From assembly GCA_951799405.1 (NCBI GenBank), contig OX637334.1, forward strand, positions 10,788,001 through 10,852,000: a stretch of 64,000 nt of DNA. The letters run 5' to 3'. Under the pieces are notes generated by a model. The model did not search any database. It was not told the origin of the DNA and saw only the letters and a list, made by a program, of their open reading frames with translations. Shown here in pieces: positions 1 through 64,000 of the stretch (position 1 is the first letter of the stretch; each line of letters opens with the position of its first letter). The position numbers and the translations under genes are program-made. The stretch comes from Agapetus fuscipes. Taxonomy: Eukaryota > Arthropoda > Insecta > Trichoptera > Glossosomatidae.

Positions 1-3000
1 AACTCTAGCGGATTTCTGGTAACCTTATTCTCCACTTCTACTTCTCACAGTTCTTCGTGCTGGAAATGGATTCGCCACAAATTCCAGGCAATAAATTTGT
101 GCTGTCACATGGCTGATTTGTCAGTTAAAAGGGAAAGTAATATTTCGTGGTTGGCTGCTAAGGACCCTAGTCGCATAGACCTGTGAATTTGGCACAATGA
201 TACAAATTATAATTTTAAGTTTAATGCAGAGTCCATGATTATAGTAATGTAGTTGTTGCTGCTTCTTTTACCTTTTCTGGGATAAAAACACTTCTTCTTC
301 TTCCTCTTCAGCCTTTCTCAGTCCACTCCTGGACGTATGTGTCCTCCAATATCCTACATGCACTTAAATCAGCTGTTTTGTTAACCTTTTTTTATTTTGA
401 TATTTTCATGGTTAGTTGAAGGCAGTTTGCCAGATGAATAAGTGAATAGGTACCTTTCTCTTTGTTTTTTTCGTTACAAAATCCTGTTGGACATTATTGA
501 AAGCATTGAATCTTCCACAACAAATTGACACAAAAACTTTATTATTCTTTATTCTAAGTAGCACAGATACATTATAGATTCATAAATCATATTTAATGTT
601 TCCCCGCAAGCAGATAAGTGTAAGTTCGCTTGTTCGCGCCAAAGCGACATCTTTTGGTCATTTCATCAATTAATATCCTTTTTATCCACAACTTTATCAC
701 AATTGCCCAAAATCTGTTTTACCTACCTGCATTGCCACTTGTGCTAGATCTTTCGTTGAGGAAGGTCGTCGAGCCCGACTTGTTCTCAACTTCGATCGAA
801 GAAGGTTCTGGTGAGAACAGTCAAGATAATATCGTACTTGCGTGTTCCCCAATTGTGAAAATTGGGTGTGGCATCAAGATCACTACCAAGGGAGCAGCAT
901 TGGGGACCAGACTGCATTCGGCCGAGACCTGGACCGCAGGAGAAGCAAGGTAAGTGGCAATTCCTTCGGTCCTTCATCCTTGTTGTCCCGACCAACAGAG
1001 AGTCCAGGCTTTCGAAGCAGTAATTGCGTCCCAATCGTCGAGGCACCTCGATCATCTGCCGGATCAAGTTCCTCGAAATATTAAAATAGGATCACACCAC
1101 ATGAAGACAGTGCGAGGATTAGCCTGCCCGCATCTATCGCTCTTACAAATACTGCATGTGTACTGACAAAATAAAAGCACAAATCTCGAATCAACATAAA
1201 CCCTAGAACCTTCCCTGTAACAGGGATAGCAAAGCTGATTAATGAAATGGTATGATATTTTCCAGCTGAACCACATAGACCTGACTCCCAACTTTGCTGG
1301 TGTGCTGGTCAGTATTGGTAATACACTGTCAGATGCTCTCATCCAGCTGGCTCCCATAGCTACAGGACTAATCGTCAAGGATCCGGTGAGAAAACAAATA
1401 CACCAATACATTGGCATAAAATAAATAGTCGGAACTTCAGAGCCATTTGGCGTGCCAAAAAGCATGCTCGTCCTCTTTATATATTCTAGGGATGTTATGG
1501 ATATGGAATTTTGGATACGGATATGGGAATAGTATTATTTCAGTTTCGAATACGGATATGGATATGAAATTATCTCGGATATCCAAGAGTTTTGGTTACA
1601 GTGATGGATATCCATTACATCCCTGACACAAACGAAATCTTGTTCTAATCAGTTTCCAAGCAACCATCAAGAAAACTGTCAAAACAAATTGTCATTATTT
1701 TGCATATCTTTTTGATGGATAAAAAAAAGCAACTAAGTTACACATATAATGTAACTTCTTGCCTGCGTTATCTCCAAAGTGGTCACATTTGGTGATTCGG
1801 GACATATTTATTTTTACGGGTACCATCCTCACACCAACTGCTTTCAGTTGAAGTGGGAATTTTCCAGCTCCCGGGACCGGTTGGTTCATTTCTTGTGAAG
1901 GCTGAGTACACCTTATCGGTATTTATTTTGGGTTTGAAATAGATACCGAAATGGGAAATCATTTCTGACACCCATAGTGGGGATCGAACCCTTGCTCTCA
2001 GCATAGAATGCAAGCATTGTACCAACTGAGCAATTGACCGGCCTTTTTACGAGCTTGATAGTCGCTTCAAAGCACCAATTCTCAAGCAAGACCCAGTTGC
2101 TGTTAGGCTGTTTGTACCTTTGGAGTCCAGTCTTTGGTAAAGGTGTACCTATGAATTTTCAACCCAGGGAAGAGCATATTTGAACTCTGTCGGGATTCAA
2201 ACCCACAACCTTCCATTTACGAGTCCGAAGTGTTACCACTGGACTATGGACCGGTCCTATAAAGCTGAAATTTTAAGTCTCTTTTTTTCATTGCATACCC
2301 ATTATCAGTCACATGGCACATTTGTTACTATGGAAAGAAACAAATTTATGTCATCTATGTTTGTCTTTTAAATTGATTGATGCACCAATGCCTTAATGTC
2401 ATTGATCTAAATAAATGTATTTTATTTATATCGATGCTTAATGTACATCTTAAGGAGGGATGAATCACAATTTCAGAAATGAAACCTTATTTGTGTGTGT
2501 TTTAGGATATCTTTGTGTCATCAATCAATATACAAGACATAAATGGCTTATATCTGTTTTTTTCCCATAGTAACAAACGTACCATGAAACGGAATTATAG
2601 GGAAACAATGAAAAATGAGACATGAGAAAATAACGTCATATGTCAAAAAGAGATATAAACATGACGGTTGCCTGGAAACTGATTATAACAAGATCTCTTT
2701 TTTGTGACACAAATTGGCTTAAATACTCCATCTATATATTTTATATTGATCGATGACTTGTGTAGGTAAATTAGTAAAGCAAATATTTTATAGTATTACT
2801 GGAGACATATACGCTGTTATTATCAAACAGTAAAGCTATGGCTCATCCGCAGCCTACAGTAAATTTTCCATGCAAAAAAAAATGATGATCCGTAGATCAG
2901 TAATTAATCAAAATTTTTGTGAATAGCACTGATAATATTTAATATGGCGGGAAAATCCTCAGCAGAAGAATTAAAATATACTTAGTATAATATGTTATCA

Positions 3001-3902
3001 AAAATGTATGCAAATTAAAAAAAATCGAGAGGCGCTAGCCTCGTATTAATTGTGTTTTTTGTTTGTTTATTTATTCACAGACTGATGTAAAGCAATGGCG
3101 CCTTGTTTTTCTTCTGGCTGCATCTATATACTTCATCAGCAACCTAGTCTTCATCATATTTGGATCTGCTGAAAGACAATCTTGGGACGAGTCCAAAGAT
3201 GAACCACAAGAAGGTAAAAAATCTGTGTGTTTCTTTTAAAGTACCTAAGGAAATACAGTTTAAAAATAAATTAAATTGCTTTAAAATAGCAAAAAAGATA
3301 TCATAATTAAAGGGTAAACTCATCTAATCTAATCTAATCTAAGTTGCAAAATATAAGTAACATTAGAGATTCACATTATATGCATTTTCACAAAACAGAC
3401 TAATATTAATATTATTTGTAAGTACACATTCAGCATTTGTAAGCGCGAACTACACTTGTTGGTTTGTGGGCATACATCTGAGAGCTTTAAATGAATATAT
3501 CTTTGCAACTTAGATTATAGATTATTATAGACATGTTTAAGTTTGCGCTTAAACACGCCGTATGTAGTCCTAAAATATAAAAACCCGAATCTCAAATGAG
3601 CATACACCCTGCAACTCTTGCCGACCTTCCCTGAAACAGGGGTGACATTGGCAAAGTGAACCATTTTCTACAGCATGGGGGGTCAGCCGCATACCAACCT
3701 ATAAGTCAAGGAACAAACTCATCGATATAAATGTATATTTTATTTATATCAATGGGTATACTAGATGGCAAAATGTTCTGACTCCATTGTATTTTTTGTT
3801 TTAGAAATAACTTCATTGAAAATATTGGATGAGTTGGTGCCAAAACAGAAAAATAGCATGCTGGACTTAACAGATATTGTCAAGAATATAGAAGTTTATT
3901 AA
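1..3902 (+). CDS. SLC17-type MFS transporter, gene 1, C-terminal exons only (partial)
   Basis: These are the last 122 codons of a major facilitator transporter whose 5' part lies left of the window. Coding exons are 1-18 (end of an exon, reading NSSGFL), 1266-1385, 3081-3213 and 3805-3902, with TAA at 3900-3902. All junctions are GT/AG. The second visible exon reads LNHIDLTPNFAG and on to IVKDP, the loop and helix motif typical of SLC17 proteins. The third gives TDVKQWRLVF, a final membrane helix and FGSAERQSWD. The last is a short hydrophilic tail. Visible exon lengths of 120 and 133 nt and the phase-1 last junction match genes 2 and 3, which identified the 18-base exon stub at the very start. 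By family, this is a polytopic membrane protein co-transporting organic anions or phosphate with Na+ or H+; the substrate is unknown. AATAAA lies at 3964-3969. Confidence 0.85.
19..1265 (+). other. Intron of gene 1
   Basis: No host exon is seen. It contains a family E scrap near 145-195, and a distinctly GC-richer block at about 700-1080 with several open frames but no recognisable protein. That block may be a retroelement fragment. Confidence 0.6.
1487..1625. mobile_element. Short hAT-like MITE
   Basis: The ends TAGGGATGTTATGGATAT and (inverted) CAGGGATGTAATGGATAT form about 18-bp near-perfect inverted repeats. The interior is an AT-rich GGATATGGA-type repeat. No clear target duplication. 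Confidence 0.45.
1721..2256 (-). repeat. Composite A-B SINE
   Basis: On the - strand, a family A tRNA-like SINE (2047-2256, GGACCGGTCC at its start) is joined through GTAAAAAGG to a family B tRNA-like SINE (1721-2042), which ends in an A/T-rich tail. The same junction occurs at 34452. Both halves retain recognisable pol III box B sequences (GGTTTGAATCCC-like and GGGTTCGATCCCC). Confidence 0.7.
3325..3716 (-). repeat. Family C repeat, rearranged
   Basis: It begins with (TCTAA)n at 3325-3345. A short opposite-oriented piece (about 3420-3525) is embedded, and the standard reverse body follows to CAACCTATAAGTCAAGGAAC. Probably one C copy inserted into or recombined with another. Intron between the last two exons of gene 1. 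Confidence 0.55.
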
Positions 3903-3963
3903 AAATGATAGTTATGTAGGTAAAGAAAACAAACAAGAAAAAGTATTGTAATGAAAGTTATCA

Positions 3964-3969
3964 AATAAA
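3964..3969 (+). terminator. Poly(A) signal of gene 1
   Basis: AATAAA 62 bases after the gene 1 stop codon, followed by an AT-rich run. Confidence 0.5.
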
Positions 3970-4379
3970 AAAAAACATTATTTTATATTCTTTCTTAGAT
4001 GATGATGATGACGAATCACTTGACCTTTTTAATTGATCCTGGTTCGTAACATTGTCACTCCAAGGCTGCGCTAAAAGATTCTGTGAACAGATCGGTCTTG
4101 GGATGTTTCTTGAAGTGATTGCTGTCGGCAATCTCTCCAGCCACAGGTGATAGTCGGTTCCATACACCTGAAGCCGCCACAACAAAAACACACTCACCAG
4201 ACCAAACACAGCAGACCTGCCCAAAGGCTCATTGACCAATACTCTGACTCCACTTTCCGCAGAGTGAAAAGTCAATTGTCTGCTATTCAAACCATTTTGT
4301 TTGATTTGTTTTGCGAGGTAAAGCGGTGTCCTTTCATAGAATGCACCATTGCACCATGCATTGTAAGATATTCATTTTA

Positions 4380-4850
4380 AATTTCTCAGTTTAAGATGAA
4401 CAGGGCATGTACATAAGGTGAAAGTTTGTCGTGTCCGTAAAATACTTCTAAATGGAAGCTCATGTGGAAGTTGACTGGTGGGTAGACCCAGACTGGAAAG
4501 AGGAGACATGCTACACAGCTTTTTCATGTGTTACAAGTTCGAAGACTGATGCAGCGAATCAGAGAATTTTGAGGTGCAGTATTTTAAAAGCTAATGAGAG
4601 CTTTGGGACAAATAATTAAAATTAGTTCTGACAGTGCTAACTAGAATCATTAGTGGATTAAATAGTCAATCACTTATTGGAATTTAACTCTAAATTCAGT
4701 GGATAAATCACACAGAGAAAGATACTCTACCTTGGAAATTTTATGAGGAGTGAATACCTATTTCTATTGAAATAATTATGGGCAAGCTCCTTTGTAATGA
4801 GTCATAAAAGGCGCTCTACAAATATGGTATTATTATTATTATTGACTTGG
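4380..4850 (+). pseudogene. Probable LINE 3' end (L2/CR1-like)
   Basis: The block ends GGCGCTCTACAAATATGG followed by (ATT)n near 4811-4842, the hallmark 3' end of L2/CR1 elements. Upstream sequence is too decayed to read as protein. The preceding 3990-4290 block has an open frame on the - strand (109 aa, FGLVSVFLLWRLQVYG) that may belong to a repeat; its identity is unknown. Confidence 0.35.
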
Positions 4851-4869
4851 ATTTTGATAGAAATGCTCA

Positions 4870-4990
4870 GTTGCCTAGGTTGGATGACCTGGAGATGATA
4901 GTTTTAATGACAGATCATGAAGGACGCAGAACAGCGGGAAGACACAGAATAAGATGGCCTGACGGAATGGTAGTAGGAGTCTAGAATTGA
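4870..4990 (+). pseudogene. Possible LINE RT C-terminal scrap
   Basis: Reads roughly DHEGRRTAGRHRIRWPDGM, like the Arg-rich, Trp-containing end of non-LTR reverse transcriptases. Very short. Confidence 0.25.
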
Positions 4991-5130
4991 AAATTACAAT
5001 TGACTCGCAATGTTTTCAAATGTTGATGAATTGAGAAAATAAAAGATGACAGCGCATAAAATGTAAGTAAAAAAGTTTATTTTTTAACAAATTCCATAGA
5101 CAAAAAAGAAATAAGTCGCACAAAAGTAGG

Positions 5131-5311
5131 AAAATGGCAAACTAATATTTTGTCGTTGATTCCTAAGGACCTGAGTTTTCCAAGCCTGTGAAGTTTGCAC
5201 GCTATTTTTTTTTCGGCGGGCAAACACTACACCTCTTTGAGACAAAGGTCCTTAAAATGGTCCTTAGTTGACAAAATATTTATTTGCCTTTTCTCTAGCA
5301 AACTGGCCGTG
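5131..5311. repeat. Family E inverted-repeat element
   Basis: Imperfect inverted arms: GGCAAACTAATATTTTGTCG..CTAAGGACC at the left, and GGTCCTTAG..GACAAAATATTTATTTGCC at the right. Related pieces (GTTGCTAAGGACCCTAG-like, GCCGAGAAAAAA-like) occur near 145-195, 7965-8025, 14080-14170, 35485-35590, 42150-42275 and 51790-51850. Probably a MITE family. Confidence 0.45.
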
Positions 5312-5346
5312 TCATGTTACAATTTTGTTATCTTGACCGATATGAT

Positions 5347-5590
5347 GACCGGTCCGTAGCTCAGTGGTAACCCTGCGGACTATAAATGGGAAGGTTGTGG
5401 GTTCGAATCCCGGCGGAGCACAAAAAAATACCATTTATTATATTTTCAAATTTGCTCTTCACTGGGTTGAAAAATTCATAAATCTTTACCAATGACCGGT
5501 CACCAAAGGTCCATCCAGCCTTACAGCAACTGGGTCTTGCTTGAGTATTAGCGCTTTGTAGCGACGACCAAGCTCGTACACCTTTGCGGC
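5347..5590 (+). repeat. tRNA-derived SINE, family A
   Basis: The head has GTAGCTCAGTGG (box A) and GGGTTCGAATCCCGG (box B), followed by the family body (ACCATTTATTATATTTTCAA, then GACCGGTCACCAAAGG). Not a functional tRNA: the arms do not fold as a cloverleaf with the long body attached. Confidence 0.75.
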
Positions 5591-7014
5591 ACTAGAACAA
5601 GTGTCATTGACCCCTACAGCCTCTAGAATCTAGGGAGTCTCCCGCACAGGATTTCTTAAAAAAAAAAAAAAAAACTTAGGAAATCCAGAGTCCATTACAT
5701 GTATTTTAAAGAAAAAAGTGGAAGCAATGAAATATACGAGAAGATTTTCATTAGACCACAGAGTAAGTAAGACTATATTTATGCATTAGACTGAATACCT
5801 ACTTACCAGGTTTTTTATTTTTGTGATAGTGGCAACACCGTTTGACATTTAACACCTTGAGATAACTTCATTGCACTCTCTTACAAAAATCTTAAGTATT
5901 TGTACTGCGTTTGTACTGACTTATGAGTGACTTCTATATAAATAATACTGTCTTATCATGCTCTGGCAAAATATACTGGAGTTTGCTATTATTTATAATA
6001 TGTTTTAGCCTTCATACATAATCACGGTGGGCTTTTGAAGTCATATTTTATTAATATTTGTTATTTATATTAATTAATAAGCTATTGGGACTATAATATT
6101 ATATCAGAATAGGTATGTAAAGCACCTACAGTCCCCAGTCTTCTAAAGACTCCCTTTACTTTTTATCTATAATCTAACTTGCATTAAATCCCTGTTTCAT
6201 GCTGTTTCCCCAAAACCCTGTGCAACAAAATATTATGCACTTTATAAATATGAGACATTTCTTGCCAAAAATCTAGTCTTTGCATTTGGGAAATAAATCT
6301 GATGGCGTGTTGGAAAAAATCCTACCCAGCGTTTTTAAAAAAAAAAAATTATGTCATCAATTGAATGCATTATTAAATAATATTACCCAATGACATCTGT
6401 TGAACCAAGCTCAAAGTTATCGTCAATAGGACACAATGGGACTCGAAGCGCATATTTCAAAAACGATAATTCGAATACCAACGCCTTATCTGCTAGACCT
6501 GTGGTTACCAAACTGGGGGCGATTTGGGTTCTCATGAAGGGAGCGATAGGCCACAAAAGGTTAGAGACCACTGCGCTAGGACATGCCATCGAACGAATAT
6601 ATTTTTACTACAAATCTATAAAAAAATATACTGATGAATATAGCAAAAATTCCAAAGACAAAAATCAAGACGTCTCACGGCCGAGTTGCTAGGGTAATAT
6701 TAATATTATTGCATATTTAGTTTTTTATTATTGTGGTATTCCTTGACTTATAGGTTGAGATGAGACTAAAACCCATACCTACTGCAACTACCTTATACTG
6801 GTTCACTTTTCCATAGTAACCATAATTCGACGGTTAAAAGGAAGTAAAAAGAAGAAGCGACGCTTTGGTCAAAAAACGAGTTGTTGTTGGAATGCATTCA
6901 TTCTGAATCATAAATATTAATAGATCCTTGCAACTTATGTAATGTCATACTTAATGCAGTATACGAAATCGCAGTAAAATACTTTCTGACCACAGTTTTG
7001 GTGTTGATGGCCTC

Positions 7015-7599
7015 AGAAGAAAATCGGTGGTCAATGATTTGGGTGTATTGTTGGACGAGAGACTGAGTTTTATCAACCATTATGAGCATATTACTGAAAG
7101 AGCGATGAAGACGTTATATTTTATTGTTAGGTATACTAAGCTTTTCAGGAATCCCCAAGTATTTGTTCGACTGTTTGGAACCCCAATTATGTTGTCAAAT
7201 GGTCCAAAAAAACTAATCAAGCAACTGAACTTTCGCAATAGACAACATTTCAATAGTTATTCCCAAGCATTGGAGCATTATGGTATACGATCTTTGGAGG
7301 CAAGGAGAAATATGCTTGACATCAGCTTCATCCATAAAATAGTTAATAACAAAATCGATAGTGCACCTCTCACAAGCCTCCTTCCATTTCATTGTCCAAT
7401 CAGAACTCATCGAGACAAATCCTTATTTTATGTGGGTGCAGCCAGGACAAATTATAAGCAAAATTATTTTATAAATAGAGCCTGCGTTGCAGTAAATAGT
7501 GTCCAAAGGACTGATCCTAAGTTGAACATTTTCTTTCTGTCTGCACAGTCATTAAAAAAGAGGATTTTGAATCTTGCGGGATTTGAATTTCATTTTTGA
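7015..7599 (+). pseudogene. Non-LTR retrotransposon RT fragment
   Basis: An open frame of about 190 codons beginning VVNDLGVLLDERLSF, which is the conserved segment after the RT catalytic core (V-x-DLGVxLD) of Jockey/CR1-type elements. It continues to a C-terminal FFLSAQSLKKRILN. The usual YxxVVWNP segment is garbled (VRLFGTPIMLSNG), so it is 5'-truncated and internally mutated. The following T-rich segment to about 7940, ending in an A run, is probably its 3' UTR. Confidence 0.6.
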
Positions 7600-8504
7600 A
7601 TTTCATTTCTAATTTTTTATCATTCTCAATTCTGACGTGTTTGGTGTGCGCATTGTATTTCTACTCCCTTCCCTTTGTCCTGACCTTTCTTTCCTTATCC
7701 CATCATGAGGACGAGATTTTTTTTTTATATTCTATTTTGATTTGCATTTTTATTTATTTTTGGTTTTGGGTGTTGCTTCTTTTTGTTTTTCTTTACTTTT
7801 TATTTATTTACCTGGCATGATTTGTAAGTTGAAATACACAATTGTAGAATACAGTAATAGGCGACATGAAATGTAAAAAATATCTTATATATGTACAAAA
7901 TTCTATTTAATGCTGTTGTATTCTTGTTTTAAATTTAAAAAAAAACTTATCTTACACATGAGTTATTGCTAAGGACCCTAGAAACATAGACCTGTTACGT
8001 TTGCCCGCCGAGAAAAAAAAGGATTTCTAATTTTGTGCAAAGTGTATTTTTAATATGATTGCATTTTTACTGGTTTTTGCCAACATTGACCTGTTTGGCG
8101 CGTTGGTGATGATGATTTTAGATCATTATACATATATTATATTATTGATGATGATGGTTTTACGTAAACACTTTGTCTATAAATATGACCATGGGTGATA
8201 CCAGATAGGTATCTAACGCAAAACAAGGAAGATTAAAGTTTAGTGTCTGTATGTGTGCTCCTTCACTAATAGGTCAGGATGAGGCTGACTACTCAAACTA
8301 TAACAAAATCCACTGTTGCAAAGCCGCCCTGTTACAAAACACGCGGCAAGAGCTTGATGGGCTTTGTTATCTAATCTAGGTTGTTTTTCGTTGTAAGTAT
8401 TAGACATTAATCATGCGTAAACGCAAACTTACTCGTTCTCGCTTCTTTTAATAATATAGATATCCATAGAACTAAGATTCATTGAAAGACGTAAAAATGA
8501 TGAC

Positions 8505-8892
8505 GGAAGTACTTTACATTATCGCCAATGTGACCCCTGTTTCATGGAAGGACGATGAGAGTTGCAGGGTTTATAGTCACTTGAGATTTGTGTGTTTTAT
8601 TTTGTAAGTACCTACCTACACGTGCAATATATATAAACGCAAGCCTACACGTGTCTGGTTATAGGCATGTATTTAATATGTAGGTACCTGTAATGTGAAT
8701 ACTTACATGATGCAACTATGCTATAAATTGCATATTTAAAAATCTATCTTCAATCTAATTTGCAAAGATATAATGAAGACCTGCAAGAAAACGCGTGTAG
8801 TTCACGCCAACACAAGCTGTATGTTAAATAACAAAATAAAACCCAAACCTCAAATGAAACAGGGTTGGCATTGGAAACAGTGAATCATTGGT
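8505..8892. repeat. Two facing family C repeats
   Basis: A diverged + copy (about 8505-8740) is followed by a - copy (about 8750-8892); both contain the GTGTAAGCGCG/ACACG core in altered form. The region 8260-8360 holds another scrap of the family's start. Confidence 0.4.
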
Positions 8893-9369
8893 CAACTTGT
8901 TTATTTTGTTTTATTCGAATAACCAATAAAGTCAAATGAAAAATATAAAATATTCTGCAATACTTAGATTTTTTTTTTGTCAATTAGAATGTTTTTAATG
9001 CAACGAATTTCATAGTTATGGATTTGAAATACATTCTAGAACATCATGAAAGGATTTCCACTTAATTTTGTTAGAAATATATACAGTTGTATTTATTAAA
9101 ACTTGATCTTGGAAGACGCTTAAGTGATAACAACATTTTGTTTTTGTTTTCAAATCAAGTGCTTGGAGTTATCGCTAGTTGAGGGGAAAGGCGTAACTAT
9201 GGGTGTATAAGGAATAACATCAAAATAACATACCTATCTATATACGTAGGTACCTATGTATATTGTCACAGGTGGGTGCGAGTAGGTAATTATGGGCGAA
9301 TACATTTCAGAAAATATGTAATATTTTAATTTCATGAGAAAGTACAAAAATGTTTAAAAAAGACAGTGC

Positions 9370-9555
9370 CAGTGTCACTCTTGTTTAAGGGAGGGTTACA
9401 AGAGTTGCAGGATTTATGTTAAGTTGAGATTTGTTTATTTTGGGATAATACATGTGACATGTGTAAGCGCGAACTTACGAGTGCACGATTGTGGGCGTGC
9501 ATTGAATATGATTCTTAAATTAAAAATAGATTTGCCACAAAGATTATATATTTAG
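9370..9555 (+). repeat. Family C repeat, diverged
   Basis: CACTCTTGTTTAAGGGAGGG, GAGTTGCAGGATTTATG, ACATGTGTAAGCGCGAAC and a terminal GCCACAAAGATTATAT. Confidence 0.5.
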
Positions 9556-9954
9556 GTCGACGTATAATATAGTGCACTATAGGAACTGGCTTATGGCCAT
9601 GACGTATTGTACGAGTCATACCTGTCGAACACAACGGTGGTGTAAACACGCAAAACAAGGAAATGCTTTCGGTGTGAGCATCGATATGAATAAAATATAC
9701 CTTTTACTTATATCGATGGTTTTAAGTAAGGAATGGTTCATCAATTAGTTTTGATCTATAGGTACCTACTTACAAGAGAAAATGGGTGAAATTTCCAAGT
9801 TTAGCGCCATTTTAATGTCACTATCTTATCACTGAAATTGAAATAAAACAAATACAAGAAGATATACAATAGTGTACCTTCAGTTGCGTAACAGTTCTAC
9901 TATTTTCACTATTATTAATTATATTAGGAATCTGCTTGTTACTTTGTTCAGTAC

Positions 9955-10440
9955 TTATGTGCATTAGAAATGACGAGTGGAATAACTGCGGTGAGACACT
10001 GAATGATGGGTCCGGAATGGCTGGGTTATGAATGAGTGCGTGATATACACGAGAATTTCAGAGTGAAGGTACAAAAGAGTACAATTAGACGGTTCGGGCA
10101 TCTAGGAAGTATTATTTTATACGCAGTATGCACGGGGAAAATGAAAAATGAAAGAATGAGTAGGTAAAAGAAAAATGCAAGTTTCAGAGGATGTGAAAGT
10201 AAAGGTATCTACATGTGATGGGATGGTTTGACCTGTGTGGGCATGTAAAATGAATCTATGATGAAAGACTAAAATAGGGTGTACAGTAGATGTGTGACAG
10301 AAAGAGGGGGAAAATGAAGACCGAGAACAGTAGGTACCTATGGTTGATCAGATTGATGGAATTTTGAAAGAGTAGGTAGGTATAGGTACAAACTGAATGT
10401 GACAGAATAATACGCGTGTAAAGTGACGAATGGATAGTAA
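9955..10440 (+). pseudogene. Degenerate LINE RT C-terminal region
   Basis: Scattered + strand frames resemble the terminal part of R1/Jockey-like RTs (ETLNDGSGMAGL, then KSTIRRFGHL, like LRWFGHVERMD). Frameshifts and stops are frequent. Confidence 0.35.
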
Positions 10441-10837
10441 ACAGTAAATATAAAGCAATTTAATTAAATTTCCTCGATTAATAGCTAGTAAAAATAAAAC
10501 TACGTTTTTGAAAAAAAAAAAAAAAATTGAATCAAATACTTTTTTTAATTTTTCTCAGTTGGAACACTATGCTACCGAATGTTTTTTTTTTTAATAAACC
10601 ATTCATTTATTTAAATGATTAATTATGGATAATAACAAAATGGCGCGCAATTTGTACATCGAATTACAATGTAGTTTACCTACGTACCTACATTACTGGG
10701 TGTAATCTATCCGCCACAATTATTATTTAAAACGTTATTGTGGGTAATTATGTCCTCTTATGAATATGCGATATGCGCGAATAGGGTAAAGAGCCCCGTT
10801 GTTAGTACTTCATCTATATTTCTGTAACCTAAGTAGC

Positions 10838-11062
10838 AAAGATATACGAGGATTTAATAATCATATATTGTAATGAATGTCCACAAGCAGACACGTGTAA
10901 GTTTGCGTTTATACACATGTTGCATGTGTACTTACAAAATAAAAACCTAAATCTCAAATGAACACACACCCTGCAACGGGGGGGACCTTCGCAAAGTGAA
11001 TCAGTTTTTAAAGTACCTAAGGGCTATCTGCCTCATAGGAACCTATAAGTTAAGGAAAAGAA
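10838..11062 (-). repeat. Family C repeat
   Basis: AGCAAAGATATACGAGG start, CACAAGCAGACACGTGTAAG core, ending CATAGGAACCTATAAGTTAAGG. Confidence 0.6.
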
Positions 11063-12494
11063 AGTAAAAAAATAATCTCAGTACAAAGTATAAATGTAAA
11101 TCAACATTAAAAATTTAAACGCCATAGCCGCCAACATTACAGATTGGCCGCCATTTTTTCGATCCTTGCATACTTCTTTGATTGCATCCTAATGTAATAT
11201 TATTTTTATTTGTATTGAATTCAAAATCATGCATTTTATTTCACAATACATACTATAATATTGGTGGCAATAAGTTGGTGTAGTGCCAATACTGGCAGCG
11301 TCACCCCATACTACTCGTACAAGTGTCGCGTATAATATCTCGTATGAATAAGATGTTTGCTTCTTCCTGACTCCATTCAACACTCTATTACGTACTTATT
11401 GAGGGCCATTCTATCAACAATCATCTTTCAAGTTCATCCTACGATTTTAAATTCACAGTTTATTTCAAAATGTATAAAACAGTGATTCTGATTAACGCGG
11501 TTGTTAAATAAAAATGTCACGTACGTTCTGACGTCATTGTTTTTTTTTATCAATTGCCAAAATAGAATATGCTAGTAAATAAATAGATTAATTACTTATT
11601 TGAATTGATACATTTCTTCAAACGTCAGTGCTTTTTAATGTTAATTTTGAAAAATAATTGAAACTATTATTTTTCAGTAGCTGTTAGGTACTTAGGTAGT
11701 ATACGTGGGTTTTAATACGTTTTGTCTTTTTTTCTTTATTCTCTACACATACAAGAAGTATAAATGAAATTATTGTAATAAAGTAGTGAAAACATTGGTG
11801 AAAACGTCAAGAGTTTTTTTTTCAGTAAAAAATAACTCCAAACTTATATTTTCGCTTCTGAAACGAAGTATTTAAAATTATCTTAGCTTTTTAATTGATA
11901 TTTTTGTGACAAACTCCAGTGTCCTTTTTTAAAACTTCAGTGTGTTGTTCTGTTTTATTTTTAAACTTCCCTGCTCTATTTTATATCTCCACTTTACTTT
12001 TTTACGACTCCAGGGATATTTGTTATCATCTGTGCTACCTCCACAGTGTTCATTTGTTCAAATTAAAATTATTCTTTAAATCCAACTTTCTAAATTTTTA
12101 ATGTTTTGTAGAAACTTTGGTATTCTATTACAACTCCAATAATTGTTAAAATCACAATATTTTTTTTTTATTATATTACTTTGTTAAATCTGTAGTATTT
12201 TGAATGACTAAGTGAATTATTATGTTTTAAGCTCCAGAATTACCTACTTATTTTTTAAATGTTAAATCCATTTTCAATAATCTTCCAATTACTATTTTTT
12301 TTAACTCCAGTGTTCTTTTTTTAAAAACTCCAGTCTTTGTTGCGCCCATGCGCAGTGTGACGCAGGGCTTTTCATAAAACAAGATGGCACACTCTTCTCA
12401 CTCCTCTCATTAAATTTAAGTTAGACATTAAATCAAAATGTGGAACCGTCTGTGATATGCACCCCCCTAACTTGTAAAATAATGTAAACTAAGT

Positions 12495-12506
12495 TATATA
12501 AAAATA
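12495..12506 (+). promoter_or_regulatory. Possible TATA box of gene 2
   Basis: TATATAAAAATA lies about 70 bases upstream of the proposed ATG at 12568, leaving room for a start site around 12525-12530 and a short leader. In such AT-rich DNA this could be chance. A GCGCCCATGCGCAG stretch near 12340-12355 resembles an NRF1-type palindrome and might be a proximal promoter element. Confidence 0.25.
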
Positions 12507-12567
12507 CAATTAAAAATAAGTTAGTTTGCGTTTTACTCAAGAATTAATCAATAAATTAATATTAGTT

Positions 12568-15500
12568 ATGAATCAAAGTGATAATAAAACAGTGAGTGTT
12601 TGTGAGTACGAACAAGTTGAGAAGAAAAAAAAATGTCAGACATGTAAGTTGTATTTTTTAATTAATAAGTTAATTCAGTCAGTTATTCCCTTTTTATTGT
12701 TATTGCTGTTAGGATTTTGTATCACATATTTTGAAAACTTTATTCGGCTTTATATTTTCGTACTCTCTCATTCTTTTTAGTTATGTAAGTAAGTATGCCG
12801 TTGTTTTCGTAAAATAAAAATAATAAAGCAAGGAGTATAATATGAGTAATAATGAAAAAACGCTTTATTAAAAAAAAAAAGCCTTAAAAGGCATCTTCAG
12901 GAGCAGTTGAAGATATCAAACAGAAAATATTTGAGCAATAAATGCAATTTAAAAATTATGAAAATTAACTATCACTGTGTACCTAATTTTTTTAAGTAAA
13001 TAAAATAGACTTGTGTGTGAACCACCAACCCCTAACAAATGTACCTAATAAACGATTTTTTTGCTTTTTTCGTAGGTAATTTATAAAGTAGGTATAGATA
13101 TTATTAAAATAACAATTTTTAAATTCTCTCAGTTGATAGCGTAGAATAGAACGCTTGCGTTCAAAGCTAGAGGGCTAGGGTCCGATCCCCACCAAAGTCT
13201 TCGTCAGACAAATAATAGTACCGGCAAGGTTGACTCAGCCTTCACAATAGTTGAGAACCTACTCCCTCAAAAGCTGTCAACCTTCATTCAAGGCAAGTAG
13301 TTGGCGTAAGGCTGGTTTCATACCTATAAAAATAAGCAGGTTCTACTCGCCACATACGACCCCTTTAGAGATAACGAGGTGAGATTGCGAAAGAATGGAA
13401 CCTGCAGAGTGAGAATAAGAGAAGAGTATGTATGAAAAAGGTGATGAATATTGAGGAAATGAAAGTGGTTTGTAAGGACAAAAAAAAGTGGAGGCGCATC
13501 TGCGAAGGTACCGGCCACCCCTAGTGGAACGGCGGCAGGATACAGTACAGGTAAAGTTTGGATTGTCGATTAAAAATTACAAAATAGTGGCCACTTAAAA
13601 AACTCAATCAGCAGTTGACTTGTTTTGTGAATGCATCTCACACAACGCCCTTATCTTCGCCATATTTTTTTGTACTAATTGTATTTTACCGTGCATGGTA
13701 TTTAATGCCTTTTTGATATTTTCAAAATTAAACATTTATTTTTTCAAACCAGTTTGTAACACACGTAAAATTTTTTTTTAGGGATTTAATTAAGGCCGAA
13801 TTTCAGTTAGTTTTCTTCGCATATATATGTATTATGTATGTTAATAGAGTTCGAACCTAGTAAAATAACATTTTTTTAGTAAAAAAAAATTCAAAGCTTG
13901 CCTTTACTACAGTTTTTTTTAAATAAATTTGTAAAGTGGGATGCAATTCACTAATCTATTTCTTCCTGGCCAGAAAAAAGGTATTAAGATTACCATTAAA
14001 TACATATTTCATAAATTCTATGGAATAATTATAAATTAAATGAATAATTAACACAAATTCACAGTACGAAGACCAACAATAGAAAAATATTTGTATGCCT
14101 TTTCCCTAGCAACCTGGTCAGGTGACGACACTATTTTGTCTGTATTAATTCACATGCTGACCTCATTGAAATGGTTGTCGTGAATAAATAAGGTCCATTT
14201 GCCATATGCGACCCTTTTGGAGATGACAATAAGAAGTCACACTATAGGTGCAATTTATTTACGAAAGGTAATATTTTGGAGAAAATTATTATAATAATTT
14301 GCATATATATTACCAGTTACAATTTTGCACTCTAAATATAAGCTATTTAAATATAATTAAAAAAATAATAATCATAACATAAAAAATATTAATCATTATT
14401 TAAAAAAAATTAACTGTAAATAAATATTAATTAATCTTATTTTTTTAAAACACTCGCAAAATCTTTTTACTGGTCATTGTGTTTTGCCATCTGTGTGGTT
14501 TTCAATAAACTTAAATGCATGGTGGTACCTGTGTTTGCAGATCCAGGTTTTGGAGTGCGCCACAAGCAGATGCTTCTACTGTTCATCTGCATCACCACAG
14601 CATGCATAGCATTGGCGTGCATGAGCGTGGCCATCTTGGCCATGACCAGCAAGGGCGGCAGCGGAAACGTGGCGGTGGGTAACTATCCTTTATATCTGGT
14701 GACTTTCTTTGTTACAATGTTATCCACTAAATAATTAAACCTTAGATAACCTGAAAATTTGTTATTTTCTATAGCAACGACCAAGCTCACAATAAACTAT
14801 TGAGGTGTGATTCACACAAAAACAGCACTTATTAAATAAATCATCCTACTATTTTTTTTAAGCCCAATTGGTAAAATGCTTGCCTTCTAAGCCAGGCGGC
14901 TAGGTTTCAATATCACCAAGGGCATCAGGAATGATTTCCCGTTTCGGCGTTTATTTCAAACCCAAAATAAAAGTACCATCATGGTTTATTCAGCTTTCAC
15001 AAGAAATGAGAACCAGCTCCCTTGCGTGCAGGGAAATCCACACTTCAAATGTACTGGCTGACGTGAGATTGACCTCCTTCACTGTGAAAAAAATAGGTTC
15101 CACATCCAACATGCATTCCCTTCAAAGACAACGCCGTAAGAAGTTGCACTTTGTATATATCGCACATTTAATAATAAAGAGCAATAACTCAAAAAACAAG
15201 AATGTTGGGAAATCATGTTTAAAGTTCAGACACCCAGTACAACTTGTATGGGATGAAAAAGGCGGCCGATGTTTTATCTCGGTCATATTCGTCCAAATTG
15301 AACGGCTGTCGCATTCTACCTATTCTTCTCGCATTGTTCTAGCGTTTTATTACAAAATCTCGATTTTCCCAATTTTCGAATTATTTCTCTTTATTATTAA
15401 GCGTGCGATATGTAGATCGTAGACAGCATTTATGTCTTAAAAAAATATTGTTGGGGCCTGTTGCACCAACCTCTAATCAATATTTGATTGACACATCAAA

Positions 15501-18500
15501 TTTGATTGCTTAATTCCGGTAAGGACCTCGGTTAAATATTTCTCCGAAAGGGGTAATGATATGATGGAATTTGAACAGTAAAGATGATGTACATCAGCTG
15601 ATTTAGGTATTTGAAACAAAGTTTTTGATTTGTTGGAAAAAATCATACCTACTTAATTTTGATTTTTTCTGATTGGGTTTGGTGCAACAGGCCCTTAATG
15701 TTTTTATTATATTTTGCAGACATATGACTGGAACAAGTTCACCATGGGCGTGATCATGAGTTCCTACTTCTGGGGAGAGCTGGTGACACAGTTCCCCGCT
15801 GGCATCGTGGTCTGCAAGTATGGGGGAAAGCCCTTCGTCACACTGGTCATGACGGCCACGGGACTACTCAGTATGCTGGTGCCTTTTGCTGCAAGAACGG
15901 TGAGAATTCTGTCTCTTTTTTTAGTAGAACACTTGCATTTAAAGCTAGAGAGTTAAGGTTTGAATTCCAAGATTAGGATGGGACCACAATCAGTATAAAG
16001 ATTGTATTAATTTCTGGGTTCAAAAGTCTCTTATCACTTCTGTATCCATCTTATGAAATGTGTTACATCAACTTGTAAGTACAGATCGCTGACATTGATT
16101 AGTTGACAAGTCTGCAGACCAAGGGCGTACCCAGGATAAAATCTAGAGGTGGGCAAGCCATGATCGAAATATGATCATTTCAGTAATTACAATACAATTT
16201 AATAACGATTTTGGATATTTAGTCTAATTTCTAGTTATACCCTGTTTTATTTATTTTGGTTAATTTAATAACGATTTTGGATTATTTAGGTTAATTTCTA
16301 GTTATACCCTGCTACAGACTACATAATCTTTAAAGTGTATGGTTCTTATCATTTACTTAGAGATGTCTTATCAAGCTATTATCCTAATCTAACGCTGCGG
16401 ATCTATCATTGTTTTCCCTTTATATATTAAAGCTCATTGTCATGTTTCTGATAATACAATGTATTAACTTCCTATGTACATTTCTGACCTACATTTAAAT
16501 GAGTGGTATAGAACAGTGGTTCCCAAACTTTTAATTTCGCGTACCACTAATTAAATTATAAATCAGTGGCGTACCACTGAAGTGCAACGCAAAAACGCAA
16601 AAAAAAAAAAAAAACGCAACTAAGCTACACATATAGTGTAACTTCTTGCCGCGTTATCCCCGAAGGGGTCGCATGTGGCGAGTTGAACCTATTTATTTTT
16701 ACAGGTAAGGGGGCCGGCCTTACGCCAACCACTTCAGTTGAAGTGGGGGTTTCCCAGCTCCCGAGGGGGCTGGTACTCATTTCTTGTGAAGGCTGAGTAA
16801 ACCTTGCGGTATTTTTATTATGGGGTTTGAACTAAACACCGAAATAGGAAATCATTTCTGACACCCTCCTCGGTGGGATTCGAACTCGAGCTCACGGGGT
16901 AGAATGCAAGCACTCTACCAACTGAGCTATCGACCGGACCAGTTAAACAACAATGTTAAAAAAATCATTCAAATGGTAAAGTAATAAAAACTGCAACTGT
17001 TAATGAAAACATTATGCTTATTTATTTATTATAGTGAAAAATACAAATCTCTTAGTGCAGGGGTGTCCAACATAATATTGTGGAGGGCCAGATTTAGTAT
17101 TTTTGTAATCGTGGCAGGACAGGCCTGTCTTAGTCTGAAAAATGGTGCTGCATGTTCGAAACAAAAGAGGAAATATTTGGCTCAGTTGTACTTAACTTGA
17201 AGCGCGAAATTGAAAAACGTTTTATCTTATTATTTACTATGTATTTCCTATGGCCATGGCTGCTTGCGTACCACCTTGAGAAGCGTCGCGTACCACTGGT
17301 GGTACGCGTACCATAGTTTGGGAACCACTGGTATAGAACCAAAGAAAATAATCTAGGATTTTGTAGAAAAAGAGAAGACATCATTTTCAATGTAATTAAA
17401 GATTTTATATACGAATTACGGCTATTTTTAGGATTTCATGGTCTGCTTCAGATACTTTAAATGGTTCTTCCAGGTCTTTGTGACCATGGCTTATTATGTA
17501 ACTAGCCCACTGCAAGTGCGCTACTTTGAACTGATTACATTGGGCTCTCTGTAGATGTCATAGAGATCTTTGTTGCACCAACATTGTTCATCACATACTT
17601 TATGAATAACCTTAATGTTCCAGGGTGACTGGATGGGCCTCTGCCTGTGCCGGAGCCTGCAAGGAGTCGTCCAGGCTTTCTTCTTCCCCTCCATCCACAT
17701 GCTCCTGGGGCAGTGGGCCCCCATCTCAGAGAGAAACCGCTTTGGGAACTTTGTGTATTCCGGTAAATAAAATTTAACTTCCAAGGTCATGCATAGTATT
17801 TCAAGCATTTAATGACTGTCCGGTCGATAGCATAGTTGGTAGAGAGCTAGGCATGCTGCAAGCTCAGGTTCGAATCCCACCGAGAGTGTCAGAAATGATT
17901 TACCGTTTCGGTGTTGATTTCTAACCCAAAATAAAATACCGGCAAGGCTTACTCAGCCTTACCAAGAAACGAGTACCAGCTCCCTCGGGAGCTGGGAAAC
18001 CCTCACTTCAAGTGAAATGAAAGGATTAGCGTAAAGCTTGCTCGCTTGAGTGTAAAAATAAATAGATACTACATGCAAACCTTGGGGGCATCGCAGTAAA
18101 AAGATTCTGCGGAAAGTGAAAACCAAGGAAATACATTATGGATTGATCAAGTAAGCTAGATTGCAAATGACAATATGAAAAAAGTAATGACTCTGGTTAA
18201 TTTTTTTTTTTAAATCTGAGCGGTCCACGACCTTACCAGGTCAGGCCCCCAAAAACATACAACCTTTACGCAAGCCTGTTGCATGAGCTAGGATGAGGAG
18301 GATCACAGAGGACTTTCGATCTGTCACAGGTTGGTCATAAGAATGCTTTCTCATGACAACATTCACAATTCCTCCCACCTCAACCCATTTTCCAACATAA
18401 AAGTCCAATCCAATACTTGATCCCTTACAATGTCTTATGACATGTCATTCTGTAAGATTTTATCCACAAGCCCCTTATAATTATTTGATTTGTAGGTGTG

Positions 18501-21500
18501 TTCCTTAAGGATGTTCATCTCCTAGGGTACCGTTAGCTCAACCAAGAATACTTGCTTTAGTTCAACTGTGTGTAAAGCTATGTCAAGTCTCACTGCAGTA
18601 ATGCATAATTCATGAAAAAATATGCAAGGACTTATGAAAATGGCTGTTGATCTGCAATGTCGGAAACTAGGGTTTTTAATTTGAAATATTCTTATATGTT
18701 GAAACTTTTTTTTTTGTATGATTTTTGTCCCACAGGGGAGTACATTGGCATTATCCTTGCCCTGCCAGCCACTGGTTTCCTCTCCTCTTCTTCATGGGGC
18801 TGGCCCTTTGTCTTCTACTCCTTCGGAGGCATCTGCTTCCTGAACGGCATTGTGTGGTACTACTACGGAGCCAATTCCCCGGCAGAACATTCCAGCATCA
18901 GCCAGGAAGAGAGGCGGTTTATTGAAGAGTCGCTGCATCAGCATACTAAGTCAAAAGTAAGAAAAAGCCATATTATCTAATTCAGATTTTCAGCAGTAAC
19001 TTTGTGAAGATTGGTATTTACAAATTAAATTAAATTTAAATATGATGACAATCTTCCCAAAAGTGTGGAAAACATCTACATAGTAAGTTCTATGGGGTAA
19101 ATGAATTGTTTGGATAATAGTTGATTTGGTTCCACCCAGATGACAGGTGGTATGATGAGACAGCATAAACAAGTGCAGAGGTCACTTTGTCCAATTAGTT
19201 CCACTTAGACCCTCAAACAAGCAACATAGACCTATTGAAATAGACTAGGCCATCCATGATGAATTTACAATGATCTATTTTTATACCCAAGTCTTTCACT
19301 TCATCCTGAAATAAACTGAACACCTCAGTGGTTCGACCACAATATCTTGTACTTGTATATGCATCCAGCTGTCATTCCGCTGGGGGTGGCCAGTATCTCT
19401 ATAGATGTGTCTCCATTTTGTTCTGTCCTTTTACATTTCTTTCAAATTTAATCTACATTCATAACTCTCTTCATGGATGCTCTTCTCTTTTTGCCACTCT
19501 GCAAATTACAATTTTCGCAATCTCGTTTATTTGATCAATCCATTTTTTCGTCTGTCTTCCCCTTCCGTGCTTATCTTTGACATTCCCTTTGAACACTCTT
19601 TTGGTCAATAGTTCATCATTCATTCGTTCTAGATTCCCGAAGTATTTCATTGTACCCATTTGTACTTTGATTCTCACTACACTCATAATTTAGTCATATT
19701 TTCACATTTTATCAATGTTCTTCTAGCCCCGGAAGACCCCTTGGAAGGCCATTGCAACGAGTGTTCCAGTCTGGGCGCTGCTGACAGCACAAGTGGGTGC
19801 TATATCAGGATACAATATCATGGGAATAGAGACTCCATCTTACTTCAAGCTGGCATACGGGATAGATATTGAAAAGGTAAGGCCTGAAAACTGTTATCAG
19901 TTAGAAAAAAATATTATTTTGTTGTTGAACAATGAAAAGTGTCATTATGCCTACAATGGCAATTGTAACTCTGGTTTAACTTTGCTCAGTATCATCCATA
20001 TAGTTAATATTATATCGAGCATATTATTTTCTCACAACTCAGTCAGGTGATGTCACATTTTTTGTCTATTTGTTTTATCTTGAGTCATCAGGAACAAAGT
20101 GCATTTGTGAACAGGTTCATCTATGAATAAGGAAGAAAGTGTTCCAAATTTAAATTCTTGATTTATTACATATCCTGCCATAGATCAGTATACTATAATA
20201 TTGTTATGTAAATATTAATATTGAAATAAGTATGGGTAGTTATAGTTATAAGAATCCTCAAAAGTATTGGTAGGTAAGATCGATAATTATGTATAAGTGT
20301 AGAATTCTCTAGGCTAAGTAGGTATTTGTTATAATTATAGGAATACTGTGTTACATTTGTAGGTAGGATTTTGGTTGTATCTCTAGGTAGTACGTGAAAC
20401 ATCGAGAAGTAATAATTACTCTGGAACCGTCTAGCAACTTTGGTTCTAGATCATACTGCTCTACAGAGTATAAAGGTGCGAATGGCCTGCAGAGCGGGCC
20501 AGTATCATAGCGACTAACAAAGACATCGAAGCCATCTGATCAGTGAACCGAAACCAAATGGAATAATCGAGAAAGTAGTGTGAAAATAAATTTTGTAACT
20601 GTGTAAAATAAATAACTATTGAAGAAGACCTGTGTGTTTTTAATTTGAAGACAATTGAACCCTAATTTCGTAACAATTGGCGTCAGGTGCGGAATTGTCA
20701 AGAAAAATTAAGATCTTCTGTCTAAAAATAAATAAAATAAATTAAATAGTGTTAAAATGAACTTTATTCAAATTGAACTTTGTGTGAACTGACTTTTGTG
20801 AAAACAAGTGTTTAAATAAATTTTTGTTAAAAGAAAAGACGCAAAAGCAAGTTGCTTATAAATTCTGGAACATCATATGGAACATAATTCTGGACATAAC
20901 ATAATGACTATTTTACCGCATTGAGAAAGTCATCAAATTGGACCATAGTTTTTTTATTATTGTGTGTGATTAAAAAAATAAAATAAATAAATAAAAATCT
21001 TGAAAAATATCACAAAAGAACGTTCCAGATTCATCGAGAAAAAGTTTTTGAATAACTATCCTTTGTTTACAAGTGTGTGAATGTACATTAAGTACCTACC
21101 TGTGTGTTTGAAAGACTTGAGACGAAATAAATAATTATGTACTATCAGACATTATTATGTTAAAAATATTGGTGAATTAAAAATAAATATTAAAAGACAG
21201 TACCTACCTACCAATCAGTGTAATCAGACAAATTATTATTTTTGCTAAAGTACGTATTCAAAACAGCTATATATATAAAACTCAAAACTTGTATTAAATA
21301 AATTTGAAAATATTTTTGTTTTGACGTAAATTTAAAAAAAAAAAAATGGCAACTAAAGTGAACGTCAAGGACCTCAAAGTCACTGAGCTTAAAAATGAGC
21401 TTCTGGAGAGGGACCTGGAGACCTCAGGAGGAAAGGCAGCCTTACAAGCACGCCTCATAGAGGCCTTGGAACAGTCAGGCGAAGACCCGGCATATTTTGT

Positions 21501-24500
21501 CATGGCGTCTGGAGGGGACCGCGCCTTGGACGAGCTAAATATCAGCATCAACAGTAACCTGACAGGACTGAAGACTGAGATGGCTGACAACGCCAAGACC
21601 ATGCAGGAGAACCTGTCGGACCTGAAAGTGGAGATGGCTGAAAACGCCAAGGCTCTGCAGGAAGACCTCTCCACCATGAAGGAAGACCTCGCCAACATGA
21701 AAGAGAAGATGAGCGAGAATCTCACAACCCTGAAGGGAGAAATGGAGGAGAAGATGACAGCCCTGAAGGGGGAAATGGAGACTCGGATGTCAAATCTGGA
21801 GGTACATCTGCGTGCCGAGCTGACCGACAAGGGCCAGATGGAGTCCACCAGAATATCCCCCAAAGGCCTTCACGACGAGACCGACCAGGGATGCTCAACT
21901 CCAACCAGGATCACAAGAGGGGATGATGACCCTTCCCTAGCCAAGCACAACCTCCCAACCTTCGACGGGAAGACGTCGTGGGAGGAATACTTGACCCTCT
22001 TTGAGACGGCTGCCATGATGGGAGCCTGGAGCCAGCAGAAGAAGGCTTCGGTTCTCAGCCTGTCGCTCCGAGGAGACGCTCTCAGGGTTCTGCAGGCCAT
22101 ACCCCTGGACAACCGTGGTGACTTTGGGCAGCTGAAGCAGCGCTTGGATATGCGCTATGGCCACAAGTGCCTGGAGCAGCTGTACAAGTCGCAGCTGAAC
22201 ACAAGGGTGCAGAAGCCCAACGAGAGCCTCCAGGAGTTTGAAATGGACATCGCCCGCCTGGTACGAGACGCTTACCCGACAGCCTCCGACGACATCTGTG
22301 AGAGCTTGGCAGTGGACAAGTTCCTAAATGGATTGCGGGAATGGGAGACGCAACAAGCCGTAAAACTGGCCCATCCCAAGGCTTTGAACGAGGCGCTCAG
22401 CCAAGCTCTCGAGTTTGAGGCTGTCAAACAGTCCATCAGGGGCCACGCCAGGGTTCGTGCAGTCGAGGCAGAGGAGGTCAAGCTACCTACAACCGAGGAG
22501 CTAATTGAAAAAGTGCTGGAACGTCTGAGACCTCGAAGACGAGACCCACGCTGCTGGAACTGCGGACAGCTGGGCCACCTTAGCACCAAGTGTCCCAAGC
22601 CTCAGAAACCCAGAAAACAGGCTGCGGAAAACTAGAAAGGGTTAATGGGAAGGGGCAACCGTTGACCCACGCTGGAGAGGCCCTGAAATCTGCTGCTACT
22701 GTCGCAACCGTGAGAGGAAAAGCCAGCAGCATTTTTATCAATGGCATAATAGATGGAGTAACTCGTGAACTACTGGTGGACACGGGAGCAACCAGGACAA
22801 TTCTGAGACGCGACATAGTGGCACGAGGTAAGCAGATTGCACCAACAAAGTGGTCTCTGCACACCGCCACGGGAGAGTCAGCACAGGTGTATGGGGAGAC
22901 GATTGCCACCTTCCAAATTGGCAGCACCACTTTTGATCATCGGACGTTGGTGGCCAACATTGAAGAAGACGTTATATTGGGAATGGACATACTGGACAGA
23001 TTTGGGTGCAGTTTAAATTTAAAGAAAGGGTCCATTAAAATTGGAAATGAAGAAGTCATCCTGCAAAGACGGAAAGAACTGGCTGCACGTGTTATCCTAG
23101 CCAAGAATACCGAAGTGAAGGGGCGATCCGAGATGATAGTGAGTGCCCGCCTGGATTCCAGTAGTACAAATGACCAAATCTGTATGATAGAACCGGAGAA
23201 CATGGACAATGTTAACAAAGGAGTCATGGTGGCAAGAACAGTGATTCGCGCAAAGGAGACCATTCCTGTCAAGATCATGAATGTGAACAGCTACCCAGTT
23301 AAAATGAATGAAGGTTTTGTTTTGGGCAGATGTGAGAGGATAACTTCCATTGTGCAACAGATGACAAACATGTCATGCGAAGGAAACAAATTGTCAACAC
23401 AATTGGAAGCCCTGGTCCACGACGCTTCCCAAGGTCTAACCGAGGAAAACAAACGGAGAGTGAGGAGTTTGATCTGCCGCTACCAGAACATTTTCGAGGA
23501 CTCTAATGGCCGTCTGGGAAGAACCAAGGTAGTGCGACATAGCATAGACACCGGAGAAGCGAGACCAATAAAACAGGCTCCAAGAAGACTACCCTTTGCA
23601 AAGCGGGAAGAAGCTGACAAGATCATCAAAGACATGAGCAAGGATGGCATCATAGAACCATCAAGTAGCCCTTGGACATCCCCGGTGGTACTGGTGAAAA
23701 AGAAGGATGGTACCACGAGATTTTGTGTGGACTACAGACTGCTCAACGATGTTACGAAAAAGGATAGTTACCCTCTGCCAAGGATTGACGACACCTTGGA
23801 CACATTGGCAGGATGCACCATTTTTTCCACATTGGACCTGAAAAGTGGCTACTGGCAAGTTGAATTGGATGCCAAAGATAAGGAGAAAACGGCATTCTCG
23901 ACTGGATCTGGACTTTGGCAGTTCACCGTGATGCCATTTGGCTTATGCAATGCCCCCGCCACGTTTGAAAGGCTGATGGAGAATGTGCTGCGAGGACTGT
24001 CATGGGAAACCTGCCTTGTATACTTGGATGACATAATCATCCTGGGAAAGGACTTCAACCATCAGTTGAGAAATCTGGAGCAAGTTTTCGGGCGACTACA
24101 AGACGCTGGACTGAAGCTCAACCCGAAAAAGTGTAACCTGTTCAAGAAACAAGTAAATTACCTGGGACACATAGTTTCTCAACGTGGAGTTGAAGTTGAC
24201 CCTGCCAAAATCAAGGCAGTAAGAGACTGGCCCGTGCTGAAGGACAAACATGAAACTAGGAGCTTCCTGGGGCTGTGCACTTATTACAGGAGGTTTGTGC
24301 CAAGATTTGCGGACATTGCAAAACCGCTCACCAAGCTTACGGAAGAAAACACTCGCTTCCATTGGAGTGATTCCTGCGCACAAGCATTTGAAGAGCTTAA
24401 GGGAAGATTAACAAGTGCCCCCATCTTGAGCTACCCACGAAAAGATGGAAAGTTCATCCTGGATACCGACGCTAGTAATGTGGGGATAGGAGGTGTCCTT

Positions 24501-27500
24501 TCCCAAATACAGGATGGGCATGAGACTGTTCTGGGTTACTTCAGTAAAGTGCTTTCCAAGCCAGAACGAAATTATTGCGTGACCAGACGAGAGCTTCTTG
24601 CCGTGATAAAATCAGTGGAACACTTCCGCAAATACTTGTACGGGAGAAAATTCACACTACGGACTGATCATGCTGCACTGGTTTGGCTTCTGAAATTCAA
24701 AAACCCAGAAGGGCAAGTGGCTAGATGGATTGAAAGGCTCCAGGAGTATGATTATGACTCCGAACATAGACCTGGCACGCTTCATCGAAATGCGGATGCA
24801 TTATCCAGACGACCATGCGCCAGTGACTGCAAACATTGCAGCAGGATGGAGGACAAGGTAGCAATTGTCCAAAGGACGACCACCGAAGATGAGGACTGGC
24901 AAGATGAAAAATTGGCGCAAGACCAACTGAATGATCCGGACTTGAAGTATGTGATGGAATGGGCGCGAGAAAGAGAAAGGCCAACCTGGGAAAAACTCGC
25001 CCCCTTATCACCAACTGTCAAGGCTTATTGGGCTCAATGGGGATCCATAGTGATTGAAGGAGGGTTTCTGAAACGAAAGATCGAGAAGGAAGACGGCACA
25101 CTTAGAAGAAAGCAAACCCTCGTTCCGAGGAGCCGAGTACCGGAAATCCTTGGACTGCTGCATGGAGGAACTTCTGGAGGACATCTAGGCGTTAAGAAGA
25201 CGCTGGAGAAAGTGAAAGAGCGATTTTACTGGATCAACTGCAGCGAAGACGTCAAAGATTGGTGTCGAAAATGTGTAACCTGTGCAACGGCCAATGGACC
25301 GCAAAGGAAAAGGCGAGCACCAATGCGTCAGTACAATGTTGGCAGCCCCTTTGAAAGAATTGCCATCGACATAGCCGGCCCATTTCCTACAACTGAGAAG
25401 GGTAACAAGTACATCATGGTGGTGATGGATTACTTCAGCAAGTGGGTGGAAGCTTACTCAATCCCTAACCAAGAGGCCGTAACCGTGACTGAAGTTCTAG
25501 TTACCGAATTTATCAGCAGGTTTGGCGTACCCCTGGAATTACATTCTGATCAGGGAAGGAACTTTGAAGCTGCTATCTTCCAGCAAATGTGTGAGCGGCT
25601 AGGGATCTACAAGACCAGGACCACTGCGCTACATCCACAGTCTGATGGAATGGTGGAAAGGATGAACCGTACCGTGGGGAGGTACTTAGCCAAAGTAGTG
25701 TCCAGCCATCAGCGGGACTGGGACCGACATCTGCCTTTGTTCTTATTGGCTTACCGGTCGGCTGTTCAGGAAACGACGAAGAAGACTCCCAGCAGCATAC
25801 TGTTTGGGCGAGAAATGCGACTTCCTTGTGATCTCAAATTTGGCTGCAAACCAGGTGAAGACCTAGCCGGAGAAGACTATGTGACAGACCTTCGCAGGAG
25901 GCTGGATGACATCCATGATCAGGTCCGCATGAACATCGGGGAAGCCAGCGATCAAATGAAGGAGCGCTATGACACCAGAGCTGACAGCATGGGGTACAAA
26001 GCTGGTGACTGGGTGTGGCTTTTTGACCCCAAGAGGCGCCAAGGATACTGTCCGAAACTTCAGCGTTCCTGGGACGGGCCGTACGAGATCTTGGAGCGCA
26101 TCAACGATGTGGTCTACCGCATAAAAAAGAGACCAAACGGAAAACCAAGGGTCGTGCACTACAATCGCCTCTCACCATACCTAGGCGATAATGATGACCA
26201 ACCAGCCCAAAAAGTACGACAGTGCGTCGCATCCGAAAGATCACCAGCCTTTGAGACGTTTTGGGAGAACGCGAAGGCAGGGCAGAAGTTTCGCCATGGA
26301 GTGACCACAGAAGTCCACAAGGACTTATTTGAGGTCACTAGGGACCACACACTGGCATGCAGTGTACCGGAAGATCTAGATATGTCTAGAGGAATTGCAC
26401 GGGTCTTCCGATACAAATTCGGAGAACCGCAACCCTCGAGCAGCCCGCAAGGAAGAGCTCTGAGACTACCGAAGGGGCGTCAACAAGCATACTGCCTGGT
26501 TGTCCCGGATTCCAGCAACCTGGAAGATGACTACAAGGCATTGTGGGACGGCCTTGTTGAGCTGCGTGACTACATGCTGGAGGATCAGCAGGCGCGTCTG
26601 GCAATACCAAAGATGGGTGGCGGCCGCGCCAATCGAGATTGGCGGATAATCCGGAGTATGATTGAAGCAGTGTTCTCGGGAGTCGGCATCAGCGTCATGG
26701 TGTGCTGCGAGCAAGCGCAGCCGAGAGCCAGTGGGGAGAAATCCGTGGACTGCCACTTCTTCCTGACCACAGGGTGTCGACGTGGATCAGCATGCCCCTA
26801 CCTACACAGAGTCAAGACTGTTCCGGGACGAAACAGTCTAGGTGGGGGGTAGTGTTATGTAAATATTAATATTGAAATAAGTATGGGTAGTTATAGTTAT
26901 AAGAATCCTCAAAAGTATTGGTAGGTAAGATCGATAATTATGTATAAGTGTAGAATTCTCTAGGCTAAGTAGATATTTGTTATAATTATAGGAATACTGT
27001 GTTACATTTGTAGGTAGGATTTTGGTTGTATCTCTAGGTAGTACGTGAAACATCGAGAAGTAATAATTACTCTGGAACCGTCTAGCAACTTTGGTTCTAG
27101 ATCATACTGCTCTACAGAGTATAAAGGTGCGAATGGCCTGCAGAGCGGGCCAGTATCATAGCGACTAACAAAGACATCGAAGCCATCTGATCAGTGAACC
27201 GAAACCAAATGGAATAATCGAGAAAGTAGTGTGAAAATAAATTTTGTAACTGTGTAAAATAAATAACTATTGAAGAAGACCTGTGTGTTTTTAATTTGAA
27301 GACAATTGAACCCTAATTTCGTAACAATATGTATCCAGCATTCTGTCAAAATATTGAGATAAAAGTGTTGTAATGAATAACAAATGAACATTTATTTTAT
27401 TGGTAAGTAGATAATACTAACTTACGTGTTAGTTGGTAGTTTTTATTCTTAATAATGTGTTCAACAACTTTTAGGTTTTTTTTACTAGTCCTACATTGCA

Positions 27501-30500
27501 GGATTTCTTTGTGCATCCCATCTTGTCATGAGATGTAAAGCATTGTTAGAGTTAGATGCAGTTACATAGGCGTGTGACGTTGGTCTACCTAAAATATTTA
27601 TAAGTCTCCTAAAACCCATGCCGAAAAACTTTCCGAATCAATTTTTGACGTCCAACCAAGTTATTTTTGTCTTCCAGAGTGGTCTATACTCCGCCCTTCC
27701 ATACGCCGTAGCCTGGTTGATGACAATCATTGCCAGTTTTGTAGCAGATGCCATGTTCAATGCAGAATTGTTGTCTTTGAAGGCCACAAGGCAAGTCTAC
27801 AACAGTCTAGGTAAGCCATTAGTATCTAGTAACGCTTTCCAGAGAAAGGATGTTCCATAGAAATTTCTAGATTGATGCAGTGCGCTAGGAAATGTCTACG
27901 ATGGAGTCTGCATATTTAACAATGATGCACATGCTGCATTTCAACTCAATATATGACGATCCTTAGAAAATGCCACAGCAAGACTCATAGATGATACAAT
28001 CCCTCCGTACTCCGGTTCCCCCAAATCACTCCTCATCTAAAGGGCCTCCACTAGTCAAGGATTCTGGAAATTTTCCAGCCCAAAATCTGCTCCTTGATCT
28101 TCAAGGCTCGACACGTGACTGCCGAGAATACATGAAAGAGCTCGATATCTCTCGAATAGGCACACTCTGAGGTCGGCGAATCCAAGGCTCAGCAACCTGG
28201 ATAACCTCGTAAGATAGCCGTAAATTACTCTTGGTGATCGCGCCTTCAAGTTGGCTACTCCAACAATATTGTGGAACACCCTCCCACAGGCCACAGTGCA
28301 TATAGGAACTAGACGCTGAGACAAGTTTTAACAAGGCATTAAAAACTGATGGGATGGCTTGCAGTTTAGCGGATGTTAAAGAAAACACATGTCACTTGTA
28401 GAGTGGTTTGACAGACAGTAATATATTTGTGCTACCAACCATACAATGTTATATAATAGGTAGTTGCCAACATGGCTGTGACAGGAGTGTCATTCTAACA
28501 CCCCCACTCACTCCTGATACCCTGCCATCTAGGTTGTATCAGCTGTTACATTTTACCATTTCAAAAAACAAAAAATACACATGCATATGGAAACATTTGG
28601 ATCAATAATTTGACATAAAAAATATTAATTTCAAATAAGAGTAATACATGGTTAACATAAGTGCACAATTCTAAAAACATGAAAACCATTAAGAACATAG
28701 TAGGATGATGTTTTAAAGTATAAACACATATTTCAATTTAAACAGACATTACCTACTACAGTTGCATGGACAAAAAATAGTTTCAATAGTTATATGATTC
28801 AAGTAGAGAACAAAAAATGTATGAAGTACAATGATAAATGAGATTCAAGCATTAATTAATAACTCACACTTAGTAATTATAGACAGTATTTGCAGGCACA
28901 CAAAGATAATAGTATCATATTCACACATTGTCGTTGAGACACTTGTTCATCCCAAGCTTACTCATTAGTGATTTCATCTTGTCGGCTGACAGTGGCTTTG
29001 TGAGCAAATCAGCCTCGAGCTCTTCAGTCTTCTTGTATATTAACTCGACTGCGTTGTGTTTCACTGCATCTCTTATAAAATGTTCTCTGATATTTATATG
29101 CTTTGATTTTCTGGACACAATTGGATTCTTTATTAGCTGTTGTGCGGCTTGACTGTCATTATAGATTTTCAGTATTCCATGATCAATTCCCATGTCCTTG
29201 TATAACTGTGATAGGTGCATGGCTTCCTTAGCAGCTTCTGTGAGAGCCATGTACTCTGCTTCGGCCGTCGATAGGGCAACGGTCCTCTGCTTCCGGGACT
29301 CCCAACAGATAGAAGCTCCAGCATATACAAAACAGTATCCGGTGAATGAACGCCGGTCCACTTCACATGCGCCCCAGTCAGCATCTGCAAATCCTTCTAG
29401 GGGCTTTCCAGTTTTCTGAAAAGTTAGTCCTAGGTCTTGAGTTCCCTTGAGATATCTTAATACTCTCTTGGCGCATTTCCAGTGTTCTTGACTATAGTTG
29501 TTATTGAACTGGCTCAAATAGCAAACAGCATGCATGATGTCAGGTCGTGTTGCTATGGCTAAGTACATGAGTGATCCAATTAAATTTTGGTATGGTAGTT
29601 TCTCATCATTCTCATTCCTTTGCACCTTCAATAGCTTTTGGCCGCGCACCATAGGTGTCGATGCGGGCTTGCATTCACTCATGCCATGTGACCTTAGTAT
29701 ATTGCTTATATACTCGCTTTGCGTTGCGACAATTTTATTTTTCAATACTTGGAAATTAATGCCGAGACAGTAGCTCAGTTCATTAAGATCTTTCATCTCA
29801 AAATTCCTTTGAAGTAGTTCTTTTACTTCTTTGGCTCTGTTTTCATCTTTGTAGGCCATGATGAGGTCGTCCACGTACACGGCTATGATGATGGCATCAC
29901 CTGCCTTCTCTTGTACATATATGCAAGGGTCGGCTTCCGATGGTATGAAGTCGATATTTCTCAATGCTTGGTCGAGCTTCTTGTACCATTCTCGTCCGGC
30001 TTGTTTGAGGCCATACAGTGCTTTGTTTAGCTTGCACACACTGCTCTCCCCATGCTTCTTTAGGTTAGCAAGCATGTTTCTCGCAGCGTGAAATAGAGTT
30101 TTGTCTTCATTACTGCTCTCATCGATCATGATTTCAGATAACGCATCTTCGAGATCATTCGGTACTTCCATTAGAATCCTCTCTTCCAATGTTCCATTGA
30201 GGTATGCGGTTATCACATCAAGTTGATTTAATTTCAAGCTCTTTTCAACTGCTAAGGCCAGTAATGCTCTTATTGACTTCAGTTTTGCCACTGGAGCATA
30301 TGTTTCACTGTAGTCGATTCCGGGCATCTGGGAGAAACCACGGGCGACTAATCTAGCCTTCTTCCTCGTTGTTTCCCCGTTGGCGTTGATCTTATCTTTA
30401 AGGACCATTCTGCAAGATATAGTCCTGTCGCTGACTGATCTTGGGATTATCTTCCACGTGTCATTCTTCAAATGCGCTTTCATCTCTTCTTTTATTGCCT

Positions 30501-33500
30501 TTTTCCATTCGCCGTCTTGAAGGTTCTCGTTTCCGCTGCACACGTATGACACGTCGTAATCTTGAGCCCAAATTGGTGCACGTTTAGTTCTTTGTGGTCT
30601 CTGCTCAATATCATCGGCTAGTTCAGTTTCAGTGCTTTCTTCCTGTGCTGAAATCTCTTGTGGCTCTTCCTCTTCAGTGTGATCTTGAACTTGAGGTTCT
30701 TCCTCCTCAGTGTGATCTTGAACTTGAGGTTCTTCCTCCTCAGTGTGATCTTGAACTTGAGGTTCTTCCTCCTCAGTATAATCCTGAAGTTCTCCCTCAA
30801 TTTCAAAACTTTCTTCTTGTTCCAGGGGAACAGCAATTGTTTCTGGTATTCTTTTAACGTTTCTCGAGGAGCTTGTTAAGTGCTCGAGAAATTTGACATC
30901 TCTGCTAATGATGACTCGGTTTTCCTTCTCCACCCATATCCTGTAACCTTTTGTGATGTCAGAGTATCCGATAAAGATTCCCTCCTTGGATCTGGGTGCC
31001 AGCTTTCCCTTTCCTGGTTGGCTGTCTCGTACATACACTTTGCAGCCGAAGTTCCTGAAGTGTTGAACGCTTGGTTTTGTTTCTCTCCAGGCTTCGTACG
31101 GTGACTTTCCGTGAAGGGCCTTGGATGGGCATCTGTTCCTGATGTAGTTTGCGGTGTTCACGGCTTCCCCCCAGAACTTCTCGGGCAAGTTTGCCTGGGT
31201 AAGTAAGCACCGTGCTGTATCCATCAGTGTGCGGTTTTTCCTTTCCGCTACACCATTCTGAGCTGGGGTGTACGGTGTGCTCAGGCGCCTTGTAATCCCC
31301 TTTTTCTTCAGGAAGTTTTCAAACTCTTTTCCTGTGTATTCTGTGCCGTTGTCGGACTGCAAGAATTTGATACGCCTGTCCTTTTGGTTTTCCATCTTCG
31401 AGGCTACTTCCTTGAATGCGTCCAGTGCTTCTCCTTTTGTTTTCAAAAACCTAATTTCCGTCCATCTTGAGTGATCGTCAGTGAATGTGATATAGTACTT
31501 GGCTCCTCCGATTGACTCTTGTCTCAGTGGGCCAAACACATCGGAGTGTACAATCTCCAAACTCAATGTTTTCTTTTCCGAGGCCTTTGGCATTGGTAGT
31601 CTTGTCATTTTTCCCACCATACAGGTTTCACAGTTTAGATTACCCATTTGTGAGAATTCTAGTCCTATCAACGATTTTCTTTCCTTGGCTTGTCTTAGAT
31701 CTTGTTCGTTCAAGTGACCAAGACGTTTGTGCCAGAGTTCCATATGGCTGGACTTAGCTATCACTGCGGCATGTTCCCTTGTGTTGAAAGTCTTGACGTA
31801 GTAGAGGCCTTCAGATTTTTTCGCAACTAATATTATTTGACCATGCTTCTCTACAACTGCTTTGTTTTTTACAAACGTGACCTCTCCTCCTAAGCTGGTT
31901 ATCTTTGGTATAGAGATCAGGTTTGTGCGTAGGGTGGGTACATACAAGACATTTAAAAGTTTAACTGATGATATTTTACCGTCGATTTTTACATCGATCT
32001 CGACGGTGCCTCTTGCTAAGGCTTTGGTTGTTCCACCATCAGCAAGACTTAGGGTTCCGCTGGTTTCATCCTTACTTGTGAACAGTGTGATCTCCTTGCA
32101 CATATGTGAAGTGGCGCCACTGTCCAGGCACCAGTCCCCCAACTCCGTCATCAAGTTAGTCTCCTCTATGATGATAGCAGCTTGTTTTTTCTTGCGGCAT
32201 TCGGCCGCTTTGTGGCCCGTTTTGTGGCAAAAGTGGCATTTGAACGCAAAAGGCTCTGCACTTTTTTCCTGGAGCTGTGGTCTTCTACTGGGATAGTGTG
32301 TTTTCTTCTTGGCGTAGAATGCGCCTTCTGTTCTTTCTTGTCTCTTTCCCCGTGCTTCATTTTCCTCCAAAATTTTGATTCTGAGCGCGTCCGGGGTTGG
32401 GAGTTCGTCACGTGATTCGATTGCACACCTGAAGTTCTCAAATCTCTCTGGGAGGCTATACAATAGCATTATCGCCAGGAGATCACCGTTTATTTCTATG
32501 CCCATTTCAGATAGTTTGTCAACGTTTTCAAAAAACTTATCCACGTGGTCGCGCACATTTTCGCCGTCTTTCATTTTCGCCAAAGTCAGCTTTTTCAGGA
32601 GCGTGGCCTTCCTTGCTGGTCCGCTCGAATGATAAACTGACTCCAGTTTCAACCAGGTCTCTCGGGCGGTGGAGCATCCTTTGATGTGTTTCAGCTCCGC
32701 AGGGCTGATCAGCAGGATAATGTCTGATCTAGCTCTTGCATCCGCCAAAATCCACTTTTTTGATGCCTCTGCTTCAACCGGTTTTTGGGAGAGACCGGTG
32801 ACGTGATCCCACGCCTCATTTCTGATGAGGAGCGCCTCCATATGAATCCGCCACGTGTCATAATTGTGACATGCGAGCGGTTCGATCGCAGCAATGTTTG
32901 TGCGAATGGTTCTTGGCTCCATTTTTCGTTTTTTTCAGGCAAATAACGGCGGTGACTGCTTTCAATGTTTTCTCAGCTATTTCTTGGGTTATTCTGGGCC
33001 CATAACCTGATGGGATGGCTTGCAGTTTAGCGGATGTTAAAGAAAACACATGTCACTTGTAGAGTGGTTTGACAGACAGTAATATATTTGTGCTACCAAC
33101 CATACAATGTTATATAATAGGTAGTTGCCAACATGGCTGTGACAGGAGTGTCATTCTAACAAAAACCCACCTCTTCACTTAACCTTACAGGCAAGCACCT
33201 TAGTTATGGCACAACCGTAAAAGGCACTAAACAAATTTGTGTTTTATTATTATTGAAGAACATTACTGCAAATGAAAAGAACACATGAACCTCAAAGGCT
33301 TTAATTATATAAAATTTGCTGTAGCTTTTCCCTAAAACACAAATAAACTTTTAAAAAGTTAACTTTAAAAAGTATTTCCAAAATAAAAACGTCATATAAT
33401 AAATTTTACAGAATAACAATAATCAAAATATAAAATGTTTTAGCTACGCCAAAAAAAATATTAAGTACTTACATAAAAGGCTTTGTTGGCTTTTAAATGA

Positions 33501-36500
33501 GTAATCTGTTACTTTTGTTATTCTTATGTACCTACTAAATTTTCCAGGTACTTGGGGTCCTGCAATTGGTCTACTGATCCTACTTTTTGTGCCTGATGAC
33601 AGGTTCACCCTTGCGCTCATCCTTGTCATCATGATAACTGGAATGGACGGCTTCAACTCCAGCGGATACCTGGTAATACTCCATATTTTAATTACCATAC
33701 AATCTATTGTTTCTTTAACGCACATCTATTGTATGAGTATTGTAAGCAAGGTGGATATAATTTAAGGTGAGTGAATTGGCGGTTTAGGTTGATTATTAGC
33801 CTGTACCTCTGCTAGGCAGGGCTAATGTAGCTGACAAGACAGTGTTCAAGCAGTTATCGGCTGCCAAAACATAAAATTCTATGATTTTATATGTGAGAAA
33901 ATAATTTTTAAAAATTTGACGGTTCAAAAACCGAGATGTGATCTGTCAAAGGAATTTTGAGCCCTTGATTTCATATCCCTTGTATGATATGCTGCTTGTA
34001 TTGCAGCTCGTTTTAATTTTTTGCATGGTTTTTATCTTAACTGGATTTAAAGATTCTATTTTTTTTTCAAGAAAAAAACGCAAAAACAACTTGTTATAAA
34101 CAAAACAGTTAAAACTACAACAAACATCATGCGAAACAAGAGTTTTTGCAGGTGTAACTGCATTCCCTGTCATTACAAAAGTAAATGTTTTAGCAGAATG
34201 AAATTATGAGATTATAATCCGACCGGTCCGTAGCTCAGTGGTAACACGGCGGACTCTGAATGGGAAGGTTGTGGGTTCTATTCCCGGCAGAGCACAAAAA
34301 ATATACCATTTATATTTTCAAATTTGCTCTTCGCCGGGTTGAAAATTTCATACAACCTTTACCAATGACCGGTCACCAAAGGTCCATGCAGCCTTACAGC
34401 AACTGGGTCTTGCTTGAGAATTGGCACTTTGTAGCGACGACGATCAAGCTGGTAAAAAGGTTGATAGGTCAATTGGTAGAATGCTTGCATTCCATGCCGA
34501 GAGCAAGGGTTCGATCTCAAAGGTTTACTCAGCCTTCACAAGAAATGAGAACCAGCCCCCCCGGGAGCTGGGAAACCCCCACTTCAACTAAAAGTGGTTG
34601 GTGTGAGGCCGGCCCCCTTACCTGTAAAAATAAATAAGTCCCAAAGCGCCACATGCGACCCCTTCGGGGATAACGCAGGCAAGAAGTTACACTATATGTG
34701 TAGCTTAGTTGCGTATAATGCGTCTATTCTAAATACCTAATATGTGCATGGTGGACTTTAACTGAAGAGGATGAATGCCCCTAATTTAGACACACTCGTC
34801 AGTAGTGCCTGCTCTTAATTATTTCTAATGTTAAATGAATGCGTGCACTTCTTCCTTTCAGTTGAATCACATAGACATCTCCCCCAACTTTGCTGGTCTT
34901 CTGGTGAGCATAGGCAACACTATGTCAGATCTGCTCTGCCTGTTTGCACCAATTCTTACAGGATACATTGTCAAAGACCCGGTGAGTCCAAATCACTATC
35001 TTTCAAGATAAAAACCAAAAGAACATTGTTTTTGATTACTGCGAGTATTTTAGATGCCACAGCCGGTTTTGCAAACAATTCGTTTGCATCTTCAGGTGGC
35101 TAAATAATTACTTCATGGTTCAGATACGGAATCAATCGTTGGTTCAGAGTGGCATCGTGTGACGGTATGAGGGAAGAAGGGGATGCAGGACGGCCATGTG
35201 TCGAGTTTGTATCATCTGGGTCATTTCTTAGGAATTGCTTTATACATTTTCATTGTTTTTTAGATTTTTTATTAAAATGACATGCAAATATTATGCTATT
35301 GCTGCAATGTTTTATTTTAATCATGGAGGTTACAAATACATAGACGCGTACAGATTCTAGTTTATGGTCAATTTTTTTTTTATGGGTATAATTTTGTTCA
35401 TCAGGTTTTTGAATTAGGAACTTTTTCTGGAAGCAAATGTCAGTCTTGCATGGGACTGCTGTTCTTACCAATCAGTAACAAAATATTTGTTTGATTTTTT
35501 CTTAGCAACCCGGCTGGGGGATGGCACAATATTGTCTATACCAATTCACGTGTGAACATTGTTGCAATAAAATTATACACCTCTATCAGGTAGTAATGTT
35601 TACCTATACCTATCCTTCAAATCGGCGCCGTACTTTCCAAGTCTTTCCAGAACTCATATCATTTAAAAACTGATTCCCCAACAATAGTTGTGATGTTATA
35701 ATTTTATTGTTTCCAGACTGATGTAAAGCAATGGCGTCTAGTCTTCCTGCTCACCTCCGCTGTGTACTTCATTAGTAATTTAATATTTATTATATTTGTG
35801 TCCTCCGAGAGACAACCCTGGGACGAAGAGTTAGAAGACGAAGAAGAAAACAATGAAGGTAAAAGCATTTTACATTTAAATAATAAAAGGGTGAAAATAA
35901 AACAGTGTTATAATTATAAAATAGTACTTCTTATTCTGTAATTTTTTTTTAAAGATAAATAATTACTTAAGACCATTAAAAATAAGAATCTTAAATGTTA
36001 ATATATCGCACGTTTAATAATAAAGAGAAATAACTCGAAAATTGGGAAAATCGAGATTTTGTAATAAAACGCAAGAACAATGCGAGAAGAATAGGTAGAA
36101 TGCGACAGCCGTTCAATTTGGACGAATATGACCGAGATAAAACATCGGTCGCATTTTTCATCCCATACAAGTTGTACTGGTTGTCTGAACTTCAAACGTG
36201 ATTTCCCAACATTCTTATTTTTTGAGTTATTGCTCTTCATTATTAAGCGTGCGATATATTTGCAACTTAGATTAAAGATAGATAAGGAGTAGCAGGACTC
36301 TGAAGAAGTTACACATGGTGTTATAAAGAAACTTAAGAGGAAGAAAAAATGTGTTTGAAACTAGAAGAGTGATATAAACTAGATAGGATCCGAGCACCAA
36401 TGGATAACATGAAAAAAAGTTGCAAAAACTTTTCAGGCCTCTGCAGTTTTCTACTATTGTAAGTAATTAATACTTTATTCTGTTTCAGAAATGACTTCAC

Positions 36501-36565
36501 TCAAGATAAATTTAGAAGAAATGAACAAAAATGGAAAAAACAGAGAAATTGATTTAAAGGAATGA
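12568..36565 (+). CDS. SLC17-type MFS anion/phosphate cotransporter, gene 2 (11 exons, 498 aa)
   Basis: Exons: 12568-12643, 14541-14674, 15720-15899, 17624-17762, 18736-18956, 19727-19876, 27678-27810, 33548-33672, 34862-34981, 35717-35858, 36489-36565 (TGA). Joined length is 1497 nt in frame, the usual SLC17 size, and every junction is GT/AG with matching phase. The product shows 12-helix MFS character: helix 1 follows GFGVRHKQM, CKYGGKP is the helix 2-3 loop, CRSLQG..WAPISERNRF is the family's helix 4-5 motif, LNHIDISPNFAG comes near helix 11, and the tail is acidic (residues about 458-473). It is a plasma or organelle membrane secondary transporter by family; the substrate is not deducible. 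Oddities: the Arg usually found in helix 1 (present in gene 3) is missing, and the helix 4 motif has QAFFFP where gene 3 has QGALLP. Introns 6 and 7 each contain an intact LTR retrotransposon. The first exon is the least certain part: it is chosen for its ATG, perfect GTAAGT donor and required phase 1. Confidence 0.85.
13128..13395 (+). repeat. tRNA-derived SINE, family B
   Basis: Starts TCAGTTGATAGCGTAG; GGGTCCGATCCCCACC is the box B. The body includes CTCAGCCTTCACAA and GTTGGCGTAAGGC. Confidence 0.6.
14858..15150 (+). repeat. tRNA-derived SINE, family B
   Basis: Diverged copy directly before MITE copy 1; contains GATTTCCCGTTTCGGCG, TTATTTCAAACCCAAAATAA and CACAAGAAATGAGAACCAGC. Confidence 0.6.
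15157..15411 (+). mobile_element. 255-bp MITE, copy 1 (intron 2 of gene 2)
   Basis: Termini ATATCGCAC and GTGCGATAT, with roughly 35-bp imperfect inverted repeats rich in TTAATAATAAAGAG. Same length as the copy at 36003-36257 but in opposite orientation. The open frame through it is not a gene. Confidence 0.7.
16514..17330. mobile_element. Non-autonomous hAT element with 8-bp target duplication
   Basis: It begins CAGTGGTTCCCAAAC and ends GTTTGGGAACCACTG, a classical hAT terminus. GTATAGAA flanks both sides (16506-16513 and 17331-17338). The 817 bp contain a SINE-B insertion (16614-16940) and a second hAT-like start (GCAGGGGTGTCCAAC near 17058). No transposase. Located in intron 3 of gene 2. 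Confidence 0.8.
16614..16940 (-). repeat. tRNA-derived SINE, family B, inside hAT element
   Basis: Well-preserved reverse copy (+ strand ends GAGCTATCGACCGGACC) inserted in the hAT element at 16514-17330. Confidence 0.75.
17817..18083 (+). repeat. tRNA-derived SINE, family B
   Basis: GTCCGGTCGATAGCATAGTTGG head, AGGTTCGAATCCCACCG box B, and standard body, in intron 4 of gene 2. Confidence 0.75.
19471..19686 (-). pseudogene. LINE RT C-terminal fragment in intron 5 of gene 2
   Basis: The - strand frame reads MGTMKYFGNLERMNDELLTKR and later GRGRQTKKWIDQI, the F/Y-GxxxRMxxxxLxKR...GRxxxxWxD signature ending many non-LTR RTs. Only about 70 codons remain. Confidence 0.55.
20202..20675 (+). repeat. 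Gypsy 5' LTR
   Basis: It starts TGTTATG and ends CGTAACA. It contains TATAAA at 20469-20474, with a plausible initiator CCAGTATC about 30 bases on (near 20500), marking the U3/R border. AATAAA hexamers at 20585-20590 and 20607-20612 are the likely processing signals. Confidence 0.95.
20676..21345 (+). other. Gypsy leader with primer-binding site
   Basis: Two bases after the LTR the sequence TGGCGTCAGGTG (from 20678) begins with the TGG expected of a site pairing with a tRNA 3' CCA end; the tRNA was not identified. The remaining ~650 bases are an AT-rich untranslated leader ending in an A run immediately before the gag ATG, probably including the packaging signal. No ORF of note is seen. Confidence 0.7.
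21346..22635 (+). CDS. Gypsy Gag (SAP motif, coiled coil, capsid, CCHC knuckle)
   Basis: 429 aa structural protein that would form the cytoplasmic particle and bind the genomic RNA. Residues about 9-42 match a SAP motif (LKVTELKNELLERDL..GGKAALQARL), a DNA-binding helix-extension-helix unusual in Gag. Residues about 60-165 form heptad-like repeats (KxEMxENxKxLQEDL) predicting a coiled coil. Residues about 200-365 resemble the retrotransposon gag capsid domain (FDGKTSWEEYLTLFE, then LRGDALRVL, then QKPNESLQEFEMDIARL). A C-x2-C-x4-H-x4-C zinc knuckle lies at residues 403-416. The ATG is the first after the leader and has A at -3. The 3' end overlaps the pol frame by 46 bases, with pol one base back, so Pol is probably made by -1 frameshifting. 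It ends AENstop. Confidence 0.92.
   Translation: MATKVNVKDLKVTELKNELLERDLETSGGKAALQARLIEALEQSGEDPAYFVMASGGDRALDELNISINSNLTGLKTEMADNAKTMQENLSDLKVEMAENAKALQEDLSTMKEDLANMKEKMSENLTTLKGEMEEKMTALKGEMETRMSNLEVHLRAELTDKGQMESTRISPKGLHDETDQGCSTPTRITRGDDDPSLAKHNLPTFDGKTSWEEYLTLFETAAMMGAWSQQKKASVLSLSLRGDALRVLQAIPLDNRGDFGQLKQRLDMRYGHKCLEQLYKSQLNTRVQKPNESLQEFEMDIARLVRDAYPTASDDICESLAVDKFLNGLREWETQQAVKLAHPKALNEALSQALEFEAVKQSIRGHARVRAVEAEEVKLPTTEELIEKVLERLRPRRRDPRCWNCGQLGHLSTKCPKPQKPRKQAAEN
22590..26852 (+). CDS. Gypsy Pol (PR-RT-RNase H-IN plus macro-like and CCCH extension)
   Basis: An open frame of 1420 codons, without its own obvious ATG at the 5' end and probably expressed as a Gag-Pol frameshift product. 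Order: aspartic protease with DTGA (D64); reverse transcriptase with FCVDYRLLN, SYPLPRIDD and YLDD (478-481); RNase H with D625-T-D-A; integrase zinc finger with H858, H865 and WCRKCVTC; catalytic D927, D987, E1023 (spacing 59 and 35, the D,D35E pattern); then GPY/F module WDGPYEIL..RVVHYNRLSPY. About residues 1236-1375 resemble a macro domain (DLFEVTRDHTLACSVPEDL, then MSRGIARVFRYKFG, then AIPKMGGGRANRDW). C1388, C1396, C1402 and H1406 form a CCCH finger. The stop codon is the last triplet before the 3' LTR. The extension is open and in frame, and nothing suggests decay. Confidence 0.93.
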   Translation: MSQASETQKTGCGKLERVNGKGQPLTHAGEALKSAATVATVRGKASSIFINGIIDGVTRELLVDTGATRTILRRDIVARGKQIAPTKWSLHTATGESAQVYGETIATFQIGSTTFDHRTLVANIEEDVILGMDILDRFGCSLNLKKGSIKIGNEEVILQRRKELAARVILAKNTEVKGRSEMIVSARLDSSSTNDQICMIEPENMDNVNKGVMVARTVIRAKETIPVKIMNVNSYPVKMNEGFVLGRCERITSIVQQMTNMSCEGNKLSTQLEALVHDASQGLTEENKRRVRSLICRYQNIFEDSNGRLGRTKVVRHSIDTGEARPIKQAPRRLPFAKREEADKIIKDMSKDGIIEPSSSPWTSPVVLVKKKDGTTRFCVDYRLLNDVTKKDSYPLPRIDDTLDTLAGCTIFSTLDLKSGYWQVELDAKDKEKTAFSTGSGLWQFTVMPFGLCNAPATFERLMENVLRGLSWETCLVYLDDIIILGKDFNHQLRNLEQVFGRLQDAGLKLNPKKCNLFKKQVNYLGHIVSQRGVEVDPAKIKAVRDWPVLKDKHETRSFLGLCTYYRRFVPRFADIAKPLTKLTEENTRFHWSDSCAQAFEELKGRLTSAPILSYPRKDGKFILDTDASNVGIGGVLSQIQDGHETVLGYFSKVLSKPERNYCVTRRELLAVIKSVEHFRKYLYGRKFTLRTDHAALVWLLKFKNPEGQVARWIERLQEYDYDSEHRPGTLHRNADALSRRPCASDCKHCSRMEDKVAIVQRTTTEDEDWQDEKLAQDQLNDPDLKYVMEWARERERPTWEKLAPLSPTVKAYWAQWGSIVIEGGFLKRKIEKEDGTLRRKQTLVPRSRVPEILGLLHGGTSGGHLGVKKTLEKVKERFYWINCSEDVKDWCRKCVTCATANGPQRKRRAPMRQYNVGSPFERIAIDIAGPFPTTEKGNKYIMVVMDYFSKWVEAYSIPNQEAVTVTEVLVTEFISRFGVPLELHSDQGRNFEAAIFQQMCERLGIYKTRTTALHPQSDGMVERMNRTVGRYLAKVVSSHQRDWDRHLPLFLLAYRSAVQETTKKTPSSILFGREMRLPCDLKFGCKPGEDLAGEDYVTDLRRRLDDIHDQVRMNIGEASDQMKERYDTRADSMGYKAGDWVWLFDPKRRQGYCPKLQRSWDGPYEILERINDVVYRIKKRPNGKPRVVHYNRLSPYLGDNDDQPAQKVRQCVASERSPAFETFWENAKAGQKFRHGVTTEVHKDLFEVTRDHTLACSVPEDLDMSRGIARVFRYKFGEPQPSSSPQGRALRLPKGRQQAYCLVVPDSSNLEDDYKALWDGLVELRDYMLEDQQARLAIPKMGGGRANRDWRIIRSMIEAVFSGVGISVMVCCEQAQPRASGEKSVDCHFFLTTGCRRGSACPYLHRVKTVPGRNSLGGG
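26853..27326 (+). repeat. Gypsy 3' LTR
   Basis: A copy of the 5' LTR with the same length and one base difference (26973). It directly follows the pol stop codon TAG at 26850-26852, and the G-rich tract GGTGGGGGGTAG at 26841-26852 would serve as polypurine tract. Confidence 0.95.
28030..28346 (+). pseudogene. CR1/L2-like LINE reverse-transcriptase tail, left part, split by Copia
   Basis: Conceptual + strand reading shows remnants of the end of a non-LTR RT ORF (LLDLQGSTRDCREYMKELDISR near the start, a degenerate GDRAF-like patch, then FNKALK) with stops and frame shifts. It continues across the Copia insertion at 33162 with THLFT. The same family occurs at 53560-53870. Confidence 0.6.
28347..28500 (-). 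repeat. Copia 3' LTR (in element sense)
   Basis: Read on the + strand it runs TGATGGGATGG to CATTCTAACA; on the element strand it starts TGTTAG and ends CATCA. It appears identical to 33008-33161. Confidence 0.95.
28501..28920 (-). other. Copia 3' untranslated region and polypurine tract
   Basis: 420 bases between the Gag-Pol stop and the 3' LTR. In element sense it ends GGAGTGAGTGGGGG (28501-28514), a purine-rich tract next to the LTR. The rest is AT-rich with no ORF. Confidence 0.6.
28921..32922 (-). CDS. Copia Gag-Pol polyprotein (1333 aa)
   Basis: A single unbroken ORF from ATG (32920-32922) to TGA (28921-28923). Order of parts: Gag capsid region (ETWLKLESVYHSSG, then LLYSLPERFENF), zinc knuckle C229-x2-C-x4-H-x4-C242, aspartic protease LDSGA (D267), integrase zinc finger (WHKRLGHL, then CETCMVGK), catalytic D461, D524, E560 (spacing 62 and 35), reverse transcriptase (DYSETYAPVAKL, LDVITAYLNG, YVDD at 1016-1019), and RNase H (FADADWG, STAEAEYMAL, YNDSQAA). 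Integrase before RT is the Copia order. Residues about 713-754 contain an in-frame 11-aa repeat (EEEEPQVQDHT) about four times, encoded by 33-bp units. All catalytic residues are present, so the element may be autonomous. Gag must be released by processing because there is no separate gag frame. Confidence 0.95.
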   Translation of the reverse strand: MEPRTIRTNIAAIEPLACHNYDTWRIHMEALLIRNEAWDHVTGLSQKPVEAEASKKWILADARARSDIILLISPAELKHIKGCSTARETWLKLESVYHSSGPARKATLLKKLTLAKMKDGENVRDHVDKFFENVDKLSEMGIEINGDLLAIMLLYSLPERFENFRCAIESRDELPTPDALRIKILEENEARGKRQERTEGAFYAKKKTHYPSRRPQLQEKSAEPFAFKCHFCHKTGHKAAECRKKKQAAIIIEETNLMTELGDWCLDSGATSHMCKEITLFTSKDETSGTLSLADGGTTKALARGTVEIDVKIDGKISSVKLLNVLYVPTLRTNLISIPKITSLGGEVTFVKNKAVVEKHGQIILVAKKSEGLYYVKTFNTREHAAVIAKSSHMELWHKRLGHLNEQDLRQAKERKSLIGLEFSQMGNLNCETCMVGKMTRLPMPKASEKKTLSLEIVHSDVFGPLRQESIGGAKYYITFTDDHSRWTEIRFLKTKGEALDAFKEVASKMENQKDRRIKFLQSDNGTEYTGKEFENFLKKKGITRRLSTPYTPAQNGVAERKNRTLMDTARCLLTQANLPEKFWGEAVNTANYIRNRCPSKALHGKSPYEAWRETKPSVQHFRNFGCKVYVRDSQPGKGKLAPRSKEGIFIGYSDITKGYRIWVEKENRVIISRDVKFLEHLTSSSRNVKRIPETIAVPLEQEESFEIEGELQDYTEEEEPQVQDHTEEEEPQVQDHTEEEEPQVQDHTEEEEPQEISAQEESTETELADDIEQRPQRTKRAPIWAQDYDVSYVCSGNENLQDGEWKKAIKEEMKAHLKNDTWKIIPRSVSDRTISCRMVLKDKINANGETTRKKARLVARGFSQMPGIDYSETYAPVAKLKSIRALLALAVEKSLKLNQLDVITAYLNGTLEERILMEVPNDLEDALSEIMIDESSNEDKTLFHAARNMLANLKKHGESSVCKLNKALYGLKQAGREWYKKLDQALRNIDFIPSEADPCIYVQEKAGDAIIIAVYVDDLIMAYKDENRAKEVKELLQRNFEMKDLNELSYCLGINFQVLKNKIVATQSEYISNILRSHGMSECKPASTPMVRGQKLLKVQRNENDEKLPYQNLIGSLMYLAIATRPDIMHAVCYLSQFNNNYSQEHWKCAKRVLRYLKGTQDLGLTFQKTGKPLEGFADADWGACEVDRRSFTGYCFVYAGASICWESRKQRTVALSTAEAEYMALTEAAKEAMHLSQLYKDMGIDHGILKIYNDSQAAQQLIKNPIVSRKSKHINIREHFIRDAVKHNAVELIYKKTEELEADLLTKPLSADKMKSLMSKLGMNKCLNDNV
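32994..33007 (-). other. Copia primer-binding site (initiator tRNA-Met, internal)
   Basis: On the element strand the 14 bases GGTTATGGGCCCAG directly abut the LTR. Their complement CTGGGCCCATAACC is the anticodon-arm sequence of animal initiator tRNA-Met (CAT anticodon within). This is the half-tRNA priming known for Drosophila copia, rather than priming from the CCA end. Confidence 0.8.
33008..33161 (-). repeat. Copia 5' LTR (in element sense)
   Basis: The second 154-bp copy, adjacent to the primer-binding site and 86 bases upstream (element sense) of the Gag-Pol ATG. It is followed on the + strand by AAAAC, the target duplication. Confidence 0.95.
33162..33258 (+). pseudogene. CR1/L2-like LINE tail, right part
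   Basis: It continues the interrupted LINE: AAAACCCACCTCTTC reads on as KTHLF, then a short 3' UTR ending GGCACTAAACAAATTTG and an ATT repeat, the usual end of L2/CR1-type elements. Confidence 0.55.
34221..34722 (+). repeat. Composite A-B SINE
   Basis: The A half (34221-34452) starts GACCGGTCCGTAGCTCAGTGG (box A) with GTGGGTTCTATTCCC (box B). The B half (from about 34457) has GTCAATTGGTAGAATGC and GGGTTCGATCTC, and ends GTGTAGCTTAGTTGCG. The junction GGTAAAAAGG matches 2043-2047 (- strand). Intron 8 of gene 2. Confidence 0.75.
36003..36257 (-). mobile_element. 255-bp MITE, copy 2 (intron 10 of gene 2)
   Basis: Same 255-bp element as 15157-15411, reverse orientation. Copies are similar over their whole length (shared GACGAATATGACCGAGATAA core, seen inverted in copy 1). 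ATAT is found at both borders, so exact target duplication size is unclear. Confidence 0.7.
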
Positions 36566-36597
36566 AAGTTTGAAATGTGAACTACTTAATCCTTAAT

Positions 36598-36607
36598 AAT
36601 AAATAAA
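36598..36607 (+). terminator. Poly(A) signal of gene 2
   Basis: Two overlapping AATAAA hexamers (36598-36603 and 36602-36607) begin 33 bases after the gene 2 TGA. Confidence 0.6.
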
Positions 36608-37749
36608 CAAATTGTGCAAAATGGGACCACAGCAGCTATAAAACTATTTAAGAAGCTAAAGAAGATAATGGTGAATGGCTTTGATATAAATAATTAAACT
36701 GACCCAAGAAGGTATAAAACATTCCTAGCGTATCACCAAAAATTAATGGAAACCAAAACACACTATAGTTACCTGTGAAAATAAATGAACCCCGAAGTCC
36801 AGTGTTATCTCATGAATGATAATTTTGTAAGAAGTTTCATAAATGCGTAAGAAATGATGTTTACATAGTATAAATCTGGTTTAATTTAAAGAAATAATAG
36901 TAAAATATTATAGAGTGGCAATTCTAATTGGGGGACAAGGATATTCAAGATTTTTTTGTTCTGATAATCAAACTGTATCCTTTTATGTGGCAATCTACCA
37001 ATTGAAAACATATTTCCATTATAAAAACATATGCATTACATATAATATGAATAATTTCTACATATTTAAACACTGTTTTCATAGGCATGCCTAAGGTATG
37101 CCTATAAAATTAACATATAATGATGTCCTTTATTTTGGCCCGTTTAAGGGAGCCTACCGTCTTGCCCGCAGCTTAATCACACACTGTTTGCAGGACTATT
37201 ATCTGATACTGTTCACTTTCCTCTTCAAACCATGGCAAGGCAGTTTCTGTATATGTAAATGCTTCAGAAGCAGCAAATATATTGTTGCCATTTTCTTCAC
37301 TAGATGAAATGCTCGTAGGAGTCGTAGGTAGCAATTAATTGATCATTTGGATAATGGGCGCCTACTATTCATACAATATTTGTTACGCTTGTTTTATTTT
37401 TGTAAAATCGTTGTTCACAGTGAAAGCCCTAAATGTTTTTATGTGTAAAACACAATTATTTTTAAAATGTAAAAATGTACATACAATGTTATATGTTTTT
37501 TATTACTAATATAAGACAACTATTTTTTTTAATAAAATTTTATTATCTGTTTTTCTTTGGTTGTTGTGTTGGAGGGAACTGATTTTTTTTTAAGTTTGAA
37601 GAGCTGTTGTACAAAATAATTAATTGAACGTAAAACAAAGAAGAAAAAGGAATATTTATAGCAAAGAATTCTCAATAATAAGAAAACTGAAGGCTAGTGA
37701 AACCAATATAATTATTTTTTCGCAAAAGTACATATTTGAAGCATGTTGG

Positions 37750-37790
37750 ACAAACATGAATTACAATTTTTTATTGTAATTCATGTTTGT
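37750..37790. repeat. Small perfect palindrome
   Basis: 18-bp arms ACAAACATGAATTACAAT and inverse around a T5 loop, in the gene 2-gene 3 intergenic region. Confidence 0.6.
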
Positions 37791-38519
37791 AATTGAGTTC
37801 TGTGCTATCTGTTGATGCATCACAAATGTTGGATAAGACTGTGACAAAACGTTGAGGGAACCGTACTCCTTCCTAACGAGAAGAATCCTGCAGATGTATT
37901 TTTAGGCCGAAATGTTTGAGTAAAATATACAACTATTAAAAAAGTTAATGAAAATTATTTTTATTAAATAAAGTTTAAAACTTTCACTTTCATGGCCGGT
38001 GTTAATAATAAATAAATCACTTTTGTGTTCTTTTGGGTTTGACCATGTTCTACTTGCAGCTCTTAACATTTACTGAAGCTTATAAGTTAATTTACATATC
38101 TCGGGTGGCATTCCTTGTGGAATCGGTACTGGCTTGCTTCAAGAGTGAAGAATAAAATACAGATTATAGAATTCCTGGACAGCAAAACAGATCAAGATGT
38201 CGGGATGGAATGGTAGTTAAACAGCTCTAAGAAGTCAAGACCCCCAGGATTTCATGCTACTAATGCTGATGATGATGAAGATTACTGAAAATCAGAAAGC
38301 AGCTTGACAAAAGGAAATTTAGAAATAGGATTTAGTAGCAATGAAGCTCATCCATACTGCAGCAAGGAGCTTTATCGATAGAAAGTGTTTTAAAGACAAC
38401 TTAACAAATGTAAGGACACCAGGCATTTACTTCTAAGTACTTTATTATGGAACTGGGAAGAATAGTATTCGATTAGTATGATTAATTTGGTGAGCTCTGT
38501 TTTTGTGCGAAATGTAAAT

Positions 38520-38962
38520 CACACCGCAAGAGCTCTCTGCAAGATTGGTTGTCGCTATAGAAAGGGTCAATTACACAAGTACCCGTAAGTTTCGAAACTT
38601 GTTTCACCAGAGGTGCTTTTCAAGTCCACATACATTTTTCTCGAATACTCAATACTTCGAGTGTTGTGAAGAAACTCTTACTACGGGTAAAGCACCCGTT
38701 TACTGTAATGCTGAATGAACCTTTGGTGACTAGTCTTTAGTAAAGGCACATGAATCCTTTAACCTTGCGAGAAGGATATTTTATAATTTTGTCATGAATT
38801 GGCCCCCAAACCTCCCGATTACGAGTCTGTAGTGTTAATCACTAGACTACAGATTGGTCAATGATTTTGGCTTGAAGAAAAAAAAATATGGGAAATCTTA
38901 TCTGACACCCGTCGTGGTTTTGAATGCAGCCGACCTAACAACTAAGCTATTGACCGGACCAG
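38520..38962 (-). repeat. Degenerate family A SINE next to a partial family B SINE
   Basis: A diverged family A copy (about 38520-38870, enlarged by an unrelated piece near 38575-38700) is followed by the 5' third of family B (about 38890-38962, ending GCTATTGACCGGACCAGG). Order differs from the A-B composite. Confidence 0.45.
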
Positions 38963-39267
38963 GCGTGTGCATGGGGTATAGTCAAATACATTTTATTTAA
39001 AATCATTCATTTGAAATCGACTAAAATACTAATGATGGCTCCTATCGAACTCATTATTTTTCACCATATATTGCCTACCTATTAGGCGCATTTACCTGTA
39101 TGGGATGCACGCCCCTGGAGCGGACATGTGATTTTCGACGTCTAAAAAGATTCACAAAAAAAAGAAGAAGACTCATTGGAAAAATGTATGTACGTCCACA
39201 ATTTTAGTTTCATAAGTTTTGTTCACAGGTTTATGCAACTAGGGTCCTTAACAACTATAATATATAA

Positions 39268-39514
39268 TCTATAATCTAAGCTGCAAAGATATGCTAACAT
39301 TTAAGGCTCATATTAAATGCATACCCGCAGACAAGCACATGTAGGTTCGCGCCTACACATTCTGCATGTGTGCATGCAAATAAGCAAAAACTCACATGAA
39401 CATAAACCTTGCAACTCCTGCCGTCGTTCCCTGAACCGGGGTGGCATTGGCAAAAGTGAAGCGATTTTACAGCACGGATGGTCAGCCTCATACCAACCTA
39501 TCAGTCAAGGAACT
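39268..39514 (-). repeat. Family C repeat
   Basis: CTAAGCTGCAAAGATATGC to CCAACCTATCAGTCAAGGAAC, with the full body. Confidence 0.7.
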
Positions 39515-39680
39515 AATAACAAAAAAAGAATTATCCTATTCCATAGCAACGTAGCCATGTAACGTCACAGTTGAGTAAAATACAGAACTAATGTTACTAC
39601 CAACTTATACATACCTAATCCTTTGTCTTTTCACTTTCATATTCTCATGTATACCGCCCTAGTCATAATAATAATAATAG

Positions 39681-39959
39681 GATGATTTATTTGGTGAGCG
39701 CTGTTTTTGTGTGCATCACACCTCAAGAGTCCTCTGCGAGCTTGGTCGTCGCTGTGGAAAGCGCCAATTCTCAAGCAAGCCCCAGTTGCTATAAGGCTGG
39801 ATGGACCTTTAGTGACCGGTATTTGGTAAAGTATGTGAATTTTTTACCCAGCGAAGAGCATATTTGAAAATATATTTTTTTATGTGCTCCGCCGGGATTC
39901 AAGCCCACAACCTTCCATTTACGAGTCAGAAGTGTGAACCACTAGACTACGGACCGGTC
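39681..39959 (-). repeat. tRNA-derived SINE, family A
   Basis: Reverse copy of family A; on the + strand it ends CTACGGACCGGTCA after CCGGGATTCAAGCCCACAA-like box B complement. Confidence 0.7.
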
Positions 39960-40747
39960 ATGTCGGATTCTATCATTCAGATTCTTAACTCAAATATAAC
40001 GTTTTTTGTCTACAATTACTCCTGTATATTCTCTCAATTTAAAGTGATTTATTTGACACCCTGGGTAAAATATGATTGCTGAGGAAATCATTTTGACTTT
40101 AATGATATTTGAACAAAGATTAACTGACATTTGTTTAGTAAAGATAGCAGTATTGATTTTATTTAAAGGAATTGTCATTCTGCGAAAGGCGTAAATTAAT
40201 TAATTTAAAAATAAATAGACCCGGAATGTTTTTCATACGAAACTTCCAAATTTGAGTTTTTATAGAAATAAAAAAAAAATGTTCGTTTTACGCTTTCATT
40301 ATGTTTCCTCTCAGCAAAAACTAATCAGAATATGATGGACAAATTCGAAATATTTTTTAATCATTTAGGGTTGTTTTTTTTTTCTTTTGCATGTTTTTAG
40401 TAGTTTTCTTTTTATAATACCGTTTTTATTTCAAACTGTGATGTTTACAAAATATTTAAGTCTCTTCACAATAGATACGCCACTGCCTGGTTGTGTTTTT
40501 TTTGTTGTTGATAATAGAAATCAAACAGTAGGTAGATACAAGAAAGTTATATCATTTTCTTCATTAATTCATTTAACTTCATAATTTCCTGCATTCATTC
40601 GTACAAAGCACTAAAATTTCAAACGCATTTATTTAAAATCTTTAAGAAGACAAGTTTTTAATTTAAATTTTAAAAAATGTAAAAAATCATTTGTTTCGTT
40701 TCAATCAATCGTTTGTATTAAGTTATTTTTGTTTTTATCAAAAAAAA

Positions 40748-43700
40748 ATGGCGAAATCTTTAGAAAGTACACAATATGGTGAATATGATGCAATTCCTAC
40801 AAATACAGCAGGTGAAGGTATGTATCTTTTTTCTTAAGTAATTGTGTAGGTTTATTAAAAAGCGATGAAAAAGGGGATTGTTATTATTACCCTGGCAACA
40901 TTAAATTGAAATGACGTCACATCTTTTTTAAATTTCGAGTTGCATACTTATAAGAAAAAAAATGTAACTACCTAATGAAATTGAAAAAACACGGCGATTT
41001 TTAACACAAAGTTAATTTAATATCGTTATTCAATTTTTTGTATTTCTTGCACGACAAAATTTGATTTAAAAAAAAATCTTTGTTTTCATAATATGTATCT
41101 CCGTAACAAATATGAAAAAAATTAACTGAAATTTGAAAACTTTAGTCGCTTTGTATGCTACAAGTACCTACCAACTCGCCCGCCCAGTGCTTGTTTGACT
41201 TATCCTCCTTTTGATTTAGACATGTAGATTAATTGTTCCAGTACACATACAAACATTGCTCCATGGATATATATATATTATTTAATACTTCCTCCATGCA
41301 TTGCTCATGTGAAATTATGATCCTCTGATAGACATAAGACAAACGAGCACTAAGGTGACGAACCTACCTACCTACCAAAAAAACATTCCTAAAAAATCCT
41401 GAAAGTCAATACTTATTATTCTTGAAAAAATGATTTATTTAAAATATTTTGAATTTATTTTCACATGCTTACAAAACATAAAATTAAAAAATATTTATTC
41501 ATAAATTAGCCCAGAAAAAAACTAGCATGCATTTAATTACTAACAGTGTTTTTATACAAGCTATTTTGAAGAAATAATAAGATTATTTTGCAATGCAAAT
41601 AAGGATTATATATATTTTTTTTATGTAATGCGGAAAATTCTCACGCCTCCATCTTGAATATTTTTTTAATCAGATTTTTTTTTGTTGGCGGGAAAAAAAA
41701 TTAAATGTCTAAAAGGAACGTTTATTTGTTTCAATATCGCGATAAGGCTATTTTCATAATTTAATATATCACGTTTTAAATAATAGACAATTTTCAACCT
41801 AGCAATTTTGCATTTATCAAGTTTTTTATCCAGTTTTGACCGTTTTTTGTATGACTGTTTTTAAACAATGAATTTAAATTCCTGGTTAAATAAAATTAAT
41901 AATATTTTAATATAAAAACAATGTTTTTATTATCACATATTATTTTAACAATAGCTTGATATGAAACTGACCACAAATATAGAAAAAATGTGTCATTTTG
42001 CCGACGTCATTTCTCTTTTAAGGAGAGGTAGCAGAAACTTAATTTGCTTTGTCCATAAATAAATATTTGCAGATACGACAGCTTACTTGGGAGAGATCAT
42101 ACCGAATATGAAAGCCATTACAATGAGGTCCACACACATGAACTGAATTGGCACAGACAATATTGTGTCGTCACGCGGCCGGGTTGCTATGGAAAAGGCA
42201 TACAAATATTTTGTTATTGGTTGCTAAGCACCGCAGTGCCACACAATAATGACGTTTGCTCGCCGAGAAAAAAGATCCAAGTTCAAAAATGTTCCGACCT
42301 CATTATTTATTTTTTAGTTAAAAACTAAAATATGAACAACACATCGAGGGTATACAACCAAAACGCACTAAGTCAAATTTGACAATTTCGACTTATTTAC
42401 CCTATTATACTTATTTTTTCTGATTTTCTACTGCCAAAAGACACTAAGTGCTATCAAAAAAAATAAAAGACATAATGAAAAAACTATAGTTATTTATGCC
42501 ACTGCCAAGTAATGATAGTCTTTTTAACACGAGTGCTAGTTTGTGCCATGAGGCGCAGCCGAATGGCACAATAGAAAGCACGAGTGTTACAAAGACTAAT
42601 TACGTGCAGTGGCATACAATACTTTTTCTACGACCATGAGAGAATTAACAAAATAGTGAATAATAGTCATTATAATGTACTCGTCCATTTGAAGTAATTA
42701 AAACCTTACCTTTGTCAAAACGTGTGATTTATCATTCCCTTCGATTATCTAATCTAACCTAAGTTGTAAAAATAAATTATATTTAGGTTTCATATTGAAT
42801 TCATGCCCACAAGCCGACACATATGTATAAGGTCGCGCTTTTACATCCTGCATATAAGCTTAAACATTCAAACCCAAAACTCAAATAAACATATGCCCTG
42901 CAGTTGTATTGGCAGGTGAACCAAATTTGTACAGCATAGGTGATCAACCTCATACTCACCTATTAACCAAGTAACTTTTTGAGTTTGTTTATTTTTTGCG
43001 GTGAAATTTTTTGTATTGTTTTCCTTTCAAGCCTTTTATTTTCCATTGAAAAAAGGAAAGCTTTATTTGGAGCAATCCGATAAATAAATTCGATAAATTT
43101 TAGCACTATTAACAATTTTTATTTGACTCTACACATAAAATATACTTATTTATTTTCATCTGAACAGGGCTGAAAGTCTCATCACCACGGTAATTCCTAC
43201 CTACCGAATATCACTAATATTGTATGAAGCCTAATCAGCTGATCGCTTGCGGCCATCTTGGATTGACGGGTCTTCATACCCCCATACAAGGTTGACATTT
43301 GAAATTAAAAAATGGTTCCAATTCTGACAATGCGCATGCGCACATGTTCATTTTAACACGGTTACCGGTTGCATAATGTAACATTATGCAACGGGTGTAG
43401 AAATGTATGGCATTGTGATTGCGTTAGCCGTTTTGTAATTAGCAAATTACCAAATGGGAGTAGAAAAAGTCATATTTAAAATTATTATTTCAGCCAAAAA
43501 GCATTATGCATTCTGGTTGTAAAGAGTTCAGTTTTTGTTTATTTAATAATGACTTAGTGCGTTTTGGTTGTATACCCTCGACATTATGTATGGTTGATTA
43601 AAGAAAGGCAATAAGTACCATGAGAACCTGTGAATGTTCAAGTATCATGAACAGGGGCTTAATACGTATAAACTTCGAATTTTATTTCAATGGTCAAACT

Positions 43701-46700
43701 AAAAAATAGAAAGAAGACGTATGAGTCGTATAGGACAAATGCGTCAATTTAGGATTTTCTTTAAAAATGATTTAAATAAATAAGATACTCAGAGAATGAT
43801 ATTTTCAGTGTTTTCATACTCTATGGTTTTCATAAATTAACTTATCTCATTTTCTTTATTACTCGCATGTGAGGAGGTTAAACTAAACATGTTTATCAGA
43901 TTGTTGTACATAAATCAAGAGTGACTTTTCATCCAGCTCCCACGACGCCCTCTTCGCCATACATTTTGAGACAAACTGTCGTTTATCGTGTAAAATCCAT
44001 CGCGCACTCTGCTATATGAAAAGCAATGATGTAACCGATTTATTTTACAGGTATAGGCTTGGGAGTTCGTCACACGCAGGCTGCGTTGCTGTTTCTGTGT
44101 TTGGCTGCGGCGTATGGAATGCGGGTCATCATGGGAGTTGCGATTGTCGCCATGACTGACGGGGACACACCACAAGACAGAAACATCACAGTAAGCAAAA
44201 ATAAACCATATTACTCGTATGCAGGGAACAGAAATATGTAAATCGCCCACCCCGTATTTATTTTACTTTTTGTGAAACAAAGCTAATCTGACTGACTAAC
44301 GCGTACATAGGGCATAGGCAAATAAATATATTGTAGAATATATTTTTTTTTAAATTGTAAATCTGAATATGAAGCTTAAATGTTTTTAACCATATTATAC
44401 CTATTACCATATATTGTCCTTTATGTTCCGTGATCTGTGGGTGTGACACACAAAAACGGCGCTCTCTTATCATATGTAATTTAAAATAAATAAGCCTGAT
44501 ATATATTGTCTACCTATTAGGCGCATGTGCCTGTATGGGATGCACGATCCTGCTTACTAACCATGGCGTATGCAATAAATTTGTCGGTAGCAAAAAATAA
44601 TCTTCATGCATAATTGTCAATGTTTCCATGGACCAGCGTAAATTTTAGCACAGTTTTATTTTTGTTCGGTTGGCGAACGTTACACCTCTTTTTGACTAGG
44701 ATCCTTTTTTCCTTTTTTTGATGCCTCCATGCCGAGGCCGTTAAAAGACATATGTTCCCTTGGACACGGAGGTTCTTGCGTGGTAATACTGCTTGAACCG
44801 CCCTTAATTCAGGCATCGTCATCGATCAATAGAAAATAAATAAATGGAGTGTGGAAATTTTCTCCTATAATAATGAACTTGCCAGGTTCGCAAGTAGGTG
44901 CAAGATAGCCGCGTCATAATGTGTCAAAAAAGAGACACAAAATAAAAACATTTTTTGTGACAACTCTCGTAAAAGTACCTTTACCTCGCCTTATGCTACG
45001 AATTCACGCTACGGTCTACCGGAGAGGTCTCCTTGCGCAGGCGACCGGACCGGAGCTAGATCGCACCGTGCGGTGAACATGTGCGTGTGTTCACGTAGGT
45101 ACTCCAGTCGCCTGTGCAGGCAAACATCTTCGGTAGCTTGTAGCGTGTAAGGCCAGCAGGTGCCATTTTTGTGGTACATCAAACGGCTCTGATCTATTTC
45201 GTTTATTTTGATCGATGGTCTAGTTTCACATTTCTCGAGTGCTTTTGCAGGTTTTTGATTGGAATAAGCAGACCCAGGACTTCATCCTGTCATCGTTCTT
45301 CTGCGGCTACATGGTGATGCAGATTCCTGGGGGATATCTGGCGCACAAGTATGGAGCCAAGCCGCTGGTGGCCACAGCAATGCTGGCCAATGGAGTCACA
45401 GCTGTCCTCATGCCGATCGCTGCTCAAATGGTAACAATATTGTTACGTTATTACGTTATTCGGGTTCTCAAGTTTTCAAATGTGTTTTCTTATGTGTTAA
45501 AATTGAACACAGAACAGGCCAAGTTTATATTAATTTTGTTTTACAAAATCTTGTCGGGCCGCATCGCATGAGTTGACGGGCCGCATGTTTAACATTTGAC
45601 ATAGGTAGGTACCCCGTAGCAGTGGTAGCTGAAATTGATGTCAATTTTTTACCAGTTTTTTTTTTTTAAATAGATTTATGAAGAGGAACGCAATTCACCA
45701 ACCTATTCTGCCTGGCCAGAAACAGGTATTAATATCATCAATTAATAATTCATTATTGTTTATTTTTAATGAATTATTTATTAATAATTACCCAATAACA
45801 TCTGTTGAACCAGAGTCAAATGACCCAGGCGGGGATCGAACCAACGTTATTCTATTCCGAATACGCTAGAAAGATCAGCCCGCTTGGCCCCCTCGGCCAT
45901 AACATCGACCAAAGTATAATCTAAATGTCATTACAGTCGGGCTGGATTGCAGTCTGCATCTGCCGTGTTATCCAGGGTTTGGCGCAAGGAGCTCTCCTAC
46001 CCACACTTCACACCCTCATGGGGAAGTGGGCGCCTGCTTCAGAAAGAGCCAGACTGACAACCCTGGTTTATGGAGGTTGGTGTCCATTTTAAAATTATTT
46101 TGCCTGTCAAACAAACCAGAAGTTTTTTGGGGTAAATCCGTAAATGGGGCGATGGAGCTTTGCCTATCTAAAAACTTATGTAGCGCCCCTTATCCCACTA
46201 TCTTATAAATTGGGGCATATAGTTCAATTCAAAAACTCATCCAATTACGGAACTACCCCAATGTACTTTAAACAAATCCCTTTTTGTTTTCTGCCTTCAT
46301 CATTTGTTGGTGCTTTGAACCTGGATTTCTCCACTTTTAGGTTCTCAGCTAGGCTCGGTGGTCTCATTTCCTTTAGCCGGCTGGGCAGCTTCCTCCTCCT
46401 ACGGATGGCCCTCTATCTTCTGGGCATCTGGATCTCTGTGCCTTGCTGGGGGAGCTGCTTACATCACCTTGGGGGCGGAGAGTCCGCAGGAACACAAAAC
46501 TATCACACAGAAAGAGAGGAACTACATACAAAAGTCGCTGGGGCAGAAAGATGGTTACAGCAAGGTTAGTTCTACAAATCAAACCACATCACCGTCTTGG
46601 TACAGATCGTAAAGTTCAAAAGAATAAATATTGCTTGATTTTCTGGTTCCGGGTTTTGACCGTGGTCCATGTTTTTGCTTGTCTTCTTCTTTTTTCTTTT

Positions 46701-49700
46701 TATTCTTTCTTGATAATAAAAAGAAAAAAGAAGAAGACAAGCAAAAACATGGACCACGGTCAAAACCCGGAACCAGAAAATCAAGCATCTAGATCCGGCC
46801 GTGAAAGCCTAAAAACATTTAGAAATAATATTATTTTTTATTTTTATTTGCCTGAAGCCGATGCGTGTGCCTTGTTGTATGAGTTACGGTCTTATGTGGA
46901 TACTGTTTATTTTTACAGTTTTGTCTAACTCCAACCACTTGGCCATAGGTACAATTTTGTTAATTTTTCAGGCTCTGCGTGTCCCTTGGAGGCAGATCCT
47001 CACGTGTCCTGCAGTATGGGCCCTCTCCATTGCGCACATCGGCAGTGCCTGGGTGCAACTGACCCTGATGACAGAGATCCCTTCTTACCTAAACAAAGTG
47101 CTCAATATTAACATCAAAGCTGTAAGCATTTCAATTCTTGTTACATTTTATATTGCTTTTAATTTATTGGGTCATTTGACGATTCAAGTTGGGAGATGAC
47201 CCAAGAAATTAAAAGCTGAATAGAGCAAACATATGAAGCTTGCATTAAGATGAAAATGTTGCCTGACAAAAAAGTGATATTGGAGTTACGACTGCGAATG
47301 GTGAGATGCTACATCTTTCCACTCTATTGCATGGGAAGGTGCACACCACCTAACCCAATGCCTTGAGAATGAAAACGCTGCATTGGAATGTTGGATTCTA
47401 AAAAGCTCCTGGATTGAGTTTTCCTTGTAATTCCTTGACTAATAGGTTGGTATGAGGCTGACCACCCATACTGTACAAAATGGTTCACTTTGCCAATGTC
47501 ACCCCTGTGTCAGGGAAGGTCGGCAAAAGTTGTAGGGCGTATGTTCATTTGAGGTTTGGATTTTATTTGTAGGTAAGTCCACATTCAGCATTTGTAAGCG
47601 CGAACTACACGTGTTTGTTTGTGGGAATGCATTTGAGAGCTTTAAATGTTAATATTATATCCTTGCGACTAAGATTATAGATTGAGTCAAAAATGCCGTA
47701 GTTCTTTCCAAGGGCCATTCATTCACTCATTCGTTGCCACTACAATAAGCACGTATTTGTTTAAGAATGGTGTGCTGTCAGCTCTTCCTTTCCTCGGCAT
47801 GTGGATTTGCAGCTTTATCTTCAGCTACCTGGCTGACCTAGCTCTCAACAAGAAGATGTGCTCGTTCACTACAGCCAGGAAAATTGGAAACACCGTCGGT
47901 AAATATATCCTTTACTGATTACTTTTGATACAGCGTGACTAGCGAATTTTTTGGGCATAAAGCTGCGGTGAAAATCTAAGCTCTCCCTCCACTTCACTAC
48001 CCTTGACATGGCTTCGTGGAGGACTTTCAGGTCATGAATGTCTCTCATGTCCCTCCCCAAAACACAAGCTATGCTTACTTTGGGGAGTATTTATTGTAAT
48101 TAGATTTTTAAAATTTATTTTTATTGTAATACTTTGTACATATTGATAAAAACAATAAAGACCTTATGAATTATGAATATGAGGATGTCTTTAGGCGGGG
48201 CACTCCTCTATTAATATGTAGAGCCGATGACAATTGTGTTATAAGTTAGCACCCTGTGCCTCTGAAACAAACTTCTTTTTTATAGCAAGTAAATGAATTT
48301 ATTACATAATATTTGGTTGTTTTCCAGCTCTATGGGGAGTGAGCTTTGGACTCATTGTCCTGTCTTTTGTACCTGCCGACAACGTCCACCTAGCCATCGC
48401 AATACTTGTTGTATCAGCCAGTCTAAAGGCGGGCATTTACGTTGGATTTCACGTATGTACATAACTACTCATAAGACTGAACTTATGTGGTCGGCCACAT
48501 CCAGGCGCATTTACGTTGGATTTCACGTATGTACCTATATAACTACTCATAAGACTGAACTTGTGTGGTCGGCCACATCCAGGCGCGATCATCTCCTGGA
48601 TAATGGGGCACCTCTCTCCATTGGGGGAAGTTTGATCCAGCCTTCTAACTCTGTGAGACTTTTGGGAGTTATGCTGGATCGGAATCTCACAATGGAGGAG
48701 CAGGTTGACAAAACAATAGCCGCTTCATTTTTTGGCCTACGCCAAATAAGGGCTATCAGGAGGTGTCTACCGCCGGGTGTGGTAATAATATACTCATAGC
48801 ATCATAGTCTTAAACAGCAATAATCTTAGTTTGTATTGTTATGTAAACAAGCTGAATGTTTCTTATTTGAAGATATATTAATTATGGTTTAAGATTTAGA
48901 TTTTAGATTTTGATTGATTGTGTTTTAGGTTAACCACATAGATCTGTCCCCTAACTTTGCCGGGACCATGATGGGAATCAGCAACTGCCTAGCAAACATG
49001 TGTGGAACTATGGCGCCTATAACTGCAGGACTGATTCTGAAAGATGACGTAAGTACCCACCAAGTACTGTCATTGTTATTATGTAAAGGTAGTGCCTTGT
49101 TGTGCTAGCCAATTTCTCTGCTGGTCGCCATCCTCTCGTAAAGGCAGTGCCTTGTTGTAGTAGCCATGTCGCTGCCTTAGTTCTTGTTTACCGTATACGC
49201 CATTGAGAAAATTGTACATGAGCAATGTTTGCATGTGTACTGGACCATTGTGTCTTATAAAAACAAGAAATTTATTTAAAATATATTTTAAAAAACTCTC
49301 ACATTATCGAGTTTTACGGTTTTTCTTATCTCAGATTGTGTAGAATTTGATTCATAAGACAACTGCACGAAAATGTCATATTTGACAAGATTGGCGTTTA
49401 CGGTAAACAAGAACTGGGGGAGCGATTTGTCAAAATAACCTAACCTAACCTCGCACTAGTCGTACTTAGCAAAAAATGGAAAGAAACCGTTGTAATTAAT
49501 TCGCAGTGTTATGGTATACTTATCTATGGTTATAACTGAAACACATATTTCAAATTTGTTGTATTGGTGAGACTGAAAAGAATGGCTTGTGCTCCCAACG
49601 TGTTCTTCATTCTAAAAATTGCAGGTGCTTCCATTATGAAGGAAGTGTTCTCCCCTGAAAAAATAATTGTAATATGTTGTACCTACCTACAGTGTTACTA

Positions 49701-51962
49701 GAGTGAAGAAAATTAACTTATCATAAAATACTAATCCCTTACAATAGCTGTTTTATCAAATGTTATACCTCCTATTTATTTTTTTGATTGGAAAATTCAA
49801 AACTTAATCCCTTTTTCCCATTTCAGAGGGATCCAAAGCAATGGATGACAGTTTTCTTCATTTCGGCTGGGCTGTGTTTCGTTGCAAATCTCTTCTATAT
49901 TATATTCGGATCTGCAGAGATCCAGCCATGGAATGACGCTGTCCTGAACGAGGTTGATCGCTCGGATTGTGAAATACAGGATGCAAAAGATCTGGGTAAT
50001 AGAGTTACAAATTCTACTAAGAATTTGAATAAAGTATAACTTTTCTTGACTAGTGTAAAGTTAAAATATAAATAACATATTTGCAACATTTTCTGTATCT
50101 ATCTAATGACGCCATTTCTGCTATCCATAACACTTTTAGGTTATGCCTATGCCCAATATACTATCGGCATCTTAGTTGCAAAGATTATTATTAATCTCTA
50201 CAAGCAGACACGTGTAATTTTGAACTTACACATACTGCATAATGCATAAATGCACTTGCAAAATAAAAAGCTAAGTCTAAAAACCAACGTCGGTGTTATG
50301 TCCGAGTGAACCAAGTGGGCTGATCTTTTTAGCGTGTTTGGAATAGAATAACGTTGATTCAATCCCCACCTGGGTCATTTGATCATAATTTTGACCCTGG
50401 TTCAACAGATGTCGTTGGGTAATTATTAATTAGATAATAATTCATTAAAATAAACAATAATGATTATTAAAAGATGACATTAATACCTGTTTCTGGCCAG
50501 GCAGAAAAGGTTGGTGAATTGCATTCCTCTTCACAAATTTATTGAAAAAAATGGATATAAACCATGCAACTATCGCCGACCTTCCGGGGTGACATTTGTA
50601 AAGTGAACCATTTTATACAGTATGGTTGGTCAGCCTCATACCAGCCTCCAAGTAAAGGAACTCATTCGCCAAACTAAGTTTGAACCACCCTGACCTCAAA
50701 GTTTGTTCCCCCAAATCGTGCTTACGTCAAGGCTTTACATATAGGGCCAATTTTATATATATCGAGCCCTATGCGGCAAAGCGACTCTAACATTAAAATC
50801 TAGAACATTCTTATGAAGTTATAGTCAGGCCTGGATTAACAAGGGCTCCCAAAGATTTATTTTACTATGCGAATACACTCAGCACATGAAATAACATGAA
50901 GAAAAGTGTGGCTCACAAGAACGGGTTTCTTGGGAAAACGCAAACAAATGTTTGGTAATGGGTTTCTGAGGATCGTACAAATGCGACGTTTTCCCTCCGT
51001 AATAAAGTTCATTCGAGGCTATTGCATGTTTTATGACGATTGACATACGCTGCTGATCAATGGATGGATTTTATAAACTTTGAATAAAATGCCTTTTAAT
51101 AATATACAATATATGTACCATCACGTACACTGAAACTTATAGAAAGAATAATTGAAAATATAGTCACATCTGATTTTTGTTTTGACAAAAACGCTTCAGA
51201 TCTGTATAATTAAATAATTATTAAAGACGTTGTCTACGACGCCAACGAAACGTCGAGAATAATGTAAGTTCTACCGCAACAGTAGATCATATATCAGAAA
51301 AGAGTAATACATATATTTTAAGTTAATTCTAATTTATCAATAAAAACATCTACGCAGTGTTTAAACTAGGGGTACGGGTTCAATTGGTTCACAAAAAGTT
51401 TTAAAAAATGAGAGGGGGGGGCATATTTCCGCGTCACCATGGTCTTAATGCGTGTCTGTTTATAGTGACTTGAGAGCCTCTACTAAGCCGGGCCATACAG
51501 TTTAAGGTCAACACTAGGTCATTTATTACATCTTATATGACGCCTATGTAATTTCAATATTTTTGAATAATAAAGCAATAAATTGAATGTAATAATTGTT
51601 CCAAGAAGAATGCGTCTAGAAAATGTATCACGTACAGATAGTTAATCGTAGGTGCAAATATAAATTTACATTTAAATGGGCTCGGCACAAATCCCATAGA
51701 CAACAAAATTTATTTATTTATTTACATATTTTACGGCATAAACTTTTTCCACAGATGGTACAAATGGTTAAATAAAACTAAAACACTTTAAACAACCGGG
51801 TTGCTTATCGTCACATAGAAGTGTGATGTTTGCCTGTCGAGAAAAATAAATATTTCTTAATTGCAAGAACCATATTAATTTATTTTGTTCGTTTCTGTTT
51901 CAGAGAAAAAATACCAAAAAAAATCAGAACAAGAAAATGTTTACACGAAGGAGAAAACCTAG
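40748..51962 (+). CDS. SLC17-type MFS anion/phosphate cotransporter, gene 3 (11 exons, 502 aa)
   Basis: Exons: 40748-40817, 44051-44190, 45251-45430, 45937-46075, 46341-46564, 46972-47121, 47766-47898, 48328-48452, 48929-49048, 49827-49995, 51904-51962 (TAG). The ATG has a good context (A at -3, G at +4). Exons 3, 4, 6, 7, 8 and 9 have exactly the same lengths (180, 139, 150, 133, 125, 120) as in gene 2. Motifs: GLGVRHTQ, helix 1 with the family Arg (YGMRVIMGVAIVAMT), AHKYGAKP, CRVIQGLAQGALLPTLHTLMGKWAPASERARL, and VNHIDLSPNFAG. It is a polytopic secondary transporter of the sialin/phosphate-cotransporter family, closer to the family consensus than gene 2. If the last intron is retained, exon 10 instead runs to a TAA at 50037-50039 (497 aa). 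The spliced end is favoured because genes 1 and 2 also have a short phase-1 tail exon, the acceptor TTTCTGTTTCAG is strong, and AATAAA follows at 52014-52019. Confidence 0.87.
42345..43580. mobile_element. Non-autonomous DNA element with perfect 31-bp terminal inverted repeats
   Basis: The termini begin CGAGGGTATACAACC; the first 31 bases (42345-42375) are perfectly repeated in inverse at 43550-43580. Both flanks carry ACAT (42341-42344 and 43581-43584), a 4-bp target duplication. No transposase is seen inside. It contains an inner inverted motif (TGCCACTGC near 42499 and CAGTGGCAT near 42607) and a family C repeat (about 42750-42978). It lies in intron 1 of gene 3. Superfamily not identified. 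Confidence 0.75.
42750..42978 (-). repeat. Family C repeat inside the 31-bp-TIR element
   Basis: CTAATCTAACCTAAGTTG start, the standard core, ending CACCTATTAACCAAGTAAC. Confidence 0.6.
45666..45905 (-). repeat. tRNA-derived SINE, family D
   Basis: + strand contains GGGGATCGAACCAACG, the complement of a box B, after the body GGCCAGAAACAGGTATTAAT and AACATCTGTTGAACC. Other copies: 50316-50548 (+), 56655-56885 (-), and fragments near 6350-6470 and 13905-14000. Confidence 0.6.
46632..46787. repeat. Perfect hairpin with 73-nt arms in intron 5 of gene 3
   Basis: Left arm 46632-46704 and right arm 46715-46787 are exact reverse complements, with a 10-base loop CTTTCTTGAT. It lies wholly within the intron 46565-46971. 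A transcript would fold into a long uninterrupted duplex. No tRNA, SINE or known family is recognised in it. Confidence 0.9.
47431..47684 (+). repeat. Family C repeat in intron 6 of gene 3
   Basis: TTCCTTGACTAATAGGTTGG to GCGACTAAGATTATAGATT; ends about 80 bases before exon 7. Confidence 0.7.
48433..48586 (+). repeat. 74-bp tandem duplication across the exon 8 donor of gene 3
   Basis: Copy 1 (48433-48506) starts in the last 20 coding bases of exon 8 and runs into the LINE fragment. Copy 2 (48507-48586) repeats this with a CTAT insertion and one or two substitutions. The donor GTATGT is therefore present twice (48453 and about 48527). Confidence 0.85.
48464..48798 (+). pseudogene. LINE RT fragment in intron 8 of gene 3
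   Basis: The + frame reads THKTELMWSATSRR (twice, through a local duplication), then NSVRLLGVMLDRNLTMEEQV and FFGLRQIRAIRRCLPP. This matches the KTExMWF...VxxLGVxLDxxLTM...FxxLRQIRxIRRxLP block of CR1/Jockey-like reverse transcriptases. It begins only 12 bases after the exon 8 donor. Confidence 0.65.
50157..50672 (-). repeat. Family C repeat interrupted by a family D SINE
   Basis: C sequence (50157-50290) stops in AAAAGCTAAGTCTAAAAACC. A + strand family D SINE (about 50316-50548, box B GTTGATTCAATCCCC) follows, and C resumes with ACCATGCAACTATCGCC. Intron 10 of gene 3. Confidence 0.65.
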
Positions 51963-52013
51963 CTTATTAAATTCTCAAAATTTAAATAAGTAAAATGATG
52001 GTTATAAGTCGGA

Positions 52014-52019
52014 AATAAA
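52014..52019 (+). terminator. Poly(A) signal of gene 3 (spliced form)
   Basis: AATAAA 52 bases after the TAG of the proposed last exon (51904-51962). No AATAAA occurs close after the alternative stop at 50039, which favours the spliced end. Confidence 0.5.
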
Positions 52020-52087
52020 TAAATAATGAGAAAACAAAAAACCTCAATCAATTGTTTAAAAATGCAGAATTTACTTTATTTAATTCG

Positions 52088-52222
52088 AAGCGTTCAATGC
52101 AGGAGGGCTAGGGTTCGATCCCAATCTAAGGTGCCAGAGATGATTTCGCGTTTCGGCGTTTATTTCAAGCTCAAATTAAAGTTCCCACAAAGTTTATTCA
52201 ACTTTCGCAAGAAATGAGAAAC
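52088..52222 (+). repeat. Family B SINE, 5' part
   Basis: GGGCTAGGGTTCGATCCC through ACAAAGTTTATTCAACTTTCG; the 3' half is lacking. Confidence 0.5.
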
Positions 52223-52619
52223 TGCAATGGATGGACGGTGTCAACACAGATGCAACCAAGGCAGACATACATATGTAGCTGGAGAGCAAAGGTGATAATC
52301 CTGGATTCAGCCAAGACCCACCCAAGGCTGTCGAGCTCAAGATAATGATGATCTTGTTGAAGAAAATAAATAAAGATCAGATGATTAAGGGATATATTGG
52401 TTTTACCCAATGCGGTTTTCATATTTAATACATGCAAAGAATTCATATTATATTCCCTGAACCGGAAACCAAGACGATAATAATTTAAAAATCGTAAACA
52501 AGGAAAACATGTGAGGTGATCTGAAGAGAGCAAGTTGGATTGTTATATTACTCCCATCTGGGATTTCCCAACAGCTCTCACATGCATCACTTGATGCATC
52601 GGGGATTCCCCAGAGTCTT

Positions 52620-53075
52620 CCCTTATTGAGATATATTTACGTTTCAAAGTCAGATTAAATGCATGCCCACTAACAGACACGCTTAAGTTCGTGCTTACAA
52701 ATGCTGCATGCCCACTAACAGACACGCTTAAGTTCGCGCTTACAAATGCTGCATGCCCACTAACAGACACGCTTAAGTTCGCGCTTACAAATGCTGCATG
52801 CCCACTAACAGACACGCTTAAGTTCGCGCTTACAAATGCTGCATGCCCACTAACAGACACGCTTAAGTTCGCGCTTACAAATGCTGCATGCCCACTAACA
52901 GACACGCTTAAGTTCGCGCTTACAAATGCTGCATGCCCACTAACAGACACGCTTAAGTTCGCGCTTACAAATGCTACATGCCTACTTACAAATTAAAATC
53001 CAAATCTCAAATGAACGTACACCCAGCAACTGTTGCTGACCTTCCCTAATTCAGAAAGCAGGGTGACGTGACTTT
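52620..53075 (-). repeat. Family C repeat carrying a 7 x 45-bp minisatellite
   Basis: A family C copy in which the segment from GCATGCCCAC to AAATGCTGC has expanded. Units start at 52663, 52708, 52753, 52798, 52843, 52888 and 52933, exactly 45 bases apart, ending about 52977; the inner units look identical. Because 45 is a multiple of three, both strands stay open over it; these frames are not genes. Confidence 0.9.
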
Positions 53076-53559
53076 GAATATTCCATTCGTTCGATATTTC
53101 AGAAATATGATCCACCCATACTTTTTTCGGTTTTCCATTTGTGCCTACTTGCAGATTTGGTACAAAAAAGAACAGGAAAATTGAGACGCTAAAATATTAC
53201 CTGCTTTGTTATAAGGAATAAGACCGTGGAAGATTAAAAAATATTACAGGAAATGGCTCAAGTTTGGAAGTACATAGTATCTGAGGCTTGAATGAACTTT
53301 GCTGGTATTAAGACACTGGTAAGATCAAAACATACAAATAAGGCTGAAATATATGACAGCAATTGGTTTCCAAACCAAGTCCTCCCACATGGAAAGCGTT
53401 CACTGAACCATTGAGCTATTGACCGGAATATCACTTTACCACGTGATTTAAGTGCCAAAACAAATTTGAGGAAAACTTTAACAAAAAAATCCTGAAAAAA
53501 AGTTGTAACCAAATTTGGATATACTCTTATTCACTCTTTCTACATAGTCCTTCAAAATA

Positions 53560-53880
53560 CACCCAGTTCAAGATCTGCTGCTTGACCTTCAAGGCCGATA
53601 TGGGACATCCTCAGAATACTTGAAGGAGCTGACATCTCTTGCGACCACAATCACACGAGAAAAAACTTCGAAATCAGCGAAACCAAGACTCCTCCTGAAT
53701 AACGCCGTAAGGAAGCCGCAAACTGCTTTTGGTGATCGAGCCTTCAAGGTGGCTGCTCCAGCTATGTGAAACACCCTCCCATAACGACTAGGGGAACGGC
53801 AGACGTGTTTTTGCAAAGTGCTAAAAACCCACCTCTTCGCCCAATTCAACACCTAAAGAGATCTATAGACTCAGCCGCGT
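53560..53880 (+). pseudogene. CR1/L2-like LINE RT C-terminal fragment
   Basis: The + frame reads LLDLQGRYGTSSEYLKELTS, later GDRAFKVAAPAM, a stop, NTLP and then KTHLFAQ. This matches the conserved ending of CR1/L2-type reverse transcriptases (GDRAFxVAAPxLWNxLP...LKTHLF). It is 5'-truncated with a nonsense mutation. The protein-like frames on the opposite strand are shadows. Confidence 0.6.
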
Positions 53881-54162
53881 GTCTTGAAAGGGGCAATTTA
53901 TTCAAAAAAGTATAACACGGGAACAAGTCAAAACTCATGGCTCAAAGTCTTGTCCTAAAGGCGTGCAAGATAGATAGAACACGTAATATCTACGAAGGTC
54001 TCCTGCATTCCATCATTGAGGGGATGATCGAGAGGACGACCACGCCGAGAGCTCTTGTAAGATGTATTGGTAGATATGGGTTGTTCTTCCTACGAAGAAT
54101 TCAAAATAATTGCCTTGAATAGGGAGGTATAGAGAAGAATAAAATAATAATGATAATACTAA

Positions 54163-54438
54163 ACCGGTCCGTAGTCCAGTGGTAACACTTCGGACTCGTA
54201 AATGGAAGGTTGTGGGTTCGAATCCCGGCGGAGCAAAAATATACCATTTACATTTTCAAATTTGCTCTTTGCTGGATTGAAAAATTCATAAACCTTGACC
54301 GGTCATCAAAAGGTCCATCCAGCCTTACAGCAATTGGGTCTTTCTTGAGAGTTGGCGCTTTCTACAGCGACGACCAAGCTCGCAGAGGGCTCTTGAGGTG
54401 TGATAGACACAAAAGCAGCGCTCACCAAATAACTATTT
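54163..54438 (+). repeat. tRNA-derived SINE, family A
   Basis: Box A region GTAGTCCAGTGG and box B GGGTTCGAATCCCGGCGG, then the same body and the tail CACAAAAGCAGCGCTCACC. Confidence 0.75.
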
Positions 54439-55177
54439 GTTGATTATAATCAGCCTGATATATATTTTTTAAAGACAATATTGATAATGCCGTTTTGTGA
54501 TAAATCACTTCAAGACCACTATTTAACTGTAACATCTCCGAAACAAACATGTCTTCAATCCCGACCTACACGCACTTGCGAGTGCACACGCACATGAGAG
54601 TTCATTAGGTCTATAAGCTCATGGGGTAGGGCATTCCACGGCCAAGCAAAAGGCACGATTCAAGTACTTTGCTTTATTACATGGTTGTGGAACAATCAAT
54701 TTATTGGAAGATGGATGAATATTGCTGCCAGCCTATATTAAGATTGAAATAGAATAATGAAATGATGCCCGAGTTGGCGCAGCAGCTGTAAGGTGTAAGA
54801 AGAAGAAGAAATCGGTAAGTCTATTCATTTTATAGGGGAAAATAAATATCCCAAGAAGTCTTGCTCGCAGGGTGATCTTGAGGTGTGACTCGCACCAAAA
54901 CAGTGCTTACCGAAGAAAATATCATGTTTATATTTATTTATCTCAAGTAAGTAGGTAGCATTTGAGCTAAATTTGTTTGGCTCAGCGTATAAACATAATT
55001 AATTAAACAGGTATATCGCTAAATTAAAGGAACTAGATGTTCTCCGATCGTGTTTAATTTTATAGGAAACTGTTATTCAATAAATACAGGTATGTGAGTA
55101 CACGCGGCCCTTTTTTAACACACATAAATATAATTTACTTCCGGCTGAGGTCACTCCCCTCATTACTAATAATCATG

Positions 55178-55760
55178 ACGATAGCACAGTTGGTAGAATG
55201 CTTGCATTCCATCCCAAGGGCTAGGGTTCGATCACCAGCAAGGCTGTCAGAAATGATTCCTCGGTTCGGTGTTTATTTCAAGCCCAAAATAAAATACTGA
55301 CACGGCTTACTTAGCCTTCACGACAAATGAGAACTAACCTGCACAAGAGCTGGAAAACCCCCTCTTTAATTGAAGTGGTTTATTGATTACTTGACTTATA
55401 GGTTGGTATGACGCTGACCACCCATACTGTAAAAATGGTTCACTTTGCCAATGTCACCCCTGTTTCAGGGAAGGTCGGCAAGAGTTGCAGGTCTTATGTT
55501 CATTTGAGATTGGGTTTTATATTGTAGGGTCAAATGCGGCATGCTTAAGCGTGAACTTAAACGTGCTTGTGGGAATACGTTTAATATAAATCTTAAATGT
55601 AATATATCTTTGCAACTTAGATTATTATTAGATTATTATTTTGTCATAATTGCAGCCCCTTGCATGTAAAAATAAAAAGGTTCCAATCGCCACATGAGAC
55701 CCTTTTGGAGACAACGTGGCAAGATGATGGACTTGATGTATAAATTAGTTGCTTGACCCT
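55178..55760 (+). repeat. Family B SINE interrupted by a family C repeat
   Basis: The B head and body (55178-55380, GTTGGTAGAATGCTTGC) stop at GAAGTGG. A family C unit (about 55385-55640) intervenes, and the B tail resumes (CCCTTGCATGTAAAAATAAA, then GCCACATGAGACCC). Confidence 0.65.
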
Positions 55761-55960
55761 CTCTGATGAGCTCCTCTTGGACCTCGGCAATCTTTGACTA
55801 ATCGTCCATTATATAATTTACTTGTAAAGGTCTTATAATTAAAACACCTGTGATCTCCTTTACCTGCAAGGCCCATCGAGTTCAATGAAAAGCTGAGGAT
55901 GGTTTATTTACTTAATAAACATATATTATAAACATAAACAGGGATTCCTGTACTTTTGGT

Positions 55961-56195
55961 TCCTTGACTTATAGGTTGGTATTAGGCTGACCACCCATAT
56001 TGAAAAAAAAATTCACTTTGCCAACGTCACCATCGGTTTAGAGAAGGGCGGCAAGAGTTGGAGTATGTGCATTTAAGGCTTATGATTTCATTTTGTTAGC
56101 ACACATGCAGCAAGCGTAAGCGCAAACTTACACGTGTCTGCTTGTGGGCGTGGGTTAAATATAAAATGTTAATATATTTTTGCAACTTAGATTAT
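55961..56195 (+). repeat. Family C repeat
   Basis: TTCCTTGACTTATAGGTTGG to TTTGCAACTTAGATTATG. Confidence 0.7.
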
Positions 56196-56654
56196 GTATG
56201 ACAGATCTGCTAGAGGGCGGACCGGAAGTGATCGACATGCTGGCTGGTAAACAATATTTTTCATGCATTCATTTGATATCGAACATAATGTAATCAATCT
56301 CTATCATTTTTTCTGACCTTGAAGTAGGTTTTACATTTGATTTAGAAACCGGACATACAAACCGGATGGTTAAGCTAAGGGTCGACGACACTACGTCGTA
56401 CTAACCAGTAGTGTGGAGAACCCTCGGCATATCTACCGATCACGTAGGCAGATAGAAAGCAATAAAACATGGCCGCACGTGATCAGCTGATCCCGCAGTC
56501 GAATGCTCGCTAACATGTAAAAAAATGTAGCTACGCTATAGCCAAGAGGGCAAGATGGTAACATTTTTTTTTTAAATACATTCATAATACACTTTGTTTT
56601 TATTATTTGATTTTATTTTTATAACGCTATACCTCACCAAAAAGAAACTAAGCT

Positions 56655-56885
56655 CTTGTGTGTGGCGAGGGAAATCATCGACTAAGTTTGAAATACAAAC
56701 AACGCTGGTTCGACTCCGCTCGGCCCCCATGACGATAATTTAAACTTTGGTTCAACAAGTGTCATTGGGTTATTGGTTATTAATAATTCATTAAAATAAA
56801 ATATTGACTTATAATTGATAATGTTAATGCCTGTTTGCAAGGCTTTAAAAATAGGCTTGCTGATTGTATCCCTCTTCACAAATTT
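56655..56885 (-). repeat. tRNA-derived SINE, family D
   Basis: Diverged reverse copy: GGTTCGACTCCGCTCGGCCC, GGTTCAACAAGTGTCATTGG, ending in CCTCTTCACAAATTTAT. Confidence 0.5.
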
Positions 56886-57006
56886 ATAAAAAATATTTTC
56901 TTCTTTTAAAACTTTTATGTAGTTACTTCTGACTTCCTACAGTATTATTTTTTATTGTTAGTACTTTATTTTATGTATATGTTTTGTATCTAGTTGTTAG
57001 TTTTCT

Positions 57007-57272
57007 CATCTAAATCTAAATCTAAATCTAAGCTGCAAAGATATGTATCATTTGAGATTCATATTACATGCATTCCCACAAGCAGGCATGCATAATTTCG
57101 CGCTTACACATGCCGCATGTGGACCTACAATATAAAAAACCCAATCTCAAATGAACATAAGCCCTGCAACTCTTGCCGACCTTCCCTGAAGCAGGGGTGA
57201 CATTGGCAAAGTGAACCATTTTTTACAGTATGGGTGGTCAGCCGCATACCAACATATCAGTCAAGGAATTCT
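57007..57272 (-). repeat. Family C repeat
   Basis: (ATCTAA)n start, CTGCAAAGATATGTATC, ending ACATATCAGTCAAGGAATT. Very similar to the copy 750 bases downstream. Confidence 0.7.
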
Positions 57273-57761
57273 CATGCATACCATATTATTTATTGTATTT
57301 TTGGTAAAATAAATAAATAATAAATACTCCCTACAAGCCTTCCTGCCTTCCCTTCTTCCTTCCTGTCTTCTTCTGGCACAGGGATGACGCCGGCATTCAA
57401 CACAAATACTTCAGATAGGAAATAGACGACACTAATTATCATCATCATCATCATATTTTTACGAACTATGAGTTTATGTGTACATGTACCTAGGCAAGTA
57501 GCTTGCTGGTGTGTGTAACTGGAATAATGATGAAATTAATGCTATTAGACAGCAGTATTAGTATGAGAGCCTAAGCACGCTGGGTGGTGTGTGTGTGTGG
57601 AACAATTCACTATTGAAGAATCTGGAATACACAAGAAACGTCCATATGAACTGTATAAATATGAGCCGCAATTGTGTGGAGAGTCCCTTGAAACATTATG
57701 ACGCGAAGCCGATATAATCAGAGCAAGAAAAGTAATCAGTACTTTGAAAACTGATATTGTC

Positions 57762-58022
57762 TAATCTAATCTAATCTAATCTAAGCTGCAAAGATATATA
57801 TCATTTAAGTTTTATATTAAATGCATTCCCACAAGCAGATATGTATAATTTCGCGCTAACACATGCCGCATGTGGACCTACAATATAAAAACCCAATCTC
57901 AAATGAACATAAGCCTTGCAACTCTTGCCGTCCTTCCCTGAAACAGAGGTGACATTGGCAAAGTGAACCAATTTTTACATTATGGGTGGTCAGCCGCATA
58001 ACAACCTATAAGTCAAGGAACT
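57762..58022 (-). repeat. Family C repeat
   Basis: Begins with four TCTAA units, has the full body, and ends CCTATAAGTCAAGGAAC. Confidence 0.75.
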
Positions 58023-58418
58023 ATGTGCAAGATATTGTGCAAAATAAATCTTGTTAAATAAATAAATTGCAGCTTAATTTAAAAAAAAACCCAAGTAAAA
58101 TCGTTACAATATGATCATCATCATCATCATCAACATGTAATAACAAGAGCGCACATAAATTAAAGCAACAATAATTTACAGCGCGGTGCCACCTTCCATT
58201 GTATTGCCGCAACCTTCATACCAGCCAGATCGGAAATTGTTTTGTGAGAAATGCCAAATCTAAGTTGCATGTGAATCAGCTGATTCATCCTCTGGGTGTC
58301 TGGCTGCCAAAAAAAACCACAAAAGGTTGAGATCTGTATCATGCACTGGTACGTTGTACATTTTTTGCAACGTTTCTATGACCAAAATAAATTAAAACTA
58401 CATGGTCAGTTTCTAGTG

Positions 58419-59072
58419 CAGTGATTCTTAACATTTTTTGACCGCGGACCACTTTTATGGCTTTGTTTTCATCATAGGGACTCCAGGATATGAATGAACA
58501 ATTTGCAAAAAAATGCAGACTACTCCATTATTTAAATGTTTTCAATTTGTGAGTAAGCGATGGGTAAAGCTTATAACCGTGTTTCTTTAACTACAACAAA
58601 TTTTCCAATAATCTTGCCCGCAAAATGAAAATTTTTGACAACCGGGTTGACAATTGATGGAATAAAAAAAAACTTTTTTGAAAATAAAAACACATTTTTT
58701 AAGGCTGTATCTCTGTCAATATCAAGTCTACAGAGCTAATTTTCATTTCAAACTGTAGCAATTTTCAATCAAATGCATTGAAAAAAAAACAGAAAAATAC
58801 GAGGAAATTGTAGTTGTTCGAGTGCTGTGACGATGCCTACCGTCTTTTGAAGGTCTTAGCTTGGATATACCAGTAGGTCTAGACTCTAGCCGTTAGTTTG
58901 AAATTTTAGAGATTTCTGTTGTTAAATATGACTGGCTTAAAAAGTAAAACCCTTTCATGTGTGCCGAATGACACATGAAAGTTCCATTTGCTCTCTTTCG
59001 CTGCTCCATTTCCTAGGTTCTGGTGAGTGGTGGGCCACTAGTTGCCCGCGGACCTCTGGTTCACAACCACTG
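58419..59072. mobile_element. hAT-like non-autonomous element
   Basis: Left end CAGTGATTCTTAAC..GACCGCGGACCAC and right end GTGGGCCAC..GCCCGCGGACCTCTGGTTCACAACCACTG (spelled here in parts) are imperfect inverses typical of hAT MITEs. The 8-bp flanks do not match, so it is old or the border is misjudged. Confidence 0.45.
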
Positions 59073-59988
59073 GTCGAGACAAATAAAAAATACACGAATG
59101 CTCGGTTCTGTTTTGAATTTTTACAAGTCCATTAACAAATATATACTATTTTAAAAGTTTAAAAGATGAATGGTTTATTAAAAAACGTCACGAAGTACCT
59201 ACCATGGTTGTGGAACTAAGAAAAGCGGAACACGTATCGCAGACGTTTCAAAACATTTAAATCAGATGTTTGCACTAAAATCAACTTGTTAATGGAACTC
59301 AATCGAAGCACTCATCTCCACCCTTCATTTTGATACAAACTGTCATTTACGATGAGTGGTATGTTTTTTTTCAATTTCAAAAATCCACAATTATAAAATT
59401 TCACTTGCCTGATCGATCCATTCCTTTCCCAGTCTTCCTCTTTCACCTTTCACATTCTACCCAATCAGTGCGATAATTTTTATGCCTTGTACACAATATA
59501 CTACTCGTACTTACATATTTTTTCGCTTAGTTTTTTTTTAAGAACGTAGGCGCCGAAATGATTTTGTATTTCCCCATGTACGTATTTTCAACAACTCCTC
59601 TTTTATTTCCTTTCATTTGACGTCATCCCGTCCCACGCATGTTGTGTTCATTCAAAAATCCAAATTAATTTAATGTCTCATTTTATTGGAAATTTAATAA
59701 AAATAATTACGATTTCACGCCTTTGGATGGAATAATTCAATGCACCAATATTGATTTATTAAATGGCTATGATATAAAACGTCCATCAAACGGTGGTTTT
59801 AGAAATAGAAAACTATGGATCATTTATATTTAAAAAATTGAGAGGAAAAAGGAAACGTATATATGAGAAGGTTAAAAATATTTATCATTTTTTTGTACAC
59901 AGTATTTTTTTATGCAGCTCACACGAGCCGTTTTTATCTGCCAAACATATTTGTACAAACTGTTATTTATCGTGCGTGGTATGTGTTC

Positions 59989-60232
59989 ATTGACTTATAG
60001 GTTGGTATGCGGCTGACCACCCATGCTGTAAAAATGGTTCACTTTGTCAATGTCACCCCTGTTTCGGAGAAGGACGGCAAGAGTTGCAGGGTGTATGTCC
60101 ATTTGATATTTGGTTTTTATGTTGTAGGTTCACATGCGGCATGTGCAATCGCGAACTTGTATGTGTCTGCTTGTGAGAATGCATATAATTTGAATCTCCA
60201 ATATAACATATATTTGCAACTTAGATTAGATA
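59989..60232 (+). repeat. Family C repeat
   Basis: ATTGACTTATAGGTTGGTATG to ATTTGCAACTTAGATTAGAT. Confidence 0.7.
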
Positions 60233-60360
60233 AGTAGGTATTTAGTGCCTTTTTATTTTGCAAAACTCGCATGGTTTAAACCAATTTTTAATATGTGATA
60301 AAAATTACGTCGCTAAACGTACTAAGCATCTAGTGTATCTTTTTGCTGTGTTTTCCTCGA

Positions 60361-60632
60361 CGAGGTCACATGTGGCGAGTGGAACCTATTTGTTTTTACA
60401 CGTAAGGGGGCTGGCCTTACGCCAATCCCTTCAGTTGAAGTGAGAGTTTCCTAGCTCCCGAGAGGGCTGGTTCTCATTTCTTGTGAGGACTGACTAAACC
60501 TAGCCGGTATTTTATTTTGGGTTTGAAATAAGCACCGAAACCTGAAATCAATTCTGACACCCTTGGTGGGATTCGAACCCGAGCTCTCGCCATGTAATGC
60601 AAGCACTCTACCAACTGAGCTATGGGCTGGAC
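60361..60632 (-). repeat. tRNA-derived SINE, family B
   Basis: Reverse copy; + strand ends ACCAACTGAGCTATGGGCTGG after the box B complement GGGATTCGAACCC. Confidence 0.7.
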
Positions 60633-60854
60633 ATTAACATCAACTATTTAAAAAAAACACTGACTGCCAAAGAATATATTCTTAAAAAAATGTTTTTGAA
60701 TATTAACTTAGTGACATTCTGAATGTTCCCTTCGCATACTTACAACTTTATTATTCAATATTTCCAATATTCATGCTTCGTACACAGGGGTAACACTCCG
60801 CAGAAAAAAAGTTTGCAAAAAATTGAGAAACTTGGAAACAAGGAAATCCTCTCT

Positions 60855-61000
60855 TTCAATGAAATGGTTGGCGTAAGACCAGCCCCCTTACCTTTGAAAA
60901 TAAATAAGCTCATCTTGCCATATCCGGCTCCTTCTGAAAAAGCACGGTAAGAAATTGCTTTGTGTGCAGCTTAGTTGCGTTTGCATCCAATTCACATTGT
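60855..61000 (+). repeat. Family B SINE, 3' half
   Basis: GGTTGGCGTAAGACCAGCCC through TGTGCAGCTTAGTTGCG. Confidence 0.55.
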
Positions 61001-61541
61001 TTTTTATTAGGGAATGTCTTTGCCTCTATGCAACGCTAATTCCGTCTTCTTCCTGCGTCGTGTCAAGTCCCCCCAATATTGACTATCGTCTATCATTTAC
61101 GATAATATCTTCTTATCTCTCACAACTCGAAATAGTTCCTTCATTGTCCTTATCCCTGTTCAATCTCGTATATTATGGAGCATGAGATCTTCTTCTTGCC
61201 GACACCTCGAATTCCCTCAATTTTTCCGCCAATGATCAAATGCAACACTCCGTACCCTTTTCCTTTTAGCACATGCCCCCAGTTTTCCGATTTTATACTT
61301 ATCTATTAGAAATTATTCTTCTTATTTTTTTTTGCTAGAAATGCTTTGATCTGTGATTTACGAAAAAACATTTTAACCCTCATGGATCTTGAGATGAGGA
61401 TGTCCAGCTATCTATAACAATTGCTAATACAAATCAATTATAACGATTTGTACATTATTTTTCGTAAACCATGAAATACAAGTAAAAGAAGAACTGTAGA
61501 AACTTGAATTAAATCACAGATCACTTCAGTACAGTTGAGTG

Positions 61542-61596
61542 ATGGAGTATATTTGTAAAGCAATCGAAGATTCATCCATGGAAGAAAAAGAAAAAG
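61542..61596 (+). CDS. Possible first coding exon of a fourth SLC17 paralogue
   Basis: An ATG begins 18 codons (MEYICKAIEDSSMEEKEK) plus one base, followed by the donor GTTAGT. Length, hydrophilic character and phase 1 match the first exons of genes 2 (76 nt) and 3 (70 nt), and it lies about 9.6 kb downstream of gene 3 on the same strand. No later exon is found before the window ends, which is compatible with long first introns in this cluster (1.9 kb and 3.2 kb) but leaves the call unproven. It could be a chance short open stretch. Confidence 0.33.
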
Positions 61597-61670
61597 GTTA
61601 GTTCATTTTATTCTGCTTGTATTTCTTCTTCTTTTTGTGCCACTTCTAACGAAGATCGGTGATACGCAAC

Positions 61671-61998
61671 TAAAAAACGCAACTTAGCTACACATTTAGT
61701 GTAACTTCTTGCCGCGTTATTCCCGAAGGGGTCGCATGTGGCGAGTTGAACCTATTTATTTTTACAGGTAAGGGGGCCGGCCTTACGCCAACCACTTCAG
61801 TTGAAGTGGAGGTTTCCCAGCTCACGAGAGTGCTGGTACTCATTTTTTGTGAAGGCTGAGTAAACCTTGCCGGTATTTATTTTGGGGTTTGAAATAAACA
61901 CCGAAACGGGAAATCATTTTTGACTCCCTCGGTGAGATTCGAACCCGAGCTTTCGGCATGGAATGCAAGCACTCTACCACCTGAGCTATCGACCGGAC
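61671..61998 (-). repeat. tRNA-derived SINE, family B
   Basis: Full reverse copy just after the possible gene 4 first exon; + strand ends GAGCTATCGACCGGAC. Confidence 0.75.
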
Positions 61999-62010
61999 GT
62001 ATTATCATAG

Positions 62011-62250
62011 CTATTTGATTTTAGATGCTGCCGCTCGAAACAGGGACTTGGTGCTTCTGCCGAACCACTGTCGCAGGTTCTTCAGCCACGATGTCCTTCG
62101 GCGTCCCTGAGATCTTCTCTCCTCAATCTTACCCTGTATGATAAAATGAAGGAGACGGTACTTCTCATTTCTCATAATGTGACCGAAGTACATATTAAGC
62201 TTTCTCTGCTTAATGGTAGGCAGGAGCTCCTTTGTAGTGCGCTGCTTGTA
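62011..62250 (-). pseudogene. RTE/BovB-like LINE RT C-terminal fragment
   Basis: The - strand reads MYFGHIMRNEKYRLLHFIIQ then GRRRTSWLKNLRQWFG, ending in FRAAASKIK. This is the conserved terminal module of RTE-type RTs (YFGHxxR...KYxLLxxIxQGKIxGRRxxGRRRxSWLxNLRxWF). Confidence 0.65.
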
Positions 62251-63011
62251 TTTAGCTTGTATTTTATCATTTTCTATTTATAATTTTGCGTGAAAATCTC
62301 ACTCGAGAGGTACAAAATAGAAAAATTATAAATTTGTACATTTTTATACTTACGCAATTTATGTGATTTTTTATTCTAGGGATACTGAACTGAAATTGAC
62401 TAAACCGTCCCTTTTCACAATAAACATCGTATTCTTTTCACCCATAATTAAAGAACTCAAGTCATTCCAGACGTGCACTTGTTTTTTATTTTTATTTTCA
62501 TAATATTTCATCACTGACAATGTAATCAAGGCATAAAGAAATTAATTTACGTTTTTTGTGTGTCGATTTTAATTTGATTAAATTGCAACATTTGAGATGC
62601 TTAGAACCATAGACGGGAATCTAGGATATTTTCTGCAAATTTGATAAACATATGAAAAACACATGAAATGGTTTTCTCATCATTTCCATGTATTTATAAA
62701 TTTTCTAAAAAATAACTAGATTGTCACCTTTGGTTTTATACGACTCATTTATGCATAATCTATTAAATGGACAATTTAAAGAAATATATATTTTTTTTTA
62801 ATAATGCACACGTGACCAAAGTCTTTCATTACTTTTTATCCATCGATTCGACATTGTACAGAAAAAGTGGCTAACCAACAAAGTGTGAAGTATTCATACA
62901 AACCTTTTCTCTCTCCCGTGTGCAGTATGCAGATGGTCATTTTTGAAACTCAAAATCGCACACTTCCAAGTAAAAAATCCCTACTGTTTCAAGATTTTCA
63001 TTATACAATTT

Positions 63012-63360
63012 TGGTCGATAGTTCAGTTGGTAGAGCACTTGCGTTCAATGCCAGAGGACCAGGGTAATGCTCAACAATGAAGACAGGAAATATAATTTCT
63101 GTGTTTTTAAAACTCAAAATAAAACAAAAAACCGAGAAGCATTATTCTGCCTTTACAAGAAATGAGAACCTGCCCCCTCGGGCACAAGGGAACTTCCACT
63201 TCAAGAGAATTGTAGGTGTAAGACCGACCCCTATAAAATGAAATAAGTTCCACACTTACCCATGAAATTAAATAGGTTCCACAGTCCACACGCCACATGC
63301 AATCCATTCGGGGAACGCGGCAAGATTGCGCGCTATATGTGCAGCTTAGTTGCGTTTGCG
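63012..63360 (+). repeat. tRNA-derived SINE, family B
   Basis: GGTCGATAGTTCAGTTGGTAG head; box B is degraded. The body and tail end GTGCAGCTTAGTTGCG. Confidence 0.65.
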
Positions 63361-64000
63361 ACGTATCTAACTATCTTCACAATGTAAAATACTGATGTCT
63401 AATAGTGATTAATAATTGAATTGTGGAAACAAATGCACTTGGGCATTTCTCTTGTACGGCGTAGGTACATACATGCTTCTCATTAAATCAATTATTTTTA
63501 TTGTCGATACAGAAATACTTACTCCCATGTAAGATTTGAATAAAAAATAAATAAGTACAGTTTGTATAAACGTCAATCATTGGTTAAACGTTCTACTTCA
63601 TAAAAGCAGAGGCTTGAATCTACGTCATGTTCATTTTATTTATAATCTAAGTTTCAAAGATTTTGTACAATTAAAAATACATTAGAACTTGTAAGTTCGT
63701 GCCTACCTATACTAAAGCTAAGGCAATCAATTCAAATAAGTCCAAAAAAATCGAATTAAAACTGGTTTTAGCTATGGAAACTTAAAAAAGGCAATAATTA
63801 GTAGGTACTTAATATCGCACACGGTAAACGACAAGTTGTACCAAAATGGGTGGGAGACAAAAAAAAGAGTGCGTTATTTTTATGAATATTTTTAACCTTC
63901 TCATATACGTTTTCCTCTTTTTCTCACTTCAACCACTGGTACCTTTTTTAATCGACTATGCTTTTATTTCCCCAGTGACGTAACATTTTTTATCAATGGA

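What the first reader, a model, noticed from the sequence alone, without database searches (positions are those of the whole stretch)
26295..26711. Macro-domain-like (ADP-ribose-binding) module fused to the C-terminus of a Gypsy Pol
Pol residues about 1236-1375, after the GPY/F module, read DLFEVTRDHTLACSVPEDL, then MSRGIARVFRYKFG, then an AYCLVVP strand, then an acidic helix ending LEDQQ, then AIPKMGGGRANRDW and an amphipathic end VFSGVGISVMVCC. This order (D-L-F near a strand, H-x-hydrophobic, S-E/D-D-x-x-M-x-x-G-I-A, F-x-x-x-F-G, strand, P-x-G-G/C-G-x-x-x-x-x-W) is that of macro domains of the TARG1/OARD1-Poa1 type, which bind or remove ADP-ribose. The frame is open with the rest of Pol in a young element. 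The Lys and Asp that TARG1 uses for hydrolysis appear replaced (Pro and Ala by eye), so binding rather than cleavage is more likely. Inference: the module could help the integration complex read PARylated chromatin or counter ADP-ribosylation. I do not recall it as a standard Ty3/Gypsy component.
Basis: partly seen in the sequence, partly recalled or inferred. Interest (0 to 1): 0.88.

Follow-up and report, generated by a model that had tools for sequence, protein, structure and literature searches.

The report
Retrotransposon carrying a captured ADP-ribose-binding domain
A young, abundant Gypsy retrotransposon ends its polymerase protein with a domain related to the enzyme TARG1, which removes the ADP-ribose tag from proteins, plus a zinc finger; the domain has lost the enzyme's catalytic residues, is apparently kept by selection even in stripped-down copies that fuse it to the coat protein, and likely binds ADP-ribose to blunt a host defence.

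The parts
20202..20675 (+). 5' LTR, 474 bp
   Evidence: 473 of 474 identical to the 3' LTR; flanked by ATAT
20198..20201 (.). target-site duplication ATAT, left copy
   Evidence: sequence
21346..22635 (+). gag ORF, 429 aa: SAP domain, Retrotrans_gag, CCHC knuckle
   Evidence: Pfam; overlaps pol in another frame
22590..26852 (+). pol ORF: protease, RT, RNase H, H2C2 and rve integrase, SH3/GPY-F, macro, CCCH
   Evidence: ORF; Pfam on pieces; macro
26076..26177 (+). integrase C-terminal (p58_C / SH3, GPY/F-type) module
   Evidence: PF22938 E 4.8e-13
26301..26711 (+). TARG1-subfamily macro domain
26322..26324 (+). Asp equal to TARG1 D20 (adenine contact), kept
   Evidence: alignment
26505..26507 (+). 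Pro in place of TARG1 catalytic K84
   Evidence: alignment
26628..26630 (+). Ala in place of TARG1 catalytic D125
   Evidence: alignment
26751..26807 (+). CCCH zinc finger, C-x7-C-x5-C-x3-H
   Evidence: PF00642 21.6 bits, cut-off 20.5; same spacing in L024 and P0099
26853..27326 (+). 3' LTR, directly after the pol stop codon (26850-26852)
27327..27330 (.). target-site duplication ATAT, right copy
   Evidence: sequence

Best explanation
The end of this Gypsy Pol is a TARG1-family macro domain that has lost both catalytic residues, followed by a CCCH zinc finger, and it likely acts as an ADP-ribose binder that the element carries on its particle or RNA and that would blunt host ADP-ribosylation. 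Shown: homology, predicted fold, residue changes, the zinc-finger motif, a purifying-selection signal, and the same tail fused to Gag in polymerase-less relatives. Inferred: a TARG1-type eraser was captured with an intact active site (relative P0099 still has it) and became a binder in this host's lineage; the finger holds element RNA; the macro domain covers or sequesters ADP-ribose that a PARP12-like or PARP1-type host enzyme puts on Gag, RNA or the reverse-transcription complex. Not tested: ligand binding, RNA binding, any effect on transposition.
For: Fold and homology. Residues: D20, L21, F22, P118, G121 and G123 kept, that is the adenosine and diphosphate half; S35P, T83V, K84P, D125A in the distal-ribose half (roles of these residues read in PMC6397177, section 5). 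Selection: macro pN/pS 0.09 window against L037 (23 synonymous, 7 nonsynonymous, p 8.6e-10), 0.25 against L035 (p 3.5e-12); dN/dS 0.137 and 0.166 against L035 and L024, the latter near synonymous saturation. Gag fusions: L037/L090 is LTR-flanked (own LTRs 97.6% alike), gag 85-87% alike in nucleotides to the window's gag, tail 90% alike, no integrase in the frame; the same order read in L036, L040, L043, L045; 150 of 150 scored matches of the stretch between Gag knuckle and macro domain, out of 1093 first-look candidates, without stop, 129 of 150 in frames of 750 aa or more. Among fusion elements macro pN/pS 0.13-0.30 in 9 of 10 pairs, below gag at 0.34-0.65 in the same pairs; the tenth pair is nearly identical. 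Catalytic sister: P0099, in one clade with the window's subtypes, support 100/99. Writers in the host: two PARP12-like catalytic ORFs, best PDB match PARP12 2pqf at E 4.6e-20 and 3e-14, ZAP at 3.5e-14 and 8.9e-8, and a PARP1 exon, E 3.2e-21. Precedent: viral macrodomains counter PARPs, and binding without hydrolysis suffices for an early stage of the alphavirus cycle (PMC7232374, passages).
Against: Four distal-ribose positions are changed, so ADP-ribose binding itself may be weakened or lost. The CCCH part of the model has pLDDT of about 50-60 and its RNA binding is only a family inference; its selection signal is mixed (pN/pS 0.15 to 1.7 in close pairs with few changes). Two of the window's macro comparisons with close fusion copies are weak (L043 p 0.029, L045 p 0.056). 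Nothing shows ADP-ribosylation of Gag or of the element's RNA. Tails recombine between autonomous and fusion elements, so part of the constraint in the fusions may have arisen in the autonomous lineage.
Confidence: 0.45

Rival explanations
1. The tail is a targeting module: the macro domain would bring the integration complex to chromatin marked by ADP-ribose, as chromodomains do in chromoviruses.
For: It sits directly after the integrase GPY/F-type module, where chromoviruses carry their chromodomain (recalled).
Against: The fusion elements place it on Gag with a coiled coil and have no integrase in that frame. A CCCH finger suggests RNA rather than chromatin (family inference).
Confidence: 0.2
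2. The macro fold no longer binds ADP-ribose and serves as a protein or RNA docking scaffold for assembly or genome packaging; selection keeps the fold, not the cleft.
For: S35P, T83V, K84P and D125A together; fusion to Gag with a coiled coil; CCCH finger.
Against: The adenine-contacting D20-L21-F22 and the GxG loop are kept in the window, L024 and L035, although L024 and L035 differ from the window at 49% and 27% of residues.
Confidence: 0.27
3. The window's domain still cleaves ADP-ribose by another residue.
For: Other macro subfamilies use other residues (PMC9967889 passage: Gln in the place of Lys in one subclass).
Against: The Lys/Asp places hold P/A, R/A and P/A in the three subtypes compared. 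No systematic search for another nucleophile was made.
Confidence: 0.05
4. A passenger: a host gene piece trapped by reverse transcription, carried without use.
For: LTR elements do trap host sequence (recalled).
Against: Purifying-selection signal across subtypes, the same tail in a separate record P0099, retention in frames that lack polymerase genes.
Confidence: 0.03

Closest known systems
TARG1/OARD1 (C6orf130), human terminal ADP-ribose glycohydrolase
   Different: Fused to a retroelement Pol or Gag; catalytic K84 and D125 and the T83, S35 contacts replaced; followed by a CCCH finger
Ty3/Gypsy elements with extra domains: chromoviruses; orchid Gypsy with an AlkB m6A demethylase (PMC9289625, abstract and one section read)
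   Same: Non-canonical domain fixed in a Gypsy element, proposed or shown to act on a modification
   Different: Those domains are a chromodomain (recalled) or an RNA demethylase in an additional ORF; none of the extra plant domains named in the section read is a macro domain
Macrodomains of alphaviruses and coronaviruses (PMC7232374, passages)
   Same: Macro domain encoded by a virus that counters host ADP-ribosylation
   Different: Placed in the macroD2 family and catalytic there; TARG1-type and without the catalytic residues here; LTR retroelement instead of RNA virus
Fish epsilon-like endogenous retroviruses with macro-domain ORFs (Basta et al. 2009, as cited in PMC4977317, one passage)
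   Same: A retroelement with a macro domain
   Different: Stated there as additional ORFs of Epsilon-like retroviral sequences, not a Gypsy Pol or Gag fusion; macro subfamily not stated in the passage
PARP12 and ZAP/PARP13 (CCCH fingers with a PARP domain; recalled)
   Same: CCCH finger and an ADP-ribose-related domain in one protein
   Different: No PARP domain in the tail; a reader or eraser fold in place of a writer fold
DarG (antitoxin macrodomain)
   Different: Far below the DarG cut-off (23.9 of 250 bits)

Membership tests
TARG1-type macro domain (as a fold and sequence family) | Significant sequence similarity to TARG1 | tested here: met
   phmmer E 6.9e-11; profile E 2.1e-22; profile-profile E 2.3e-31
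TARG1-type macro domain (as a fold and sequence family) | Macro fold with TARG1 as nearest structure | tested here: met
TARG1-type ADP-ribosylhydrolase (as an enzyme) | Pattern TKx(30,35)Px[IL]GxGxD with K84 and D125 (PMC6397177) | tested here: not met
   Window has V-P and A at these places; 114 of 119 database relatives have the pattern
TARG1-type ADP-ribosylhydrolase (as an enzyme) | Adenine-binding Asp and GxG diphosphate loop | tested here: met
   D20, G121 and G123 kept
TARG1-type ADP-ribosylhydrolase (as an enzyme) | Binds and cleaves ADP-ribose | not testable with these tools
   needs protein
Pfam Macro PF01661 | Score above the curated cut-off | tested here: not met
   no hit at E up to 10
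CCCH zinc finger PF00642 | Score above cut-off, three Cys and one His in spacing | tested here: met
   21.6 against 20.5 bits; C-x7-C-x5-C-x3-H
CCCH zinc finger PF00642 | Binds RNA | not testable with these tools
   family inference
Ty3/Gypsy LTR retrotransposon | LTRs, gag, and pol in the order PR-RT-RH-IN | tested here: met
Chromovirus | Chromodomain after integrase | tested here: not met
   no chromodomain among Pfam hits at E up to 10 in 26205-26852
DarG | NCBIfam NF048014 cut-off | tested here: not met
   23.9 of 250 bits

The most novel reading that the evidence does not exclude
A retrotransposon captured a host-type ADP-ribose eraser, turned it from an enzyme into an ADP-ribose reader tethered to RNA by a zinc finger, and so gained a counter to PARP12/ZAP-like defence that is valuable enough for polymerase-less parasites of the element to keep it welded to Gag after discarding protease, polymerase and integrase. 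Other Gypsy elements of the same genome carry the TARG1 fold in a different slot of Pol, with the active site intact in one family and eroded in another.
Probability: 0.35. Interest if true: 0.92.

Novelty: new variant of a known kind. Interest (0 to 1): 0.8.

Why it matters
Macro domains against PARPs are known from RNA viruses. Here the same logic would operate inside LTR retrotransposons of a eukaryotic genome, with versions of the domain that have the catalytic residues, lack them, or are eroded, in autonomous elements and in polymerase-less parasites of them. That makes it testable whether ADP-ribosylation restricts retrotransposons, and whether binding alone, without hydrolysis, is what the element needs. 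It also shows that Pfam-based annotation can miss such domains: the Macro model gives no hit here.

Tried and rejected
Pfam Macro as the test of membership: blind to this member. Full-length Pol relatives in the protein collection: none at E<=0.01 among 619 candidates; the first search gave one near-identical fragment, P0002. IMG/VR: no relative of the window or L015 domain; 14 loci for P0099, none with an RT, integrase or finger match (the RT query was in the wrong frame and was redone), so they look like stand-alone TARG1-like genes and are not evidence on retroelements.

Two separate captures of the domain (family A and family B): the tree puts them apart (its bootstrap had not fully settled), but one common clade is not rejected (AU p 0.361), nor is A plus the host's own TARG1 (p 0.528). 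So the number and source of captures are left open; only the two different slots in Pol are shown.

The coiled coil of the fusion elements as a piece of the window's Pol: no significant match (best protein E 1.2, best DNA E 0.37). A macro remnant in the window's own RNase H-integrase linker: read by eye only, none seen (one search was the wrong frame). Family C as a full macro domain: no PDB profile hit at E up to 10; it aligns to TARG1 over 80 columns only (hhalign E 3.1e-6, probability 88%) and to family B over 132 (E 5.2e-11), so it is called eroded. dN/dS of family B was not computed: the script stopped on an error before that part. The rows of L037 labelled IN and link compare integrase with Gag and its sequel and were discarded; one search showed why. 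Copy number: an exact 36-base pattern of the window's macro gave 29 places, so identical copies are far fewer than family members.

Its TARG1 groups with that of a flea and two unnamed records (95/89), which suggests an arthropod.

Full report
The element. The window lies in a eukaryotic genome of 618 Mb in 148 contigs. At 20202-27326 stands a Ty3/Gypsy element with 474-bp LTRs that differ at one position and a 4-bp duplication ATAT. Gag (21346-22635) has a SAP domain, a Retrotrans_gag domain and a CCHC knuckle; Pol (22590-26852) has protease, RT, RNase H, H2C2 and rve integrase and an SH3/GPY-F-type module. The Pol stop codon touches the 3' LTR, so the tail described here fills the space between integrase and LTR.

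The active site. With the residue roles given in PMC6397177 (section 5), the window keeps D20, L21, F22, P118, G121 and G123 (adenosine and diphosphate) and changes S35 to P, T83 to V, K84 to P and D125 to A (distal ribose and catalysis); L47 is V. Subtypes L024 and L035 have R/A and P/A at the catalytic pair. Family B keeps S35, T83, K84 and D125 but has Ser at D20. The host's own TARG1 keeps K and D, with G at S35 and A at G121. So loss of catalytic residues belongs to the window's lineage, and the adenosine half has been conserved in subtypes that share only 51% and 73% of residues with the window.

The zinc finger. 26751-26807 encodes C-x7-C-x5-C-x3-H, above the Pfam cut-off for zf-CCCH. 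It is at the same place in L024 and in P0099, with the same spacing; these two score 17.3 and 20.3 bits, below the cut-off of 20.5.

A catalytic relative. P0099, 200 residues from a 1017-base contig of another data set, is 43% identical to the window's macro domain over 79% of it, has Lys and Asp at the catalytic places, and continues into the same linker and a CCCH finger. It starts inside the domain, and the contig is too short to show integrase. In the tree it forms one clade with the three subtypes (support 100/99).

Gag fusions. In five of the loci whose frame could be read upstream (L036, L037, L040, L043, L045; 36 rows compared, window and repeat fetches included) the stretch before the macro domain is not integrase but the end of Gag with a CCHC knuckle and a coiled coil. 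L037, continued upstream by L090, is a whole LTR element of about 4.4 kb: own LTRs 97.6% alike, 74% like the window's LTR, gag 85-87% and tail 90% like the window's in nucleotides, Gag and tail in one 792-residue frame (frame length). Its knuckle scores just under the Pfam cut-off (19.6 of 20.8 bits); that it is Gag rests on the match to the window's Gag. A search with the 175-residue stretch from just after the knuckle to the start of the macro domain scored 150 of 1093 first-look candidates: 150 of 150 without stop in the stretch, 129 of 150 in frames of 750 residues or more; Gag and macro domain on either side were read only in the five loci. For the window's own tail 150 of 1408 candidates were scored: 150 of 150 without stop, 120 of 150 in frames of 1400 or more. 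Best-scoring copies are scored first, so these fractions overstate intactness in the genome.

Selection. Pairwise counts give a macro pN/pS of 0.09 (window and L037), 0.12 (L036), 0.17 (L040), 0.15 (L043, p 0.029), 0.23 (L045, p 0.056), 0.25 (L035) and 0.46 (L024, with synonymous sites near saturation). Between fusion elements (L036, L037, L040, L043, L045) 9 of 10 pairs have macro 0.13-0.30 (p 0.026 or lower) and gag 0.34-0.65; the tenth, L043 with L045, is nearly identical. The finger gives 0.34-0.51 between subtypes (p 0.12 for window and L035, 0.0014 and 0.0074 for the others) and anything from 0.15 to 1.7 in close pairs with few changes. Tails are exchanged between element types, since L036 has a window-like linker where L037 does not, so the history of any one tail is mixed.

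Other slots in Pol. Nine copies of family B in this genome (frames up to 1266 residues) carry a TARG1-like domain; in L015 it lies between RNase H (E 5.6e-42) and the H2C2 module of integrase (E 5.7e-20). Its profile matches TARG1 at E 1.7e-24, and the catalytic residues are kept. Family C, frames mostly about 1280 residues, has a recognisable but eroded version in the same slot. Whether A and B go back to one capture is not resolved.

Mechanism. The tail shows selection with the adenosine half of the pocket kept and the catalytic residues lost, next to a finger of an RNA-binding type, and polymerase-less elements that would borrow protease, RT and integrase in trans have nevertheless kept it in their own Gag. 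That argues for a role in cis on the particle or its RNA. The host has PARP-type exons, 5 matches: two ORFs on C17 closest to PARP12 (E 4.6e-20 and 3e-14) and a PARP1 exon on C3 (E 3.2e-21). I therefore favour a binder that covers or sequesters ADP-ribose put on element components. Chromatin targeting and a ligand-free scaffold remain open.

Literature. Nine library searches were made; seven looked for such a fusion and two for TARG1 residues and PARP restriction. None of the seven listed a paper that by title, abstract start or the passages opened reports a macro or TARG1 domain in a Gypsy element; one search listed 20 of 3,353 papers, so it proves little. The nearest were a passage on fish epsilon-like ERVs with macro-domain ORFs (PMC4977317) and an orchid Gypsy with an RNA demethylase (PMC9289625). 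The library lacks most subscription papers and repeat-database reports, so absence from print is not shown.

Noticed in passing
window 28343-33161: A second LTR retrotransposon, Copia type, minus strand: ORF 28921-32922 of 1333 aa with gag, integrase and RVT_2 domains, 158-bp repeats at its ends 99% alike.
   Followed up: no
L037 and L090: Abundant polymerase-less Gypsy elements with a Gag-coiled coil-macro-CCCH frame; the source of the coiled coil is unknown.
   Followed up: partly
L015-L023, L082-L087, L089: The RNase H-integrase linker of other Gypsy families in this genome is a TARG1-like domain, with catalytic residues in one family and eroded in another; linkers of other Gypsy elements may hide the same.
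   Followed up: partly
L105, L107 (G000:C17): Two neighbouring host ORFs with a PARP12-like catalytic domain, a candidate defence locus.
   Followed up: partly
L091-L104 (IMG/VR): 14 contigs of the viral collection encode TARG1-like proteins, 33-45% identical to P0099 over most of its macro part, without RT or integrase matches; possibly viral or phage ADP-ribose erasers.
   Followed up: no
L012-L014: Three host loci with a TARG1-like exon, catalytic residues kept; in L014 the first part is preceded by a long Arg/Ser-rich stretch in the same frame.
   Followed up: no
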